Origin: Reichenbachiella carrageenanivorans
Lineage (GTDB): Bacteria > Bacteroidota > Bacteroidia > Cytophagales > Cyclobacteriaceae
DNA: 64,000 nucleotides
NCBI RefSeq assembly: GCF_025639805.1
Contig: NZ_CP106735.1
Span: 2,451,501 to 2,515,500, forward strand
Direction: 5' to 3'
The notes under the pieces are model-generated. The model was not told where the DNA came from and ran no database searches. It saw only the letters and a program-made list of their open reading frames with translations. Position 1 is the first letter of the stretch. Each line of letters starts with the position of its first letter. Shown one piece after another: positions 1-64,000 of this stretch. A program made the position numbers and the translations under genes.

Positions 1-130
1 TAGAAGGGCTGTCGTCTTGCCAAACTTTATAATTTTTTGCTTTAGGACCTTTGAGGTCATTTTTGCTTTGTGCCTGAGTCACTGCGCATACTGCTAAGCA
101 TACGGTGAGTGTAAATATTAGCTTTTTCAT
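1..130 (-). CDS. Partial secreted protein, N-terminus only
   Basis: Reading leftward from an ATG at 130-128, 43 codons are open to the window edge. The first 20 or so residues form a typical signal peptide (MKKLIFTLTVCLAVCAVTQA, cleaved before QSKND). The start of a hydrophilic mature region follows (KNDLKGPKAKNYKVWQD). The rest of the gene lies outside the window, so the family cannot be named; it is probably periplasmic or exported. The signal peptide is clear but the function is unknown. Confidence 0.6.
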   Translation of the reverse strand, partial: MKKLIFTLTVCLAVCAVTQAQSKNDLKGPKAKNYKVWQDDSPS

Positions 131-526
131 CGTGTAGTAATTTTGGTGTTTAACATCAAATTGACTGTCTGAATTACAAAGGCAAGATAGAGCCATTTTG
201 AACCGCAGGAGGTCTATATAATTCCCTAAATTGCTCTCGGTATATTTACGGATATGCCCTCTAGTGGGTTTTAGGGCGCTTTTTCACGTGTTTATCGATA
301 AGGGTATTTGTGGGTCTTCTTTTTGTCATAGCTCGGTTGAATTGCTAGTTTTTGGTTAAAAAAAAGACCTAAATATCATGAAAAAGCAAAAGCAATGTAG
401 AAGGCGCTGTATTTTTCATCGCTCAGTATGATCAATGTTTTTTTAGCTGATTTTTATGGGGTGTATGTTTTGGAGGACAGGATATCCGCCAGAATGTTGT
501 TTGCTAGGTACCTGGTCAGATGTATT
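131..526. other. Intergenic stretch without a recognisable gene
   Basis: About 400 bases separate the cut-off secreted gene from the end of the sensor kinase gene. No ORF with coding character was seen. A weak hairpin (GCCCT near 257, AGGGC near 276, followed by a short T run) could be a terminator fragment. Nothing else stands out. Confidence 0.4.
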
Positions 527-2437
527 TTATACGGCCTCTAGCTTCACAATGAAGGTTGTGCCGTGATCGGGTTTAGACTTCCATTCTAATTTGCCGCCAA
601 GGAGCTCGGTGTATTTGGCTACGATGGACAAGCCAAGTCCTGTAGACCGTTCGCCCGCAGTAGGTTTGGCACTTAGGCGTTGAAATTTCTTAAACATCCG
701 TTTTTGATCTTCTTCCGACAGCCCAGGGCCTCCATCAGTAAAATTGATAAAGTGGTATTTCTCTTTTGATTCTACGTTGATGGTGATGGATTGCCCTAGA
801 GGTGAAAACTTGATGGCATTAGACAGTAAGTTTTCGAATACGTGAAACAGGTATTGCTCTAGTCCAAACACATAAGCTGATTGGTCTGTAGTTAGGTTGA
901 TTTTTATTTTTTTATCCTCAGCTTGTTTTCTGTAGTTGATTACCACTCGCTCTAATACATCACTTAAGTTGATTTTTCGGAAGTCATCAGTAGTTTTGGA
1001 TTCAATGCGTTCTACATCAAGAATTCTAGTCACCATCTTATTGAGTCTTCGAGATTCGGAGGCGATATGTTCTATAGAGCTGATTTGACTTTTGTGAAGA
1101 TTGTCGTCCATTTGCAGTAAACCAGCCAATGCGGTGATATTGTTGATCGGGGCTCGCAAGTCATGTGAAAGTATGCTTATGAAATTGTTTTTTTCTTCAT
1201 CGAGTTCTAGGAGCTCATTGTTGCGTCGGCTGAGGAGCTCATTTTGATTTTCGATCATGCCTCGGTGGGCAGTTAGTATTTCGTTGGCTTTAGACTTGAT
1301 TCTGTTTCTATTGAACAAGGCAAAGGCAAAAATTAAAGCAATAACAATACAAGCCAAGAGCATGTTGGTGACATAGGCTTGTCGTTGGATTTGTTTAGAG
1401 CGTTCGGAAAGCTCTTTGTCCACTAGTTCTTTTTCTTTGAGCAGGAGTACCATTTCTTCGTCTTCTCCCTTAGAGATACTCTCGATCAGGTCATAGACAT
1501 CGTTGCCTAGGTATTTTTGGATTCCTTTGTTGCGGAGTACTTCATACTCAGGACTGCTCAGGTATTCGTTGATTGGGTTTTGCCAGTCGCTGCCTTTTTT
1601 GAAGATCACACAAAATCCCAGGCCTTTGATTGGTAGGATAGGCTGGCGTTTGATGGCTTTGTTTTGGTTTAATGCCAATAAATAATTTGGCAAATCCATG
1701 TAGCCAAAGCGCTCAGGTTGTTCTAGTATACCATTTAGGATATCATTACTAGACTGTTTGTATATGATATTGAAATCTATTTGATATTTATTTCGGATGT
1801 TTTTGAGGTATTGGTCGTAGGTGGTTTCTGCCACGGATACAGCAGTATGCTCGCTGAATACTTCTTTAAATTCTTCTATAGAATTGACCGTAGGGATATT
1901 TTTGTCAGATACCAGGACTTGAATGTCTGGGAAGTAGGGATTGGAAAAACCCACTTCTAAATCACGGTTTACTGTTCTTGAAATAATGTCAAGTCCAAAC
2001 TCACCATTTTTAGGATTGTTTTTGATATGGCCAAACACATATTTAAAACTTTCTTGCGATTGCCAATTGAGATGGAGGCGGATGCCGTACTTATTCCAAA
2101 GGAAATACTTGAAGCCCACCATCATTTCATACTCTAACCCACGGAGGGAGCCATCGGCTTCTTCAATCAAAAAGGGCTCGGTGCTACGATAGTAAATGGT
2201 GACTGTGCCTTCTTTTTCTTTTTGTAGGGTTGTCCATGTCAAATCCGAGGCGGATACACTTGCTGAAATCAGGCAGTACAACGACGTAAAAAATAAACTT
2301 CTTATTACCCTCACCGCCCAAAGATAACCAATCTCTTTAGAGCTGAAATCATTGTTATATATTTTTGAAGCCGATTCAAATAATAGTAAAAAGAGGAAGT
2401 AAAACTTTCCAAATTTTAAATTATTGGAGTTTAACAT
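527..2437 (-). CDS. Sensor histidine kinase with periplasmic solute-binding (SBP_bac_3) sensor domain
   Basis: Membrane histidine kinase whose sensor resembles an amino-acid-binding periplasmic protein. Residues about 70-315 form the SBP_bac_3-like domain (FSNPYFPDIQVLVSD; FGYMDLPNYL), and one membrane helix lies at about 354-375. A linker then leads to a HisKA dimerisation domain with the phospho-acceptor His425 in SHDLRAP. The ATPase domain has the N-box ENLLSNAIKFSP (535-546), the G1 motif DGGPGL (568-573) and the G2 motif STGLGLS (598-604). No receiver domain is present, so the response regulator must be encoded elsewhere. The start is uncertain: a canonical signal peptide begins at the internal GTG at 2314 (VRVIRSLFFTS...SVSA), so the extra 41 residues may not be translated. 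It is divergent from the SiaB-like gene 60 bases away. The ligand is unknown. Confidence 0.85.
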   Translation of the reverse strand: MLNSNNLKFGKFYFLFLLLFESASKIYNNDFSSKEIGYLWAVRVIRSLFFTSLYCLISASVSASDLTWTTLQKEKEGTVTIYYRSTEPFLIEEADGSLRGLEYEMMVGFKYFLWNKYGIRLHLNWQSQESFKYVFGHIKNNPKNGEFGLDIISRTVNRDLEVGFSNPYFPDIQVLVSDKNIPTVNSIEEFKEVFSEHTAVSVAETTYDQYLKNIRNKYQIDFNIIYKQSSNDILNGILEQPERFGYMDLPNYLLALNQNKAIKRQPILPIKGLGFCVIFKKGSDWQNPINEYLSSPEYEVLRNKGIQKYLGNDVYDLIESISKGEDEEMVLLLKEKELVDKELSERSKQIQRQAYVTNMLLACIVIALIFAFALFNRNRIKSKANEILTAHRGMIENQNELLSRRNNELLELDEEKNNFISILSHDLRAPINNITALAGLLQMDDNLHKSQISSIEHIASESRRLNKMVTRILDVERIESKTTDDFRKINLSDVLERVVINYRKQAEDKKIKINLTTDQSAYVFGLEQYLFHVFENLLSNAIKFSPLGQSITINVESKEKYHFINFTDGGPGLSEEDQKRMFKKFQRLSAKPTAGERSTGLGLSIVAKYTELLGGKLEWKSKPDHGTTFIVKLEAV

Positions 2438-2497
2438 ATTAATTTTGTAGATTTAAAGCGGAGTGTACTTTAGCCGTAGTATTCGGTTTGCAGCTAT

Positions 2498-3175
2498 ATG
2501 GATAAGGAATCAAATGAAATACTAGGGGCCTTCGATGAATGGAAGGAAGAAAAATCTACTCAACACGACATGATTGAAGATGTAAAGAAAAAGAGCGAAT
2601 TAGGAGCGGCATCGCAAGAGGTTAATAGCTTCGGTTTGTACAATAAAATATATAACGAGAATATTTTACTCATGTATAAAGGAGCCATCACATTCGACTT
2701 GGTGACTTCTGTGATAGAGACGCTCGATCGAAAGGTGAATATGACAGAGTCTGACAAAAAAGTACAGAAGCTGTTTTATAGTGCGGCAGTAGAGTGTGTG
2801 CATAATCTCTACCATCACATGGATGAAGTGAAAGGTCAATTTAGTGAGATCTCAGAACATGATGCGAAGTCTGGTTTGATCACTGTAATCGCCAAAGAAA
2901 AGTATTATAATATTATCACAGGCAATTTTATCCCTACTAAGCATACTTATGATTTGAAGGATAAAATAGAGGAGGTAAACAATACCGACAAAAACGGTTT
3001 GAGGACTTTATATAAAGAGACGCTCAGTAATGGTGAGTTTTCAGAAAAAGGAACTGCTGGCCTGGGACTGATACAATTGGCTCGTAAAACTGGAGAAAGG
3101 TTGAATTATAAGTTTGACAAGGTGAATAGCGAATACTCGTACTTTACTTTTCAGATTAAGATCAATCGATTCTAA
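2498..3175 (+). CDS. SiaB-like GHKL protein kinase (DUF6272)
   Basis: 225-residue soluble protein resembling SiaB, a GHKL-fold kinase that in Pseudomonas phosphorylates the small partner SiaC and tunes c-di-GMP and biofilm signalling. Visible family traits are the N-terminal YKGAITFDLVTSVIETLDRK segment, the N-box-like helix YSAAVECVHNLYHH (about 90-103) and the glycine-rich lid GTAGLGLIQLARKTG (about 189-203). There is no membrane segment. In many Bacteroidota such genes sit beside a SiaC-like (DUF1987) gene and a PP2C-type phosphatase; neither is present here. The neighbour is a divergent sensor kinase, which might share the pathway. The family call is good; the role is inferred. Confidence 0.75.
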   Translation: MDKESNEILGAFDEWKEEKSTQHDMIEDVKKKSELGAASQEVNSFGLYNKIYNENILLMYKGAITFDLVTSVIETLDRKVNMTESDKKVQKLFYSAAVECVHNLYHHMDEVKGQFSEISEHDAKSGLITVIAKEKYYNIITGNFIPTKHTYDLKDKIEEVNNTDKNGLRTLYKETLSNGEFSEKGTAGLGLIQLARKTGERLNYKFDKVNSEYSYFTFQIKINRF

Positions 3176-3204
3176 TCCTTTTTTCAAAAATATTTGTATT
3201 TGAA

Positions 3205-3231
3205 AATCCTGCTAGAAGCAGGATTTTTTGT
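3205..3231 (+). terminator. Rho-independent terminator after the SiaB-like gene
   Basis: A perfect 9-bp stem (3205-3213 pairs with 3217-3225, AATCCTGCT/AGCAGGATT) with a 3-nt loop is followed by a T-rich run. A-rich sequence on the left side means it could also terminate the converging outer-membrane gene. Confidence 0.85.
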
Positions 3232-3242
3232 TTTGGGAGCAG

Positions 3243-4409
3243 TTATCCTCGATTGTTCCAAGCAGAACCAAAGGTGAGGTAGTACCCGAAGTCGTTGTTG
3301 GACCAGGCTACATCTATACCCATTCGGAGCTTAAATACACGCACGAGTAAGTAGCGAAACCCCGTACCGTAGTTGTATACCCAATCGGCATCAGACCAGC
3401 TGATGTTTTCTGGTTGGGCTTTGCCTAAGCCTGTAAATATCACAGCACTCCATCTGCGGGAGACATCATAGCGTTGCTCCGTCTCTACTACGTAGGTGTT
3501 TTTGCCTTGGTATCTCGACAAGGGCACACCTCTCAAACTAACGCCAGGTTCCATATAAAATGGCGCTTTGCCAAACAGATGCTTAGTTTCGAATCTGAAT
3601 CCACTCACCCATGCATCTGTGAATTGTAAGTATTGTAGAATTGAAAAGTTCAAATTTTGAAAATTATAATCGCTACCAGTCCAGTTGCCATTCATTCTAA
3701 TATTTGTTGAAATGAAAGTGCCTTTGTTGGGGGTGAATATATTGTCTCTGGCATCGTATTCTCCCGCTATGCCGACGGTACTGGTTTGGTTGGTGATATC
3801 TGCTTCTGATATGAAATCAGGTAAATTGTTATAAGCGAATTTTGGAGATATTTTGGTGTACATGTACATATACTGTAGCCCAGCATAGATGTTGGTATTG
3901 CTGATCTCTTTGAGTACGGAAAGGAAGACAGGTGTCATCTCAAAATTGAAGGAAAACTCATGTTCTCCAAGATTTCCTACATCTCGGTAGTAATTCATGT
4001 TGACATTGCCAAAAGCTCCACCTACACGATATTTGATTCCGTATTGAGGAAGGGTAGCGATTCGCATAGCACCTAGTCCCCAGGTATGATTGGCTGTGTA
4101 GCCAGCAAATCCCGCAGTGATGTCTGGAGCTACATACTTCCCTTTTTCATGGTGTTTGTTAGGTTTGATGAAGATGGGCGTAAACATCATTCCAAAACTA
4201 CCCAGCGCTGGCTCGGTGATGATTTGGGGTATAGGGATGAATCCAGAAGCTTGAATCAGCCATTGACTAAGGTCGAGTTTGTTGTCTAGTGTGTCTCTAA
4301 ATAAGGCCTTCTTTTCGGCTTTTTTAGATTGTTCTTGTGCGTGGAGTGTTGTGCAGTGACCAACTAAAACTAGAAGTATAATGAGCAGTTTGTTAGGTTG
4401 AAAGCGCAT
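3243..4409 (-). CDS. BamA/TamA-like outer-membrane beta-barrel protein
   Basis: 388 residues with a signal peptide (MRFQPNKLLIILLVLVGHCTTLHA, cleaved before QEQ). The rest is barrel-like: alternating aromatic strands and a D15/surface-antigen-type segment (GEYDARDNIFTPNKGTFIS, about 222-240) that is usual near the start of the Omp85-type barrel. No POTRA repeats are present, so it is the short, POTRA-less type common in Bacteroidota rather than a BamA assembly protein. It ends in GSAWNNRG, without a terminal aromatic. It stands alone, converging on the SiaB-like gene. It may be a transporter or lipid- or ion-related porin; the substrate is not readable. Confidence 0.75.
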   Translation of the reverse strand: MRFQPNKLLIILLVLVGHCTTLHAQEQSKKAEKKALFRDTLDNKLDLSQWLIQASGFIPIPQIITEPALGSFGMMFTPIFIKPNKHHEKGKYVAPDITAGFAGYTANHTWGLGAMRIATLPQYGIKYRVGGAFGNVNMNYYRDVGNLGEHEFSFNFEMTPVFLSVLKEISNTNIYAGLQYMYMYTKISPKFAYNNLPDFISEADITNQTSTVGIAGEYDARDNIFTPNKGTFISTNIRMNGNWTGSDYNFQNLNFSILQYLQFTDAWVSGFRFETKHLFGKAPFYMEPGVSLRGVPLSRYQGKNTYVVETEQRYDVSRRWSAVIFTGLGKAQPENISWSDADWVYNYGTGFRYLLVRVFKLRMGIDVAWSNNDFGYYLTFGSAWNNRG

Positions 4410-4455
4410 ATGGTAGAAGGTATACTTGTATGAGTTTTGATTTATGTAATATAAT

Positions 4456-4884
4456 CTATTCGTTTTCTAATCTAGTCTCAATTTCGGCTTGTGCTTCGAG
4501 GGTGCGGTGTACTGGACAGCGATTGGCGATTTCCAATAGACGTTGTTTTTGTGAGCTTGTGAGTGCGCCTTCTAGGCTAATGATTCGTTCAAAAGCATCC
4601 ACTTTTTGGGGTTGGTCTTCGCAGGTAGCACAGTCTTTTTTGTATTCCTTAGCATAGTTTACGCGTACACGAATCCGCGATACCTCCCATTCTTTTCTAT
4701 TGGCATATAGCCTGAGAGTGATCGATGTGCAGCTGGCAAGTGCACCGCATAGGAGGTCGTATGGTGTGGGGCCTTTGTTGAGGCCGCCTATTTCTACAGG
4801 TTCATCAACCAGCCCCATGTGACCATCTGTGTTGAGTTGTGTGGTTAGTTCGTCTTTGGTGATTGCTACGGCAAATGTGCTCAT
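4456..4884 (-). CDS. OsmC/Ohr family protein
   Basis: OsmC-fold protein, a family of thiol-dependent hydroperoxide reductases and related stress proteins. Both family cysteines are present: one in CGALASCTSITLR and one in ANRCPVHRTLE near the C-terminus. It belongs to the YhfA-like OsmC branch rather than classical Ohr. A longer reading frame begins 45 bases upstream (MLNKCVLSL...), but the homologous start is MSTFAVAITKDEL at 4884, giving 142 residues. It is cytoplasmic and monocistronic. The family is certain; the physiological peroxide is unknown. Confidence 0.88.
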   Translation of the reverse strand: MSTFAVAITKDELTTQLNTDGHMGLVDEPVEIGGLNKGPTPYDLLCGALASCTSITLRLYANRKEWEVSRIRVRVNYAKEYKKDCATCEDQPQKVDAFERIISLEGALTSSQKQRLLEIANRCPVHRTLEAQAEIETRLENE

Positions 4885-5010
4885 GGTATATTCTGTTTTT
4901 ATTAAAGATAAAACACATTTGTTAAGCAATAGTTGAAAGAAGCAGATGATCTGTTTTTAGTTTCTTGTTTGACTAGGGTTATCGTTGAAACTTTGATAGC
5001 GCTTACTTTT

Positions 5011-5042
5011 TTGTTTAAAAAAATAGTTATATTGTTAAACAA
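5011..5042 (+). promoter_or_regulatory. Inverted repeat in the photolyase-operon promoter region
   Basis: TTGTTTAA (5011-5018) and TTAAACAA (5035-5042) are perfect inverted copies separated by 16 AT-rich bases. They lie 62-94 bases upstream of the first gene of the operon. The right arm is itself near-palindromic (TTGTTAAACAA). Photolyase operons in this phylum are often light-controlled through MerR-type (CarH/LitR) regulators. Whether this is such an operator is inference. Confidence 0.5.
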
Positions 5043-5104
5043 GATTGCGTTTGTACTCGTTTGCTTTCATTAGATCATTCGTGAAATATTTAACCCCAAG
5101 TTCT

Positions 5105-5260
5105 ATGTTTAATTTTCTTAAAAAGAACCCCAAAAAGAAATTAGAAAAAAAGTATCACTTGCTACTTAAAGAGGCTCACAGGCTTTCGACAATCAATAGG
5201 GCTTTGAGTGATCAGAAAATAGCGGAAGCGAATAAGCTTTATGATCAGATGAACCCTTGA
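5105..5260 (+). CDS. Lacal_2735-type small protein
   Basis: 51-residue basic protein starting at the internal ATG at 5105 (MFNFLKKNPKKKLEKKYH). A longer frame from 5045 adds 20 residues with no family similarity. The body (YHLLLKEAHRLSTINRALSDQKIAEANKLYDQM) matches the small Bacteroidota family named after Lacal_2735: a single amphipathic helix rich in Lys, Ala and Glu. Members usually sit beside photolyase genes, as here. The molecular function is unknown. It is the first gene of the photolyase operon, with a 4-base gap to the next frame. Confidence 0.8.
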   Translation: MFNFLKKNPKKKLEKKYHLLLKEAHRLSTINRALSDQKIAEANKLYDQMNP

Positions 5261-5264
5261 TAAG

Positions 5265-5492
5265 ATGGCTTTTTATCAATTTTTAAAAACACAAGTACTT
5301 GATGCAAGTATTGAAGAAGTGTGGGGGCTCATATTATCTCCTGACAACCTAAAAAAGATAATACCAGCCCATATGGGGTTTAATATTACGTCGCCTTACT
5401 CAATAGATAAGATGTATGAAGGGATGATTATTGCCGGGAGAGGCTTGGTTGGAGTTTGTAATAAAAGCAATAAGTGCATGATATGGAAATAG
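5265..5492 (+). pseudogene. Truncated SRPBCC (START-like) gene
   Basis: The first 57 or so codons match the N-terminus of the SRPBCC proteins that commonly precede photolyase genes in Bacteroidota (MAFYQFLKTQVLDASIEEVW, then SPDNLKKIIPAHMGFNITS, then KMYEGMII). Family members run to about 150 residues. Here similarity stops abruptly after MII and an unrelated tail (AGRGLVGVCNKSNKCMIWK) ends in a stop codon overlapping the photolyase start. The simplest reading is an internal deletion of roughly 80-90 codons that fused the front of the gene to the photolyase leader. The remaining piece cannot form the helix-grip fold. It may persist because translation through it couples to the photolyase gene. 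Confidence 0.7.
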
Positions 5493-6754
5493 TAGCTTTT
5501 TGGTTTAGGCGTGACCTGAGATTGGAGGACAACACAGCTTTAAGTCATGCTTTGAAAACAGGGAAAAAAGTATTGCCTGTTTTTATTTTTGATGATCAGA
5601 TTTTGGAGGGCTTGCCTCCAGATGATGCTAGGGTAACCTTTATATATGACACGTTGTGTGCTATGAATGTCGAGTTGCGTAGGTTTCAGAGTCAGATTTG
5701 TGTCAGGATGGGCAATCCAGTACTTGTATGGCAACAGCTATTGGATGAGTTTGAAATTTCTGCGATTTATATCAACGAAGATTATGAACCCTATGCTACG
5801 GCAAGAGATCAGGCGGTTTCGCAGTTGGCCGAGTCTAAAGGGGTTCCGTTGTTGCGTTTCAAAGATCAGGTGGTTTTTTCTCCTACTGAAATTGTCAAAG
5901 CGGATGGGCTTCCATATACTATTTACACTCCGTATAAAAACAAATGGTTGGCTAAATATGAAGAAACAAAAACACCTGAATTATTAGAGATAGACCAAAC
6001 GGCTTTTCTTCAAAAGACACACGATTGGCCTTCTTTGAAGGCAATTGGATTTGTATCGAGTCAGATAAGCGTACGACCTTATGATCTTTCTTCTCTTTCT
6101 GATTACTCTACGCTTCGAGATTTGCCAGCCGAGGATGCGACTAGTTACCTCAGTGTTCATTTGCGGTTTGGGACGGTGAGTGTACGGCAAGTAATAAAGC
6201 AGCTTCAGGGTTCTGATCAGGTGTTTTTGAGTGAATTGATTTGGAGAGAATTTTTCATGCAAATATTATATCATTTTCCAGAAGTAGTTGGTCGAAATTT
6301 TAAATCTAAATATGATGGTATTCAGTGGAGGAACAATCATGATGATTTTGATAAATGGAAGCGAGGAGAGACTGGGTATCCATTGGTGGATGCAGGTATG
6401 AAGCAGCTGAATCAAACAGGGTATATGCACAACCGGGTTCGTATGGTGGTGGCTAGTTTTTTGTGTAAACACTTGTTGATTGATTGGCGCTGGGGTGAAG
6501 CCTATTTTGCAGAAAAGCTGCTAGATTATGAGTTAGCGTCTAATAATGGGAATTGGCAATGGTCTGCAGGTACTGGCTGTGACGCTTCTCCGTATTTTAG
6601 GATTTTTAATCCTACTGCCCAATTGAAGAAGTTTGATCCTAAGATGCAATATGTAAAAAAATGGGTAATGGAATGTTCATCACCCATTGTAGATCATGCG
6701 GTAGCCAGAGATAGAGCTCTCCGTGTATACAAAGAGGGCTTGAGGGCTAATTAA
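5483..6754 (+). CDS. phr: Cryptochrome/deoxyribodipyrimidine photolyase
   Basis: FAD-dependent, light-driven repair of cyclobutane pyrimidine dimers. The N-terminal alpha/beta photolyase domain begins with the signature VAFWFRRDLRLEDNTAL. The C-terminal FAD-binding domain shows SYLSVHLRFGTVSVR, LIWREFFMQIL, GYPLVDAGMKQLNQTGYMHNR, the DWRWGEAYF region and NNGNWQW-SAGTGCDASPYFRIFNP. The tryptophans for electron transfer appear intact. The ATG at 5483 is preferred; an in-frame GTG three codons earlier is possible. The protein has 423 residues, normal for class I. It overlaps the truncated SRPBCC frame, so translational coupling is likely, and its stop overlaps the converging flavoprotein gene by 4 bases. 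Confidence 0.95.
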   Translation: MEIVAFWFRRDLRLEDNTALSHALKTGKKVLPVFIFDDQILEGLPPDDARVTFIYDTLCAMNVELRRFQSQICVRMGNPVLVWQQLLDEFEISAIYINEDYEPYATARDQAVSQLAESKGVPLLRFKDQVVFSPTEIVKADGLPYTIYTPYKNKWLAKYEETKTPELLEIDQTAFLQKTHDWPSLKAIGFVSSQISVRPYDLSSLSDYSTLRDLPAEDATSYLSVHLRFGTVSVRQVIKQLQGSDQVFLSELIWREFFMQILYHFPEVVGRNFKSKYDGIQWRNNHDDFDKWKRGETGYPLVDAGMKQLNQTGYMHNRVRMVVASFLCKHLLIDWRWGEAYFAEKLLDYELASNNGNWQWSAGTGCDASPYFRIFNPTAQLKKFDPKMQYVKKWVMECSSPIVDHAVARDRALRVYKEGLRAN

Positions 6755-8241
6755 GCAAATTCTACATTTTTGATTTCTCCATTGGCATAGCTGGTGCAGC
6801 GCATGGCATCGCGAAGGACGCCTGGCTTGAGCATCGACTTGTTGAGTAGCATACGTACACACTCTTGGATTCCTTCTATAATGGATGGGTGAGGGTGGAT
6901 CAGCTCGGCTAGCTCTTCTATACCTTTGTTCATGGAGATCAAGAGTGCCACTGCCTCTATCGAGCTAGAGGCGTGCTCGCCTACTACTCTCATGCCCAAT
7001 ACTCTCATTTCTTCGTCGTTGGATACGATGATTTTGATAAAGCCTTCTGTGTTTCGCATAGCGATGGCACGCGAGATACAGCTGTAGTCCAGGCTTACCA
7101 CTTTGTGTGGAATGTTTTGTTCACGTGCCTTGATCTCATTGAGCCCTACGCCAGCTACCTCTGGGGCCAAGAACATGATGGTAGAGATGTTTTCGTAGAT
7201 CAAATCTTTTTCGGGCTCTCCGAAAATTTTCTCGATCGAATACCTTCCTTCTAACTCACCTACATTAACCAGTGCAATGTCGGCCGTGATATCTCCTACT
7301 GCGTAGATGTTGGGTACAGAGGTTTGTGTCAAATCATCGATGATGCCACGGCTATCCATGTTGATTTTGACGGAGGCAGAAAGTAGGTTTTCGTAGTTCG
7401 GAATACGTCCTACAGACACTAATGCTTTCTCTACATGGAAAATTTCTTTGGAGCCATTGTCGTATTCTAGGGTGTACACCACCATGCCGTTTTCAATTTT
7501 CATTTCAACTAGCTTGGAGTTCCTATGGATCAGTACTTCTTTACTTTCTAGGTTTTGTTCGATCACATCTACGATATCTTCGTCTTCGAATGGAAGAATA
7601 CGGTCACCTTTGTCGATCATGTGGACTTTCGTCTGTCCGAAATTTGAAAAGATGGTAGCAAATTCACATCCGATGACCCCTGCGCCTACAATCACCATGC
7701 TTTTCGGGAATTCTTTTAGGTTTTCTATACCGTCACTGGTTAGAATAATGTTTTCGTCGATAGGGATATTGTCAAGTTTTCTTGGTCGGCTACCAGTAGC
7801 CAAGATGATATTGTTGGCTTCTACTTCAAATTCGCCATCATCAGTCCGTACCACTACTACATTTTCACCTACTACTTTAGCTATTCCTTGTCGGAAATGA
7901 AACAAGTCGGCACCTGCATTGAGGTTGATGTTGTGCATGTGGTGTTCGAGGAGCTCTCTCCGCTTGTTTACTGCTTTGTTTACCTCTTCTTTCAGGATTT
8001 GAAAGTTGTGTTTGGGAGTTGGTACATTAGTAGACTTGCAGTGCATTCTTAGTGCAAATGCTTCTCGCGAAAGTTCCCACCATGTCTTGCTAGATAGTGC
8101 CCCGTTGTGTATGCCTGCACCACCGATCTTGTCTTTTTCTATGAGTAGTACTTTTTTTTTGAAATCTACAGCTCTCATAGCTGCGGCATAGCCTGCTGGT
8201 CCGCCACCTATGACACATACATCGTATTTATCCATCTTCAA
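6751..8241 (-). CDS. Dihydrolipoamide-dehydrogenase-like flavoprotein lacking redox cysteines
   Basis: 496-residue two-dinucleotide-binding flavoprotein of the pyridine nucleotide-disulphide oxidoreductase class I fold. The FAD motif is CVIGGGPAGYAAA (9-21), the NAD(P) motif is VIVGAGVIGCEFATIFSNFG (mid-protein), and a late FAD segment is NIYAVGDITAD. The C-terminal dimerisation domain carries HPHPSIIEGIQE (from about 449), the acid-base His-Glu pair of the family. However, the active disulphide motif (normally GG-x-C-x4-C) reads GGAGIHNGALSSK at 40-52, with no cysteine. It therefore cannot cycle a disulphide and is more likely a transhydrogenase, diaphorase or quinone reductase. The gene is monocistronic. 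Confidence 0.85.
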   Translation of the reverse strand: MKMDKYDVCVIGGGPAGYAAAMRAVDFKKKVLLIEKDKIGGAGIHNGALSSKTWWELSREAFALRMHCKSTNVPTPKHNFQILKEEVNKAVNKRRELLEHHMHNINLNAGADLFHFRQGIAKVVGENVVVVRTDDGEFEVEANNIILATGSRPRKLDNIPIDENIILTSDGIENLKEFPKSMVIVGAGVIGCEFATIFSNFGQTKVHMIDKGDRILPFEDEDIVDVIEQNLESKEVLIHRNSKLVEMKIENGMVVYTLEYDNGSKEIFHVEKALVSVGRIPNYENLLSASVKINMDSRGIIDDLTQTSVPNIYAVGDITADIALVNVGELEGRYSIEKIFGEPEKDLIYENISTIMFLAPEVAGVGLNEIKAREQNIPHKVVSLDYSCISRAIAMRNTEGFIKIIVSNDEEMRVLGMRVVGEHASSSIEAVALLISMNKGIEELAELIHPHPSIIEGIQECVRMLLNKSMLKPGVLRDAMRCTSYANGEIKNVEFA

Positions 8242-8279
8242 ATATCTAAGTTTATTAATTAGGGGTAGCTGATTGAGGC

Positions 8280-8300
8280 ATATTCATGAAACATGAATAT
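8280..8300. repeat. Inverted repeat ATATTCATG-AAA-CATGAATAT
   Basis: Perfect 9-bp arms with a 3-nt centre lie in the divergent region between the flavoprotein gene and the pqiA-like gene, 39 bases upstream of the former. A similar repeat with the same ATTCATG/CATGAAT arms occurs at 18619-18639 before the CHAT gene. It is a candidate operator; no regulator is assigned. Confidence 0.4.
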
Positions 8301-8452
8301 ATATTTAATATTAGTAATAATTTGAGACTTATATCGGATAAACGGGGTTCTATTTTAATTCACCACAACAATTGTTATAATATGATTATACTTGTATAAC
8401 CTGAGCTAAACTGTCCAAATCTGAATGTCAAAAAAATCAAAATAACCCCCCG

Positions 8453-8956
8453 ATGCTTAAGAGAAATATTGCAGCATTAATCCTCACAATTGTGTCCCTA
8501 AGCCTGTTGTACCCTGGTCTTACTAAGCCCATTCTTCAGATTGTGATTTCAGCAGAATTGCCCATCATAGGCAAAACTACTTTCTATGAGCAAACGCAGA
8601 GTATTTTGCAAACGGTAGAGACCTTGTACAATACCAACAATAAGTTTGTGGCGATTCTTATTTTCCTTTTCAGTGTGGTGATTCCTTTTACCAAAGGGGT
8701 GATTATACTGTCTGTGTTGCTGGTTAAAAAATTCGCACTTAAGGCCAAGCTCTATCGCTTTGTATTCATCATAGGTAAGTGGTCTATGGCAGATGTGTTT
8801 GTGGTAGGTGTATTTATGGCTTTTCTTTCTACTCAGTCCAATGGTGCTATCGAGGCCGAGTTGCTAGAAGGTTTCAATTATTTTGCCTTTTACTGTTTGC
8901 TGTCTCTCTTGGGTGTTCAGTTAACGACCTTAGAGAAGCCCGTTACGATCCAATAA
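8453..8956 (+). CDS. Paraquat-inducible protein A (PqiA) family membrane protein
   Basis: 167-residue integral membrane protein with four hydrophobic helices (about 5-25, 62-90, 108-130 and 141-160). It resembles one PqiA module: YPGLTKPILQI near the first helix, VVIPFTKGVIILSVLLVKK, GKWSMADVFVVGVFMAFLS and a final helix. PqiA proteins work with MCE-type PqiB proteins in inter-membrane lipid transport in proteobacteria. No MCE gene is adjacent. The next gene starts on the base after its stop codon, which suggests a two-gene operon and a joint role at the envelope. The family call is good; lipid transport here is inference. Confidence 0.85.
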   Translation: MLKRNIAALILTIVSLSLLYPGLTKPILQIVISAELPIIGKTTFYEQTQSILQTVETLYNTNNKFVAILIFLFSVVIPFTKGVIILSVLLVKKFALKAKLYRFVFIIGKWSMADVFVVGVFMAFLSTQSNGAIEAELLEGFNYFAFYCLLSLLGVQLTTLEKPVTIQ

Positions 8957-9718
8957 ATGCTGAAAAAGCTAAAAATTCTTTTCCTATCCGTTCTTGCCAT
9001 TGGTTTATCTTCTTTTCTCCTATATGTATATATGGATGAGGTTTTGCCGAAAGGGGAGCAGGGCGAAGCAGCCGATAAACTAGCAGATCAAATGCTGTCT
9101 GCGATTGGTGATGAAGCTTGGCAGAGGACGGGGGCTATTAGCTGGGCATATGAAGACCGTACTTATGTATGGGATAAGAAAAGGCATTTCACGAAAGTGG
9201 TCTACGAAGGACGCGAAGTTTTGATTGATATCAATGACCGCGTGGGGTATGTGGTGGCAAACGGAGAAGAGCTTGCTGAAGCAGATCAAAAAGCCCTATG
9301 CGAAAAAGCCTGGCGCTACTGGTGCAATGATTCCTTTTGGCTCAATCCAATCAGTAAGATATTTGATTCGGGTACACAACGTAGATTGGTCAATTGGCAA
9401 GGAGAAGAAGCGCTTTTGGTGACTTATACATCTGGAGGAGCTACGCCGGGCGATTCTTATTTATGGCTTTTAGACGAAAATAACAGGCCCAAAAGTTGGA
9501 AAATGTGGGTGTCTATCATTCCTGTCGGTGGTTTGAAATTTAGTTGGGATAGCTGGGAAACTCTGGAGACGGGTGTGCAAATATCGACTCATCATTTCAA
9601 TCCGCTTCGTACCATTCGTATTCATGAGCCAGTGGCTGCATTTCATTTGAACCAATTGACAAATAGAGATATTTTCGCCCTCCTTTTATCGGATACCAGT
9701 CAGTTGGTGAATTATTAG
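8957..9718 (+). CDS. Conserved hypothetical exported protein, partner of PqiA-like gene
   Basis: 253 residues with an N-terminal signal anchor (LKILFLSVLAIGLSSFLLYVYM, about 4-25) and a soluble domain outside the cytoplasm. The soluble part has alternating beta-like segments with many Trp residues (ISWAYEDRTYVWDKKRHFTKV; REVLIDINDRVGYVVAN; EALLVTYTSGGATPGDSYLWLLDENNRPKSWKMWV). This pattern resembles LolA/LolB-type curved-sheet proteins that hold lipid tails, but no family motif proves it. The start abuts the pqiA-like stop codon exactly, so the two are translated as a pair. Function is unknown; a periplasmic lipid-handling partner is a reasonable guess. Confidence 0.6.
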   Translation: MLKKLKILFLSVLAIGLSSFLLYVYMDEVLPKGEQGEAADKLADQMLSAIGDEAWQRTGAISWAYEDRTYVWDKKRHFTKVVYEGREVLIDINDRVGYVVANGEELAEADQKALCEKAWRYWCNDSFWLNPISKIFDSGTQRRLVNWQGEEALLVTYTSGGATPGDSYLWLLDENNRPKSWKMWVSIIPVGGLKFSWDSWETLETGVQISTHHFNPLRTIRIHEPVAAFHLNQLTNRDIFALLLSDTSQLVNY

Positions 9719-9808
9719 TAGTTCATATATGGCAAATTTTCCTTTCGTGTCAAGGAACTATTTGATTCGATATGTTTTTGCTTGGGTGTTTATTGAATAT
9801 TTTCGAAT

Positions 9809-10876
9809 ATGAAATATATGATACTATCTGTAGCAATAGGACTCAGTGCTTTGTCGTATGCTCAGCCTAGTACAGCTGATGTCAATGCATTCCAGCAAGA
9901 TACCACATATATTGAAGCCTTTACTTCTCCACTTGACCTTACGACGAGGTTTTATAATTCAGTAAAGTACTCGCGGTATACCATTAGGGACAATAGGTAT
10001 GCTGGTCGCTTGCAGTATAGATCCAATGAAAATCTTATACTAGGATTAGGCGTAAGCTATAGGAAAGCCTCCTTGAACTTGGGACTCAATTTCCCATTTG
10101 TGAATAGCTGGGATCAAGAAAAGAAAGGCAAGACCAAGTACTTGGATGCCCAGATTCACTACTATTTAGATCATTATGTTTTTGATGCTTGGCTGAGTAC
10201 TTATAAGGGCTACTTTTTAGCCAACCCACACAGCCTAACTACACAGCCGTTGGATGACGATTCTTATCCCATTCGCCCACAAATAAGGAATACCAATTTA
10301 AGTTTTAGTTTGATGAGAATTTTGAATAGTAAGAAATTTTCGTTTCGCTCCACCTTTGCGCAAGACGAATGGCAAAAGAAGAGCGCAGGCTCCCTGTTGA
10401 TAGGTGCTGAGTATAATATGGTATTTAATAGCGCAGATAGTTCCTTTCTTCCTTCTAATATGAAAAATCCAGATTTTTTTAGTGGATATGATTTTAAAAA
10501 AAATGCTGTTTTTAATGTAGGGATAAACGGAGGCTATGGACATACTTTTGTGATCGCGCGTCATTTTTTTATCACGTTGATAGGGACGGTGTCTGTGGGA
10601 GGGGCATACACGATGATGACATCTGCGTCAGATAATCAAGATGATTTGGATGGGCTTTCTTGGAATGCCAATTATTCATCCAAAGTGGGTATGGGCTACA
10701 ATAGCAAGACCTTTTATATCGGTATAGCCACGGTGCAGGCATTTATGACCAATCACACGCCTGTTGATTTTGGTAAAATCACGTCAAACCCAGGAAATGT
10801 TAGAATAAATATAGTGAAGCGATTTGTACTGAATAAGCCAATTGATCTACCTATTCTCAATAAAATACTAGATTAA
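9809..10876 (+). CDS. DUF4421 family outer-membrane protein
   Basis: 355 residues with a signal peptide (MKYMILSVAIGLSALSYAQ). The mature part matches the Bacteroidota DUF4421 family: DTTYIEAFTSPLDLTTRFYNSVKYSRY near the N-terminus, then the RSNENLILGLGVSYRKASLNLGL and TKYLDAQIHYYLDHYVFDAWLSTYKGYF strands. It is predicted to be a small outer-membrane beta-barrel. No substrate or partner is known for the family. It is preceded by 90 bases of AT-rich sequence and followed by the IPExxxVDY gene after 59 bases. The family call is fair; the function is unknown. Confidence 0.72.
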   Translation: MKYMILSVAIGLSALSYAQPSTADVNAFQQDTTYIEAFTSPLDLTTRFYNSVKYSRYTIRDNRYAGRLQYRSNENLILGLGVSYRKASLNLGLNFPFVNSWDQEKKGKTKYLDAQIHYYLDHYVFDAWLSTYKGYFLANPHSLTTQPLDDDSYPIRPQIRNTNLSFSLMRILNSKKFSFRSTFAQDEWQKKSAGSLLIGAEYNMVFNSADSSFLPSNMKNPDFFSGYDFKKNAVFNVGINGGYGHTFVIARHFFITLIGTVSVGGAYTMMTSASDNQDDLDGLSWNANYSSKVGMGYNSKTFYIGIATVQAFMTNHTPVDFGKITSNPGNVRINIVKRFVLNKPIDLPILNKILD

Positions 10877-10935
10877 TATTAATAGTTGCAATGAAAGTTT
10901 GAATTCATTGGAAATGTTGTCAATTTTGAACTTCA

Positions 10936-11376
10936 ATGAGCCGATCAGTAAGAAAGCTAAAACTTAAAGCAGATTATAGCTATGATTTCCATCTGATTGG
11001 TATTATTTCTCAAGCCAAAGATTATACCGTTTCGTGGGCTATTAATAGAGCACTAAACATTGGTTTGAAGAAAGAGCCAGATCTTGAAGTAGATTTGAAA
11101 AACGCTGAAACACTCACTATTTCAAATTTCGTATTTGAGAATGATTTTCGGCGGTTTACTCTGATCACTAACAAGGTTGTGGTAGAAACTGCAATGACCC
11201 AAAAACTATTTGTTCCGTCTCTGGGAACTTTTGATTTTTTACTGAAAATAGAAGAGTTCGAAGAAACATCCGATTTGGAGATACTCTTTACCGCGTTGAG
11301 GAGGTCTGAAAAGATCGATTCGATCGTAAAGTTGGATGTGAATAAAATCAAGGAAAAAGAGAGTTTTTTATTCTAA
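10936..11376 (+). CDS. IPExxxVDY family protein
   Basis: 146-residue cytoplasmic protein of a Bacteroidota family usually found directly upstream of pyruvate kinase, as here (16 bases before the pyk ATG). It opens with RKLKLKADYSYDFHLIGI and carries DFRRFTLITNKV. The family signature IPExxxVDY is degenerate: the corresponding segment reads FVPSLGTFDFLLKIEEF. Function is unknown; the constant linkage to pyk suggests a regulatory or accessory role in lower glycolysis or simple co-expression. Confidence 0.75.
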   Translation: MSRSVRKLKLKADYSYDFHLIGIISQAKDYTVSWAINRALNIGLKKEPDLEVDLKNAETLTISNFVFENDFRRFTLITNKVVVETAMTQKLFVPSLGTFDFLLKIEEFEETSDLEILFTALRRSEKIDSIVKLDVNKIKEKESFLF

Positions 11377-11392
11377 ACAAACACACATATTG

Positions 11393-12814
11393 ATGCAATC
11401 GAAACGGGCGAAAATCATTGCCACATTGGGACCGGCAAGTGAGAAAAAAGAAGTTATGGTAAAATTGATTGAGGCTGGGGCAGATGTCTTTCGACTCAAT
11501 TTTTCACATGGCACACACGAAGATCATTTGCAGAGAATTGCAATGATCAATGAGATCAACGATGAATTAGGAACTAATGTAAGTATCCTACAGGATCTTC
11601 AAGGCCCAAAAATCCGAATCGGAAAGATGGAAAATGGAGAAGCCGAAATCCAGCCTGGGCAGCAATTGATCATTGGCACGGAGGATATCATGGGTACTAA
11701 CGAGAGAGTAAGTACCACCTACAAACCGCTAGCTACAGATGTAGTGCCAGGAGACCTGATCTTGGTAGACGATGGCAAAATCCAACTCAAAGTCGTGTCG
11801 TCTGACGGAAAAGAAGTAACTACTGAAGTTGTACACGGAGGCATGTTGAAATCTAGAAAAGGCATCAATTTGCCAAACACAGCTATTTCAGCACCTTCAT
11901 TGACCGAAAAAGATAGAGAAGATCTAGAGTTTGGTTTGGAGCATGACGTGCAATGGGTAGCACTTTCTTTTGTGAGAAATGCAAAAGACATTACAGAGCT
12001 CAGAGACATCATTAAAAGCAAGGGTAAAACGACTAAAATCATTGCTAAAATAGAGAAGCCAGAAGCCGTAGCAGAAATAGATGGAATCATCGAAGCTACT
12101 GATGCAATCATGGTAGCCAGAGGAGATCTCGGAGTGGAGGTTTTGATGGAAGATGTACCTATGATTCAGAAAAGAATCGTATCCAAGTGTAACAAGTTGG
12201 GTAAGCCAGTAATCATTGCGACTCAGATGCTAGAGAGTATGATCGAAAACCCACGACCTACACGAGCAGAAGCCAATGACGTAGCCAATTCTATCTTGGA
12301 TGGAGCAGATACAGTCATGCTTTCTGCAGAGTCTGCATCGGGTAGTTTTCCTGTAGAGTCCGTACAGGCAATGGCCAAGTGTATCATGTCTATTGAAGAT
12401 AGCTGTAGCGTAGTGTTCAATAAATTCTGGGAAGACAATCAGAGCGAAACAGCTAAAAACGATATGCTTGTAAAATCCGCCTGTCAGTTGAGTAAATCGG
12501 TAGGAGCAAAAGCAATCATCGGAATGACTAAATCAGGGTATACGGCTTTCAGTTTAGCTAAAAACAGACCAGAAGCAGGTATTTTCATATTCACTAGCGA
12601 TAGACAATTGCTTAAGACTATGAACTTGGTTTGGGGTGTGACAGGTTTTTATTACGAAGAGCAAAAGCCAATTGATGAGACTTTTGATGAAGTAGTAAAC
12701 ATACTCAAAGCGAAAGGTTTGATGGAATCAGGTGATGTGTATATCCACACTGCATCTATGCCATTGCACTGGCAAGCACATACCAATATGATGAAGCTGG
12801 ATGTGGTAAAATAA
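11393..12814 (+). CDS. pyk: Pyruvate kinase
   Basis: Transfers phosphate from phosphoenolpyruvate to ADP at the end of glycolysis. The ATG at 11393 (MQSKRAKIIATLGPASEKKE) is preferred over the in-frame TTG one codon earlier; 473 residues. TIM-barrel landmarks: FRLNFSHGTHEDH, ILQDLQGPKIRIG, the catalytic-lysine region KIIAKIEKPEAVAEIDGII, MVARGDLGVE and IIATQMLESMIENPRPTRAEANDVANSILDGADTVM's MLE and RAE segments. The B domain (about 70-170) and the C-terminal regulatory domain are complete. There is no C-terminal PEP-utiliser extension. It is co-transcribed with the IPExxxVDY gene. Confidence 0.97.
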   Translation: MQSKRAKIIATLGPASEKKEVMVKLIEAGADVFRLNFSHGTHEDHLQRIAMINEINDELGTNVSILQDLQGPKIRIGKMENGEAEIQPGQQLIIGTEDIMGTNERVSTTYKPLATDVVPGDLILVDDGKIQLKVVSSDGKEVTTEVVHGGMLKSRKGINLPNTAISAPSLTEKDREDLEFGLEHDVQWVALSFVRNAKDITELRDIIKSKGKTTKIIAKIEKPEAVAEIDGIIEATDAIMVARGDLGVEVLMEDVPMIQKRIVSKCNKLGKPVIIATQMLESMIENPRPTRAEANDVANSILDGADTVMLSAESASGSFPVESVQAMAKCIMSIEDSCSVVFNKFWEDNQSETAKNDMLVKSACQLSKSVGAKAIIGMTKSGYTAFSLAKNRPEAGIFIFTSDRQLLKTMNLVWGVTGFYYEEQKPIDETFDEVVNILKAKGLMESGDVYIHTASMPLHWQAHTNMMKLDVVK

Positions 12815-12896
12815 TTACCACATTCATAGATTGAGATACCCAAATTTTATAGTTTTAAGCCACATTTATTGATTTCCATTTTCAAATCAAACCGGC

Positions 12897-14717
12897 TTGT
12901 TACGACTATTAAAATTTGCCCTTCTTTATCCGTTATTTTCATTGCTTGCTATGCAAGCAATGGCACAGGATGAACAATCAGAATATCTAAAAGGCAAACA
13001 GTATTTTTCGGAAGAAAACTACGTGTTTGCCATGGATTATTTTAGACGTTTGGCTGGAGATGCCCAAAACCACGCCTTCAAAGAATACGCAGCATACTAC
13101 TATGCCCTGTCTGCTTATCGCAATGGCGATACCACCAATGCCAAGTCTATGTGGCTCCAGATGGATGCCAAAAATGCGAATTGGAAACAAATCAGAGAAG
13201 TACATTATTGGCTAGCTGATCTCTATTTCGGAGAGAAAAACTACACAAAGGGCGTCTTTTATGCCAAAAAATCTGGTTTGAAAGAATCCGAGGTTTTAAT
13301 GAAACAAATTTTGACCAAGGAGGATAGTCTTCCACTCTTGGAGCATGTGCATACTTTGTATCCAGACGATGAAATCATTGCACGTATCGTAGCGGATAGA
13401 GTCAATACGCAGCCCATGTCAGAGCGCGATTTTCAGTTGCTCAATGAATTGGTGAATGAATTTGATCTAAATAAAGCGATCTACGGTTTGCCAGAAATTG
13501 GTAAAAGCGAAATAAAATCTTCTTACAATATAGCCGTACTCTTGCCCTTCATGTTTGACGACTTGAGCTACACAGCAAAAGTAGAACGAAACAAGTTTGT
13601 GATGGAGCTCTATGAAGGGATGCTCATGGCTGTAGATACCCTCAATAGCAGTAGAACGTATCTGAATATTTTTCCTTACGATACCAAGCGAAATACAGAA
13701 ATCACAGAGGCTATATTTGATGAGGTAGAGATGAAATCTATGGATTTGATCGTAGGGCCATTGTTTCCAGGCCCTTCACGAGTAGCCAACGATTTCAGTT
13801 TTGAAAATCAGATCAATATGATCAACCCTTTGATATCCAATTCGAGCGCTATTCAAAACAATCCGTTTTCTTTTCTATTCAAAGCAGATACGGAGACACA
13901 AGCACTTTCGGCAGCTCAATTGGCAATTGATAGTGTTAAAAATAAGTATGCTATGATCTTTTATGAAAACAATGAAAGAGACTCTCTCAATGCTTACACC
14001 TACAGCCAGCGCATACAAGAAGCGGGATTTGAGGTATTGATCAATGCTGCCGTAACGGACACAACCGTCCGACAAGCTTATGACCTACTCACCGAAAAAT
14101 ACGAAGTGAGCTATACCCAAAAGGAACTGGACTCCATTTATACCTTGGCAGACGGGCGGTATATAAAAGAAAGAAAATCAGTAGTGGTCAAAGACAGTGT
14201 TGAGTATTACGAAGAGTTTTTTAGAATTGCGCCCGATAGTATCGGACATGTATATGTGGCTTCGTCGAAGGCCTTATTTGCATCTAATTTCATTAGCGCC
14301 TTAGCTATTCGTGCCGATAGTACACAGTTGATCGGTCGGGGCAATTGGAAAGACTTCCCTACGCTTACACTAGAAGAAATGGAACGTCTGGGTATTTATT
14401 TTGTAGATCCAGAATTTGTGGATTTCACCTCTTACCCATTCAAGGTATTCAGAAAGGAATACATGAAAATGTACAAAACAGAACCCTCATTCAACGCCAT
14501 AATAGGTTATGAAATGATGTATTACATGGGTACGATGTTGAAGAAATATGGGCATTATTTCCAGAAAGGAAATCCAGAGGTCGGGTTTATGAAAGGGCAA
14601 TTGCTGCAGGGTACAGAATACAATTTCCGCAATAGCAACCAGTATGTGCCTATCACGATATTATCTAATTCAGAACAAAAAGTAGTTAATCCAAAGCAAA
14701 ATGGACAAAACCAATAG
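12897..14717 (+). CDS. LpoA-like periplasmic protein: TPR plus type I periplasmic-binding fold
   Basis: 606 residues starting at TTG 12897. The next ATG would remove most of the signal peptide (LRLLKFALLYPLFSLLAMQAMAQ), so TTG is the likely start. Residues about 25-200 contain TPR-like helices (YLKGKQYFSEENYVFAMDYFRRLAG). Residues about 210-590 resemble a type I periplasmic binding protein (IAVLLPFMFDD; ELYEGMLMAVDTLN; LIVGPLFPGPSRVANDFSFENQINMINPL). The domain order matches LpoA, the outer-membrane activator of penicillin-binding protein 1A, though there is no lipobox cysteine. The last 17 bases overlap hemL, indicating translational coupling. The peptidoglycan role is inferred from architecture only. 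Confidence 0.7.
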   Translation: MLRLLKFALLYPLFSLLAMQAMAQDEQSEYLKGKQYFSEENYVFAMDYFRRLAGDAQNHAFKEYAAYYYALSAYRNGDTTNAKSMWLQMDAKNANWKQIREVHYWLADLYFGEKNYTKGVFYAKKSGLKESEVLMKQILTKEDSLPLLEHVHTLYPDDEIIARIVADRVNTQPMSERDFQLLNELVNEFDLNKAIYGLPEIGKSEIKSSYNIAVLLPFMFDDLSYTAKVERNKFVMELYEGMLMAVDTLNSSRTYLNIFPYDTKRNTEITEAIFDEVEMKSMDLIVGPLFPGPSRVANDFSFENQINMINPLISNSSAIQNNPFSFLFKADTETQALSAAQLAIDSVKNKYAMIFYENNERDSLNAYTYSQRIQEAGFEVLINAAVTDTTVRQAYDLLTEKYEVSYTQKELDSIYTLADGRYIKERKSVVVKDSVEYYEEFFRIAPDSIGHVYVASSKALFASNFISALAIRADSTQLIGRGNWKDFPTLTLEEMERLGIYFVDPEFVDFTSYPFKVFRKEYMKMYKTEPSFNAIIGYEMMYYMGTMLKKYGHYFQKGNPEVGFMKGQLLQGTEYNFRNSNQYVPITILSNSEQKVVNPKQNGQNQ

Positions 14718-15996
14718 TCTCAAGAGTTTTAAGCGAGCGCAAAGTCATATTCCGGGAGGGGTCAATTCACCCGTTCGGGCGTTCAAGGCAGTGGGAGGTG
14801 AGCCTATTTTTATGCAGTCGGCCAAGGGGGCCTATATGCACGACATAGATGGCAACAAATATATCGACTTGATCAATTCATGGGGACCTATGATATTGGG
14901 GCACGGCAAGGTGCAAATCGAGAGAGCTGTGATCGAAGCAGTAAAAAAATCTTTGTCTTTTGGAGCACCTACCAACGCCGAAATCGAAATGGCAGAGTTG
15001 ATCGCTCATATGATGCCCAGCATCGAAAAGGTACGCATGGTCAATTCAGGTACAGAGGCTACTATGTCGGCCATTCGTCTTGGAAGAGGATTTACCAAAA
15101 GAGACAAGATTATAAAATTTGAAGGGTGCTATCATGGTCATGGCGATTCGTTTTTGATTGCAGCAGGTAGTGGAGCAGCTACGATGGGTGAGCCAGATAG
15201 TCCAGGTGTAACCAAAGGTACAGCCAAAGACACCATCACCGTACCGTACAACGACCTAGAAAAAGTGCGTGAAGTAGTGATGGAAAACCCAGATCAAATC
15301 GCCGCCATCATCCTAGAGCCTATTGCAGGCAATATGGGATGTGTCCCGCCAGTCAGTGGTTATTTGCAAGGACTGAGGACGCTATGCGATGAGTATGGAG
15401 TGGTGTTGATCTTCGATGAAGTAATGACTGGGTTTCGAATATCTAAAGCAGGAGCACAGCAATATTATGGTGTGAAACCAGACTTAACCACTTTGGGGAA
15501 AATCATAGGTGGAGGCATGCCAGTAGGTGCATATGGTGGACGAGCCGATATCATGGATATGGTGTCTCCGAGTGGTCCCGTATATCAGGCAGGTACCCTT
15601 TCGGGTAATCCAGTGGCAATGGCAGCTGGTTTGGCGATGCTCAAGTATTTGAATGAAAATACAGAAATTTATACCCGATTAGAGACGATGACCGAATACA
15701 TCGTTCAAGGCATTAAACTCAATGTCCTGAAATTGGGATTGAAATACACGGTCAATTCAGTAGGCTCTATGTTTAGCCTGTTTTTTACCGATGAGAAAGT
15801 GATCGATTTCGAAGGAGCCAAGAAGTCTGATTTAAATATGTTTGGCAAGTACTTCAATGCCATGCTTAATAAGGGAATATACCTTGCACCTTCGCAGTAC
15901 GAGACTTTATTCGTGTCTTCGGCTATAGATGAGATCGAAGCAGATCTGATTATTCAGGCTAGCTATGATTCGTTGAAAGAAATCCACAAACGATGA
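14701..15996 (+). CDS. hemL: Glutamate-1-semialdehyde 2,1-aminomutase
   Basis: PLP enzyme converting glutamate-1-semialdehyde to 5-aminolevulinate in C5-pathway haem synthesis. 431 residues, the usual length. Visible motifs: HIPGGVNSPVRAFKAVGG (16-33), SGTEATMSAIRLGRG (116-130), GCYHGHGDSF (142-151), the aspartate region IFDEVMTGFR (237-246) and the PLP lysine Lys267 in TTLGKIIGGGMPVGAYGG. It overlaps the upstream LpoA-like gene by 17 bases and is followed by priA after 17 bases, so the three genes probably form one transcript despite unrelated functions. Confidence 0.96.
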   Translation: MDKTNSLKSFKRAQSHIPGGVNSPVRAFKAVGGEPIFMQSAKGAYMHDIDGNKYIDLINSWGPMILGHGKVQIERAVIEAVKKSLSFGAPTNAEIEMAELIAHMMPSIEKVRMVNSGTEATMSAIRLGRGFTKRDKIIKFEGCYHGHGDSFLIAAGSGAATMGEPDSPGVTKGTAKDTITVPYNDLEKVREVVMENPDQIAAIILEPIAGNMGCVPPVSGYLQGLRTLCDEYGVVLIFDEVMTGFRISKAGAQQYYGVKPDLTTLGKIIGGGMPVGAYGGRADIMDMVSPSGPVYQAGTLSGNPVAMAAGLAMLKYLNENTEIYTRLETMTEYIVQGIKLNVLKLGLKYTVNSVGSMFSLFFTDEKVIDFEGAKKSDLNMFGKYFNAMLNKGIYLAPSQYETLFVSSAIDEIEADLIIQASYDSLKEIHKR

Positions 15997-16013
15997 GGAA
16001 CATCAATCAGTAA

Positions 16014-18536
16014 TTGTCCCAGCTAGAGCTAAATAGTGAACTAGACGAAAATTTTGAGGAAAGAATCACATGGTTTGCCGATGTGATTCTCCCCATTCCT
16101 CTGCCAGGTACATATACCTACCGCATACCTAGGGAGTTGGAGGAGTATATCCAATTGGGGAGTCGTGTAGTGGTACAGTTTGGTAAGAAGAAAATCCTTA
16201 CTGGCATTGTCAAGCTTGTGCATCAGAATGTACCTCAAGTCTATGAGGCCAAGTATGTGTTGGATAGTTTAGATCATGCCCCCGTGGTCAATAGCTATCA
16301 GTTAGATTTTTTTGCTTGGCTCTCCCAATACTACATGTGCACCATTGGTGAAGTACTCAACGCGGCTTTGCCTAGTGGCCTCAAGCTCACCAGTGAATCG
16401 CTTATTCAGTTGAATCCTGAGACTGCTATCGGAGATGCTGAGGCGTATAGCGAAAAGGAATTGGTCGTCTTAGAAGCGCTCAAAAGTAGTGATCGATTGA
16501 GTTTTGACCAGGTCTCTGATCTCTTGGGGGTCAAGATGATTCATGCTGTACTCAAATCACTTTTGCAAAAGGAAAGTATCTTGCTTTTTGAGCAAGTTAA
16601 AGATAAATTCAAACCCAAAACGGTCAAGACGGTTCAGCTTGCCGATCAGTTTATAGCTGATGAATCGGCGATGCAGATGCTGTTTGAACTGCTCGAAAAG
16701 AAACCCAAGCAGCAAGCCATTCTGCTCAAATATTTGAGCCTGATTCGCATTGATGAAATCAAGTCAGGAGAGCGGACTTTGTTGAAAACCGAGTTGCTTA
16801 CAGAAGACCTTTCAGTGTCTTCTTACAAAACTTTAGTGAAGAATGGTGTTTTTGTAGAAAACGAAAAAATCATTTCAAGACTAGAGGAGATTACCAAGGT
16901 CTGGCAAGCCAGCCACCCATTATCAGCTGAGCAAGAAGAAGCTATGGGGCTAATTCATAAGTCTTTTGAGCAGAATAAACCTGTGCTATTGCATGGTGTG
17001 ACAGGCAGCGGAAAGACAGAGATATATATCGACCTCATCCAACAAGCATTAGAAAATGGAGGGCAGGTTTTGTATCTATTGCCAGAGATCGCACTTACTA
17101 CCCAAATCGTATCCAGATTGCATAAGGTGTTTGGTGGAGCATTAGGGGTCTATCACTCCAAGTACTCGGACAATGAGCGGGTGGAGGTATGGAACGGTGT
17201 AAACAACAGTAAGATCAATCTAGTGGCAGGTGTGCGTTCATCTGTATTCTTGCCGTTTAGCAACCTGAGCTTGATTATTATTGATGAAGAACACGAATCT
17301 TCTTACAAACAGTACGAGCCAGCACCACGTTATCACGCACGTGATGCTGCGATATGGCTCTCGCATTTGCATCAAGCTCATGTGCTGATGGGGACAGCCA
17401 CACCCTCGATAGATAGTTATCAAAATGCACTTGATGGCAAATATGAGTTGGTGGAGTTGTCGCAGCGGTTTGGGACGGGTCAGTTGCCAGCCTTCGAATT
17501 GGCTAATATTCTGACCTCGCGGAAGAGTAAAAGAATGAAGGGTGACTTTACGCCAGAGTTGCTCGAAGGCATTAAGCAGACTTTAATAGATAAGGAGCAG
17601 GTCATTCTGTTTCAGAACAGGAGGGGCTACTCTCCATATCTAATTTGTCATGATTGTAACCACGTACCCAAGTGTCAGAGTTGTGATGTGAGCCTGACAT
17701 ATCACATGGGCAATAACGTGCTCATCTGCCATTATTGTGGACACAAGGAATCAGTACCTGCGATCTGTGATGCCTGCGGATCTACGGCTATTCGTACCGT
17801 AGGGTTTGGCACAGAGAAACTGGAAGAAGACCTGAAATTACTATTTCCAGAAGCACATATCCAACGGATGGATCAAGACACTACGCGAAGCAAATACAGC
17901 TACCAGCACATCATTGATCGCTTTGAACGAGGTGAAACAGACATACTCGTAGGGACGCAGATGTTGAGCAAAGGGCTGGACTTTGATAAGGTGTCTTTGG
18001 TTGGGATATTTGATTACGATCGTATTGTGCATTTTCCAGATTTCAGGTCACACGAGCGAGCATTTCAACTGATCACACAAGTGAGTGGACGGGCCGGCCG
18101 AAAAGATGACAAAGGCAAGGTGATACTGCAAACAGGCGAGCCAGATGAGCCGCTGTTGTATAAAATTAAAACAGGTGATTACAAATCCTTTTTTCAAACT
18201 GAAATACTAGAACGTCAAAACTTTCAGTACCCACCTTTCTATCGTTTGATCAAAATTATCCTCAAACACAAAGAAAAAAACATATTGCAACAGGCTACTC
18301 AGCAATACGCCAAGCGGCTTATTGGAGAACTGGGGCGTCAGCGTGTATTGGGGCCGCAAGAGCCTGTGATATCGAGGATTAGAAACTTATATATAGAAGA
18401 GATTTATATCAAAGTAGAAAAGAAAAAAATTAGTATATCCAAAGTGAAGGAGCTGATTTATAAGCTTGGATTAGAAGTGAAGCAGCATAAAGATTACAAA
18501 ATGTTGCGTCTGTATTTTGATGTAGACCCTGTATAA
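16014..18536 (+). CDS. priA: Primosomal replication restart helicase PriA
   Basis: 3'-5' DNA helicase that reloads the replisome at stalled forks. 840 residues from a TTG start at 16014; no ATG is nearby and homology begins at once (TWFADVILPIPLPGTYTYRIP). Domains: 3'-DNA-binding domain (about 18-115), winged helix, then helicase with Walker A GVTGSGKTE (328-336), DEEH box (424-427) and TATPS. The zinc-binding insertion contains four CxxC-type pairs (CHDCNHVPKCQSC from 545, then CHYCG and CDACG). The helicase C lobe (GTQMLSKGLDFDKVSLVGI; SGRAGRKDD) follows. All key residues are intact. Confidence 0.95.
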   Translation: MSQLELNSELDENFEERITWFADVILPIPLPGTYTYRIPRELEEYIQLGSRVVVQFGKKKILTGIVKLVHQNVPQVYEAKYVLDSLDHAPVVNSYQLDFFAWLSQYYMCTIGEVLNAALPSGLKLTSESLIQLNPETAIGDAEAYSEKELVVLEALKSSDRLSFDQVSDLLGVKMIHAVLKSLLQKESILLFEQVKDKFKPKTVKTVQLADQFIADESAMQMLFELLEKKPKQQAILLKYLSLIRIDEIKSGERTLLKTELLTEDLSVSSYKTLVKNGVFVENEKIISRLEEITKVWQASHPLSAEQEEAMGLIHKSFEQNKPVLLHGVTGSGKTEIYIDLIQQALENGGQVLYLLPEIALTTQIVSRLHKVFGGALGVYHSKYSDNERVEVWNGVNNSKINLVAGVRSSVFLPFSNLSLIIIDEEHESSYKQYEPAPRYHARDAAIWLSHLHQAHVLMGTATPSIDSYQNALDGKYELVELSQRFGTGQLPAFELANILTSRKSKRMKGDFTPELLEGIKQTLIDKEQVILFQNRRGYSPYLICHDCNHVPKCQSCDVSLTYHMGNNVLICHYCGHKESVPAICDACGSTAIRTVGFGTEKLEEDLKLLFPEAHIQRMDQDTTRSKYSYQHIIDRFERGETDILVGTQMLSKGLDFDKVSLVGIFDYDRIVHFPDFRSHERAFQLITQVSGRAGRKDDKGKVILQTGEPDEPLLYKIKTGDYKSFFQTEILERQNFQYPPFYRLIKIILKHKEKNILQQATQQYAKRLIGELGRQRVLGPQEPVISRIRNLYIEEIYIKVEKKKISISKVKELIYKLGLEVKQHKDYKMLRLYFDVDPV

Positions 18537-18560
18537 AAGGCTAAGCAGTGATGGTGAATT

Positions 18561-18640
18561 TGAATAGATTGACCGTATCAGTCTGTCTATTCATCGAATA
18601 TGAGTTGACCTCTTATTAATTCATGATTTTATCATGAATC
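18561..18640. promoter_or_regulatory. Two inverted repeats between priA and the CHAT gene
   Basis: A hairpin with GAATAGA ... TCTATTC arms (about 18563-18596) follows priA but has no T run, so it is a weak terminator candidate. A second perfect repeat, ATTCATGAT-TTT-ATCATGAAT (18619-18639), lies about 97 bases before the CHAT-gene ATG. It shares its core arms with the repeat at 8280-8300 and could be an operator. Confidence 0.4.
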
Positions 18641-18735
18641 TGTTGATTTAAAATTACTTAATTTTATAGGTAGAACCAGAATATAGGGTGAAAGTGAATA
18701 TCAGCTTTTGCCTTATGATAAATAACTAATCAGAC

Positions 18736-21700
18736 ATGAAAAAAGTGAAGCAATCATCTCTCCTAATAATCCTGCTTATCTTAATTGGCACTTCTTCTTT
18801 TGCTCAGACTAAATATGACAAAAAGATGGAGAAAGCCGCCGACTTGTACGAAGTTGGAGATTACTCAGGTGCGCGAAATGAAATAGAAAAAATCAAAAAG
18901 AAGTCGACGAAACAAATTGGTGGAGTCAATGAGTTTTTACCGATAGCAAGAATCAAGGAAGCTAAGTACGACGTGGCACTTGGGATCTTAAGTGGAGTAC
19001 ACCAATCTGTAGCCGAAGGTTTGGAAATGAGTATAGTCGTCAATGGACCAGATTCAGAAGTACATGCGCTCTTGCTCAAAGAATCTACCGAAGTGATGGT
19101 GCTCTATGGTGACTTTTTGAAGGCGAAAGAATATTTAGATCAAGCCAGACCCATCTTGCTCGAAGCAGGTATGGATGAAAATTTGGCTGCTTCTATAGAT
19201 GTATTAGATGCTCAAATCAAAGTAGGTCGTGGGTTTTACACTGAAGCAATCGAGTTGATCAACGGTAAAATGGATTTCTATCAAGGGAGAGCCATGTTGG
19301 ATGACGGAGCTAAGAAAGCAGTAGAGCGGGAGCGTAAGCGAGAGTTTGCCCGAATGATGATGTTTAAAGGTGATGCTTATCGTAGAATGGGTAATTACCT
19401 CAGTGCGGATTCAGCCTTTGTATATGCTGATAATTGGATTCAGAAAAACCTAGGCAAAGCAGATATACTATATAGCGAAAACCAATACCTAAACACACTC
19501 TTGCTAGAAGAGAATGGTTTGGAAATAGGAGCAGTGGTAGATCTGTATGAAAAAGCCTATTTGCATACAGTAAGAAAATATCAGCCTTCACATTATGTGA
19601 CCGTGCAAATTAGAGAGCGATTGATCAAGAGTTATATCAAAAATGATAACAAGGCTAAACTGAGCAATCATATCACCGAATTCAAAAAAATAATCAAACA
19701 AAATTACGACAAGAATAGCCTATATAGTGTGATGCTCGAAACCATCGATTATGATGTACTTTTGGGAGGTAAGGATGTGGGGCTTGAAAATGATGTGGCG
19801 GAGATTCTAGGAGCGGAGTCTGTGATCCCTAAGAACCACATCAAGCGAATCGAAATGTTGGAGTTTGCCAACAGCGTAGCAGTTATCAACGGACGTAGTG
19901 ACAATTCTTTCCAATATATCAATCAGATATTGGAAATTAAGAAAGTGCTTTATGGAGAAGAATCCCCAGAGTATAATTTAACTAAAATCAAGTTGGCTAA
20001 TTACTATGTAGACTATACTGAAAAATTTGCCGAAGCATTAGAAATATACAATACCAGTTGGGATAAGATTGTGAAAAAGGAGATCCACGAAGGTCATTTA
20101 GACTATGTGGATATATTGGATCATCAGGCGGTGTTTTATGAAGAAAATGATGAATATGCCAAAGCTTCAGAAATCTTGGACATAGCCCTAGAAGCCTCTA
20201 GAAGAAAGTATGACAATGAAGATGTAGAGTACGCTATAGAGTTGGACAAAATTGCAAACCTCCAATTTAAAATAGGGGAGTATGCTGAGGCAGAAAAAAA
20301 CATCAATGAAGCACTACAAATTCTGGAAAAAGCAGATAGAGAATTAGCTGGAGGATACTATGCGCAGTCTCTGGTGACTCAGGCCACACTTTTTGCGATC
20401 AAAGGAGAATACGACGAAGCAGAAAGTAATATTTCTAAATCAGAAAAATTGAAAAAAGCAGGTGTTCGAACAATTGAAACCTCAGGTATCGAAATAGAAG
20501 ATGAATTGGCGGAAGTTTATTTGGCTATTGGTAGATACCGAGATGCGGAAAAATTGATCGAACATGACCTGAAAAAGAAAGAAAGAAGGTTTGGGGCAAA
20601 TAGTCGCCACATGAATGATCCTTTGATCTTGAAAGCAAGATTGAAAATGATCATGGGGGATTATACCATGGCTGAGCAATTAGCAAACCGAGCGTACAAC
20701 ATCACCTTCGGTATATTCGGAGGAGAGTCTTCTAAAATCACACCAAGTTTGGTTACATTGGCTAATATCAATACGACGATTGGTGATTATGATGTGGCTG
20801 CCTCTAGGCTAGAGCAAGTGATCGAAATTCGCGAAAAGCAGTTTGGTAGAGATCACATTGATGTGGCTCGTGCAGTGTCTGATTTGGCTTTGGTGAGGTT
20901 TTACAACGATGCTCCTACAGAGGAAGTCGAAGACCTCTTTTTAAGAGCAGAGAAAATAGTCGGGAAAAAATTGGGAGGATCTAACCCACACTATGCGGAT
21001 GTATTGAAAAATCTTGCTGTCGTATATGTGGCTGAGCGCAGATTCGATGAGGCTTTTGTATATCTAGAAGATGCTGCTAACATCTGGGACAGAAGGATTG
21101 GAAGTAGAAACAATATCAACTCAGCAGCCATCAATATCCTACGTGGAGACATTTACTACAGTCAGCATCAGTATGGAGAAGCTTTGGGTTATTATGATAA
21201 GGCAAAAGATTTGTACGAAGACTTCTTTAGCAAATCTCATCCAGAGTATGTAAAAGCACTGTCTAAGATGAGCAAGACTTATTTTATGCAAGGAGACATC
21301 AAGCGGTCTCAAGAATCTATCGAAGAGGTATTGGCCAATTATTCTGTGTTTATCAAGGAATACTTTCCGTCATTGTCTGAAAGAGAGAAGGCCAAATTCT
21401 GGAATACGATCAAGCAAGACTATGAGTTTTACAACACGATTGTCATCAACTATAATAAGAAAAATACAGAGCTAGTTGGCTCATTGTACAACAATGCTTT
21501 GCTGACCAAAGCACTCTTGTTGAGTTCATCGATAAAAATTAGACAACGCATATTGTCTTCTGGAGATGAGACTTTGATCTCTACCTATCGTGAATGGGAA
21601 GCGAAGAAAGAAACATTGACACAAGTACTGTCTATGAGTACAGAACAAATGGCACAATCTGGACTAGATGGTAACCTGTTGCAAACAGAAGTAGAGGATT

Positions 21701-22959
21701 TGGAAAAGCAATTGAGCCAGCAATCAGAAGATTTTAGCTCTGGATTTGACTCTAAGGTTGTGACTTGGGAAGATGTACAGCGCTCGCTCAATCCTAATGA
21801 AGTGGCTTTGGAAATGGTACGATTCAGGGTGTTTGATCATTCGTTTTCTAATGACTCGATCATGTATGCAGTCATGTACGTGAAAAATGAAAAAAATAGT
21901 ACGCCAGGAATGATCCTGTTGAAAAATGGGAAAGACATGGAGTCTAAATACTTGAAACTCTATAGAAACAGTATCAAATTTAGGTTAGATGATCAAAAGT
22001 CTTATGACAATTTCTGGCGACCTATTCAGGATGTGATAGGCAATCCAGGGCGTATCTATGTATCTGCCGATGGAGTGTATAATCAGCTGAATTTGGAGGC
22101 GATCAAGTTGGCTGATGGCACGTATGTACTGGATAGGTCTAACATTATTTTGATTAGTAATACTAAAGACTTGTATTACGATAAAATCACAACCAATGTA
22201 GTGCAGGAGGCGAATACAGCTGAGATGTTTGGTAACCCTACTTACTATGTGTCTACCAAACCAGGTAAATGGGCAGGAAGAGCTGCCAATTCTAGAGGAG
22301 GTAGTCCTGACGTGATTGGTCAGTTGCCAGGTACAGAAAAGGAAGTAACTGAGCTGAAAGATTTGCTGAGAAAAGACGGCTGGGTGACTACAGATCATAA
22401 GGAGCGCGAAGCCACAGAGGCCGCAATTAAAGCAATGAATAATCCTAAAATTTTCCATATCGCGACACATGGATTCTTTCAGCCTGACGCAGATTTGAGT
22501 GGAGAAGATATTGCGATGAATGACAACTTGGCTGCCCAAAATCCTTTGCTTAAAACAGGGTTGCTGATGAGTGGAGCTGGCGATATCTTGAATGAAACAA
22601 CGTCTAACTTTAATGTTGATGACGGAATCTTGACCGCCTACGAAGCCATGAACCTAAACCTTGACAAGACAGACCTTGTGGTACTGTCTGCTTGTGAGAC
22701 GGGGCTTGGTGAGATACAGGCAGGTGAGGGCGTTTACGGTTTGCAACGGGCTTTTTTGGTAGCTGGTGCACGTACCATTATCATGAGTTTATTTAAAGTA
22801 TCGGATGAGGCCACACAAAAACTAATGGTGAAGTTCTATAGCAAGTGGTTGGAGACGGGAGACAAACGAGCGTCATTTATCCAAGCCAAACAAGAAATTC
22901 GTGATGAATACAAAGACCCAATTTTCTGGGGGCCTTTTATTATGATTGGATTGGACTAA
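18736..22959 (+). CDS. Giant exported TPR protein with C-terminal CHAT caspase-like domain
   Basis: 1407 residues with a signal peptide (MKKVKQSSLLIILLILIGTSSFA, cleaved before QTKYD). From about 30 to 900 it is almost wholly helical TPR repeats of the 42-residue tetratricopeptide/NB-ARC-associated type (LGEYAEAEKNINEALQILEK-like units). A coiled-coil region follows (about 950-1010). The C-terminal 350 residues form a CHAT domain, a caspase-like peptidase. The dyad is intact: His1245 in FHIATHGFF and Cys1320 in VVLSACETGLG, followed by GEGVYGLQRAFLVAGARTIIMSLF. There is no type IX sorting domain, so it is probably periplasmic. Its substrate, activator and purpose are unknown. Flanked by a probable operator upstream and a strong terminator downstream, it is expressed alone. 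Confidence 0.88.
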   Translation: MKKVKQSSLLIILLILIGTSSFAQTKYDKKMEKAADLYEVGDYSGARNEIEKIKKKSTKQIGGVNEFLPIARIKEAKYDVALGILSGVHQSVAEGLEMSIVVNGPDSEVHALLLKESTEVMVLYGDFLKAKEYLDQARPILLEAGMDENLAASIDVLDAQIKVGRGFYTEAIELINGKMDFYQGRAMLDDGAKKAVERERKREFARMMMFKGDAYRRMGNYLSADSAFVYADNWIQKNLGKADILYSENQYLNTLLLEENGLEIGAVVDLYEKAYLHTVRKYQPSHYVTVQIRERLIKSYIKNDNKAKLSNHITEFKKIIKQNYDKNSLYSVMLETIDYDVLLGGKDVGLENDVAEILGAESVIPKNHIKRIEMLEFANSVAVINGRSDNSFQYINQILEIKKVLYGEESPEYNLTKIKLANYYVDYTEKFAEALEIYNTSWDKIVKKEIHEGHLDYVDILDHQAVFYEENDEYAKASEILDIALEASRRKYDNEDVEYAIELDKIANLQFKIGEYAEAEKNINEALQILEKADRELAGGYYAQSLVTQATLFAIKGEYDEAESNISKSEKLKKAGVRTIETSGIEIEDELAEVYLAIGRYRDAEKLIEHDLKKKERRFGANSRHMNDPLILKARLKMIMGDYTMAEQLANRAYNITFGIFGGESSKITPSLVTLANINTTIGDYDVAASRLEQVIEIREKQFGRDHIDVARAVSDLALVRFYNDAPTEEVEDLFLRAEKIVGKKLGGSNPHYADVLKNLAVVYVAERRFDEAFVYLEDAANIWDRRIGSRNNINSAAINILRGDIYYSQHQYGEALGYYDKAKDLYEDFFSKSHPEYVKALSKMSKTYFMQGDIKRSQESIEEVLANYSVFIKEYFPSLSEREKAKFWNTIKQDYEFYNTIVINYNKKNTELVGSLYNNALLTKALLLSSSIKIRQRILSSGDETLISTYREWEAKKETLTQVLSMSTEQMAQSGLDGNLLQTEVEDLEKQLSQQSEDFSSGFDSKVVTWEDVQRSLNPNEVALEMVRFRVFDHSFSNDSIMYAVMYVKNEKNSTPGMILLKNGKDMESKYLKLYRNSIKFRLDDQKSYDNFWRPIQDVIGNPGRIYVSADGVYNQLNLEAIKLADGTYVLDRSNIILISNTKDLYYDKITTNVVQEANTAEMFGNPTYYVSTKPGKWAGRAANSRGGSPDVIGQLPGTEKEVTELKDLLRKDGWVTTDHKEREATEAAIKAMNNPKIFHIATHGFFQPDADLSGEDIAMNDNLAAQNPLLKTGLLMSGAGDILNETTSNFNVDDGILTAYEAMNLNLDKTDLVVLSACETGLGEIQAGEGVYGLQRAFLVAGARTIIMSLFKVSDEATQKLMVKFYSKWLETGDKRASFIQAKQEIRDEYKDPIFWGPFIMIGLD

Positions 22960-22977
22960 GCAAAAAGAATATGGAAT

Positions 22978-23020
22978 AAAAACATGCTTGCCTTCGATAG
23001 AGGGTGAGCATGTTTTTTTA
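22978..23020 (+). terminator. Terminator after the CHAT gene
   Basis: An 11-bp stem (22978-22988 with 23007-23017, AAAAACATGCT/AGCATGTTTTT) can extend inward through further pairs and ends in seven T residues. It could act in both directions. Confidence 0.85.
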
Positions 23021-23055
23021 AGAGGGTTGTGTATTAAGCGAAAAAATAGAATAAG

Positions 23056-23703
23056 ATGAATGCTAAGGTTGATATCTTCTTTGAGAAACTTGAAAAGTGG
23101 CAAGAAGAGATGGGGCAATTAAGGGCTATCGTATGGGACTGTGGACTGACAGAAGAATTGAAATGGGGAGTGCCTTGTTACACAACTAAGGCTAATAATA
23201 AGGAAAAAAATGTGGTTTTGATTCATGGCTTTAAGGGGTACTGCGCACTTAATTTTTTCAACGGAGCATTACTGAAAGACACCGAAGGAATTCTTGTGCA
23301 GCCGACAGAACATGTGCAGGCTGCCCGTCAAATAAGATTTACACACTGGAGTGAAATCGTAGAGATGAAAGCGGTACTGAAAGCTTACATTTTTGAAGCC
23401 ATCGAAGTAGAAAAAGCTGGCTTGAAAGTAAATCTTAAAACGACAGATGAATTCAGCGTGCCTGAAGAATTTCAAAAAAAGCTAAAGGAAATGCCATCCT
23501 TGAAAGCAGCCTTTGAAGCGCTAACGCCAGGTAGGCAAAAAGGCTATTTGCTTCATTTTGATCAGGCCAAGCAGTCCAAGACACGGGAGTCGAGGATAGC
23601 ACAGTGCATGCCTAAAATAATGGCAGGCAAGGGGTTGAAGGACTGTACTTGTGGGCTTTCTAAGAGGCAACCATATTGCGACGGGTCTCATAAGTATATT
23701 TGA
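23056..23703 (+). CDS. YdeI/OmdA-type DUF1801 protein with C-terminal CDGSH-like motif
   Basis: 215 residues. The N-terminal 120 or so match the DUF1801/YdeI fold (EWGVPCYTT-like segment LKWGVPCYTTKANN; VVLIHGFKGYCALNFFNGALL; QAARQIRFTHWSEI). The middle carries the YdeI segment FEALTPGRQKGYLLHFDQAKQSKTR (helical, with an RESRI stretch). Most unusual is the last 19 residues, CTCGLSKRQPYCDGSHKYI. They fit the CDGSH iron-sulphur pattern C-x-C-x2-S-x3-P-x-C-D-G-S-H exactly, with Cys197, Cys199, Cys208 and His212 as possible 2Fe-2S ligands. A minimal CDGSH unit tacked onto a YdeI domain suggests a small redox or stress protein. Function is unknown. Confidence 0.75.
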   Translation: MNAKVDIFFEKLEKWQEEMGQLRAIVWDCGLTEELKWGVPCYTTKANNKEKNVVLIHGFKGYCALNFFNGALLKDTEGILVQPTEHVQAARQIRFTHWSEIVEMKAVLKAYIFEAIEVEKAGLKVNLKTTDEFSVPEEFQKKLKEMPSLKAAFEALTPGRQKGYLLHFDQAKQSKTRESRIAQCMPKIMAGKGLKDCTCGLSKRQPYCDGSHKYI

Positions 23704-23754
23704 TGATTTGTTGAGGTAACTAAGAGTTAGGTTTAATGCCTGTTCTTGAATAAA

Positions 23755-23797
23755 AAAACCTCCAAGAGTAGGTGTAAACTTTACTCTTGGAGGTTTT
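23755..23797. terminator. Bidirectional terminator between YdeI and alginate-lyase genes
   Basis: A perfect 16-bp stem (23755-23770 with 23782-23797) has a short loop, with A-rich sequence on the left and T-rich on the right. It serves both converging genes. Confidence 0.9.
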
Positions 23798-23830
23798 TTG
23801 TTTTAGTGGCTAGGCCCTTTGTATATAAGC

Positions 23831-26830
23831 TTAGTTAGCCACAAGCTTTATGGTGTATTTCACCTTGTTGGCAAGTACATGCGCGATGTAAACACCTTGC
23901 TTTGGCGCAGTCCATTCCACTTCATTGATGGTGCGGAAGGTAGCTACTTGATGTCCACTGATGCTGTATATAGTAATATAAGCTTCCTCAGTAGCCTCGA
24001 ATTTGGTGGTGCGAGTAAAAGGATTCGGGTACACCTGTACGGTTCGCTCGCTTGGGTCTACTGTAGTGATGGTGATAGTCTCTCCTTCTTCATTTTCACC
24101 TTCGCCCTCTGTTTCCTCTTCCGTTTCTACTTCTTCTTCGGTCGCAACCCTTCCGTCACCTTCTGTATAGTCTATGGCATCGGGACCTACATGGGTGGCA
24201 TCCATCAGTCCGTTGGTGATAGGGTCTGTCGAGTTGTACTCATCCGCACCTAGATCGCGAGTGGTTTCAGTTGCCTGTCCTTCGCTGTCCGTGGTGATAT
24301 AGCTCATGGTATTGGTTACGGAGGCGTCTATGGCTGGGCTCAAGCTGGTGAGCTTATAGGTAGCATAAGGCACAGTCGCAGGACAGTTTGCTGCCGAAGC
24401 TCGACAATCGGATGATGCCAAGAGAGGATTTACATTGGCGGCTTCTGAAGCAGTAAATGTAAGGTCTCCCCAGGTGGCATCTCCTGTTGTATAGATTATA
24501 TTGTCTGCAAAGGTGACCCCGTCGGCTGCTCCAGCTTCATGTAGTGTGGTTACAGGGTTTGTGTCTTGTACAATGATGTTGTTGGCAATCAGACAATTTA
24601 CTGGAGGCTTACCCCAGTCTGTTCTGTACCCTATTTCAATATCCGAAGCATTGTTTACCAGGGTATTGTGGGTGAATTCTAGGTTTTCAACCAAGTAGTG
24701 TTTGGTGAGATCCGAAGAATTTGTCACGTTGCTGTTGGTAGCATCTCCTTGTGTCAGGGTGCATGCAGCATCCCAAAGCGAGCCAGTTAAGCCTTCAAAA
24801 TAATTGTTGAAGATCTTGTGATCTTTGCCATATACTCTCACACCCCCACATCCTATGGTGTTTTCTTCGAAGATGGCGGTTTTCCCTTGGCCAAGGAAAT
24901 AATTACCACTGACTTCACTGCCATCACCATGTCTGAGGGATACAGTACCTAGTGATTTTAAAAAGGTATTGTTTCGAATATAGTTTTGCCCTGATTTTAC
25001 TGAGATAATCTCTGGATCGCCATCGCACGCTTCAAATAAGTTGTTTTCTACTGTGCAAAAAGCCGAACTCAAAGACAAATCACTCATTCCGATCCTGATG
25101 GTTTCCTTTTCGTTGGTCACACGAGGCCCATTGTTTCTGAAGTGATTGTGATCGATACGGTCGTATTGAGAGACTTGAGGTGTACCGCCATGACTTCCGT
25201 CAATGACCAACCAAGCGCCAGAGTCGTCCTTGCCATCAAATAGGTTGTGATCCACTCTGTTGTGATGGCTATTACAGGAAGTGGCTTCCCAAATGTCTCC
25301 GATTAGAATCAATTTAGATCCGTCATCCCCTGTGTTCTTAAATACATTCTGACTGATTCTGATATTGTTACAGCCTGTTAGTTTAAACAGCGTATATACT
25401 TCTACATCGAAATCAAAACCTTTGAATGTGATATAAGCACAATTGGTCAATGAAAAGTAACTAGATCCTGTGAATTTAGCTTCTCCGATGTTTGCGGCTT
25501 CTATCGAAACAGGGTAATCTGCCGTGCCTCCTAGGTTTTTTATACTTCCGCCTGCGCCATCGTAGGTGCCGTTGGCAAGGATGATTCTATCGCCAGGGAG
25601 CATGTCATCAATCGCATCCTCTAGTTGAGAGTTATTGGCTACGTTTACGATACGTTCGCTAAATGTGCCTGGTGTCATGACCGCAGATACAGTTAAGTCC
25701 TGATCAATTGTAATTACTTCTTCGTCAGAATTTCCAGTGATACCCGACCAGGAAGTGAATTCATATCCAATGGCTGGAACTATAGAAAAGGTGATTTCAT
25801 CACCTACGTAGTATGGGCCTTCAGCTGGCGAGACTGTGATTGTACCTCCTGGGGGCTGAGTGATATCTATGGTGTATTCTGCAGGAGGATCAGTGTCATC
25901 TACAATGATACTGGCACCGAAGCTCACATTGTTGTCTACGGTGAACATGAAACTGGTGCTAGAGCCACTGAATCCGCCTGTCCATTTTTCAAATACATAG
26001 TGGTCGGCTACTTCGGTGATTGCTACGGTCACTTCAGTACCCACTTCATAGATTTCCTGATCAGGGGATAATGTGATTGTAGCGTTTTCAGGTTGAGTGA
26101 CAGTAATAGTACGTTCAATTGAAGGAGCAGTAAATGCAATGTCTGTAATGACATCCGTGCCTACATAGATATAATCAAGAGCAATATCTGTGATGCCTCC
26201 TTCGGAGTATATACGCAAGGAGTGATACTCTTTAGTATCTGGTTCGCGATTGGTACTGTAATTTTCTCTAAAGTCGAGCGTACCATCGATTATATTTCCA
26301 TTGACTGCAGCTTCGTAAGTCGCAGTGGCATAATTGGCACTTACGGATAATCGCATCCATTCACCCATGGTGTAGGACTCGGAAGGGACTGCTATTTTAG
26401 ACCAACTACTGTAAGCGTTAAGTATACCTGAAGTACTTATTTCAAACATGAAGGTTCTTTTTGAACTTCCTCCAAATAAGTCATATCCCGAGATGATGAT
26501 TGGCTCTACTGTATTGACTGTTAATACCTTAATCCAACAATCTATGTAGACTGTGCTGCCTAAACCTGTGACTTCGGGGTCGTAGGATAGGTGTTCAAGT
26601 GCTATTTCACTTTCTGTAGGTGTGCCGAATTGTACACCTTGGCTGCCTGTGCGGATGTAAGCAGGTGTTGTCACTACATTAGCTATGCCGCCTTCATGCA
26701 TTTCCCAAGCGTCTTGCCCTTCCAATCCCCCCAATGTGTAGTCGTCGAAGGAGGTTGAAATAACAGTTTGCGCATAGGCAAACTGCGTTACTAGTAAGCA
26801 TACTAGTAAATTTAGTAGTCTTGTTTTCAT
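23831..26830 (-). CDS. Secreted PL6 alginate lyase (chondroitinase-B fold) with type IX sorting domain
   Basis: 999 residues from the ATG at 26830 (MKTRLLNLLVCLLVTQFAYAQ); an upstream ATG adds ten non-homologous residues. After the signal peptide comes a LamG-like domain (about 25-235). Two InlB B-type repeats follow (ITVTQPENATITLSPDQ... and DITQPPGGTITVSPAEG...). The PL6 right-handed beta-helix spans about 400-850. Lys612 (EIISVKS) and Arg633 (VSLRHGDG) are 21 residues apart, as are the catalytic Lys and Arg of chondroitinase B and PL6 alginate lyases. An acidic Glu/Gly linker (about 900-915) leads to a type IX sorting domain (VQVYPNPFTRTTKFEA... to KLVAN). The product is likely released or displayed on the surface and cleaves alginate beta-(1,4) bonds by elimination. 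Confidence 0.9.
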   Translation of the reverse strand: MKTRLLNLLVCLLVTQFAYAQTVISTSFDDYTLGGLEGQDAWEMHEGGIANVVTTPAYIRTGSQGVQFGTPTESEIALEHLSYDPEVTGLGSTVYIDCWIKVLTVNTVEPIIISGYDLFGGSSKRTFMFEISTSGILNAYSSWSKIAVPSESYTMGEWMRLSVSANYATATYEAAVNGNIIDGTLDFRENYSTNREPDTKEYHSLRIYSEGGITDIALDYIYVGTDVITDIAFTAPSIERTITVTQPENATITLSPDQEIYEVGTEVTVAITEVADHYVFEKWTGGFSGSSTSFMFTVDNNVSFGASIIVDDTDPPAEYTIDITQPPGGTITVSPAEGPYYVGDEITFSIVPAIGYEFTSWSGITGNSDEEVITIDQDLTVSAVMTPGTFSERIVNVANNSQLEDAIDDMLPGDRIILANGTYDGAGGSIKNLGGTADYPVSIEAANIGEAKFTGSSYFSLTNCAYITFKGFDFDVEVYTLFKLTGCNNIRISQNVFKNTGDDGSKLILIGDIWEATSCNSHHNRVDHNLFDGKDDSGAWLVIDGSHGGTPQVSQYDRIDHNHFRNNGPRVTNEKETIRIGMSDLSLSSAFCTVENNLFEACDGDPEIISVKSGQNYIRNNTFLKSLGTVSLRHGDGSEVSGNYFLGQGKTAIFEENTIGCGGVRVYGKDHKIFNNYFEGLTGSLWDAACTLTQGDATNSNVTNSSDLTKHYLVENLEFTHNTLVNNASDIEIGYRTDWGKPPVNCLIANNIIVQDTNPVTTLHEAGAADGVTFADNIIYTTGDATWGDLTFTASEAANVNPLLASSDCRASAANCPATVPYATYKLTSLSPAIDASVTNTMSYITTDSEGQATETTRDLGADEYNSTDPITNGLMDATHVGPDAIDYTEGDGRVATEEEVETEEETEGEGENEEGETITITTVDPSERTVQVYPNPFTRTTKFEATEEAYITIYSISGHQVATFRTINEVEWTAPKQGVYIAHVLANKVKYTIKLVAN

Positions 26831-26983
26831 ACGTTTTGTTTTTGCTGATAGATAAATCAATGCACTGGATTCGATACGTACTCCTCGGTAGGTGAAACTC
26901 GAAAAGTAACAGGTTTACTGATTGCAAACCTTGGCCGTGTTACTGAACTGGTCCTCACTTAGGAGATGATGCTCACCAATGAC

Positions 26984-27127
26984 TGGTAAACCAATTTAAA
27001 AATTGAATATGGGTAAACCAATAAGTGGCTGTGTGAGAAAATTGGTTTTTCCCTAATAAAGGATTATAGAGCCTTTTTTGTAAAAAAAGAGGAGTAAAAT
27101 AATTATTAAAATAATTGGTCAACCAAT
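26984..27127. promoter_or_regulatory. Three TGGT-N2-ACCA palindromes upstream of the alginate lyase
   Basis: TGGTAAACCA at 26984-26993, GGTAAACC at 27012-27019 and ATTGGTCAACCAAT at 27114-27127 are palindromes of one type. The first and third share the downstream string AACCAATTTAAA. The half-site and 2-base spacing fit the TnGTnnnACnA-like consensus of FadR-subfamily GntR regulators, which control alginate genes in several marine bacteria. They lie 154-297 bases from the lyase start. Regulator assignment is inference. Confidence 0.5.
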
Positions 27128-27218
27128 TTAAATATTTGATACTGCTGACATGAAAGAGCCAAAACAATATGGGTACAATGGAATTATTAGGTTCATGTCA
27201 AATGGGTCTTTGTTAAAC

Positions 27219-27255
27219 AAAAAAAGGGAACTCAATTGATTGGGCTCCTTTTCTG
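27219..27255 (-). terminator. Terminator of the decayed Ig-like repeat gene
   Basis: Read leftward, an imperfect 10-bp stem (GGAGCCCAAT / ATTGAGTTCC) with a tiny loop is followed by seven T residues. It lies 60 bases past the stop of the broken Big_2 gene and supports leftward transcription of the ancestral gene. Confidence 0.55.
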
Positions 27256-27315
27256 TATGTTGTCGATGAGGCAGAAATTGTCCTCTACCCAACGCAAGAT
27301 TATATTTTATCAAAG

Positions 27316-27690
27316 TCAAGGATCAGGAGGAAACACGGTAACCTCAATAGAACCTGTTATACCAGAACCATCAGTAGCTGTTATGGTAGCAGTTCCAGGA
27401 GAGATTCCTGTTACTACTCCTGTGTTTTCGTTGACCGTCGCAGATGGGTTATCTGATTCCCAAGTAACACTTTTCACGCTGGCATTGGCCGGTAAAATGG
27501 CAGTGTAGGGTTTCCGCCATAAATACTGCTGGAGATGACCCACCACGGTCTTCAGTAACCGTAATGCTGGTAACTAATACTGCTCCACCACCTGCAGTGA
27601 TAGTTGCCGTCAGTTCGCCAGTGGTGCCTGATCCGTCATTGGCGGTGATGGTACATGTACCTGCCGATACGCCTGTTACCTTCGATAAAA
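27316..27690 (-). pseudogene. Remnant of a bacterial Ig-like (Big_2) repeat protein, frameshifted and 5'-truncated
   Basis: Two Big_2-type Ig repeats are recognisable on the minus strand but in different frames. The upstream one ends in KVTGVSAGTCTITANDGSG and is followed by VLVTSITVTED. The downstream one continues in another frame as ILPANASVKSVTWESDNP, then NENTGVVTGISPGTATITA and a stop at 27316. A frameshift therefore lies near 27510. Homology begins abruptly near 27690, with unrelated sequence beyond, so the catalytic or main part of the gene has been deleted. Proteins with such repeats in this phylum are often secreted carbohydrate enzymes, which would fit the alginate-lyase neighbour. 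There is no promoter or start codon. Confidence 0.75.
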
Positions 27691-27803
27691 AAGTAATTGT
27701 AAAAAAGGGTGAGCTAAACCATCGTTTTACTGATGTGAGGAGGGAGAGATATTGTTTTTTGATGAGCACTTAGTGCTGCTGGTTTTTGAGATCTGTTTTG
27801 GAG

Positions 27804-30800
27804 TTAATCCAGTTCTTTCAGGTCTACAGGTACTACGCGAGAGACTCCTTGCTCTACCATAGTAACACCGTAGATCACGTCTGTAGAGATCATCGTACGT
27901 TTGTTGTGCGTTACGATAATGAATTGGGACTCGTTGGAGAAGTCACGAATAATGTTGTTGAATTTGTCGATGTTGGCATCATCGAGCGGTGCATCTACTT
28001 CGTCGAAGATACAAAACGGAGCAGGCTTCAGTAGATAGATGGCAAATAGGAGTGAAGTAGCTGTGAGTGTTTTCTCACCACCCGACAATTGATTGATGCT
28101 GAGTGGGCGTTTGCCTTTTGGTTTGGCCATAATTTCGATGGCAGATTCTAATGGATCGTCTGGGTTGGATAGACGCAAATCGCATTGATCTTCTTCTGTA
28201 AACAATGATCGAAATACTCTAATGAAGTTGGTTTTGATACTTTCGAAGGCTTCTAAGAAGGTGCCCTTGGCTACTGCGTCTATTTCACTGATTGTTTCCA
28301 TCAATGATTCCTTGGCTTTGAGTAGGTCTTCTTTTTGAGATACGATGAAATCATGTCGTTCCTTGATTTCTTCATAGGCTTCCATGGCCATGGGGTTGAT
28401 TGGTCCCATGGTGTCCATGCGGTTTTTGAGTTTTTCTACATGAGCTCTGATTTCTTCTTCACTCAAATTTTGAATGGCGGCGCTTTTTTCTTCGTCCTCT
28501 TTGCCGTCTATTAGCAATTGGTCGATGTCGATGTTGAATTCGACCGATAATCGCTCTTTTACACCCGAGAGTTTCAGACGAGTTTCGTTGAGCTCGTTTT
28601 GTACTTCCATGGTACTTGCATCAGTTTGCTCACGTTCTCTTTGGATCTCTCTGGCTTCTTTTTCTACAGTTTCGATCAGTTCTCTTTCTGCGTAGTAGGC
28701 CTTTTCTGATTCGGTTACGGCGGTTTCGATAGACTCTTTCTCTTCGTACATTTCGATGAGTTGATCATCGTTAGAGTCAGATTTTTCTACAAGTTGCCTG
28801 ACTTCCTCGTCTGTTTGCTTGAGTTCGGATTGGTTTTTTTCTATACGCTCTTTAGCCGATTCGAGATTGGCCTCTTTGTGTGTAATCTCTTGAATGATAC
28901 TACTCACCTTGTTTTGTTGTTGGTGGTAGAGTATGTTTTCCTGATTAAACGCAGCAGATTTTTCGTTGAGCTGTTCGTTGTGTACGACAAGTTTTTCTTT
29001 GAAACTACTATTTCGTAGTTCGAGTTCTTCTAGTAGTTTTTGTTCGCTTTCCTTTTTAGGAGATAGTTCGGCGATCTCTTCGTTGAGCTCATTGATCTTT
29101 TCTAAGATATCTTCACTCTTGTTTGTGTTTTCTGTGAGCAGGTTGGCAAATTGCTCTTGTTTAGTAGTGAAGGATACATGCTCTTCTTTGATCTGGGCGA
29201 GTTCTGTTTGTACTTGTTCGAGCTGTTCTTCAAAGTTGTTCTCTTTGAAGCGATTCAAATCAGAGACTTTTTCTTCGAGGTTGGCTTTTACTTCGTTTAG
29301 TTTGGTGGTGAGCTTTTTTATTGAAGTGGAAAGCTTTTCTAGGTTTTTGGCACGTCCGATTCGTTTTCCTTCAAACAATCCTACGGACCCACCAGATATG
29401 CTAAACTGTCTGTCGATCACTTTGCCGCTTTTGGTGATTAGTACGGTGTCCTGATGTTCTATGCCTTCGGTGTCGTTGAAATTACTGATGTATACATTAT
29501 CTAAAATGTAGCCGATCAGTTTTTTGTATTTAGGGTCGTATTCTACCACTTCAGTGGCAGGCACGGCATTTTGTATCAGTGCAGTGTGTGAGGGTTTGAA
29601 TTTTTCAAATCGATCTAGAATAAAGAAATGTGCTTTGCCTTTAGAGGCGTCGCTTAGGATGTTGATTGCCTTGAAGGCTTCGGCTTCAGTGTCTACGATG
29701 TAGTAGTTCATGTACGATTCGAGATAGTTCTCTACCGTTACTCTATATTCTTCTGGACAGGTGAGTACATCAGAAAGAAGTGGTGCGTTTTTGCTCCAGC
29801 TGGTCTCTTTTTTTAGAAATTTGATGGCTTCAGGAAAGCCTTCTAAATTGTCTACTAATGACTTGGTGAGATTATATTCGTTTTGAGAAGCGTCTAGTTT
29901 TCTGTTGACTTGGGTCAGTTCTTCACGGATTACTTCTATGGTCTTTTCAGAATGAGTGATTCTGTTTTTGAGCTCTTCGTCTTTGGATTTGAGGTAGTCA
30001 TATTGCTCTTGTTTTTCCTTTTTTTCTAATTCAATTTCAGCAATTCGCTTTTCGAAATTTTGAAGGTTTTCTGTTTTGCTAGAGGTGTCTGTAGCTGCTT
30101 TTTCTAGCTCTTGTTTTAGCGAGCTTACCTGTATCGATTTGATCTCTAGTGATTTGATCAGTTGATACACCTCTTCTTTTTTGTTTGTATAGTTTTGGTT
30201 GAGCTCCTCTCCTTCATTTTTAAAAGCTTCGTTTTTAGCTTTTTCTTCTTCGAAGTCCTGTTTGAGCGTTTCTAGTTTGTAAAAGATCTCGTTGAGTATT
30301 TTTTCTGCACTAATCTTTTCATTGCTCAGGCTCGATACAGAAAAGGATGCGCGTTCGCTGCTTTTTCTGTCTTGCTCTATAATCTCTTTGAGGCTATCAC
30401 TCCGGCCGTTCAAAAATCGGAGTCGTTCATTTTTGATTTTTTTTTCGCTTTCGTACTGACGAATTTTGTTTACGTGCTCATTGAGTGTTTTCTGTCTCGA
30501 CGCAAGTGTTTTCTCTTTGCTTACCAGATCTGCTTTAGATTTTTCAGCTTGTGCTTCTTTTTCTGCGAGCTGCTTGTTGAGGCTTGTTTTTTTGTCGTTA
30601 TTGAGCTCAGATGCTTTTTTGAGTTCTTCTAGTTTTTCTTTTTGCTGCTGTAGTGTTTGCTTGGCGAGCTGTACACTATAGGTTTTGTAGTCTTCTTTTA
30701 CTTGGTAGTATTTCTGTGCTTGTTTTGCTTGTCGCTCTAGTGATTTTAGGTTTTTATCTATTTCAAAAAGCAAATCTTCTACACGATCCAAATCTGCGTC

Positions 30801-31352
30801 GGTGTCGTTGAGCTTTTTGAGTGTTTCTTTTTTTCTTATTTTGAACTTAGAAATACCTGCAGCCTCTTCGAAAAGTCCTCTTCGAGAGTTGTCTTTGTCA
30901 TTGAGGATATTGTCTACCATGCCCAGTTCGATGATAGCGTAGCTGTTAGAAGCGATCCCTGTATCTAGAAATAAGCTGGTGATGTCTTTTAGTCGGCAGG
31001 TGACTCCGTTGAGCTGATACTCACTTTCGCCTGAGCGATAATAGCGGCGAGTAATAGTAACGTTAGAGTATTCGGTAGGAAGGAGGTTTTTGGTGTTTTT
31101 AAATGAAAGAGATACTTCGGCTAGTTGTGTGGGTTTTCTGTTTTTGGTGCCGTTAAAGATGATGTTGTCCATCTTTTCTGAACGTAAAGATTTTACTTTT
31201 TGCTCTCCTAATACCCAGCGAATCGAATCTACCACGTTGGATTTGCCGCAGCCATTGGGTCCCACTATTCCAGTAATTCCTTCATCAAAGTTAATGACCA
31301 CTTTGTCACCAAAACTTTTGAATCCTTTAATCTCTAACTTGGTCAGTTGCAT
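27804..31352 (-). CDS. smc: Chromosome partition protein SMC
   Basis: 1182-residue SMC ATPase that organises and segregates the chromosome. The N-terminal head has Walker A GPNGCGKSN (31-39) and a Q-loop near SLRSEKMDNIIFNGT. Long coiled coils (about 165-500 and 670-1010) flank a hinge domain (about 510-640; FPEAIKFLKK, LLSDVLTCPEEY). The C-terminal head has the signature LSGGEKTLTATSLLFAIY, Walker B FCIFDEVDAPLDD and the D-loop. The length is standard. There are no adjacent scpA/scpB genes. It is divergent from the small membrane protein gene at 31500. Confidence 0.97.
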   Translation of the reverse strand: MQLTKLEIKGFKSFGDKVVINFDEGITGIVGPNGCGKSNVVDSIRWVLGEQKVKSLRSEKMDNIIFNGTKNRKPTQLAEVSLSFKNTKNLLPTEYSNVTITRRYYRSGESEYQLNGVTCRLKDITSLFLDTGIASNSYAIIELGMVDNILNDKDNSRRGLFEEAAGISKFKIRKKETLKKLNDTDADLDRVEDLLFEIDKNLKSLERQAKQAQKYYQVKEDYKTYSVQLAKQTLQQQKEKLEELKKASELNNDKKTSLNKQLAEKEAQAEKSKADLVSKEKTLASRQKTLNEHVNKIRQYESEKKIKNERLRFLNGRSDSLKEIIEQDRKSSERASFSVSSLSNEKISAEKILNEIFYKLETLKQDFEEEKAKNEAFKNEGEELNQNYTNKKEEVYQLIKSLEIKSIQVSSLKQELEKAATDTSSKTENLQNFEKRIAEIELEKKEKQEQYDYLKSKDEELKNRITHSEKTIEVIREELTQVNRKLDASQNEYNLTKSLVDNLEGFPEAIKFLKKETSWSKNAPLLSDVLTCPEEYRVTVENYLESYMNYYIVDTEAEAFKAINILSDASKGKAHFFILDRFEKFKPSHTALIQNAVPATEVVEYDPKYKKLIGYILDNVYISNFNDTEGIEHQDTVLITKSGKVIDRQFSISGGSVGLFEGKRIGRAKNLEKLSTSIKKLTTKLNEVKANLEEKVSDLNRFKENNFEEQLEQVQTELAQIKEEHVSFTTKQEQFANLLTENTNKSEDILEKINELNEEIAELSPKKESEQKLLEELELRNSSFKEKLVVHNEQLNEKSAAFNQENILYHQQQNKVSSIIQEITHKEANLESAKERIEKNQSELKQTDEEVRQLVEKSDSNDDQLIEMYEEKESIETAVTESEKAYYAERELIETVEKEAREIQREREQTDASTMEVQNELNETRLKLSGVKERLSVEFNIDIDQLLIDGKEDEEKSAAIQNLSEEEIRAHVEKLKNRMDTMGPINPMAMEAYEEIKERHDFIVSQKEDLLKAKESLMETISEIDAVAKGTFLEAFESIKTNFIRVFRSLFTEEDQCDLRLSNPDDPLESAIEIMAKPKGKRPLSINQLSGGEKTLTATSLLFAIYLLKPAPFCIFDEVDAPLDDANIDKFNNIIRDFSNESQFIIVTHNKRTMISTDVIYGVTMVEQGVSRVVPVDLKELD

Positions 31353-31436
31353 CCAGTATACACTTTTTTCAGAACCAACAAATTTAGAATTATTTCTGAA
31401 ACGGCTATCTAGCGAAATATCAAACTTATTAACAAT

Positions 31437-31495
31437 TAAACCACATTCTGAACTGGTGGTTTATGGGAAGAATATTGGTTTTTTAATTACATTTG
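31437..31495. promoter_or_regulatory. Divergent regulatory region: inverted repeat and TACATTTG box
   Basis: TAAACCAC (31437-31444) and GTGGTTTA (31456-31463) form an inverted repeat between the divergent smc and 31500 genes. TACATTTG (31488-31495) fits the Bacteroidota -7 consensus TAnnTTTG and ends four bases before the ATG at 31500, which would give a leaderless mRNA. No good -33 TTG lies at the usual 19-base spacing. Confidence 0.35.
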
Positions 31496-31499
31496 ATTC

Positions 31500-31985
31500 A
31501 TGGACGATTCAGTAATCTATTATCTGGTATTAGGGGCTATTTATCTTCTTTCGAAAGTATTTAAAAAGAAGAAAGAAAATGAGCCTGTAAATATGGAGGA
31601 GTATGATGAGGAACAATCGTCTAGGCCTGCCAAAAAAGCACCACCTACCTTTGAAGATCTCTTGAAGGAGTTGACTGGAGAAAGTAGCTCTTCTTATACG
31701 GAAGAGGAACGTACTCAGCCTTTGACGCCGGCTGAGCCTGTCTTGGCTACTGATATAATTGATTATCAGAGACAAAATATAGAGGCCGTAGCCCCTGATG
31801 AAATGATTGATATTGTACCTCACAAGCCTTTGGAGCGCAAAAAGATTGAATTTATGCGTAATGATAAATTTGCGCTAGAGGAATACGATGACGAAATGGC
31901 TGAAGGTATCGAAGAAATGCTCTCAGACTATGATGGTATTCGTCAAGCGATCGTTCTCAAAGAAGTGCTTGATCGAAAATACTAG
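31500..31985 (+). CDS. Small membrane-anchored acidic protein, unknown function
   Basis: 161 residues: one N-terminal membrane helix (SVIYYLVLGAIYLLSKVF, about 4-21), a basic stop-transfer stretch KKKKE, then an acidic, low-complexity, probably disordered cytoplasmic tail. The tail contains PPTFEDLLKELTG and a C-terminal helix ending in GIRQAIVLKEVLDRKY. Similar short proteins appear in Bacteroidota beside smc or nadE, but I cannot name a family. It is divergent from smc, and its stop overlaps that of converging nadE by 4 bases. Confidence 0.65.
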   Translation: MDDSVIYYLVLGAIYLLSKVFKKKKENEPVNMEEYDEEQSSRPAKKAPPTFEDLLKELTGESSSSYTEEERTQPLTPAEPVLATDIIDYQRQNIEAVAPDEMIDIVPHKPLERKKIEFMRNDKFALEEYDDEMAEGIEEMLSDYDGIRQAIVLKEVLDRKY

Positions 31986-33844
31986 GCTTCGTCTAATTGC
32001 TTTAATTCTTCTGCAAATCCTCCTGATAGAATAGGGAATCTGCACCACGTTTTAGGGTCTACGTTGAAATCATCAAGGTGAAAAGACGGTGCTAAACGCT
32101 CTCTTTTCCATTGATTGATCGACCACAATCTGTAAAATTTTCTAATGTAGTTTTTGAGAACCTCATGATCTATGTTTAGCTTTTGGGCTAAGGTCTGATA
32201 GACGATCAGTGGAGATTTTCGTTGAAAAATGCCCAAACGTTCTATTTCTACTAAGATAGGGTAGGGCATCAGGTCGTCCTCGTCTGTTTGTGTGTATGAC
32301 TTTGGGCGTAGCTCAGCAGTAGGTGTTAGGCTGTTTACGGAAGCCAATCCGTCGTATCCTAATTCTTTTTCTGCATATCGAAGCCATTGTAGTAAGAAGG
32401 GCTTGTCTACGCCTGCTATCGGTGCTAGACTGCCGCTGGTGTCGCCATCCATGGTGGTGTAGCCTACATCGCCTTCGCTGCGATTGGAAGTAGTGAGTAG
32501 GATCGTGCCAGTAATATTAGCAACCATCCAGATCAATGGTGACCGAGTTCGAGCCTGTATATTTTGCATTGCAATATCATCTTGCTCCCAAGTAAGCTTT
32601 CGCCCAATGGCTTTTTCTACAAGGTCATGGTTGGTGCTTACCACCTCATCTATTTCCCAGTGTTTGAATTGTGCGCCAATAGATGCGGCCAGAGACCGAG
32701 CAGAATTGAGTGTGTCGTCAGATGAATTCTTTGTGCCTTGATAGGCTGTGATCAGTATCTTGCCTACGATGAATTGTACAGCCTCTTCTGTTGTCAATTC
32801 AGTATGCCAATCAGGAGTGAGGTGGATGGATTTGCAGAAGCGATCTACGCCTAACTCTTTCACGCCATTGCTTACTAATAGCGCCACCAATACCGCAATG
32901 GAGGATGAGTCCGCGCCACCACTCAGTGAGAGCGTATAACCTTTGGCTCTACTTTTTCTTAGATAGTCATATAGACCTAAAGAAGCCGCTTGAGCGAAAT
33001 CTCGGTTGTTGTCTAGTGTGTCTACATGATCCGTTTGCTTATATTTCGTTTGTGTAGTATCCATGTCGAAATACAGCAATTGGTAGGACTGAAAGGAGAG
33101 CCGTTGGTTGGTCGCAAGTAATTGACCATGGCTGGCTAGTATGATGTCGCCATCGTAGATGACTCGACCTGATTCATTACCTAATTGGTTGACATACAGG
33201 TAATGGCAGTTGAATTTTTTACTGCTGTTTATGATTAGTTTCTCACGAATCTTATGTTTCCCGAAAGCAAAATGGCTTGCGCTAGGGTTTAGAATGAGTT
33301 CTACGCCTTTGTCATATAGTCTGCAAGCTGGGCGAATTTCATTCCAAGCATCTTCACAAATTTCAAAACCTATATGCACCCCTTTGATATGAAAGGTTTG
33401 ATCTCCGATAGGGTAGGTCTGATTGTTGAGCGTGAGTTCTTTTACTTCTCCGCTAGGCCAGGGAGAAAACCATCTGTGTTCGTAATGAATGCCGTCATTG
33501 GCTAATATTTGCTTGGCATAGAAGCCTAGGATTTTACCGTTTTCGATCAGGCAAGTCGTGTTGTAAATTTTCTGGTCGTGGCGGATGGGGAGACCTACTG
33601 CTACGGATATATTCGTGCAAAGCGGAACGATTTTGTGTAGTTGAGTTATAGCTTCTTCTGTTAGCCACTCACTTAGAAAAAGGTCTTGACAACCGTAGGC
33701 TGTGATGGATAGCTCTGGCAGGCAAAGTAGGTTTACTTGTTGCTCTTTAGCAGCCTTAATGGCTTGCGAAATATTCGTAAAGTTATTGTTCCAATCTATG
33801 GGTGTTTGGTTGAGGCAGGCTCCACCGATACGAATTTGACTCAT
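31982..33844 (-). CDS. nadE: Glutamine-dependent NAD+ synthetase
   Basis: Amidates nicotinic acid adenine dinucleotide to NAD+, using ammonia released from glutamine. 620 residues. The N-terminal nitrilase-type glutaminase domain has the catalytic Glu44 (LPELSITAYG), a Lys near 111 and Cys163 (EICEDAW). The C-terminal synthetase domain has the P-loop-like SLSGGADSSS (about 304-313) and the NRSEGDVGYTTMDGDTSGSLAPI segment. Full length with all catalytic residues present. It lies 18 bases upstream of the end of rnc on the same strand (rnc first), so it is probably the last gene of the acpP-fabF-rnc-nadE run. Confidence 0.96.
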   Translation of the reverse strand: MSQIRIGGACLNQTPIDWNNNFTNISQAIKAAKEQQVNLLCLPELSITAYGCQDLFLSEWLTEEAITQLHKIVPLCTNISVAVGLPIRHDQKIYNTTCLIENGKILGFYAKQILANDGIHYEHRWFSPWPSGEVKELTLNNQTYPIGDQTFHIKGVHIGFEICEDAWNEIRPACRLYDKGVELILNPSASHFAFGKHKIREKLIINSSKKFNCHYLYVNQLGNESGRVIYDGDIILASHGQLLATNQRLSFQSYQLLYFDMDTTQTKYKQTDHVDTLDNNRDFAQAASLGLYDYLRKSRAKGYTLSLSGGADSSSIAVLVALLVSNGVKELGVDRFCKSIHLTPDWHTELTTEEAVQFIVGKILITAYQGTKNSSDDTLNSARSLAASIGAQFKHWEIDEVVSTNHDLVEKAIGRKLTWEQDDIAMQNIQARTRSPLIWMVANITGTILLTTSNRSEGDVGYTTMDGDTSGSLAPIAGVDKPFLLQWLRYAEKELGYDGLASVNSLTPTAELRPKSYTQTDEDDLMPYPILVEIERLGIFQRKSPLIVYQTLAQKLNIDHEVLKNYIRKFYRLWSINQWKRERLAPSFHLDDFNVDPKTWCRFPILSGGFAEELKQLDEA

Positions 33845-33862
33845 GAGCTGATTTAAGAAATT

Positions 33863-34582
33863 CTACTCAATATTAAGGATTTGACAGGATTTTTCAGCAG
33901 CGTTTTGTTCCGCTTTTTTCTTACTGAGGCCATAGCCTACACTGATTTCTTTTTTGCCTACAAATATCTTTGCTTCAAATTTTTTGAAATGCTTCTGGTT
34001 GTCTTTTTCCTCTACTTCAAATCGAAGGTCTTTATTTTCCTTTTGTGACCATTCTATAATTTTGCTTTTGAAGTTAGAGTTGTTGTTGATCATCTCATCC
34101 AAATCGATGTGAGGAATGATGAGCATTTTGAAGATGAATTTTTTTGTAGCATCAAAGCCTTTGTCTAGATAGACAGCACCTACCAGCGCTTCTAATGCAT
34201 CTCCATAGATAGATTTAAAGGATTGTCCATTGGCATTGAGTTGGCCATTGTATCTGATGACATCAGCCAGTCCTATTTTTCTGGCCAGGTGATTCAGGTG
34301 TTCGCGATTCACCATGCGCGATCTCACTTCCGTGAGAAAGCCTTCGTCTTTAAATGGGTATTTATTAAAGAGGTATTCGGCTACAGCCATGCCTAGCACT
34401 GCGTCTCCCAAGTATTCTAATCGCTCGTTAGATTCTAAGTATCCCTTGCGACTTTCTTGCGCAGCCGAACTGTGCCTCATAGCGAGGGCATACAGTTTCA
34501 AGTTGGATGGATTAAACCCGACGATTCGTTTAATTAAAACGGCAAATTTCCGGTCCTTAGCGTTTCTGAATAACAGCAGCAG
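33863..34582 (-). CDS. rnc: Ribonuclease III, probable CTG start
   Basis: Double-strand-specific endoribonuclease for rRNA and mRNA processing. The catalytic domain has the signature ERLEYLGDAVLGMAVAEYLF and the downstream acidic residues (YGDALEALVGAVYLD). The C-terminal double-stranded RNA-binding domain ends in SVGYGLSKKKAEQNAAEKSCQIL. The first standard start (TTG 34501) would cut into the first helix. In frame upstream, LLLFRNAKDRKFAVLIKRIVG then FNPSNLKLYALAMRHSS continues with good family similarity, yet there is no ATG, GTG or TTG before a stop at 34588. One of three CTG codons (34582, 34579, 34576) is therefore the likely start, giving about 239 residues. It begins about 24 bases after the fabF stop, consistent with translational coupling. 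Confidence 0.85.
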   Translation of the reverse strand: MLLLFRNAKDRKFAVLIKRIVGFNPSNLKLYALAMRHSSAAQESRKGYLESNERLEYLGDAVLGMAVAEYLFNKYPFKDEGFLTEVRSRMVNREHLNHLARKIGLADVIRYNGQLNANGQSFKSIYGDALEALVGAVYLDKGFDATKKFIFKMLIIPHIDLDEMINNNSNFKSKIIEWSQKENKDLRFEVEEKDNQKHFKKFEAKIFVGKKEISVGYGLSKKKAEQNAAEKSCQILNIE

Positions 34583-34605
34583 CTTTTATTGTTAGTTTCA
34601 CAAAA

Positions 34606-35859
34606 TTACCCTTCAAATTTACGGAAAATGATGGAAGTATTATGGCCTCCAAATCCGAAGGTATTGCTTAGTGCAATTTTAATATCTCTTTTTTGGGATT
34701 TGTTAAATGTGAAATTCAACTTAGGGTCAAACTGCTCGTCGTCGGTAAAGTGATTGATGGTCGGAGGAACTTCTCCGTTTTGTATAGCCATCACACAAGC
34801 CGCCGCTTCAATAGCACCAGCTGCCCCGAGGAGGTGGCCAGTCATCGATTTGGTAGAGGAGATGTTCAAGTTGTAGGCATGCTCCTTAAATACATTAAGG
34901 ATGGCCATAGATTCACTCACATCACCAAGTGGGGTCGATGTGCCATGTACGTTGATGTAGTCTACATCTTTTGGTTTGAGGTTGGCATCTTTTAGCGCGG
35001 TGATCATCACATTGGTTGCACCGATTCCTTCTGGGTGTGGGGCAGTCATATGATACGCATCGGCAGACATGCCGCTGCCGATCAATTCGGCATATATTTT
35101 AGCGCCACGAGCTATTGCGTGGTCGTAATCCTCCAATATCAGTGAAGCAGCACCTTCACCTAGTACAAATCCATTTCTGTCTTTGTCGAATGGTCTTGAG
35201 GCCGTCTCAGGAGAATCATTTCTTTCGGATAATGCTTTTAGTGCATTGAATCCGCCGACGCCAGATTCGCACACTGCAGCTTCTGATCCGCCAGTGATAA
35301 ATACATCTGCCATTCCCAATCGAATGTAGTTGTATGAATCGATAATTGCGTTGGTTCCTGAGGCACAGGCACTCACCGTAGTGAAGTTTGGTCCTCTGAA
35401 TCCGTATTTAATAGAAATCATACCAGGGGCAATATCAGCAATCATCTTCGGAATGAAGAATGGATTGTATCGGGGAGTACCATCTCCGCTGGCGAAGTTC
35501 ATTACTTCGTCTTGGAAAGTTTTCAATCCACCAATGCCAGCACCCCATATCACTCCAGCTCTGTTGCTATCTATTTTGCTCAGGTCGAGACCTGAATCTA
35601 AGACAGCTTCGTCTGCTACGATATGAGCAAACTGTGTGAACAAATCCATTTTACGAGCTTCCTTGCGATCGAAGTGATCGTTTGGATCGTAATTTTTCAG
35701 TTCACAAGCAAACTGGGTTTTGAATTTTTCCGCGTCGAAACGGGTGATGGGAGCAGCGCCGCTCACACCTTTAGAAAGTCCTTGCCAATACTCGGCGGCA
35801 TTATTTCCTATAGGTGTGAGAGCTCCAATGCCGGTAACTACAACTCGCTTTAATTGCAT
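34606..35859 (-). CDS. fabF: Beta-ketoacyl-ACP synthase II
   Basis: Condensing enzyme of fatty-acid elongation, adding malonyl-ACP to acyl-ACP. 417 residues of thiolase fold. The catalytic triad is complete: Cys165 in TTVSACASGTNAI, His305 in YINVHGTSTPLGD and His342 in SMTGHLLGAAGA. The C-terminus has LSNTFGFGGHNTSIIF. It lies 32 bases downstream of acpP on the same strand, the usual acpP-fabF-rnc order. Confidence 0.97.
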   Translation of the reverse strand: MQLKRVVVTGIGALTPIGNNAAEYWQGLSKGVSGAAPITRFDAEKFKTQFACELKNYDPNDHFDRKEARKMDLFTQFAHIVADEAVLDSGLDLSKIDSNRAGVIWGAGIGGLKTFQDEVMNFASGDGTPRYNPFFIPKMIADIAPGMISIKYGFRGPNFTTVSACASGTNAIIDSYNYIRLGMADVFITGGSEAAVCESGVGGFNALKALSERNDSPETASRPFDKDRNGFVLGEGAASLILEDYDHAIARGAKIYAELIGSGMSADAYHMTAPHPEGIGATNVMITALKDANLKPKDVDYINVHGTSTPLGDVSESMAILNVFKEHAYNLNISSTKSMTGHLLGAAGAIEAAACVMAIQNGEVPPTINHFTDDEQFDPKLNFTFNKSQKRDIKIALSNTFGFGGHNTSIIFRKFEG

Positions 35860-35891
35860 AAATGCTAGTTCCCTTTTTAGGTATGTTTAAA

Positions 35892-36128
35892 TTATTTTGC
35901 GTTCGCTTCTAGATATTCAACAGCCTGTCCTACAGTACCGATGTTTTCAGCTTGATCGTCTGGAATAGAGATATTGAACTCCTTTTCAAATTCCATAATC
36001 AATTCGACAGTGTCTAAAGAGTCAGCACCAAGGTCGTTCGTGAAGCTCGCTTCATTGCTTACTTCAGACTCTTCTACTCCTAATTTGTCGATAATAATTG
36101 ATTTAACTTTTTGTGCTATATCAGACAT
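35892..36128 (-). CDS. acpP: Acyl carrier protein
   Basis: 78-residue acidic carrier that holds acyl chains on a phosphopantetheine arm. The attachment serine is Ser37 in [17 protein letters not shown], followed by [21 protein letters not shown]. It is the first gene of the acpP-fabF-rnc-nadE run. The 5' region contains an inverted repeat TGGTTTAAA/TTTAAACCA (36141-36149 and 36170-36178), which could be a leader hairpin or operator. Confidence 0.97.
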
Positions 36129-36443
36129 TTTATTATTGTTTGGTTTAAAAATCTGTGCAAAGAAAGATATTTAAACCATTAATGCCAAACTAATTTTTGC
36201 AATCTCAGCTATAGATAAAATGCGGGTGAATTTTCGCTATTTATGTGTATCAAAGTCTCTGTAAAAGTTTTGCTGTATAATAAGGTGTCTTCGTATGGAG
36301 TCATTACCTTTGCCTAATGCTCCGTAAGGAGAAAATTACATGCAAATTAAATGTGCTATTACAATGCGCATATATTGTTTTTCTATAAATAATGTCGATA
36401 TTTGCAGCTCGAAATTTTTTGTTAATCTAAAACTTAAGTAAAA
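36129..36443. other. Divergent intergenic region acpP-infC
   Basis: 315 AT-rich bases hold the acpP promoter and leader (leftward) and the infC promoter (rightward). Besides the inverted repeat at 36141-36178 and the promoter at 36375-36404, no gene or known leader RNA was recognised. The thrS gene that often precedes infC is absent here. Confidence 0.6.
36375..36404 (+). promoter_or_regulatory. Bacteroidota-type promoter for infC
   Basis: A TTG (-33 element) at 36375-36377, a 19-base spacer and GATATTTG at 36397-36404 (consensus TAnnTTTG, one mismatch). Transcription would begin around 36411, leaving a leader of about 33 bases before the ATC start of infC. Confidence 0.6.
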
Positions 36444-37004
36444 ATCGCTAAACAAAGATTCCAAAGACGTGGCTTTAGAGGTCGTGTTGAAGAACCCTAC
36501 AAAGTAAATGATCGCATCACTGCCAGAGAAGTTAGGGTAGTTGGTGAAAATGTAAAGGTCGATGTATATCAGACTTCGCAGGCTATTAAAATGGCCCAAG
36601 ATCAAGGGTTGGATTTAGTGGAGATATCGCCTAATGCAGATCCTCCGGTTTGTAAAATTACCGATTATTCGAAGTTTAAGTACGAGCAGAAAAAGAAGCA
36701 AAAGGAGATCAAATCCAAAGCACATAAAAGTGTTTTGAAGGAGATTAGGTTCGGCCCTAATACTGATGATCATGATTTTAATTTCAAATTGAATCATGCC
36801 ATCAAGTTCTTGAAAGAAGGTGCTAAAGTGAAAGCTTATGTACATTTTGTAGGACGTACCATTGTCTTTAAGGATAGAGGGGAAATTTTGCTATTGAAAT
36901 TTGCTCAATCTCTCGAAGAGCATGCTAAGGTGGAACAACTTCCTAAATTGGAAGGAAAACGAATGTTTTTGATGCTTTCTCCAAAAGTTCAAAAGAAGAA
37001 TTAA
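36444..37004 (+). CDS. infC: Translation initiation factor IF-3 (ATC start codon)
   Basis: IF-3 binds the 30S subunit, checks the start codon and prevents premature 50S joining. The frame reads back from an internal ATG (36591) without a stop through [19 protein letters not shown] and [17 protein letters not shown], the genuine N-terminal domain. The only suitable initiator is ATC at 36444, because an in-frame stop lies two codons further upstream. Non-AUG starts (ATT, ATC, ATA) are a known feature of infC, used for autoregulation by IF-3 itself. 186 residues, normal. The C-terminal domain ([20 protein letters not shown]) is complete. It is followed by rpmI after 22 bases. Confidence 0.93.
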
Positions 37005-37026
37005 TTTTTTTTATTAATATATACAA

Positions 37027-37221
37027 ATGCCAAAAGTTAAAACTAAAGCAGGAGCGAAGAAAAGGTTTAAACTGACAGGGTCTGGTAAAATCAAAAGAAA
37101 GCATGCTTTCAAAAGCCACATTCTGACAAAGAAAGAAACCAAGCAGAAGCGAAACTTGACTAAAACTGGACTCGTCCACAAGTCAGACGTAGCTAATGTT
37201 AAAGAAATGCTCAACATTTAA
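37027..37221 (+). CDS. rpmI: Ribosomal protein L35 (bL35)
   Basis: 64-residue, very basic 50S protein. The family opening [20 protein letters not shown] is complete, with the [11 protein letters not shown] region and the usual length. It lies between infC and rplT as in most bacteria. A 99-base gap to rplT is longer than the other spacing in the operon and may contain regulatory structure. Confidence 0.97.
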
Positions 37222-37320
37222 TTCTGATTAGATCAGAGTTAGGTTCAAATTTTCACCAGAGTATTGGTCTTAAGAATCAGACGAAAGTAGGGTCGCCAAT
37301 AATCAAAAAAGTTAAAAATT

Positions 37321-37665
37321 ATGCCAAGATCGGTAAACACTGTAGCGAGTAGAGCTCGCAGGAAAAAGGTTCTGAAGTTAGCCAAAGGTTATTTCGGAAG
37401 AAGAAAAAATGTATGGACGGTAGCTAAAAACGCCGTTGAAAAAGGACTCGGATACGCATACCGAGACAGAAAGGTTAAAAAGAGAGAGTTCAGAAAGTTG
37501 TGGATTCAGAGAATCAACGCTGGTGCAAGAGAGCACGGTTTGTCTTACTCTCAGTTCATGGGGAAGTTGACTGCCTCTGACATCGAATTGAATAGAAAAG
37601 TATTGGCTGATTTGGCAATGAATCATCCAGAAGCTTTCAAAGCAGTAGTAGATCAGTTGAAATAA
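37321..37665 (+). CDS. rplT: Ribosomal protein L20 (bL20)
   Basis: 114-residue 50S assembly protein. [20 protein letters not shown] and [19 protein letters not shown] are diagnostic, followed by [21 protein letters not shown]. In other bacteria L20 represses its own operon through the rpmI-rplT mRNA; the 99-base gap before this gene would be the place to look. A strong terminator follows. Confidence 0.97.
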
Positions 37666-37688
37666 GCTGTAGCTGTTTTATAGATATG

Positions 37689-37719
37689 AAAAACCTCGAC
37701 GCCTTGCGTCGAGGTTTTT
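37689..37719 (+). terminator. Terminator of the infC-rpmI-rplT operon
   Basis: A perfect 14-bp stem (37689-37702 with 37706-37719, core ACCTCGACGC/GCGTCGAGGT) with a 3-nt CTT loop ends in TTTTT. Confidence 0.95.
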
Positions 37720-37908
37720 CGTTTATAGACTTTAGATGAAACTAAGGATCAGTCTGTAAAGTTGGGGGATTACTGCATTGATAATTGACACCCAATATAA
37801 AAACTGTCTTTTTATTCTAGAAAGCGGAATATCAATGTAGACTTTAGTCACTTTGGCGGGATGGTGAAAAATTGGTGGCGATGTGGGTAATGGCCTTGCG
37901 CCTTTAAA

Positions 37909-37950
37909 TTTTTCTTGATTTTTGCATCCTTTTTATCAAGAAAAAGGATG
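37909..37950. repeat. Two mutually exclusive inverted repeats sharing an arm
   Basis: Hairpin 1: TTTTTCTTGAT (37909-37919) pairs with ATCAAGAAAAA (37935-37945), 11 bp with a 15-base loop. Hairpin 2: CATCCTTTTT (37925-37934) pairs with AAAAAGGATG (37941-37950), 10 bp with a 6-base loop. Both are perfect, and they compete because 37941-37945 belongs to both and 37925-37934 lies in the loop of hairpin 1. The layout resembles a switch or a pseudoknot-capable element, or a dispersed intergenic repeat unit. Confidence 0.55.
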
Positions 37951-38048
37951 AGCCTCCATGGCTTGAATGGTGGTAATCAAAATTAGTTGAACTGGATATA
38001 TATTCAGGTTTCCCCCAGAAATACGGAGTGATCCGAAACTAAATGGAC

Positions 38049-38080
38049 AAAAAAAGGCGACAAATTGCCGCCCTTTTTAG
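38049..38080 (-). terminator. Terminator of the phytase operon
   Basis: Read leftward, a GC-containing stem (GGCG/CGCC flanked by A and T runs) is followed by at least six T residues just beyond the phytase stop codon. The stem has one internal mismatch. Confidence 0.6.
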
Positions 38081-38102
38081 AAATCAGATTACTTGTTGAT
38101 AT

Positions 38103-39185
38103 TTACTTGGTTACTTCAGCTTTAGGTGTCATTAATTCTTTCTCTATATCTCGCCAGTCGTAGATTTCAAAGGTTTTATTATCTGACATGGCTACAAAGA
38201 AGCCTTTTGGAAAGTCTTGGTTGAATGTAAGGTTTGATACCTCAGATCCATCGCTTTCCACTGCCTGAACGGGTAGGACTTGGATTAACTCATGGCTATG
38301 TGGGTCGTCTGGCGTACCTTCTCTTGAGAATACTCGAAAAGCATGAGCTTGTTGATCAGAAACTAGTAGGTACCCTGTACTGTCAGAAGTTTCGTAGATC
38401 GAAATGCCTTCTCGATCTTCTTGAAAACCATCTAAGCCAAAGAGACTGAGTTGCTCATCGCCCATGGCAGGATCTGCGTAATATTTGCGGATACCATAGA
38501 GTTCGTCTGAGTAATAGATGTAACCTAATTTTTCATCTACAGCGATGGCTTCTATTTCTCCATCCCCTCCACTAAACTGCCCGAATTTGCGAACTAACTT
38601 ACCTTTGATCGAGCCTCCTTCTGCATATAGTATATATTGGTATAAATAACCATTACTAGGAGAGCCTTCTCCTTTGCGGCTAACTATGGCAAAGAGAGAA
38701 TCATCAGTTGCTCGTTTGTAAAGTGCGATTCCCATGACCTCACGGCTTTCGCTGTCCTCAAAGACGGGTATGCCTCCGTTATCTAAAGGCTCCATATTGG
38801 GGATAGAGAATACCCGAATTTGTTTTTTTCCTCTTTCGGTGAATATAGCCAAATCTCTACGTTGGGTACTGTCCAGAGCAAATCCGTAGGTGATGTCTAT
38901 ATTGTTGGGTCGGTCAATGTTTTTGATTCGTTTGGTACTGTCTTCTTTTCCTTGAAGGTCAAAAACGAAGATACCCCCTTGTGAATTTTCACGCTTGTCC
39001 GTACCGAGAATAAGAGATTTTGCTGGGTCATTGGGATGAATCCAAATAGCGGGGTCATCACTATCAAAATTTACGGGGTCAGTCACGTACTTGGGGCGAA
39101 TCGGTTCTGGGGTAGATTCTTTGTTGGGAGTGCTGCATGCAGCACATATTCCCAATAAGACCCATAATTTTACTGTTTTTTTCAT
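38103..39185 (-). CDS. Beta-propeller phytase lipoprotein
   Basis: 3-phytase of the calcium-dependent beta-propeller type, removing phosphate from inositol hexakisphosphate. It is a lipoprotein (MKKTVKLWVLLGICAACSTP, lipid-attached Cys17). The propeller starts with YVTDPVNFDSDDPAIWIHPNDPAKSLILGTDK and continues through VFDLQGK, RPNNIDITYGF, DGEIEAIAVDEKLGYIYYSDE, EDREGISIYE and YLLVSDQQAHAFRVFSRE. These aspartate- and glutamate-rich loops hold the calcium ions. 360 residues, normal for the family. It is the last gene of a three-gene operon with a TonB receptor and a small acidic lipoprotein; the gap to the preceding gene is one base. Confidence 0.92.
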   Translation of the reverse strand: MKKTVKLWVLLGICAACSTPNKESTPEPIRPKYVTDPVNFDSDDPAIWIHPNDPAKSLILGTDKRENSQGGIFVFDLQGKEDSTKRIKNIDRPNNIDITYGFALDSTQRRDLAIFTERGKKQIRVFSIPNMEPLDNGGIPVFEDSESREVMGIALYKRATDDSLFAIVSRKGEGSPSNGYLYQYILYAEGGSIKGKLVRKFGQFSGGDGEIEAIAVDEKLGYIYYSDELYGIRKYYADPAMGDEQLSLFGLDGFQEDREGISIYETSDSTGYLLVSDQQAHAFRVFSREGTPDDPHSHELIQVLPVQAVESDGSEVSNLTFNQDFPKGFFVAMSDNKTFEIYDWRDIEKELMTPKAEVTK

Positions 39186-39186
39186 G

Positions 39187-40164
39187 TTAGTCTTTTGTTA
39201 GATTGAAAACTTTTGAGCCGTCGAATAATTCATCTCCTTCTTGAAAATGGTCGTCACTATCTATCACTTTTACAAAAGTGAGAGTGAGGTTGTCTCCAGA
39301 AATCTCGTATGCAGCTTCGCTAATGAAATCGATTTCTTCTCCTTCATCATTGAAGAAAGAACCTTCCATTTCAAGTTCTCCTTCTTCTGCAGCGTAGTCT
39401 GCTTCAATTTCTACGATTAGATTTTCTGTTTCTGTTTCGGTCTCTCCATTTTCACAGGAAGTCACGTTTTCTTCTTCTATGAGCTCGATTTCTATTTTCA
39501 TTTCCTCGAATTCAAATTCAAATTTCACTTCACCAGTGATTTCAGAAAAGCTTAAATCATTGAGATCTGAAGAGATACTACCAAAGACCGCTTTTAGATC
39601 AGTAAAACCAGTTTCGTCCAAATCCAAGACCCATTCACCTGCGAGGTCGTTGTCGAGAATTTCATATTCGAATTCGCTTAGGTCATTGACAACAACATTT
39701 TCTTGTGTATCAATGCTAGTGATTGCTAGTTTGAAACTTCCATCTGAAGCTTCTGACCCTGGTAGGTTGAATGCGACTACAATTTCAAACTCCTCAGGTA
39801 CAGTGCCTAAATTTGCATCAACTGGAATAGTGATTGACTGGTCATCAAAAGTGATTTCACGTTCAAATTCACAATCTTCGTCTTCATAGATATATAGTAC
39901 TTCGTCTATTGCTACATTGACAAAATCATCTTCGCCACTAAGTGTATAAGTCAATGTGATGGGCGAGCTTGGCAATTCATCAAGATAGTCTGCAAAAGAG
40001 ATTTCTATTTTGTAATCTTCGGCATCTGCAAGATCAGCACCTTCTTCGTCGATGACGAGACGGTATGGGAAATCGGTGTCGTTAATTTCCACTTCTGGTT
40101 CATCTTTCGCACATGCTGCCAAAAATGTGATGGCAGCCAGTAGGAATATATATTTGATTTTCAT
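39187..40164 (-). CDS. Acidic lipoprotein between TonB receptor and phytase
   Basis: 325 residues from the ATG at 40164 (MKIKYIFLLAAITFLAACAKD, lipid-attached Cys18). The mature protein is strongly acidic, with many Glu/Asp clusters (TCENGETETETENLIVEIEA) and beta-rich segments ending in LFDGSKVFNLTKD. I recognise no named domain. A short calx-beta-like or SusE-like strand pattern is possible in the first half (TLTYTLSGEDDFVNVAIDE). Its place between the receptor and the phytase suggests a surface-exposed partner that binds calcium or the substrate. That role is inference. Confidence 0.65.
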   Translation of the reverse strand: MKIKYIFLLAAITFLAACAKDEPEVEINDTDFPYRLVIDEEGADLADAEDYKIEISFADYLDELPSSPITLTYTLSGEDDFVNVAIDEVLYIYEDEDCEFEREITFDDQSITIPVDANLGTVPEEFEIVVAFNLPGSEASDGSFKLAITSIDTQENVVVNDLSEFEYEILDNDLAGEWVLDLDETGFTDLKAVFGSISSDLNDLSFSEITGEVKFEFEFEEMKIEIELIEEENVTSCENGETETETENLIVEIEADYAAEEGELEMEGSFFNDEGEEIDFISEAAYEISGDNLTLTFVKVIDSDDHFQEGDELFDGSKVFNLTKD

Positions 40165-40181
40165 GATTGTTTTTTTCGATA

Positions 40182-42917
40182 TTAGAAATTGACTTTTACG
40201 CCTATACGAGACCACCAAGAATAAAACTCACGCTGTGAGGGATGATTTTCATTTCCTCCGATATAAGCTTCATAGGGCGCATTTGTAATGTTTAAAAATT
40301 CAGCAAAAACGTTGAAATGATCACTGATTTGGTAGTTGGCAGTAGCATCTACTTGAAGGCGACCTTTGATGTATTCGTCTTCGTCAGTATCTGCGCCAAG
40401 TTCTGCTAAGTATGCGCCAGCATAGTTGCCCGAAACTCTTGCGGTGAAGCCTTTTAGGCTATAAGATAAACTTAGGTTTCCTACGTGTTTGGCTTGTCCT
40501 GGTAAGTCGATTTCTTCGCTATCTCCTAGGCCAGAGCGATCCTTCAGTGTTGCGCTAGACGTGGTAAACGTATAGTTGGCATAAAGACCAAATCCTGACA
40601 AGAATCCTGGTAGAAAAGTTAAGTTCTGTTGATAGGCGATTTCAATTCCGGTCAGGCTTGCCTTTTGGCCATTGACGTCTTGCGTGAGCTCTATGGTTTG
40701 ACCAAAATCTCGACCAAGGTAACTGTCTGTTTCGAATCGTCTTTTGTATATGAAACTGTCCAGATTTTTGTAGAAAATACCAGCTGATATCACACCTACG
40801 GTGCCGAAATAGTGATCCACCATCAGGTCTACGTTAATTGCGGAGACAGGCTTTAGAGCTGGATTGCCTATTGTGCCTTCTTTGTCTGCGAGATTAATTT
40901 CTTGGGCAGGAACAATAGATTCAAAATTAGGTCTTGCATAGGACATCGTTCCTGCCAACCTCAAATTGGTCATGCTGTTTAGGGCATATTTCAAATTGAC
41001 TTGTGGTAATACGAATGTGTAGTCTGTTGTACCTTCTTCGGATACAATCTCATCTAGGTCTCCATCTTCGTCGAAAAATACGGTGTTGTATTTGTAGTCC
41101 ACATTTGTCTGTTCAAACCTAACCCCACCAATTACCTGTAGTTTGTTGAACGTAACGTCTGTCATCAGATAGGCAGCTATTACGTCTTCACTAGCGGTAT
41201 AGCTTTCTACACTTTCGTCTACTAGTTTGTCTTCTACTTCTAGTTCAAACCCATTTTGGTTGGCATTGAAAAACGTCATGACCTTGCCCATGTCAGGAGC
41301 TGCTGATAGACTATATCTGCCTCCTAGGTAATCGTTGTCGATTAGGCCACCACTAAACTTGTCTAGTGTGAAGTCTCCTGTTTCACCGTTGAAAGAGATG
41401 TCTCCACCTTGCCAACCGTATTTGTTGTTGGTTACTTCTAGTTCTTTGTCTTTGGCTCTGTATTTTCCTCCAAATTTGATGAATCCTTGATTTTGGCCAA
41501 TCGCATAAGGCACAGCTACATTTACTTTTCCAGTGATGTTTCTGTCTTGGGAGTATGTATTGCCAGCTTCTAGTTCATCAAATTCATAGTTGGAATTGTC
41601 GAGATAGTCAAACTCACTATTGGTGCTAAATACGGGGTAGTCAGGTTGAAAGTCAATATTGATGGCGTCAGGCTCTCCTATGAAATTGACTTCATAATCG
41701 AATGGAGTATCTTGTAGAGCCAGTGCATATGACACTTCATAGTCAATGGTGAACTTTGGTAATACATGCTTGCCACCCAGATTATAACTAGAGACATCTT
41801 GCTTCTCGAATCTATCCTTTGTCAATCTTTCAATCTCATTGTCTTCGAATGGACTGTCGTCAGTGTTGGGTACAAATACGTACCTTCGTCTTACTTCTCT
41901 GTCAGTGAAGCTGTTGTATATTCCTCTGAAATAGATTTCACTGGTAGGATTGAACCGATAATCAATAGTTCCGCTAATGGCGCTTCTTGTTCTGCGTAAT
42001 TCATAGTCTCTCAACTCAAGATCACTGTCGTCACGTTCCCATCCATCTGATCCCAAATCGTTGAAATAGTGGCTGGCGTTGAGCATAACTCCTAGTTTTT
42101 GTTCTAGCCCAAATCGCTGGCCGAGTAACAATGAGCCTTGGCTATTAACTTTACCTAGTTCGTTGTTGTAGCCGCCTAATAAGGTGCCTTGTATTTCAGG
42201 AGTTCCACTTTTGGCTTTTCGAGTGACCAAGTTGACAGATCCACCTACGGCATCACCATCCATATCTGGAGACAAGGTTTTGCTTACTTCGATAGACGAT
42301 AGCTGCTCGGCAGGGATGGCGTCCAGTGCGACAAAACGTACGCCCGATTCTGGAGAGGGAATTTGTTCTCCATTGATGTTGATATTGGTAAACTGAGGAG
42401 ACAAACCTCTCACGATCACATATCTACCTTCGCCTTGATCTCTCTGGAGAGTTACGCCAGGGATTCTTTGCAAAGCTTCTGCTACATTAGGATCAGGAAA
42501 ACGGCTGATTTGATCAGCCGCTACTATATTTTTGATGTTACCAGAGCTTCGTTGTTGGTTGAGGGCTTTTTGCTGCCCTTGAAGACTTCCAAAAACAGTG
42601 ACTTCTTCCAGCTCTGAAATTAATTCGCTTAGTTGGACGTCAACAAAAACATCGGTGTCTGCATTGGCTTCGAGTGTAATGTCGTTGTACCCCAAATAAC
42701 TAATGATCAGGTTGATTTGCCCTGGATTGACACGCAGTACAAATTCGCCATCTACATCCGAGAGGGTGCCTGATGTGGTCTGGTCTACTTTGATGATGGC
42801 ACCAGGCAATCTTTCACCAGTAGATTCATCAGTTACCGTACCTCGAATCACTATGTCTTGTGCTATTGCACTCAGCCCGATTAGGTTAATGATTAAAAAT
42901 GTGAATAGTTGTTTCAT
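40182..42917 (-). CDS. TonB-dependent receptor of the phytase locus
   Basis: 911-residue outer-membrane transporter. Signal peptide (MKQLFTFLIINLIGLSAIAQ), then a carboxypeptidase-regulatory-like domain (about 21-105; VIRGTVTDESTGERLPGAII). The plug domain follows (about 115-235; RFPDPNVAEALQRIPGVTLQRDQGEG), then a 22-strand-type barrel ending in the classical aromatic RIGVKVNF. No DUF4480-type or sigma/anti-sigma signalling extension is present. It is followed by the acidic lipoprotein and the phytase on the same strand. Import of phytate or released inositol phosphates is the natural inference; the substrate is not proven. Confidence 0.9.
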   Translation of the reverse strand: MKQLFTFLIINLIGLSAIAQDIVIRGTVTDESTGERLPGAIIKVDQTTSGTLSDVDGEFVLRVNPGQINLIISYLGYNDITLEANADTDVFVDVQLSELISELEEVTVFGSLQGQQKALNQQRSSGNIKNIVAADQISRFPDPNVAEALQRIPGVTLQRDQGEGRYVIVRGLSPQFTNININGEQIPSPESGVRFVALDAIPAEQLSSIEVSKTLSPDMDGDAVGGSVNLVTRKAKSGTPEIQGTLLGGYNNELGKVNSQGSLLLGQRFGLEQKLGVMLNASHYFNDLGSDGWERDDSDLELRDYELRRTRSAISGTIDYRFNPTSEIYFRGIYNSFTDREVRRRYVFVPNTDDSPFEDNEIERLTKDRFEKQDVSSYNLGGKHVLPKFTIDYEVSYALALQDTPFDYEVNFIGEPDAINIDFQPDYPVFSTNSEFDYLDNSNYEFDELEAGNTYSQDRNITGKVNVAVPYAIGQNQGFIKFGGKYRAKDKELEVTNNKYGWQGGDISFNGETGDFTLDKFSGGLIDNDYLGGRYSLSAAPDMGKVMTFFNANQNGFELEVEDKLVDESVESYTASEDVIAAYLMTDVTFNKLQVIGGVRFEQTNVDYKYNTVFFDEDGDLDEIVSEEGTTDYTFVLPQVNLKYALNSMTNLRLAGTMSYARPNFESIVPAQEINLADKEGTIGNPALKPVSAINVDLMVDHYFGTVGVISAGIFYKNLDSFIYKRRFETDSYLGRDFGQTIELTQDVNGQKASLTGIEIAYQQNLTFLPGFLSGFGLYANYTFTTSSATLKDRSGLGDSEEIDLPGQAKHVGNLSLSYSLKGFTARVSGNYAGAYLAELGADTDEDEYIKGRLQVDATANYQISDHFNVFAEFLNITNAPYEAYIGGNENHPSQREFYSWWSRIGVKVNF

Positions 42918-43099
42918 GGTTTTATGTTCATAGTTGAAGCATTAATAATTTTTTGATGGGCAAAGGATAGTTGCAAGTGTGACTTGGGTATTAATGGGCA
43001 GTCAACAAAAGAGCAGCAAAAGCGCTAGGGGAAGGCATCAAAACGTAAACAGCTGTTTGTAATGTATTGATTGTCAATTGATTTGATGTTAATTCAGCG
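42918..43099 (-). promoter_or_regulatory. Upstream region of the phytase locus with AAACAGCTGTTT palindrome
   Basis: This 182-base region separates the TPR-HTH regulator gene from the TonB receptor. The perfect 12-bp palindrome AAACAGCTGTTT (43047-43058), about 130 bases before the receptor start, is a candidate operator for the neighbouring HTH protein. No clear promoter elements were found. Confidence 0.4.
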
Positions 43100-44782
43100 T
43101 TAACCTAGGTTGGTGATGTATGCATATAAATTTTCACCTTTTTCTAATCCTAGCTTTTTTCTTAGTCGATATCTAGCAATTCTTAGACTGTCATTGGAGA
43201 TGTTCATGATAGATGCTATTTCATGTGAATGCAAATTGGCATGTATCATTGCACAAAGTCTGACTTCGGAGTTGGTGAGACCAGGATGATTCTTCCTTAT
43301 GCGGTCGAAAAAACCCGTGTGAATCTGTTGGAAGATATTTTCAAATTCCTCCCAATCTTCGTCTAGGTTAAAATTCAGATCGATCGATCTTGTCAGTTTT
43401 CTTATTTTTTGATGAATATCTTCTTTTTCGCTTTTTTTAATCTTCTTTAGGTTGCTTCTTAGGCTTTCTAAAAATTCATTTTTTTGGATGATCTGTAGGG
43501 CAGATCTGCTCAGGGACTTGTTTTTCAACTCTAGTTCAAGTTGGAGTTTACTTTCTTCTAGGTGCTTGTTTTCAAGTTCTGTTTTCAGCTTTTCCTCATT
43601 CAATTGGGCATTGATCAGCTCTGCTTTGCTCAGTTCATTTTCCGTTTTTAGCAATTTTCTTTCTTTTCTGTTTTTAGCACCTCGCTGGCCAGACCCATAG
43701 ACGATGAGTATGATCAAAATGGCCGATGCGCCAAATCCAATAATGGTAATTTGTCGGTTGGACGCTCGTTCTTTTTCTAGCAAAGAGATGGTTTGCTGTT
43801 TTTGTTCTAAGTCAAATATCGTTTGGGCATTGGCAATCTCTTTGGCGATTTCTTTTCCAAAAATGACTTCGTTGAGTTCATAGCTTTGATTGAGATAGTG
43901 ATAAGCGCTATCGTATTGTTCACTGGCTAAGTAGTTTTTAGCCAGATCCCTTGCTGCGGATTGAATCTGGTAATCATTCTGTAGCAGCTTAGCTTCATTA
44001 TAGGCCTGCCGAGTATAGCGAAGAGCCGTGGAGAGTTGATTTCGTTTTCGGTAGGTGTCTCCTATGTTGTTGAGGTTTATGATGGCTTCGCTTGTGTTGG
44101 ATAGTGCTCTGTTGTAATCATAGGCTTTTTTGAAATTGACATAAGCTTCGTCAAAAGCTTCAAGGTCTTCATAGATACTTCCAATATTGTCGTAGATCAC
44201 AGCCAGTTCGGTAGAGTCTACATAAGTAGAAAAATATTCAAGGGCTTTTTGTTGATAAAAGAGCGCGGAATCATACTGCTTAGATTTTTCATATAGATGT
44301 CCTATGAGCCCAAAGACATGAGCTTCTCCTGAATCCAGGTTTTGTAAATTGTATAGCGAGCGAGCTCGTCGCAGGTGTATGAGGCCCTGGTTATAGTTTT
44401 CAGACCTAAGGTATACTTGCCCGATGAGGCTATTAGTTTCAGCCAAGTGGAGCTGGTCGTTGATTTGATTATAAGCGTGGATAGACTCATGGAGGTGCTT
44501 GATGGATAAGTCTAAGTTTCCGATTTTGTAAAATACTGCTCCGAGCAAGTGGCTGCTTCTGGCTAGCCCATAGTGATAGCCTAGCTCGCGAGATAGAATG
44601 AGGGCACGACGGGTAAAAAACAATGAACTATCGCTGGTGAATTCGGGATTGGATTCTACTTTCTTGAGCAGGGCGTCTATCGTGGCGTTACTTTTTATAT
44701 TGGAATCATTAGTCCTCAGTGAGCACCCAGAGAATAGCCAAGTGGCTATTCCTAAAATGGATAAGAAAGTACGTAGAGTCAT
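43100..44782 (-). CDS. TPR - membrane helix - LuxR-type HTH regulator
   Basis: 560 residues. A signal-like or lipoprotein N-terminus (FLSILGIATWLFSGCSL) is followed by about six TPR repeats (about 30-320; SIYEDLEAFDEAYVNFKKAYDYNRA). Then come one membrane helix (ITIIGFGASAILIILIVYGSG, about 350-370), a coiled coil (about 375-450) and a C-terminal helix-turn-helix of LuxR/GerE type (LTNSEVRLCAMIHANLHSHEIASIMNISNDSLRIARYRLRKKLGL). The topology is a periplasmic TPR sensor with a cytoplasmic DNA-binding domain, an architecture common beside TonB receptors in Bacteroidota. It lies upstream of, and on the same strand as, the phytase locus and may control it. Confidence 0.85.
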   Translation of the reverse strand: MTLRTFLSILGIATWLFSGCSLRTNDSNIKSNATIDALLKKVESNPEFTSDSSLFFTRRALILSRELGYHYGLARSSHLLGAVFYKIGNLDLSIKHLHESIHAYNQINDQLHLAETNSLIGQVYLRSENYNQGLIHLRRARSLYNLQNLDSGEAHVFGLIGHLYEKSKQYDSALFYQQKALEYFSTYVDSTELAVIYDNIGSIYEDLEAFDEAYVNFKKAYDYNRALSNTSEAIINLNNIGDTYRKRNQLSTALRYTRQAYNEAKLLQNDYQIQSAARDLAKNYLASEQYDSAYHYLNQSYELNEVIFGKEIAKEIANAQTIFDLEQKQQTISLLEKERASNRQITIIGFGASAILIILIVYGSGQRGAKNRKERKLLKTENELSKAELINAQLNEEKLKTELENKHLEESKLQLELELKNKSLSRSALQIIQKNEFLESLRSNLKKIKKSEKEDIHQKIRKLTRSIDLNFNLDEDWEEFENIFQQIHTGFFDRIRKNHPGLTNSEVRLCAMIHANLHSHEIASIMNISNDSLRIARYRLRKKLGLEKGENLYAYITNLG

Positions 44783-44924
44783 TTGAAATTATGATGAAAA
44801 GTCAGAACAAGCAAAAATGACTATTATGATCTGTGGCGAGTAGTAAACCACGATATCAGTATTTTATCTTATTGTTAAGAAAAGTCGACCAATTGATTTT
44901 TTTCATTTGATACGAACAAAGCCC

Positions 44925-44950
44925 TGTGACTTTTATCAAATCTTGCGTCC
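44925..44950 (+). promoter_or_regulatory. ECF sigma promoter A (RMD1 gene)
   Basis: TGTGACTTTT (44925-44934), a 10-base spacer and GCGTCC (44945-44950, continuing AATGT). The CGTC at 44946-44949 is a typical ECF -10 element and the GTGACTTTT block a plausible -35. Transcription would begin near 44957, 18 bases before the ATG at 44975. It is nearly identical to promoter B. Confidence 0.7.
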
Positions 44951-44974
44951 AATGTCGAAAAAACTATTTGATGT

Positions 44975-45763
44975 ATGTCTGATTTGATAAATACACTAAA
45001 AGCGTTTCACATGCATAGTCCCATCAACCTTAAAGCCTGTAGAGTGGCGGTCGAAGAGGACTTGATTGAATCCAATTCTTTGGAATTGTTTTTTGGCTTG
45101 GGAACCAATAAGTATGGGTTGATTTTTAGTTATGGAGTGTTGGTCTTTTACAACTGTGGTCAGCAGGAGATTGACGCATTGTATACTAAACTAGGACTGA
45201 CCATAGCGGAGAAGGACAGTGATTTATACCAAGATGATTTTGGGATCAAACAGTCGGCAGGTGACTATCAAACTAGATTTGATCACATAGCCTTGCCAGA
45301 AATCAATGAGGCTGTTATACGCATAGCCATGCTAAATCTTGGGCAGAGTTTGGCACTCAAATATTATGATACCGTATCTCAGGATTTGCTCACTAGCGTG
45401 AGGGAATTCACGGCGCAGCTAGAGTCTAATGGACAATTGAAAATTGGTAGAAAAAGCATCCTGCGTTTCGTAGGCAAGGCCTTGAACACCCAAAACCGAA
45501 TAGCCGAAAACTTATACATTTTCGATGCACCTCCAGCCACATGGGAGAGCGAATATCTGGAAAAAGTAAACTTGTCATTGTCCAAGCATTTCGACCTGAG
45601 CACAAGGTATCGCTCGATCGATAGCACCTTCAAGATTATCAAAGACAACTTGTCTACCTACATGGATCTCTATCATCACAAAGAGAGCAGTAGACTAGAG
45701 TGGATTATCATTATTTTAATTTTGGTAGAGGTACTGGATACTTTTATTTCGAAGCTACTGTAG
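44975..45763 (+). CDS. RMD1/DUF155 family membrane protein
   Basis: 262 residues of the RMD1 (DUF155) family, a conserved protein known in yeast from meiotic division and vacuolar or mitochondrial contexts and of unknown bacterial role. Visible traits: ELFFGLGTNKYGLIFSYGVLVFYN, FDHIALPEINEAVIRIAMLNLGQSLALKYYD, KSILRFVGKALNTQNRIAENLYIFDAPPATWE in the conserved middle, and a C-terminal membrane anchor (LEWIIIILILVEVLDTFISKLL). A near-perfect ECF promoter lies directly upstream, so it is probably a target of the sigma factor encoded just downstream on the other strand. Confidence 0.85.
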   Translation: MSDLINTLKAFHMHSPINLKACRVAVEEDLIESNSLELFFGLGTNKYGLIFSYGVLVFYNCGQQEIDALYTKLGLTIAEKDSDLYQDDFGIKQSAGDYQTRFDHIALPEINEAVIRIAMLNLGQSLALKYYDTVSQDLLTSVREFTAQLESNGQLKIGRKSILRFVGKALNTQNRIAENLYIFDAPPATWESEYLEKVNLSLSKHFDLSTRYRSIDSTFKIIKDNLSTYMDLYHHKESSRLEWIIIILILVEVLDTFISKLL

Positions 45764-45793
45764 GGAAGGCTATGGCGCGTTTCGCTGTAGTGG

Positions 45794-46357
45794 TTATTTC
45801 TTTAGTTTCTGGTAAAGCTCATTGACATGCGTACGTGCTCGTTTTAGTCGCATTTTTACGGCGCTTTCAGAAAGACCCAAGCTTTGTTGAATGTCTTTGA
45901 TGGGGTGCTTCTCTTTGTATTTCAACAAGAGAAGCATTTTTTCCTCGGGAGAGATCAGCTCGAGCAGTTCTTCCAAGATCTGGATGGACAGAGCTTCGGG
46001 AATTTCGTCTACGCCTTCGATCATTTCGGCCACCTCATCGGCCATTTTTTCGGTAATTACTTTTAGGACTTGGCTTTTCTTGTTTTTTCGGAGATAGTCC
46101 ATGCAGGTGTTGTGCACGATGGCGAATAGCCAAGTAGAAAAACGGGCTTCTCCTCTAAAGTCTTTAAGTTTTAAAAATACCTTGATCAGTATTTCCTGAC
46201 ATAGGTCTTCGGCGGTGTCATCGTCCTTGACATAGCTCTTACATTTTTTTAGGATGGTTTGTTCGTGTCGCTCAGTCAGTAGGGAAAAATAAGTCAAGTT
46301 TCCTTCGGTCTGAAGGATGCTGATTAATGCCTCGTCTGAAATTTTTTTATCAATCAT
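45794..46357 (-). CDS. ECF-type RNA polymerase sigma factor
   Basis: 187 residues with the two ECF regions. Sigma-2 spans about 25-95: AEDLCQEILIKVFLKLKDFRGEARFSTWLFAIVHNTCMDYLR, the -10 reading helices. Sigma-4 spans about 125-180: LSIQILEELLELISPEEKMLLLLKYKEKHPIKDIQQSLGLSESAVKMRLKRA, the HTH that reads the -35. It is convergent with the RMD1 gene and divergent from the C39 peptidase gene. Both of those carry the same ECF-type promoter, which makes this sigma the obvious reader. No anti-sigma gene is adjacent. Its own promoter is not obvious; none of the two TGTGACTTTT boxes points toward it. Confidence 0.93.
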   Translation of the reverse strand: MIDKKISDEALISILQTEGNLTYFSLLTERHEQTILKKCKSYVKDDDTAEDLCQEILIKVFLKLKDFRGEARFSTWLFAIVHNTCMDYLRKNKKSQVLKVITEKMADEVAEMIEGVDEIPEALSIQILEELLELISPEEKMLLLLKYKEKHPIKDIQQSLGLSESAVKMRLKRARTHVNELYQKLKK

Positions 46358-46368
46358 GTAATGACTTG

Positions 46369-46398
46369 TGTGACTTTTCTAAAACCCTGCGTCCAATG
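46369..46398 (+). promoter_or_regulatory. ECF sigma promoter B (C39-RimK-GCS2-NFGase operon)
   Basis: TGTGACTTTT (46369-46378), 10 bases, GCGTCCAATG (46389-46398). The elements and spacing match promoter A exactly. The CGTC at 46390-46393 predicts transcription from about 46400, leaving a leader of about 29 bases before the ATG at 46429. That start site argues against the in-frame starts at 46327 and 46396. Confidence 0.72.
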
Positions 46399-46428
46399 TT
46401 GAAATATATAGAAAAGTACGTGTATAAA

Positions 46429-47154
46429 ATGCAAACTGCGATTAAAGAAAAGATTTTGGATGTGAGCATCAAGGCACAGCCAAACGATGTCACCTGCGGG
46501 CCTACCTGTCTGCATGGGGTGTATAGCTATTACAAAGACGTCATTCCCTTGCACGAAGTCATCGAGCAGGTAGAACAGCTTTCTACGGGCGGCACGCTGG
46601 CCGTTTTGTTAGGTATTCATGCGCTAGACCGAGGCTATGATGCTACTATTTACACGTTCAATTTGCATGTGTTCGACCCTTCTTGGTTCAAAGGAAAGGT
46701 AGATCTAGTTCAAAAACTAGAAGCTCAAATGGCAGCCAAACCCGACAATGAAGTCTTGATAGCAGCAAGTCAAGCCTACCTTACTTTTTTGTCCTTGGGC
46801 GGAAAAATAAAATACGAAAGCCTGACACCTGCTTTGATTAGATCTTATCTGGCCAAGGATGTGCCGGTTTTGTCTGGGTTGAGTGCCACCTACTTGTATG
46901 ACAGCCCGCGCGAGATTGGCGATATAGAAGTACAATACGACGATATAAAGGGAGAACCTACAGGTCATTTTGTGATTCTGAATGGATACAACCCTGATAG
47001 CCGACAGGTCTACATTGCCGATCCTTTGAAGTACAATCCGATCAGCGACGAACAATATTATAAAGTGAGCTACCAAAAATTGATCACCTCGGTGATGCTA
47101 GGCGTAGTGACCTACGATGCCAATTTATTGATGATAGCTCCAAAAGAAAACTAA
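46429..47154 (+). CDS. Peptidase C39-like (papain-fold) protein
   Basis: 241 residues from the ATG at 46429, chosen because the upstream ECF promoter would start transcription after the two earlier in-frame ATGs. Cysteine peptidase fold of C39 type: Gln17 and Cys23 in AQPNDVTCGPTCLHGVY, His180 in GEPTGHFVILNGY and an Asp in YIADPL complete the expected triad. There is no signal peptide, membrane domain or ABC transporter part, unlike bacteriocin-processing C39 proteins. It may instead act as a transglutaminase-like or amidase enzyme in the cytoplasm. First of four genes with gaps of 3 bases, 1 base and an overlap, so certainly one operon. Confidence 0.8.
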   Translation: MQTAIKEKILDVSIKAQPNDVTCGPTCLHGVYSYYKDVIPLHEVIEQVEQLSTGGTLAVLLGIHALDRGYDATIYTFNLHVFDPSWFKGKVDLVQKLEAQMAAKPDNEVLIAASQAYLTFLSLGGKIKYESLTPALIRSYLAKDVPVLSGLSATYLYDSPREIGDIEVQYDDIKGEPTGHFVILNGYNPDSRQVYIADPLKYNPISDEQYYKVSYQKLITSVMLGVVTYDANLLMIAPKEN

Positions 47155-47157
47155 ACG

Positions 47158-48594
47158 ATGTCAAAACTAATTATTACAGAAAACCCTGAAAAATGGAGCT
47201 TGAGCTTCGAAGGCGTGACCGTGGTCACGCCCACGACTTACTTCGGCAATCCAGAATATCAGGCCAAAAAGTTTAAAATCATTAACCTCTGCAAATCGCA
47301 TCAATACCAAAGTGTAGGGTATTATGTGTCGCTGCTGGCAGAGGCGCGTGGGCACAAGGTCATCCCTGAGATTGCTACGTTGCAAGACTTTAGGTTTCCC
47401 TCGTTGATCAAAGATGATGCGGACGACTTCGAAGATCTCATCAACGAAAGTTTGAAAGGAATCAACGAAACCAAATTTACGATGAAGACCTTTTTGGGTT
47501 ATGCAGACGACCCTGCGTTTAGCAATTTGGGCGCATTGATTTTCAACTTGTTTCAAGTGCCAATCATTCAGGCTGTGTTTGAGAAGAAGGAGAAATGGCA
47601 GCTGAAATCACTGAAGACACTGCACCTCAATGAAGTGGCCGAGGAGGAATTTCCGATGTTGCAAAAGGCACTTCACTTCTATCTGATGGGCAAAAACGTG
47701 GTGCGCAAAAAGTATGCGCGTAAGAAGTATGACTTGGCTATTTTGCTCAGTCCAGACGATCCTACACCACCTTCTTGCCCGAAGGCAATTCAGAAATTTA
47801 TCTCAGAAGCAGAGAAAAAGGGGTTCAATGTGGAGATCATCACCAAAAACGATTTTGGTAAACTGGTGCAGTTCGATGCCTTACTTATTCGTGTGACCAC
47901 CAATGTGAACCATTATACCTATCGCTTTGCCAAGAAGGCAGAGTCTGAAGGCTTGGTGGTTTTTGATGATCCAAACTCTATACTGAAGTGCACCAATAAA
48001 GTGTACCTTCATGAACTGCTGGTGGCCAACAAAATCAAGGTGCCCAAGTCGCACATTTTGCGAAAGGATCATCAGGAGATCCCAAGCGAATTCAACTACC
48101 CGCTGGTGATCAAGCAGCCCGATGGTTCGTTTTCTAAAGGGGTGAAGAAAATCGCCAATGCGGAGGAATTGAAACCTGCATTGAAAGAGCTATTTAGCAA
48201 GTCAGAGCTTTTGATTCTGCAGGAGTTTGTCCCTACAGCTTACGACTGGAGAGTAGGAATCATCGATGGACAGCCGCTCTATGTGTGCAAATACTATATG
48301 GCACAAAATCATTGGCAGATCGTGGATTGGAAGAAGAATGGAGAGCATCGGGAGGGCAAGAGTGAAACACTCAAAGTGGAAGATGCACCTAAAAAATTAA
48401 TCGAAACAGCCTTGAAAGCTACTTCACTAATAGGCAAAGGTCTCTATGGTGTGGATATCAAAGAAATAGAAGGCGTCTTCTACGTGATAGAGGTCAATGA
48501 CAACCCGAGCATAGATGTGGGGGTGGAAGACAAAGTGCTGAAAAATCAGCTTTACGCTAAAATAATGGATACTTTTTTACAAAGATTGAATTGA
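47158..48594 (+). CDS. RimK-family ATP-grasp ligase
   Basis: 478 residues. The N-terminal half (about 1-185) is the extra domain of long RimK-like proteins (NLCKSHQYQSVGYYVSLLAEARGHKVIPEI). The C-terminal half (about 190-478) is the ATP-grasp fold: DDPNSILKCTNKVYLHELLVANKIKVPKS, the ATP-lysine region YPLVIKQPDGSFSKGVKKI, ILQEFVPTAYDWRVGIIDG, and the metal-binding GVDIKEIEGVFYVIEVNDNPSID. RimK-type ligases join amino acids through amide bonds to peptides or small acids. The substrate here is unknown. The gap to the C39 gene is three bases and to the GCS2 gene one base. Confidence 0.85.
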   Translation: MSKLIITENPEKWSLSFEGVTVVTPTTYFGNPEYQAKKFKIINLCKSHQYQSVGYYVSLLAEARGHKVIPEIATLQDFRFPSLIKDDADDFEDLINESLKGINETKFTMKTFLGYADDPAFSNLGALIFNLFQVPIIQAVFEKKEKWQLKSLKTLHLNEVAEEEFPMLQKALHFYLMGKNVVRKKYARKKYDLAILLSPDDPTPPSCPKAIQKFISEAEKKGFNVEIITKNDFGKLVQFDALLIRVTTNVNHYTYRFAKKAESEGLVVFDDPNSILKCTNKVYLHELLVANKIKVPKSHILRKDHQEIPSEFNYPLVIKQPDGSFSKGVKKIANAEELKPALKELFSKSELLILQEFVPTAYDWRVGIIDGQPLYVCKYYMAQNHWQIVDWKKNGEHREGKSETLKVEDAPKKLIETALKATSLIGKGLYGVDIKEIEGVFYVIEVNDNPSIDVGVEDKVLKNQLYAKIMDTFLQRLN

Positions 48595-48595
48595 G

Positions 48596-49852
48596 ATGAA
48601 CACGAGAATGCACCTGTTTCAGCGCTATGGAATAGAGCTGGAATACATGATTGTAGACAATGATACTTTGGCTATTCGGCCCATTACGGACGATTTGATC
48701 AAGAGCGTATTAGGAGCGTTTAGCAATGAAGTAGATCGTGGTTTGGTCACTTGGAGCAATGAATTGGTACTGCATGTGCTGGAGTTGAAATGCTCGAAGC
48801 CAGAGCTGGATTTGGTGGCTTTGGCCGAAGGATTTCAGCAAAACATTCGGGACATCAATAAAAAATTGATGGCTTTCAATGCGCGCTTGATGCCTACGGC
48901 GGCTCACCCTATGATGAACCCAGAGAAGGAGACCTTTTTGTGGCCACACGACAACAATGAAATATACGATATCTACAATCGCATTTTCAACTGCAAAGGC
49001 CACGGCTGGTCCAATCTACAAAGCACACACCTCAATTTGCCATTTTATGACGACGAGGAGTTTGCACGTTTGCATGCCGCAGTGCGGTTGATTTTGCCCA
49101 TTTTGCCAGCGATAGCGGCCAGTTCACCTGTGCTAGACGGCGCTGCCACAGGTTATCTCGATAAGCGTTTGGACTATTATCAATCCAATCAAAAAGTGAT
49201 TCCTGAGCTTACTGGTAAGGTCATTCCTGAAAGGGCTTTTTCTAAGCGACATTATCACAAAATGATCTATGAGCCGATTCAAGCGGCTGTAGCACCTTAC
49301 GATGAGCAGCATATTTTAGAGCCTGTATGGCTCAACTCCCGAGGGGCGATTGCACGCTTCGATCGTGGGTCTATAGAGATAAGACTGCTGGATATACAGG
49401 AATGTCCGAAGGCGGATATGGCTATCGTAGCGTTGATTATTGGTGTACTCAAGGTACTGGCAGCAGAGGTCACTTGTAGCGCCCATGAGCAGCAAACTTG
49501 GTTAGTTGCTCCGCTCAGCAAGATTTTTCAGCAGACTATAGTGACTGCTGAAAACACGGTGATAGCCGACGCTGCCTACTTGCAAGTTTTTGGGATGACG
49601 CAAGAGCAGGCTACAGCCAAGGAACTGTGGGTGCATTTGCTAGAGCTGGTCAAGGTGCACCATCCGGTGTTTATAGGGCCATGGCTGGATACGCTTCATC
49701 AGATCTTAGAAGGAGGCACTTTGGCTTCGCGAATATTGACTGCACTCGATGGGATCTATACCGAAGACAATATCAAATTGGTCTATAATGAGTTGGCGGA
49801 TTGTTTGTCTAACAATGAAATTTTTGAGTCATGCGTAAAAGAAAAATTATAA
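48596..49852 (+). CDS. GCS2-type carboxylate-amine ligase
   Basis: 418 residues of the glutamate-cysteine ligase 2 (YbdK-like) fold, related to glutamine synthetase. It activates a carboxylate with ATP and joins it to an amine. Visible segments: QRYGIELEYMIVDNDTL (metal-binding Glu residues at the start), LMPTAAHPMMNPEKETFLWPHDNNEIYDIYNRIFNCKGHGWSNLQSTHLNLPF, PILPAIAASSPVLDGAATGYLDKRLDYY and SIEIRLLDIQECPKADMAI. It follows the RimK-like gene after one base and overlaps the next gene by 22 bases. The presence of two different amide-forming enzymes in one operon is the key feature. Confidence 0.85.
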   Translation: MNTRMHLFQRYGIELEYMIVDNDTLAIRPITDDLIKSVLGAFSNEVDRGLVTWSNELVLHVLELKCSKPELDLVALAEGFQQNIRDINKKLMAFNARLMPTAAHPMMNPEKETFLWPHDNNEIYDIYNRIFNCKGHGWSNLQSTHLNLPFYDDEEFARLHAAVRLILPILPAIAASSPVLDGAATGYLDKRLDYYQSNQKVIPELTGKVIPERAFSKRHYHKMIYEPIQAAVAPYDEQHILEPVWLNSRGAIARFDRGSIEIRLLDIQECPKADMAIVALIIGVLKVLAAEVTCSAHEQQTWLVAPLSKIFQQTIVTAENTVIADAAYLQVFGMTQEQATAKELWVHLLELVKVHHPVFIGPWLDTLHQILEGGTLASRILTALDGIYTEDNIKLVYNELADCLSNNEIFESCVKEKL

Positions 49853-50538
49853 TCACGTGTGAACATGGGGGCAACTATATTCCACGTGAGTACAAATACC
49901 TGTTCGCAGCCCATGAGAAGGAGCTGAGTTCTCACAAGGGATGGGATATTGGTGCCTTAGAAGTGGCCAAGTACTTATCTCGGCACATTCCAGCACCGCT
50001 GTCGTATCAGCGGGTATCTCGACTATTGGTAGAAACGAACAGGTCTCTTCATAGTGATGAGCTGTTTTCTAAATATGCACATGAACTTGACAAGCCGATC
50101 AAGAAGTATATTTTGAATAAGTTTTACTATCCCTACCGCAATGCGGTGGAGAAAAACTTGGCAAAGTATATCGCCGAAGGGCATGAGGTGCTTCATCTCT
50201 CTGTGCACAGTTTTACTCCCGTATTGAATGGTATAGAACGTCAGGTAGATATTGGATTGCTTTGTGATGAGTCGCGCTGGCTGGAGTTGGAGTTTTGCCA
50301 AATGTGGCAAGCACAGATACAACAATTACTACCCGAGAAGCTAACTATGATCAATGTGCCGTACAACGGCGCAGATGATGGGTTTACTACTTATTTGAGA
50401 GAAAAATTTCCTGTAGAAAAATATATGGGAATTGAAATTGAGATCAACCAGAAATATGCAGGCACTGAGGATCAGTCGGTGATCAGGTCTGTGTTAGCCA
50501 ATAGCTTGGTGATTTCGGAGAATTTAGTAGCAGAATAG
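49831..50538 (+). CDS. N-formylglutamate amidohydrolase-like protein
   Basis: 235 residues of the HutG/N-formylglutamate amidohydrolase family (zinc amidase). Typical opening IITCEHGGNYIPREYKYLF, followed by SHKGWDIGALEVAKYLS, VSRLLVETNRSLHSDELFS and HLSVHSFTPVLNGIERQVDIGLLCDE. The histidine and glutamate metal ligands of the family are present. In this context histidine breakdown is unlikely; no hut genes are nearby. It probably cleaves an N-acyl or gamma-linked amide made by the two ligases. Last gene of the operon, overlapping the GCS2 gene by 22 bases and followed by a strong terminator. Confidence 0.85.
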   Translation: MRKRKIIITCEHGGNYIPREYKYLFAAHEKELSSHKGWDIGALEVAKYLSRHIPAPLSYQRVSRLLVETNRSLHSDELFSKYAHELDKPIKKYILNKFYYPYRNAVEKNLAKYIAEGHEVLHLSVHSFTPVLNGIERQVDIGLLCDESRWLELEFCQMWQAQIQQLLPEKLTMINVPYNGADDGFTTYLREKFPVEKYMGIEIEINQKYAGTEDQSVIRSVLANSLVISENLVAE

Positions 50539-50546
50539 ATAAAGAG

Positions 50547-50592
50547 GCTGCTTCAAAAAACTTGTTTGTTTGATCTTTGAAGCAGCTTTTTT
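50547..50592 (+). terminator. Terminator of the C39-RimK-GCS2-NFGase operon
   Basis: A 10-bp stem (50547-50556 with 50577-50586, GCTGCTTCAA/TTGAAGCAGC) with a 20-base loop is followed by TTTTTTT. It closes the operon right after its fourth gene. Confidence 0.85.
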
Positions 50593-50624
50593 TATCTTAA
50601 GTCATACATTTGCATTTGTTGAGT

Positions 50625-51845
50625 TTATGATAGCTTAAATGTAATAGGTAAAATCATTTTCACTTTTACCGAATTGCCTTCTATTTTTCCTGGTGCCCAG
50701 TTGGTAGCTTCTTTTATGATACGAATGACTTCTTCGTCGCAGCCTGCACCTATGCCTTTTAGTACTGTAGGATCAGTGAGTTTTCCTGATTCATCTACGA
50801 CAAATTGGACGAAAACACGGCCTTCTACTCCAGCCTCCTTGGCTTGTACTGGATATTTCATATTTTGACCAACCCATTCGTAGAAGCTTGGCATGCCACC
50901 TCTAGGCATGGGGAGATCCTCCACTTTGTCGAATATTTCATCAGCATATGTGGAAATCGTCTGAGCCGCTTCGATATCACTCTGATCACTCAATTCCTGA
51001 TTGATGTCTTCGCATCCAAACACAAGGACTAAAGCGAGGCCAAGTGTAAAAGGTAATATTTGTTTGATTTTCATAGTTTGTTTATTTTGTTGATTTATCA
51101 TTTTTATTCTATTCAATATGGAAGAGTTGTAAAAGGAGTGTGCCAACTCAAACCCATGAATTTTCAAGGTGTGAACCGCGAGGATTTGTATATAATGATC
51201 TTTGTCATGTGCATGCACGGCTTGGGCATCCGCCAAATATTCATGGTTGACTCGAGCCATTTTTTTTATGAAGTATAGTATTGGGTTGATCCAAAGTAGC
51301 GCACTGATGATCTCTAAAAAGAGAATGTCTATTGAGTGCATTTCACCTGCATGAACCTTTTCGTGTGACAAAATCAGTTCCTTTTCTCTTGTCTGCAAAT
51401 CATCGCCAATGAAGATGGTATTTACGAAAGTGTACGCCTCTCGGCTGTTGGGCAAAGTGCAGAGTCTATAGTCTCCATACAACTCTGCCGTACGACTCAT
51501 CACCCACAGTCCCATCGCTTTGGATACGACCCTGATCAACAAACCAGTAGCTATGAGTATATAGATGGTACTGAGTAGCTCCACGCTACTGAAGGCTCCT
51601 GTAGTACTTTCAGTATTAGAAATTTCTAAAGCATCCAATGTAATCGTGCCTACTGCTAGTGGCGAGGGTATTGAGTTGATACTCAGGTGGAGTAGAGGGA
51701 CAATTAGTGAAAATACTACACTTGCGAGGAGATAAAATCTATTAAATGAAAAGGCTTTTTCCTGCCGCAAGGCCAAAAGAAAGAAAAGGGAAAGCACGGC
51801 CAAGCAAAGGCCCGATTCTAGGAAGTAATTGAATACATTATTCAT
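50625..51845 (-). CDS. BlaR1/M56 metallopeptidase fused to a TonB C-terminal domain
   Basis: 406 residues. Membrane helices at about 8-26, 36-55 and 90-112 frame an M56 zinc-peptidase domain with HEKVH (161-165). A fourth hydrophobic segment lies near 270-278. The C-terminal 90 residues form a TonB-C domain (GVEGRVFVQFVVDESGKLTDPTVLKGIGAGCDEEVIRIIKEA). M56 proteins of the BlaR1 type sense an envelope signal and cleave the BlaI-type repressor. Here the usual beta-lactam sensor is replaced by a TonB-C domain, a pattern found in Bacteroidota. It overlaps the upstream blaI-like gene by 8 bases on the same strand. Confidence 0.88.
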   Translation of the reverse strand: MNNVFNYFLESGLCLAVLSLFFLLALRQEKAFSFNRFYLLASVVFSLIVPLLHLSINSIPSPLAVGTITLDALEISNTESTTGAFSSVELLSTIYILIATGLLIRVVSKAMGLWVMSRTAELYGDYRLCTLPNSREAYTFVNTIFIGDDLQTREKELILSHEKVHAGEMHSIDILFLEIISALLWINPILYFIKKMARVNHEYLADAQAVHAHDKDHYIQILAVHTLKIHGFELAHSFYNSSILNRIKMINQQNKQTMKIKQILPFTLGLALVLVFGCEDINQELSDQSDIEAAQTISTYADEIFDKVEDLPMPRGGMPSFYEWVGQNMKYPVQAKEAGVEGRVFVQFVVDESGKLTDPTVLKGIGAGCDEEVIRIIKEATNWAPGKIEGNSVKVKMILPITFKLS

Positions 51846-52215
51846 CGTTGGAGGTTTTAGTGTCTTTTTTTGCGATTTCGATGAGCTGGTTTAGCTCGTT
51901 GATGTTTAGGTCGTTTTCCTTGGCAAAGAAGGAAACGAGATTTTTGAATGAGCCTCCAAAGTAGCTGTCCATGAAGTTGGATAGATAGAATTTGGAGTAG
52001 TCTTTCTTCGCTATCAGAGGGAAGTATTCATGGGTTTTGCCATAGGCTTTGTGATCTGCAAATTTTTTGGTCTCTAGTATCCTTACAATCGTAGATACTG
52101 TATTGTAGGCTGGTTTAGGGTCTGGTAACTTGGCAATGATGTCGTGCACCACACCTCGCTCTATTTCCCATAAGGCCTTCATTACTTGCTCTTCTGCTTT
52201 GGTCAGTTCTTTCAT
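51838..52215 (-). CDS. BlaI/MecI/CopY family repressor
   Basis: 125-residue winged-helix repressor (MKELTKAEEQVMKALWEIERGVVHDIIAKL, then AYNTVSTIVRILETKKFADHKAYGKTHEYFPLI). The C-terminal dimerisation helices are where BlaR1-type peptidases cleave. A 20-bp palindrome at 52241-52260 fills the spacer of its own promoter and is the likely operator. It forms a sensor-repressor pair with the following M56-TonB gene. The controlled envelope genes beyond this operon are unknown. Confidence 0.92.
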   Translation of the reverse strand: MKELTKAEEQVMKALWEIERGVVHDIIAKLPDPKPAYNTVSTIVRILETKKFADHKAYGKTHEYFPLIAKKDYSKFYLSNFMDSYFGGSFKNLVSFFAKENDLNINELNQLIEIAKKDTKTSNDE

Positions 52216-52233
52216 AGTTTTCTAATTACATTC

Positions 52234-52264
52234 TAAATGTATAACTAAATATTTAGTTATGCAA
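52234..52264 (-). promoter_or_regulatory. BlaI operator inside its own promoter
   Basis: Perfect 20-bp palindrome ATAACTAAAT/ATTTAGTTAT at 52241-52260. On the minus strand it fills the 20-base spacer between a -33 TTG (52264-52262) and a -7-like TACATTTA (52241-52234). Repressor binding would directly block RNA polymerase. A related ACTAAATAGT lies near 52282. Confidence 0.75.
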
Positions 52265-52337
52265 CTATTTTTAGAGTCATAAAACTAAATAGTCGGGTTT
52301 TTGCGAGGAGGAGTGGATAAAGAATCTATATTTTAAA

Positions 52338-52367
52338 TGCAATGACATTGCAAATTGGCTATCTTTG
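52338..52367 (+). promoter_or_regulatory. Zur-like operator and -7 box of the Fur-family gene
   Basis: Palindrome TGCAAT-GAC-ATTGCA at 52338-52352, then TATCTTTG (52360-52367), a perfect TAnnTTTG element, five bases before the ATG at 52373. The operator has the same arms and spacing as that at 55182-55196. Transcription would start at or near the ATG, so a leaderless mRNA is likely. Confidence 0.7.
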
Positions 52368-52372
52368 CACTT

Positions 52373-52801
52373 ATGGAAACGAAAGGACGAAAAGAAATAC
52401 TTAAAAGGCATGGCATGCGAGTGACCGACTGTCGATTAGACGTGCTCGATTTGTTTATCAATAGTAGACAGGCGCTGTCTCAAAAAGATCTCGAAGAAAA
52501 ACTCACCGCATACGATAGAGTCACACTCTATCGTACATTGCACAGCTTTCTTGAAAGCGGAGTACTACACAAAATTCCTAATGATAACGGTATAGCTTCT
52601 TATGGTGTATGTTTTGATACATGCAGCCCTTCGGAGCATCATCATGATCATCTACACTTCAAGTGCAATTCATGCGGCCAGTTGGAGTGTATAGAAGAGG
52701 CCATTACTTTGCCTGCTATCCACTTACCCCAGCATTATCAGTTAGGTGCTGTAGATATCATCGTGAATGGCGTCTGTGGGGCGTGCATTGTGGAGGCTTG
52801 A
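52373..52801 (+). CDS. Fur-family metal regulator, probably Zur-like
   Basis: 142 residues from the ATG at 52373; an in-frame TTG six codons upstream lies inside the -7 element. The N-terminal winged helix (EILKRHGMRVTDCRLDVLDLF) includes the recognition helix region YDRVTLYRTLHSFLESG. The C-terminal dimer domain has a histidine-rich metal segment (SEHHHDHLHF) and structural zinc cysteines (CNSCG and CGAC). Zur is favoured over Fur by the target genes (a TonB receptor and a His-rich DUF4625 lipoprotein) and by the TGCAAT-N3-ATTGCA palindrome before itself and before the lipoprotein. It is autoregulated by inference. The TonB receptor follows after 4 bases. Confidence 0.85.
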   Translation: METKGRKEILKRHGMRVTDCRLDVLDLFINSRQALSQKDLEEKLTAYDRVTLYRTLHSFLESGVLHKIPNDNGIASYGVCFDTCSPSEHHHDHLHFKCNSCGQLECIEEAITLPAIHLPQHYQLGAVDIIVNGVCGACIVEA

Positions 52802-52805
52802 TACT

Positions 52806-55166
52806 ATGAAGCATTTTTTGTGGTTAATGATAAGCCTACTCGTTAGTTTTTCGGCTTTGTCTCAGGTTCAAATTTCTGGGGTGATTTATGATGCAGCAAA
52901 CAAAGAGCCGCTCCCAGGTGCAATGATCAGTATACATGAGCTGAACCTAGCAAAGGTGACAGACATAGATGGTCGTTTTTTATTCGAAAACATCCGTTTG
53001 GCTACTTATCATTTGCATGTCAGCTACATGGGTTACAAAGCCCAGACCATGGTGAAGACCCTGGGGCAGGGAGAAGATCATATCAAAATATATTTAGAAC
53101 CTACCACATTGGAACTCAGTGAAATCGTAGTAGAATCTAATCACTACAAAACGGGCCCTAAAGAGCAAACCTTGCCCATGGAAATTCTGGATGCCGAATT
53201 TTTAGCTAAAAACAGAAAAGGGACTTTCGTCAATTCTTTAGAAGATATCCCTGGAGTCAGCGCAATTAATACTGGTGTAGGCATATCTAAACCCGTGATT
53301 AGAGGTATGAGCTTTAATCGGGTAATCGTAAACGACAAAGGAGTGAAGCAAGAAGGCCAGCAATGGGGGACAGACCATGGGCTGGAGATTGATATGTTCG
53401 AACCAGGACGAGTAGAGATTATCAAAGGACCAGGTTCGTTGATGTATGGCTCAGATGGTTTGGGGGGCGTGATCAATATTTTCCCACCAGCCATACCGCA
53501 TGATAAAGAGATAGAAGGGGGAGTACAGGGGATATACAAGTCCAACAATCATTTGATAGGGACATCGGCCATGGTGCAAGGAGAGAAAAATGACTGGGTA
53601 TATAGAGGCAGGTTTAGTACACAGGATTTTGGAGACTATCGTGTGCCTGCGGATCAGTTTACCTACAATGGCTACAGTTTACCTATCTACGACGAGCGCT
53701 TAAAGAATACGGCAGGAAAAGAAAGAAATTTTACTTTGATGTCTGGGGTTAAAAAAAATTGGGGTTATTCTACCCTGACGGTGAGCAATTTTCATCAAAA
53801 GGCAGGATTATTCGCTGGCGCAGTAGGCATTCCTCGATCGTACCAGCTGGAGCCAGACGGCTCTAGCAGAAATATTGATATCCCTTATCAAAAGACGAAT
53901 CATTTTAAGGTGTCCTCTAATTCCAATGTCTTATTAGGAGGGCATTGGTTGGAAATGGACTGGGGGTATCAGCGAAACCAGCGCGAGGAGCACTCTGACC
54001 CTACAGCCCATGGTAGAGAGGAAGGTCCTGATGGCACGCTGGAGCATGGGTTGGATCTGCAGACTTTGAGCGTGAATACCCGTTATTTCTGGCGATCTTC
54101 GGAGTCTCACACACGTATTATTGGCTTGCAAGGACAATATCAATGGCATGATTGGGATGGTTTTGCCTTTCTTTTGCCAGCGTTTACGAGTAGTTCGGTT
54201 GGGTTGTTTGCCTATGAAGAATACAGTTGGGCAAGGCGATTTACCGCTACGGGAGGGCTGCGGTTGGATTATGCCACTCGTGATATCACTGGATATAGTG
54301 AATCTGATGGTACAGATTTTTTTCAGTACAATGAGGATTTGAATCGAGATTATTTCAATGTGTCGGGCGCGCTGGGACTTTCCTTTTATCCCAATGATTT
54401 ACTCAATATGAAGCTTAATTTGGGGTCGAGTTTTCGAGTACCCACACCCAACGAACTGGCAATCAATGGGCTGCACCATGGCACTTTTCGGTACGAGCTG
54501 GGCAATAGTGACCTTACCTCCGAACGTGGCCTTCAGGTCGATTTTAGTTTAAGTTATCAGAAGAAAAATTTCAGTTTGGTCGTTACGCCGTTTGCTTCCT
54601 ATTTCGATGGGTTCATTTATTTGGCGGCTACCACACAGTTTTCGTCGGATCTCAATCCCTTCTTGCCAGCGGAGAGCGGGCAGATCTACCAATATCGACA
54701 AAACGATGCCGTGTTTGCAGGTACAGAAGTGGCCATGGAATACCACATGTTAGATGAATTGCATTGGCGGGCAGCCTATGAATATGTCTATAATTATAAC
54801 TTAGACACTAAACTACCCTTGCCCTTTACACCGCCAGGATCGCTATATACCGAATTGGAGTATGGGATCGAACTCAAAAGCTCATGGCTCAAGGATATTC
54901 ACTTTGGTACAAATGCTAAATGGGTTTTTGATCAAAACCGTGTGGATCGTAATGAAAATACGACCCCTGGCTATTGGCTATTGGGCGCCAATGTAGGTAT
55001 GGGACTGGCTATGGGGAAAAAGAATACGGCACAGCTGGCTTTTTCTGCTCAAAACCTGCTCGATAAAGAATACTACAACCATTTGAGCCGTTATCGTTTG
55101 CTCAATTTACCTGAGCAAGGGCGAAATTTTGTAATATCTCTGCACATACCTCTTGCAATACAATAA
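52806..55166 (+). CDS. TonB-dependent receptor of the zinc-type regulon
   Basis: 786 residues from the ATG at 52806 (MKHFLWLMISLLVSFSALSQ). After the signal peptide: carboxypeptidase-regulatory-like domain (about 21-105; VQISGVIYDAANKEPLPGAMISI), plug (about 115-235; SALEDIPGVSAINTGVGISKPVIRGM-like segment and VEIIKGPGSLMYGSDGLGGVIN), then the barrel to the C-terminal FVISLHIPLAIQ. The gene is co-transcribed with the Fur-family regulator four bases upstream, and the DUF4625 lipoprotein follows. Import of zinc or a zinc-chelate is inferred from this context. Confidence 0.9.
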   Translation: MKHFLWLMISLLVSFSALSQVQISGVIYDAANKEPLPGAMISIHELNLAKVTDIDGRFLFENIRLATYHLHVSYMGYKAQTMVKTLGQGEDHIKIYLEPTTLELSEIVVESNHYKTGPKEQTLPMEILDAEFLAKNRKGTFVNSLEDIPGVSAINTGVGISKPVIRGMSFNRVIVNDKGVKQEGQQWGTDHGLEIDMFEPGRVEIIKGPGSLMYGSDGLGGVINIFPPAIPHDKEIEGGVQGIYKSNNHLIGTSAMVQGEKNDWVYRGRFSTQDFGDYRVPADQFTYNGYSLPIYDERLKNTAGKERNFTLMSGVKKNWGYSTLTVSNFHQKAGLFAGAVGIPRSYQLEPDGSSRNIDIPYQKTNHFKVSSNSNVLLGGHWLEMDWGYQRNQREEHSDPTAHGREEGPDGTLEHGLDLQTLSVNTRYFWRSSESHTRIIGLQGQYQWHDWDGFAFLLPAFTSSSVGLFAYEEYSWARRFTATGGLRLDYATRDITGYSESDGTDFFQYNEDLNRDYFNVSGALGLSFYPNDLLNMKLNLGSSFRVPTPNELAINGLHHGTFRYELGNSDLTSERGLQVDFSLSYQKKNFSLVVTPFASYFDGFIYLAATTQFSSDLNPFLPAESGQIYQYRQNDAVFAGTEVAMEYHMLDELHWRAAYEYVYNYNLDTKLPLPFTPPGSLYTELEYGIELKSSWLKDIHFGTNAKWVFDQNRVDRNENTTPGYWLLGANVGMGLAMGKKNTAQLAFSAQNLLDKEYYNHLSRYRLLNLPEQGRNFVISLHIPLAIQ

Positions 55167-55181
55167 CATTAACATTAATAT

Positions 55182-55196
55182 TGCAATATTATTGCA
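55182..55196 (+). promoter_or_regulatory. Second Zur-like operator TGCAAT-ATT-ATTGCA
   Basis: Perfect palindrome with the same 6-base arms and 3-base spacer as the operator before the regulator gene. It ends three bases before the first possible ATG (55200) of the DUF4625 lipoprotein gene. A degenerate copy (TGCAATACAATAACA) lies at about 55154-55168. Confidence 0.7.
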
Positions 55197-55199
55197 TAA

Positions 55200-56048
55200 A
55201 TGAAAATTCAAATGAGAAACACGAAAAATTGGTTGATGATGATGCTGGCACTGCCAGTTCTGTATGCTTGCGACGAGAGCGATACAGTGGATACTATTGC
55301 GCCAGAGATTACCCTGGAAGACCCGATAAGCGGTGAGGCATTTGCTGCTGGAAGTACCATGCATGTGCACGGTGACTTGAGCGATGATCAAGGTTTGGCT
55401 ACGTACAGCATTTCTATTCATAGCAACTTCGATGGTCACTCACATGGTAGAGTGCTTGCTCAGTTTGCATTTAGCGAAAGCTATGAGGCTGAAGGTACTG
55501 CTGCGCATATCGAGCAGGAGATTGAGATTGATGCTACAGCTACTGCTGGCCCCTATCATTTTATAGTAGAGGCGATAGATGCCGCAGGCAATGCTACTTC
55601 TTTTCAAGATGATTCGAGTATTGAGATAGAAATATGGATTGAAAATGAAGACATGGCCCATATTCATTTTACGGATGAAAATGATGTGGAAATTGATGAG
55701 ATCGAGGGCGTATTAGGAGAAAACTTGCCAATTTATGGTGAAGTAGAAGACGAATCAGGTACGTTGGATCATGTGTACATTATGGTAGGTCACCTTGAGG
55801 AAGGTGAGGATGAGGATCACGACCATAGTCATGGCCGTGTGCTAGAGGATCATATTTTTGAAGAAGAGTATGAAGTAGAAGGTGAATCTTCCGTATTGCT
55901 GCAAGACTTGCTGGCTAGCGAATCCATTGTTGTTAATCAGGAGGATATGGATGAACTAGAAGATGGAGAGCATCTTTATTTGATCGTACAGGCAACCGAC
56001 GAAGATGGTAATGTAAGCCGCAGTACAATAGAAATTCATTTTGATTGA
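55200..56048 (+). CDS. His/Asp-rich DUF4625 lipoprotein
   Basis: 282 residues. Lipoprotein signal (MRNTKNWLMMMLALPVLYAC from the second ATG at 55212, lipid-attached Cys24 of the longer form). Two DUF4625 beta-sandwich domains follow, roughly 35-145 and 155-280. Each contains metal-ligand clusters: MHVHGDLSDD with HSNFDGHSHGRVL, and HVYIMVGH with EDEDHDHSHGRVLED. The His/Asp repeats suggest zinc binding at the cell surface or in the periplasm. A Zur-like operator lies directly upstream, so it is probably the zinc-capturing partner of the TonB receptor. A strong hairpin terminator follows. Confidence 0.85.
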   Translation: MKIQMRNTKNWLMMMLALPVLYACDESDTVDTIAPEITLEDPISGEAFAAGSTMHVHGDLSDDQGLATYSISIHSNFDGHSHGRVLAQFAFSESYEAEGTAAHIEQEIEIDATATAGPYHFIVEAIDAAGNATSFQDDSSIEIEIWIENEDMAHIHFTDENDVEIDEIEGVLGENLPIYGEVEDESGTLDHVYIMVGHLEEGEDEDHDHSHGRVLEDHIFEEEYEVEGESSVLLQDLLASESIVVNQEDMDELEDGEHLYLIVQATDEDGNVSRSTIEIHFD

Positions 56049-56059
56049 TTTGAATTGAA

Positions 56060-56110
56060 ATATCGACTAACAAAAAAAGGGCACGAAGCCCTTTTTTTGT
56101 TAGTCGATAT
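56060..56110. terminator. 23-bp perfect hairpin terminator
   Basis: 56060-56082 pairs perfectly with 56088-56110 around a 5-base loop. A run of seven A on the left and seven T on the right makes it effective in both directions. It separates the zinc regulon from the LD-carboxypeptidase gene. Confidence 0.9.
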
Positions 56111-56144
56111 AAATGTCCCATTCTAATTACCTATTTTCGATCGT

Positions 56145-57197
56145 ATGGATCGAAGAAATTTTGTCAAGAAATCAGCCGCTGCTTCTGCGGCTACTTTGCT
56201 CACGGTAAGTGTGGCAAAGGCACAGGCTAAAGACCAGCAAGCACTCATCAAGCCCAAAGCCTTGCAAAAGGGTGATACCATTGGGTTGATTACTCCTGCC
56301 AGTGCCGTGACACGTCAGGCCTTCGAAAAGGCAGTAGCCAATCTGGAAGCCATGGGGTTTGTGGTGCGCTATACGGACAACATGGCCGTGCGTAAAGGTT
56401 TTTTGGCTGGCACAGACCAGCAGCGGCTCGATGACCTGCACCGCATGTTCGAAGACCCAGCGATCGATGGAATCGTATGTGCGCGAGGTGGCTATGGTTC
56501 TGGTCGACTGCTGCCTGATATCAATTATGACCTGATCAAGGCCAATCCAAAGGTGCTCATCGGCTATAGCGATATTACGGCGTTGTTATATGGGATTCAC
56601 AAAAAAACGGGTTTGGTTTGTTTTCATGGGCCAGTAGGAGCTTCGGAGTATTCGGACTTCACGACCAAGGGATTTGACCAGGTCTTGATGAGGAGTAAAA
56701 ACAATGTGAAATATGAAGTGCCAAAAGACTGGGAGCAGCTTGCAGATCCAGCCTATCAGACCTTGCCACTTGTGTCTGGTCGAGCCGAAGGGGCTTTGGT
56801 AGGAGGCAATTTGAGCTTGATGTGTTCGCTCATGGGTACACCTTATGATATTGGTTTTGCAGGCAAGATTGTGTTTATAGAAGAGGTAGGAGAGTCGCCC
56901 TATCGAGTAGATCGCATGCTCACACAGCTGCTCAACTCAGGTAAGTTGGCTCAGGCCAAAGGCATAGCGATGGGTGTATTCAAGGGCTGCGAGACCAAAC
57001 CAGATGATCCAGATTTTGCTTTGTCGACCAGCCTAGAAAACGTGCTTGCGGACCGATTTAGTGACCTGAAAATCCCAGTGCTCTACGGGCTGCCCATCGG
57101 ACACATCGACGACAATGCTACATTGCCTTTTGGTGCTCGAGCAGAGCTGGATGTGGAGAAGGCTAGTTTGCAGCTGATGGAGGCTGGGGTGGTGTGA
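56145..57197 (+). CDS. S66 family LD-carboxypeptidase with Tat-like signal
   Basis: 350 residues. N-terminal twin-arginine signal (MDRRNFVKKSAAASAATLLTVSVAKAQA; RRNFVKK fits the Tat motif). The S66 fold includes DTIGLITPASAV, the nucleophile Ser142 in VLIGYSDITALLYG, the Glu in VFIEEVGESPYRVDRML and the His in GLPIGHIDDNATLPFG. S66 enzymes remove the D-Ala from tetrapeptide muropeptides during peptidoglycan recycling, or inactivate microcin C (MccF). A folded, Tat-exported form suggests a periplasmic enzyme. Monocistronic, with a hairpin (57199-57219) directly after the stop codon. Confidence 0.92.
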   Translation: MDRRNFVKKSAAASAATLLTVSVAKAQAKDQQALIKPKALQKGDTIGLITPASAVTRQAFEKAVANLEAMGFVVRYTDNMAVRKGFLAGTDQQRLDDLHRMFEDPAIDGIVCARGGYGSGRLLPDINYDLIKANPKVLIGYSDITALLYGIHKKTGLVCFHGPVGASEYSDFTTKGFDQVLMRSKNNVKYEVPKDWEQLADPAYQTLPLVSGRAEGALVGGNLSLMCSLMGTPYDIGFAGKIVFIEEVGESPYRVDRMLTQLLNSGKLAQAKGIAMGVFKGCETKPDDPDFALSTSLENVLADRFSDLKIPVLYGLPIGHIDDNATLPFGARAELDVEKASLQLMEAGVV

Positions 57198-57301
57198 TCG
57201 CCAAATTTATGATTTGGCGGAGCATCCAGAATGCAAAAAAATCTCTCATCTAGCACTGTCCGAGCATGATCTTACCACAGCATGTTAGCTATCGGATAAA
57301 T

Positions 57302-57565
57302 CTAAGTTATTGCATTTCTAATATCTTCTCTTGTCGAGCCATTATAAAGGGTGTTTATTTTTGGCGAGATGGAGTTTAGCTTCTTCAAGCTTAATCTACT
57401 CTTGAATATAGTTCTCCACTTCGCATATCGTAAGTTCTTTTTGTTTTTAAGGAATAGTCTAAGTCTAACAAAAAGCATTTCAGTTTTATAACGTGCATCT
57501 GGTGGTTTTTTGGAGGGGTGATCTGCATCAAAAAAACGAACACCACATACATCAGAAAAGTCACA
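57302..57565 (-). pseudogene. Coding-like fragment without a start codon
   Basis: A minus-strand frame of 87 codons is open between two stops. It begins CDFSDVCGVRFFDADHPSKK and continues through PPDARYKTEMLFVRLRLFL to a basic C-terminus ending in STREDIRNAIT. The only ATG is 57 codons before the stop and no promoter or start is visible, so it looks like the 3' end of a gene whose front has been deleted. It is rich in Lys and Arg and predicted helical. No family was recognised. It could also be a chance reading frame, given the AT-rich sequence. Confidence 0.35.
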
Positions 57566-57694
57566 CTACTGGCGTCAGCAGTTGGGAGTTGACAGGGTTA
57601 GGTGGTTGCTGGCTGTGGCTTATGGTCAAATGTTAATTTTTTTCACAAATACTTATTCCTTTTAGCAACCTTTTTTTCTTTATTGAGTAAAACC

Positions 57695-57718
57695 GAATGA
57701 ACATTCAATCTATATTTG
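57695..57718 (+). promoter_or_regulatory. TetR operator and -7 box of the efflux operon
   Basis: GAATG-AA-CATTC (57695-57706) is a perfect palindrome of the type bound by TetR regulators of RND operons. TATATTTG (57711-57718) is a perfect TAnnTTTG box ending four bases before the tetR ATG, predicting a leaderless mRNA. The operator lies just upstream of the -7 element. Confidence 0.65.
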
Positions 57719-57722
57719 TAGA

Positions 57723-58274
57723 ATGAGAGATAGAAAGCAAGCAATTTTTCAAAGCGCCCTCGAGCTGATCAACGATTATGGCTTTCATGGCATGTCTATG
57801 GGGCAGTTGGCCAAGCATGCCGATGTGGCTGCAGGTACGATATATCATTATTTCAAAAGCAAAGAGGAGATGATATGTGTGCTGTACGCTACCCATATAG
57901 AGCAGGTACAGGTTCGTTTGGAGCAAGCCAATGATCCTACACTGGCCTATAAAGATCGGTTTTATGCGATTTGGTGGGCGATGTACGATTATCATATCGA
58001 GCACTCCTATGTACTGAGATTTTATGAGCAGTTTGTCAACTCTCCGTATTTCAAGGATGTGAAAAGTAATCCTGTTTTGGAGTTGTTCGAAGACTTTTTG
58101 GAGGAGGGAATGGCAGCAGGGCTGATCACTAAAAGTCGTTCGGATATCCTTTCTAGTCTCATGATAGGCAATACGATTTCTGCTTTGAAAATGAAGTTTT
58201 ATAAAAATCTCAACCTGAGCAAACTGGAGATCAACAGTATCATCGATTTGCTTTGGAAAGGACTATCAGCCTGA
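57723..58274 (+). CDS. TetR family repressor of the efflux operon
   Basis: 183 residues. The N-terminal HTH is typical: RKQAIFQSALELINDYGFHGMSMGQLAKHADVAAGTIYHYFKSKEEM. The remaining nine or so helices form the ligand-binding and dimer domain. First gene of a tetR-tolC-adaptor-RND operon with an operator overlapping its own promoter region, so it likely represses itself and the pump until a toxic ligand binds. The ligand is unknown. The gap to the tolC-type gene is 56 bases. Confidence 0.93.
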   Translation: MRDRKQAIFQSALELINDYGFHGMSMGQLAKHADVAAGTIYHYFKSKEEMICVLYATHIEQVQVRLEQANDPTLAYKDRFYAIWWAMYDYHIEHSYVLRFYEQFVNSPYFKDVKSNPVLELFEDFLEEGMAAGLITKSRSDILSSLMIGNTISALKMKFYKNLNLSKLEINSIIDLLWKGLSA

Positions 58275-58330
58275 TCGCTCAATAGTACTCATAAGAATAG
58301 ATAAACAACAAGAAAGAAACATAGGTGAAT

Positions 58331-59635
58331 ATGAAAAAGAAATTGAGCATATGGCTCATGATGTGTGTATTAGGAGGTGCGACAGCCAGAGCCCAAGATA
58401 GTTTTACACTGGATCAGTGTATTGATTATGCCATGCAGCATAAGGCCGACATGGAACGAGCCTTGCTCGACGAGCGAATTGGGCAACACGAGATCAATGC
58501 AAGTTTGTCTGAGTGGCTGCCGCAGGTTACGGCCGATTTTACCTTGGCCAATAACCTGAAACTGCCCAGTACGGCCTTTGGGGATCAGGTCATTCAGATT
58601 GGTAGAAACTACAATTCGAACCTCATGCTTAGAGCAGAGCAGACACTCTATAGCAACGAAGTACTATTGGCCAGTAGGGCATCGAGTCATCGAAAGCAGC
58701 AGCTACAGCAGGACATCACCTATCAGAAGATTAATACCGTAGTAGACGTGAGTAAGGCCTATTACGATATCCTACTTACCCGTGAGCAGTTGAGTATCCT
58801 CAATAGCAACATCGTGCGACAGCAAAAGCAATACAACGATTCATACAACCAGTATGAAAATGGTGTGGTAGACAAGACGGATTATCAGCGAGCCAGCATT
58901 ACATTGGCCAATTCTAAAAGTGCCAAAAAGCGTACAGAAGAGGGGATGAAGGCTAAAACAGCCTATCTCAAGCAGTTGATGGGTTATCCTGTGGACAAAA
59001 ACCTAAACTTAGCGTTTGCGACCAAAGAGGTACTGAGAGAGGAAGTGGCACTAGATACCACACAGCTCCTTGTGGTGGACAATCGAGTAGAGTTTCGTCA
59101 GCTACAGACAGACTTGGAATTGCTCAAACTGAGTACGAGTTACCAAAAAATGGGACTGATTCCTAAAATATCGGCTTACGCCAATTACAACCCACAGTAT
59201 TTTGATAATAGTTTTGGAGATCTATATAGCAATGCCTTTCCGACGTCTAGTATAGGTATTACGGCAAGTATTCCCATTTTTCAAGGTAATAAACGAAACC
59301 AAGAAATCAAGATGGCCAGCTTACGAGAATCGAGGCTGGAAGTGACTATGGCGGATGCCACCAGAGCCATCAATACAGAATATGTGACCTCACTGGCCAG
59401 ATACAAAAGTGACTATACCGACATGGTGACACTCAAGAGCAATGCGGATTTGGCGCAAGACGTGTACAACACCATCAAGTTACAATACGATGAAGGCATC
59501 AAAGCCTATGTAGATGTGATCGTAGCCGAAACCGAATTACAGGCCTCACAGCTTAATTACCTAAATGCAGTTTACCAATTGCTATCTAGTAAACTAGATT
59601 TTCAGAAAGCCATTGGAGCAGTAGATATCAACTAA
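58331..59635 (+). CDS. TolC-family outer-membrane efflux channel
   Basis: 434 residues from the ATG at 58331; an in-frame GTG two codons upstream is possible. Signal peptide MKKKLSIWLMMCVLGGATARAQ. The two halves of the OEP fold are visible as repeated long amphipathic helices (NTVVDVSKAYYDILLTREQLSILNSN and the later AINTEYVTSLARYKSDYTDM), with DSFTLDQCIDYAMQHKADME at the N-terminus. It forms the outer-membrane duct of the RND pump. No lipobox. Confidence 0.92.
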   Translation: MKKKLSIWLMMCVLGGATARAQDSFTLDQCIDYAMQHKADMERALLDERIGQHEINASLSEWLPQVTADFTLANNLKLPSTAFGDQVIQIGRNYNSNLMLRAEQTLYSNEVLLASRASSHRKQQLQQDITYQKINTVVDVSKAYYDILLTREQLSILNSNIVRQQKQYNDSYNQYENGVVDKTDYQRASITLANSKSAKKRTEEGMKAKTAYLKQLMGYPVDKNLNLAFATKEVLREEVALDTTQLLVVDNRVEFRQLQTDLELLKLSTSYQKMGLIPKISAYANYNPQYFDNSFGDLYSNAFPTSSIGITASIPIFQGNKRNQEIKMASLRESRLEVTMADATRAINTEYVTSLARYKSDYTDMVTLKSNADLAQDVYNTIKLQYDEGIKAYVDVIVAETELQASQLNYLNAVYQLLSSKLDFQKAIGAVDIN

Positions 59636-59641
59636 GAAATA

Positions 59642-60772
59642 ATGAGTAAAGTATATAAGCAAATGAAAAGCATCAATAAGATAACCAATGGACTCCTTTT
59701 AGGCCTACTGGCCGTAGTGGCGATGGCTTGTAGCAGTGGCAACACTTCGCCCAGAGTACCTGGGCCAGCTGTAGTCTCTATGATAGACGTGACTCGTAGT
59801 GAAGTGACGGGTGTAGATACCTACCCTGCTACTGTAGTGCCTGTCAATGAAGTTGAGCTGAGGTCTCAACTCTCGGGCTATATCACCAAGATTTTTGTGA
59901 AAGACGGTGCAACTGTGACCAAGGGACAAAAACTCTATGAAGTGGATCGTACGAAATATGTAGCGAGCTACCAGCAAGAAAAATCAAACTTGGCAACTGC
60001 AGAAGCCAACTTAGCACGTGTAGAGCAGGATCTGAAAAGGTATGAAGCACTCTATGCCAAAGATGCAATAGCTAGTCAGAAAGTAGACTATGCAAAAGCA
60101 GACTATAAGTCGGCCGTGGCAGAAGTAGCCGCCGCCAAAGCCAGATTGTCTTCCTCTGCCAATGACCTACAGTACTCGGTGGTGAAAGCGCCATTTGCGG
60201 GCTCCATAGGCTTGCACCAAGTGAGAGAAGGCACGCAGGTATCGCCAGGACAGCCGCTGCTCAATACCATTTCATCGGACGACCCGATGGCTGTAGATTT
60301 TGTAATCAATGAAAAAGAAATTCCAAGGTTTATCAGATTGAAGAAAGAAGGGCAGATCGATTCTTTGTTTAGGCTGGCCTATACCAACGGAATGCAGTAT
60401 CCCTATCAAGGACGCGTGTTGGCGATGGATCGGGCAGTAGGCCGTCAGACGGGTACTATTACGATTCGACTGAGCTTTCCTAACCCTGACCGAGAACTGA
60501 TCCCAGGGATGACCATGTCGGTGAAAGTGCTAAATCAAGACCACGGAGACCAGATTACGATCCCGTTCAAAGCCGTAGTGGAGCAGATGGGAGAGTACTT
60601 TGTTTATGTGGAGCAAGAGGGCAAAGCGAATCAGTTGCGTATTCACTTGGGCACTGTAGTAGGCGATCAGGTGGTCGTACGCGATGGTCTAAAGGGAGGA
60701 GAACGCCTCGTAGTAGATGGGCTCCAAAAGCTAAGACAAGGAGCACCCATTCAGGCAGCTACTGCTAAGTAA
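59642..60772 (+). CDS. RND efflux periplasmic adaptor lipoprotein (MFP)
   Basis: 376 residues. Lipoprotein signal ending in VVAMAC (Cys30 of the longer form; an internal ATG at 59663 is an alternative start). Membrane-fusion protein layout: beta-barrel and lipoyl halves (VELRSQLSGYITKIFVKDGATVTKGQKLYEVD; YSVVKAPFAGSIGLHQVREGTQVSPGQPLLNTISS), an alpha-hairpin (about 95-175), and a membrane-proximal domain. It links the RND pump to the TolC-type channel. The gap to the pump gene is 30 bases. Confidence 0.93.
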   Translation: MSKVYKQMKSINKITNGLLLGLLAVVAMACSSGNTSPRVPGPAVVSMIDVTRSEVTGVDTYPATVVPVNEVELRSQLSGYITKIFVKDGATVTKGQKLYEVDRTKYVASYQQEKSNLATAEANLARVEQDLKRYEALYAKDAIASQKVDYAKADYKSAVAEVAAAKARLSSSANDLQYSVVKAPFAGSIGLHQVREGTQVSPGQPLLNTISSDDPMAVDFVINEKEIPRFIRLKKEGQIDSLFRLAYTNGMQYPYQGRVLAMDRAVGRQTGTITIRLSFPNPDRELIPGMTMSVKVLNQDHGDQITIPFKAVVEQMGEYFVYVEQEGKANQLRIHLGTVVGDQVVVRDGLKGGERLVVDGLQKLRQGAPIQAATAK

Positions 60773-60802
60773 TCAATTTGATAAGATCACAAAATAACGA
60801 AG

Positions 60803-63800
60803 ATGATATCTGATGTATTTATAAAACGCCCAGTCACGGCGATAGTCATATCCATATTGCTATTGCTCGTAGGGACGCTGGCCATTCTTAATCTGCCAGT
60901 GACGCAGTATCCAGAAATCACCCCTCCGGTGGTTTCTATATCGGGCAATTTTACAGGCGCAGATGCGCTCACTGTAGAGCAGACCGTAGCTACACCTGTA
61001 GAAACGCAAGTAAACGGTACGCCAGGTATGGCCTATGTGTCGTCCAATAGTACCAGCACGGGCCAGATGCAGATGAACGTAACTTTTGAAGTAGGTACGG
61101 ATATCGATATAGCCACCCTAGATGTACAAAATAGGGTAAGCATAGCCGAGCCAAGTCTCCCTGAAGTGGTGAGAAGGTTGGGACTAGAGGTGCGAAAGAG
61201 AAACCCAAGTATCATGATGGTAGTGGGGATCTATTCGCCAGAAGGCACACATGACGTGGCTTATCTCGACAACTACACCAACATCTTTGTGCGGGATGCC
61301 TTGCTGCGTGTGCCTGGAGTGGGAGACGTGCGAGCACTCGGGCAGGATTTTAGTATGCGCCTTTGGCTCAAACCAGACAAGATGGCTCAATACGGTATCA
61401 ACAACCAAGAGGTAAATGCTGCTATTCAAGAGCAAAACCTACAAGTGGCTGCGGGCAAAGTAGGCGCTATGCCGCAGGTAGATGAGCAGGCTTTCGAATA
61501 TCCTGTCACTGTAAATGGTCGTCTGTCGACTAAAAAAGAGTTTGAGGACATCATCGTCAGAACTAACCCTGAAGATGGGTCTATAGTGTATCTGAAAGAC
61601 ATTGCACGGGTAGAGTTTGGTAGGTTTGATTATGGTCGGGCGTCGTTGGTCAATGGTCACCCTACAGCACTATTGCTGCTCTATCAGGCACCAGGTAGCA
61701 ATGCCTTGGGTACAGCAGATGGAGTGAATAAAGTACTTGAAGAATTGAAAACGGCATTTCCGAATGACGTGGATTATGTGGTCTCTTTTGAGTCGGTTTC
61801 TGTGGTGGAGGTTTCTATCGAGGAGGTGCTACATACGCTAGGAGAGGCCTTGCTGTTGGTGATCATCGTGGTGTTTTTGTTTTTGCAAAGTTGGAGAGCT
61901 ACACTGGTGCCTATCTTGGCGATTCCAGTGTCTATCATCGGTACATTCATCTTCTTTATCCCACTTGGCTTTACAATCAATACCTTGACTCTATTCGGGT
62001 TTGTATTGGCCATTGGTATTGTGGTGGATGATGCCATTGTGGTGGTGGAAGCCGTACAGCATTATATAGATCACGAGAAGCTTTCGCCAAAAGAAGCGAC
62101 CAAGCGAGCCATGAAAGACATTACTGCGCCAGTGATTGCTATTGCCTTGATTTTGGCGGCGGTGTTTATCCCAGTAGGTTTTATCCCTGGTATTGTGGGG
62201 CGATTGTATCAGCAGTTTGCGATCACGATTGCGATCTCTGTTTTGATCTCTGCTTTCGTGGCACTTACGCTTACACCAGCGCTTTGTTCACTTATGCTGA
62301 GACCAATGAACCTGTCTGATAAATCTACAGGGATCAATCGTTTTTTCTTTCGGTTCAATGCTTGGTTTGAGCGTGTAACGCAGTCTTATGGGCAAGGAGT
62401 GAAAAAATCGATCAAAGCTACACCTATGGTTCTGGTGATATTGGCCTGTATTTATGTAGGCACGGTGGGTATGTTTGCCGCTAAGCCTACGGGCTTTATT
62501 CCTTCCGAAGATGAAGGTCGTTTGTTCATTGCCATGGAATTGCCGGAAGGCTCATCTACTGCCAGAACCTTAGAGACGATGGATAAGGTGGGTGATATAT
62601 TGGCGGAGCACAAAGCCATCAAAAACTACACTGGTATTGCAGGTTTGAATGCGATCAACTTCTCATTCAAATCCAATAGTGCGACCTACTTCTTGCAAAT
62701 GCACCCATGGGCAGAGCGAAAAGATCCTTCGCTTCAACTGCAAAGTGTAATCAATCAGCTCAACGGGCAGTTTGCAGGTATTCACGAAGCGGTCATTCGG
62801 GTGGTTTCGCCTCCAGCTATTCCTGGATTGGGTCAGACAGGCGGGTTTAGTTTTATGCTAGAGCAGCGTGCTGGTGGAGATGTAAAAGAACTCGAAAGCG
62901 TACTGGGGCAATTTCTCATGGCGGCCAATCAGCGGCCAGAGATCGCGATGGCGTATAGCTTTTTTACCGCTAGAGCGCCTGGGTATCATGTAGAAGTAGA
63001 TCGTGAGAAAACCAAGAAGCTGGGAGTACGAGTTTCGGATGTGTTTTCTACCATGTCGTCTTTTATGGGAAGCCAGTATGTGAATGACTTTACACGTTAC
63101 GGCCGAAACTTCCGTGTGGTGGCTCAGGCCGATACCCTATACAGAATGGACATTAAAAATCTAGAGAAATATTATGTGCAAAATCAGCGAGGAGAGTCTA
63201 TTCCGCTGAGTGCGCTGGTGACTTACAAAGTGGTGGAAAGTGCGCCTGTAATCTCGCATTACAATCTATTTAGATCTGCGGAGATCAATGGGGGGGCTGC
63301 ACCAGGCTACAGTAGTGGACAGGCCATGGATGCACTCAAAGAAGTAGCTGCCGAAGTATTGCCAGCAGGGTATAGTTATGACTTTTCAGGGCTGAGTAGG
63401 GAAGAACTCTCGGCAGGCAACAGTACGATTGTCATATTTGGACTGTCGATCGTGTTTGTCTTGCTGCTGTTGGCGGCTCTGTACGAAAGCTGGTCGGTAC
63501 CGTTTTCGATTTTGTTTGCCGTGCCATTGGGTGCGTTTGGAGCGATCTTGGCACTCACGTTTTTGCCACACCTAAGCAACAATGTATATGCACAGATTGG
63601 ATTGATCACGTTGATCGGCTTGGCAGCGAAAAATGCCATCCTGATTGTGGAATTTGCCAAAGAGCGGGTAGATGCTGGGATGGAGTTGATAGCGGCTACC
63701 ATCGAGGCCGTCAAACTTAGGTTGCGTCCAATCATCATGACATCGCTGGCCTTTATTCTGGGTGTGGTGCCTTTGGCGATGGCGTCTGGTGCAGGTGCTG

Positions 63801-63964
63801 TGGCTCGTCAGACCATCGGGTGGACGGTGATCGGAGGGATGCTTGCCGCTACGTTCTTAGCCATATTCGTTGTGCCAGTATTGTATGTGGTCATTACCAA
63901 ACTGGCCTATGGCAAAAAAGGATTGGCAGCGCTAGAGGCACAAGCTTCGAGTGAGCCTTCGTAG
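60803..63964 (+). CDS. HAE1-type RND multidrug efflux pump
   Basis: 1053 residues, complete. Twelve membrane helices and two large periplasmic loops. The first helix and porter domain begin SDVFIKRPVTAIVISILLLLVGTLAILNLPVTQYPEI. The proton-relay aspartates of TM4 are Asp409 and Asp410 in GIVVDDAIVVVEAVQHY. TM10-12 contain LIGLAAKNAILIVEFAKERVDAG and RLRPIIMTSLAFILGVVPLA. It is a proton-driven pump of the hydrophobe/amphiphile (AcrB-like) class, so drugs, dyes, bile or solvents are likely substrates. It ends 36 bases before the window edge; no terminator was seen. Confidence 0.96.
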   Translation: MISDVFIKRPVTAIVISILLLLVGTLAILNLPVTQYPEITPPVVSISGNFTGADALTVEQTVATPVETQVNGTPGMAYVSSNSTSTGQMQMNVTFEVGTDIDIATLDVQNRVSIAEPSLPEVVRRLGLEVRKRNPSIMMVVGIYSPEGTHDVAYLDNYTNIFVRDALLRVPGVGDVRALGQDFSMRLWLKPDKMAQYGINNQEVNAAIQEQNLQVAAGKVGAMPQVDEQAFEYPVTVNGRLSTKKEFEDIIVRTNPEDGSIVYLKDIARVEFGRFDYGRASLVNGHPTALLLLYQAPGSNALGTADGVNKVLEELKTAFPNDVDYVVSFESVSVVEVSIEEVLHTLGEALLLVIIVVFLFLQSWRATLVPILAIPVSIIGTFIFFIPLGFTINTLTLFGFVLAIGIVVDDAIVVVEAVQHYIDHEKLSPKEATKRAMKDITAPVIAIALILAAVFIPVGFIPGIVGRLYQQFAITIAISVLISAFVALTLTPALCSLMLRPMNLSDKSTGINRFFFRFNAWFERVTQSYGQGVKKSIKATPMVLVILACIYVGTVGMFAAKPTGFIPSEDEGRLFIAMELPEGSSTARTLETMDKVGDILAEHKAIKNYTGIAGLNAINFSFKSNSATYFLQMHPWAERKDPSLQLQSVINQLNGQFAGIHEAVIRVVSPPAIPGLGQTGGFSFMLEQRAGGDVKELESVLGQFLMAANQRPEIAMAYSFFTARAPGYHVEVDREKTKKLGVRVSDVFSTMSSFMGSQYVNDFTRYGRNFRVVAQADTLYRMDIKNLEKYYVQNQRGESIPLSALVTYKVVESAPVISHYNLFRSAEINGGAAPGYSSGQAMDALKEVAAEVLPAGYSYDFSGLSREELSAGNSTIVIFGLSIVFVLLLLAALYESWSVPFSILFAVPLGAFGAILALTFLPHLSNNVYAQIGLITLIGLAAKNAILIVEFAKERVDAGMELIAATIEAVKLRLRPIIMTSLAFILGVVPLAMASGAGAVARQTIGWTVIGGMLAATFLAIFVVPVLYVVITKLAYGKKGLAALEAQASSEPS

Positions 63965-64000
63965 ATAAAGATCATATATAGTTTATAGTTTTTGGTTGTT

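Follow-up and report, generated by a model that had tools for sequence, protein, structure and literature searches.

The window analysed in the present study is a stretch of 64,000 nucleotides from Reichenbachiella carrageenanivorans (contig NZ_CP106735.1, positions 2,451,501 to 2,515,500 of the forward strand). At the locus of interest, an ECF sigma factor gene lies between a gene of the RMD1 (DUF155) family and an operon that begins with a C39-like peptidase gene, and each of these two units is preceded by a copy of the same short, putative promoter element. The features, in coordinates of the window, are as follows.

43100-44782, minus strand: TPR protein, divergent from RMD1, with a weak C-terminal LuxR-type match (GerE, below cut-off)
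44926..44949, plus strand: predicted Promoter A, before RMD1 (GTGAC 44926-44930, 15-base spacer, CGTC 44946-44949)
44975..45763, plus strand: RMD1, a DUF155 (RMND1/Sif2) protein of 262 aa (PF02582, E 1.1e-27)
45794..46357, minus strand: ECF sigma factor of 187 aa (Sigma70 domains, TIGR02937)
46370..46393, plus strand: predicted Promoter B, before C39 (GTGAC 46370-46374, 15-base spacer, CGTC 46390-46393)
46429..47154, plus strand: C39-like cysteine peptidase of 241 aa, first gene of the operon (PF13529, E 3.3e-9)
47158..48594, plus strand: RimK-like ATP-grasp ligase with an RLAN N-terminal domain (PF14401, E 1.2e-41; PF08443, E 9.3e-13)
48596..49852, plus strand: GCS2 family carboxylate-amine ligase (PF04107, E 3.6e-23)
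49831..50538, plus strand: N-formylglutamate amidohydrolase (NFGase) family protein (PF05013, E 1.1e-18)
50625-52801 (by eye): BlaR1/M56-like membrane protein and BlaI-like repressor (minus strand), then a Fur-like regulator (plus strand)

The identities RMD1, C39, RimK, GCS2 and NFGase, assigned in a preliminary description made from the sequence alone, were all confirmed by these domain matches. RMD1 has a hydrophobic C-terminal segment (by eye). Comparison of RMD1 and C39 with solved structures gave nothing significant, and to our knowledge the bacterial role of the DUF155/RMD1 family is unclear. The proposed C39 start at 46429 is supported, because the upstream in-frame ATG at 46396 falls within the promoter element and the C39 orthologs start at a Met aligned with 46429.

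The protein encoded between the two sites, for which an ECF-type sigma factor had been claimed, does carry Sigma-70 regions 2 and 4 (Sigma70_r2, PF04542, residues 28-94, E 1.2e-17; Sigma70_r4_2, PF08281, residues 126-177, E 1.6e-10) and scores above the cut-off of TIGR02937. The structures nearest to the profile of its orthologs included SigW (5wuq, E 9e-21) and RpoE (1or7, E 4e-17), and no NCBIfam equivalog reached its cut-off among the best 25 of 88 models (sigma_PG0214 gave 80 bits against a cut-off of 130). A phage origin was rejected, the phage matches being at most 38.4% identical among those listed.

The sigma gene and RMD1 are convergent, the sigma gene and C39 divergent, and 71 bases separate the starts of the latter two. 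Since it is read from the minus strand, neither of the plus-strand sites can be its own promoter, and GTGAC-N14..16-CGTC was also absent before the sigma gene in 24 adjacent loci and in L211-L213. Autoregulation via the element was therefore rejected; ECF sigma genes are commonly, but not universally, preceded by a promoter of their own. Neither the orientation of the gene nor the absence of an element before it had been mentioned in the preliminary description. Anti-sigma families gave no match among the six window neighbours scanned (the TPR/LuxR-like protein, RMD1, C39, RimK, GCS2 and NFGase), and in other genomes the neighbours were inspected for anti-sigma genes by eye only. A cognate anti-sigma factor encoded nearby is common for ECF sigmas and rare in Bacteroidetes. 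According to the part of the survey that bears on this phylum, a gene with a class I anti-sigma domain lies nearby in only 6% of Bacteroidetes ECFs (PMC7406223), and the Reichenbachiella sigma fits this pattern.

The element itself, TGTGACTTTT-N10-GCGTCCAATG, occurs exactly at 44925-44954 and at 46369-46398, both on the plus strand and with 0 mismatches over 30 bases, so that the near-identical pair reported before RMD1 and C39 was recovered in full. No match of the 30-base pattern with up to three mismatches appeared in any of 100 dinucleotide-preserving shuffles of the window. A genome-wide search, which had been suggested as a check, found exact matches of TGTGACTTTTN10GCGTC in the 4.81 Mb genome at these two sites only; at up to two mismatches there were 12 matches (the two sites and 10 others) against 6 for the reversed-pattern control. 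Likewise, the core GTGACTTTN{12,13}CGTC was exact genome-wide only at the two sites (control 1), and GTGACTTTN12CGTCNNA with one mismatch gave 5 extra matches against 10 in the control.

Comparison of 51 distinct sites, of which three come from genomes without a sigma ortholog (two in L131, one in L171), yielded the consensus GTGACTTT-N12/13-CGTCnnA. The gap between GTGAC and CGTC was 15 bases in 39 of 53 sites and 16 bases in the other 14. Because the search pattern fixes GTGAC and CGTC, these letters are conserved by construction, and the independent sequence evidence consists of two features outside the pattern: the TTT following GTGAC, kept letter by letter in 45, 48 and 46 of the 51 sites, and an A three bases past CGTC, present in 49 of them. 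The rest of the spacer and the flanks are mostly near background. Both copies of the 20-letter element originally proposed are real, whereas the conserved part turned out to be shorter than 20 letters.

The occurrence of the element was then set against that of the sigma gene in other genomes. C39 was found in 129 of 390 genomes of the family, and upstream regions were taken from 93; together with the window and one locus of another family (L347), these make up a comparison table of 95 rows. The 35 C39 genomes outside the table belong in many cases to genus g18, and some are fragments. A sigma ortholog, sought genome-wide in 80 genomes, was present in 28 at E ≤ 1.8e-54 (at least 52% identity), and the next tier begins at E 6e-37 (at most 43% identity). 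GTGAC-N14..16-CGTC stood within 250 bases before C39 in 28/28 ortholog-bearing genomes of the table (27 from the family, plus G398 of family f10) against 1/49 without the ortholog, these being the 77 tabulated genomes for which both facts are known; the comparison leaves out 18 of the 95 rows that have no genome-wide sigma assessment, all of which lack the element. One of the genomes outside the table, G166, has both ortholog and element and agrees. Fisher's test gave p 3.7e-20, a value that ignores kinship and is weakened by it, since few contrasts are independent on the tree: the C39 tree has 5 sigma changes and 4 motif changes, with 2 independent pairs on well-supported branches, and in paired contrasts the motif changed the same way 1.8 times and the opposite way 0.0 times on average (sign test not significant).

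The predicted element also follows the ortholog where the two are apart. In three genomes (G118, G175 and G246), the ortholog sits at another locus whose 3.5 kb contain no element, yet the element before C39 is kept. RMD1 was seen apart from the sigma gene in two genomes. In G107, where 2.56 Mb of contig separate the two (about 1.6 Mb by the shorter route, should the contig be circular), RMD1 still has TGTGACTTTT..CGTC beginning 41 bases upstream of its start; in G218, which has the ortholog, the element before RMD1 is missing. Overall, RMD1 was located in 15 genomes with the ortholog, and the element precedes it in 14 of these. In the close relative Reichenbachiella faecimaris DSM 26133 (sigma 90% identical), both elements are present, and the locus of another family, L347, has the order RMD1-sigma-C39 with both elements. 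The coupling of this putative promoter to the ortholog thus extends across genera and to one other family.

From these data, it is very probable that the ECF sigma reads both promoters, with RMD1 and the C39-RimK-GCS2-NFGase operon as its two targets. This proposal of the preliminary description has gained support from the comparison between genomes with and without the ortholog, from the genomes with a displaced ortholog or a displaced RMD1, and from the other family. An alternative in which a different ECF sigma from the same genome recognises the two sites, the neighbouring one being a passenger, is improbable. The genome does contain 15 further sigma-like matches; 13 of these genes as examined, however, have no GTGAC..CGTC in their 2 kb stretch, and the element tracks the presence of this particular ortholog, even where it is not adjacent. 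The same alternative draws on more distant sigmas: those of G025 and G183 adjoin GTGACTTT..CGTC, so the specificity may be common to a wider clade, and G087, with no closer sigma relative than one of 37%, carries the element upstream of C39 along with six further exact sites (control 1). The exception may be due to this relative or to a missing contig. The 43-50% relatives in families f15 and f19 (5 loci) and the g64 sigmas beside RMD1 had no element.

It is still less likely that the repeat is a transcription factor binding site or some other DNA or RNA element. Its two blocks, with their fixed gap of 15 or 16 bases and the CGTC block, resemble the -35/-10 pair of an ECF promoter; it sits just upstream of gene starts, as a promoter would; and it accompanies a sigma gene. 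The near-identical copies are only 1.44 kb apart, which might suggest a chance repeat or a recent local duplication, but the probability of such an origin is negligible: the spacers and flanks of the two copies differ, the shuffled windows gave no match, and the pair is kept in other genera amid diverged surroundings, so that the comparative data contradict it.

The regulon predicted for this sigma is small. In three Reichenbachiella genomes (that of the window, G000, and G149 and G150), zero-mismatch sites occurred only before RMD1 and before C39, and for this reason RMD1 and the C39-RimK-GCS2-NFGase operon are taken as the whole predicted regulon; the suggestion that it could be read from the sequence held in all three. 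A wider regulon in this genome was rejected, as the extra one-mismatch sites (5, 3 and 3 in G000, G149 and G150) did not exceed the controls (10, 7 and 4) and none was common to the three species. In other lineages, additional candidates were detected. In seven genomes of genus g37 (L099-L105), a third element lies near the RMD1 element on the opposite strand; it faces a small secreted protein in 4/7, the one scanned being PepSY-like, and in the remaining 3/7 no ORF turned up within 200 bases. The gene of a coiled-coil lipoprotein is preceded by the element in G107, G231 and G398 (L106, L109 and L388), which represent two families, at different gene positions; the lipoproteins of G107 and G398 are 32% identical (E 5e-26).

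RMD1 and the operon are linked with or without the sigma gene. Direct adjacency, with fewer than 150 bases from the end of RMD1 to C39, was seen in 27 genomes whose region lacks a sigma gene; 12 genomes have the sigma gene in between, and 13 have an adjacent sigma gene but no RMD1 in the region. The C39 tree, with its poorly resolved base, favours neither the entry of the sigma gene into an older operon nor its loss from between the two halves. A role of RMD1 as the regulator of the sigma was rejected, because 15 of the 28 ortholog-bearing genomes of the family gave no DUF155 match (13 when G166, in which the gene is partly masked, and G069, which is 81% complete, are set aside).

In the proposed mechanism, the ECF sigma would direct RNA polymerase to promoters of the form GTGACTTT-N12/13-CGTCnnA. 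Two such promoters are predicted in Reichenbachiella, upstream of RMD1 (DUF155) and of the C39-RimK-GCS2-NFGase operon respectively, and both units would be switched on together. As the sigma gene lies between the units on the other strand, each unit has its own promoter copy. Binding to both promoters, and transcription from them, by this sigma is what we infer from the sequence data. It is possible, though rather doubtful, that the whole arrangement serves as a dedicated switch for a glutamate-conjugate pathway in envelope or osmotic stress, in which the sigma gene, wedged between RMD1 and the peptidase-ligase-amidohydrolase operon, would keep both co-expressed via the promoter copies, with the C39 operon as the fixed target and the others (RMD1, the PepSY-like secreted protein and the coiled-coil lipoprotein) varying by lineage. 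Synthesis or trimming of a glutamate-type peptide or conjugate by the operon under such stress is a guess.

ECF sigmas typically use a CGTC-type -10 and a GAC-type (AAC/GAC) -35. The Reichenbachiella element has both in common with what this habit implies for SigW of Bacillus subtilis and RpoE of Escherichia coli (ECF, or group IV, sigma factors), whose sigma regions 2 and 4 are also found here. Unlike SigW and RpoE, the Reichenbachiella sigma has no GTGAC..CGTC element of its own and no neighbour in the window that was recognised as an anti-sigma, and its predicted regulon comprises two promoters only. It also differs from the Bacteroidetes ECFs without a neighbouring class I anti-sigma, as far as these are described in the relevant part of PMC7406223, in that its targets are predictable, with no equivalog above cut-off among the best 25 NCBIfam models. 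The system is well supported as an unusually legible new case among the ECF sigmas.

In the open-access literature searched, no publication was recognised that treats this sigma, its promoter or the C39-RimK-GCS2-NFGase operon. The nearest likeness is offered by the rim and rlo loci of Pseudomonas, which, in the portion of the source that deals with them, place the genes of a protease and an ATP-grasp ligase side by side and act in ribosome modification and osmotic tolerance (PMC12239564). The pairing of protease and ATP-grasp ligase recurs in the C39-RimK operon. In contrast to the rim and rlo loci as presented in that portion, the Reichenbachiella operon combines a C39-like cysteine peptidase with RLAN-RimK, GCS2 and NFGase, is tied to an ECF sigma and contains neither an aspartic protease gene nor a transglutaminase-like one.

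In this system, the genes controlled by an uncharacterised ECF sigma would be predictable from DNA. Moreover, DUF155/RMD1 is tied to the C39-RimK-GCS2-NFGase operon in two ways, by shared promoter copies with the sigma gene between them and by direct adjacency without it, so that the functions of both can be tested together.

Several observations concern the more distant sigmas. In two Spirosomataceae-type loci (L291 and L292), with 35-36% sigma relatives, GTGACTTT..CGTC lies 1575 bases past the sigma start in both and precedes homologous-looking proteins of 326 aa. In L390 of G087, one of the 7 exact core sites (control 1) stands before a SET-domain gene that follows the C39 operon, with genes for a retropepsin-like Zn_protease, a RimK-like protein (by eye) and an AstE/AspA protein following nearby. 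Genes for MscS-like mechanosensitive channels lie beside distant sigma relatives in G087 and G025 (L389 and L391), a mere hint towards an osmotic or envelope theme.
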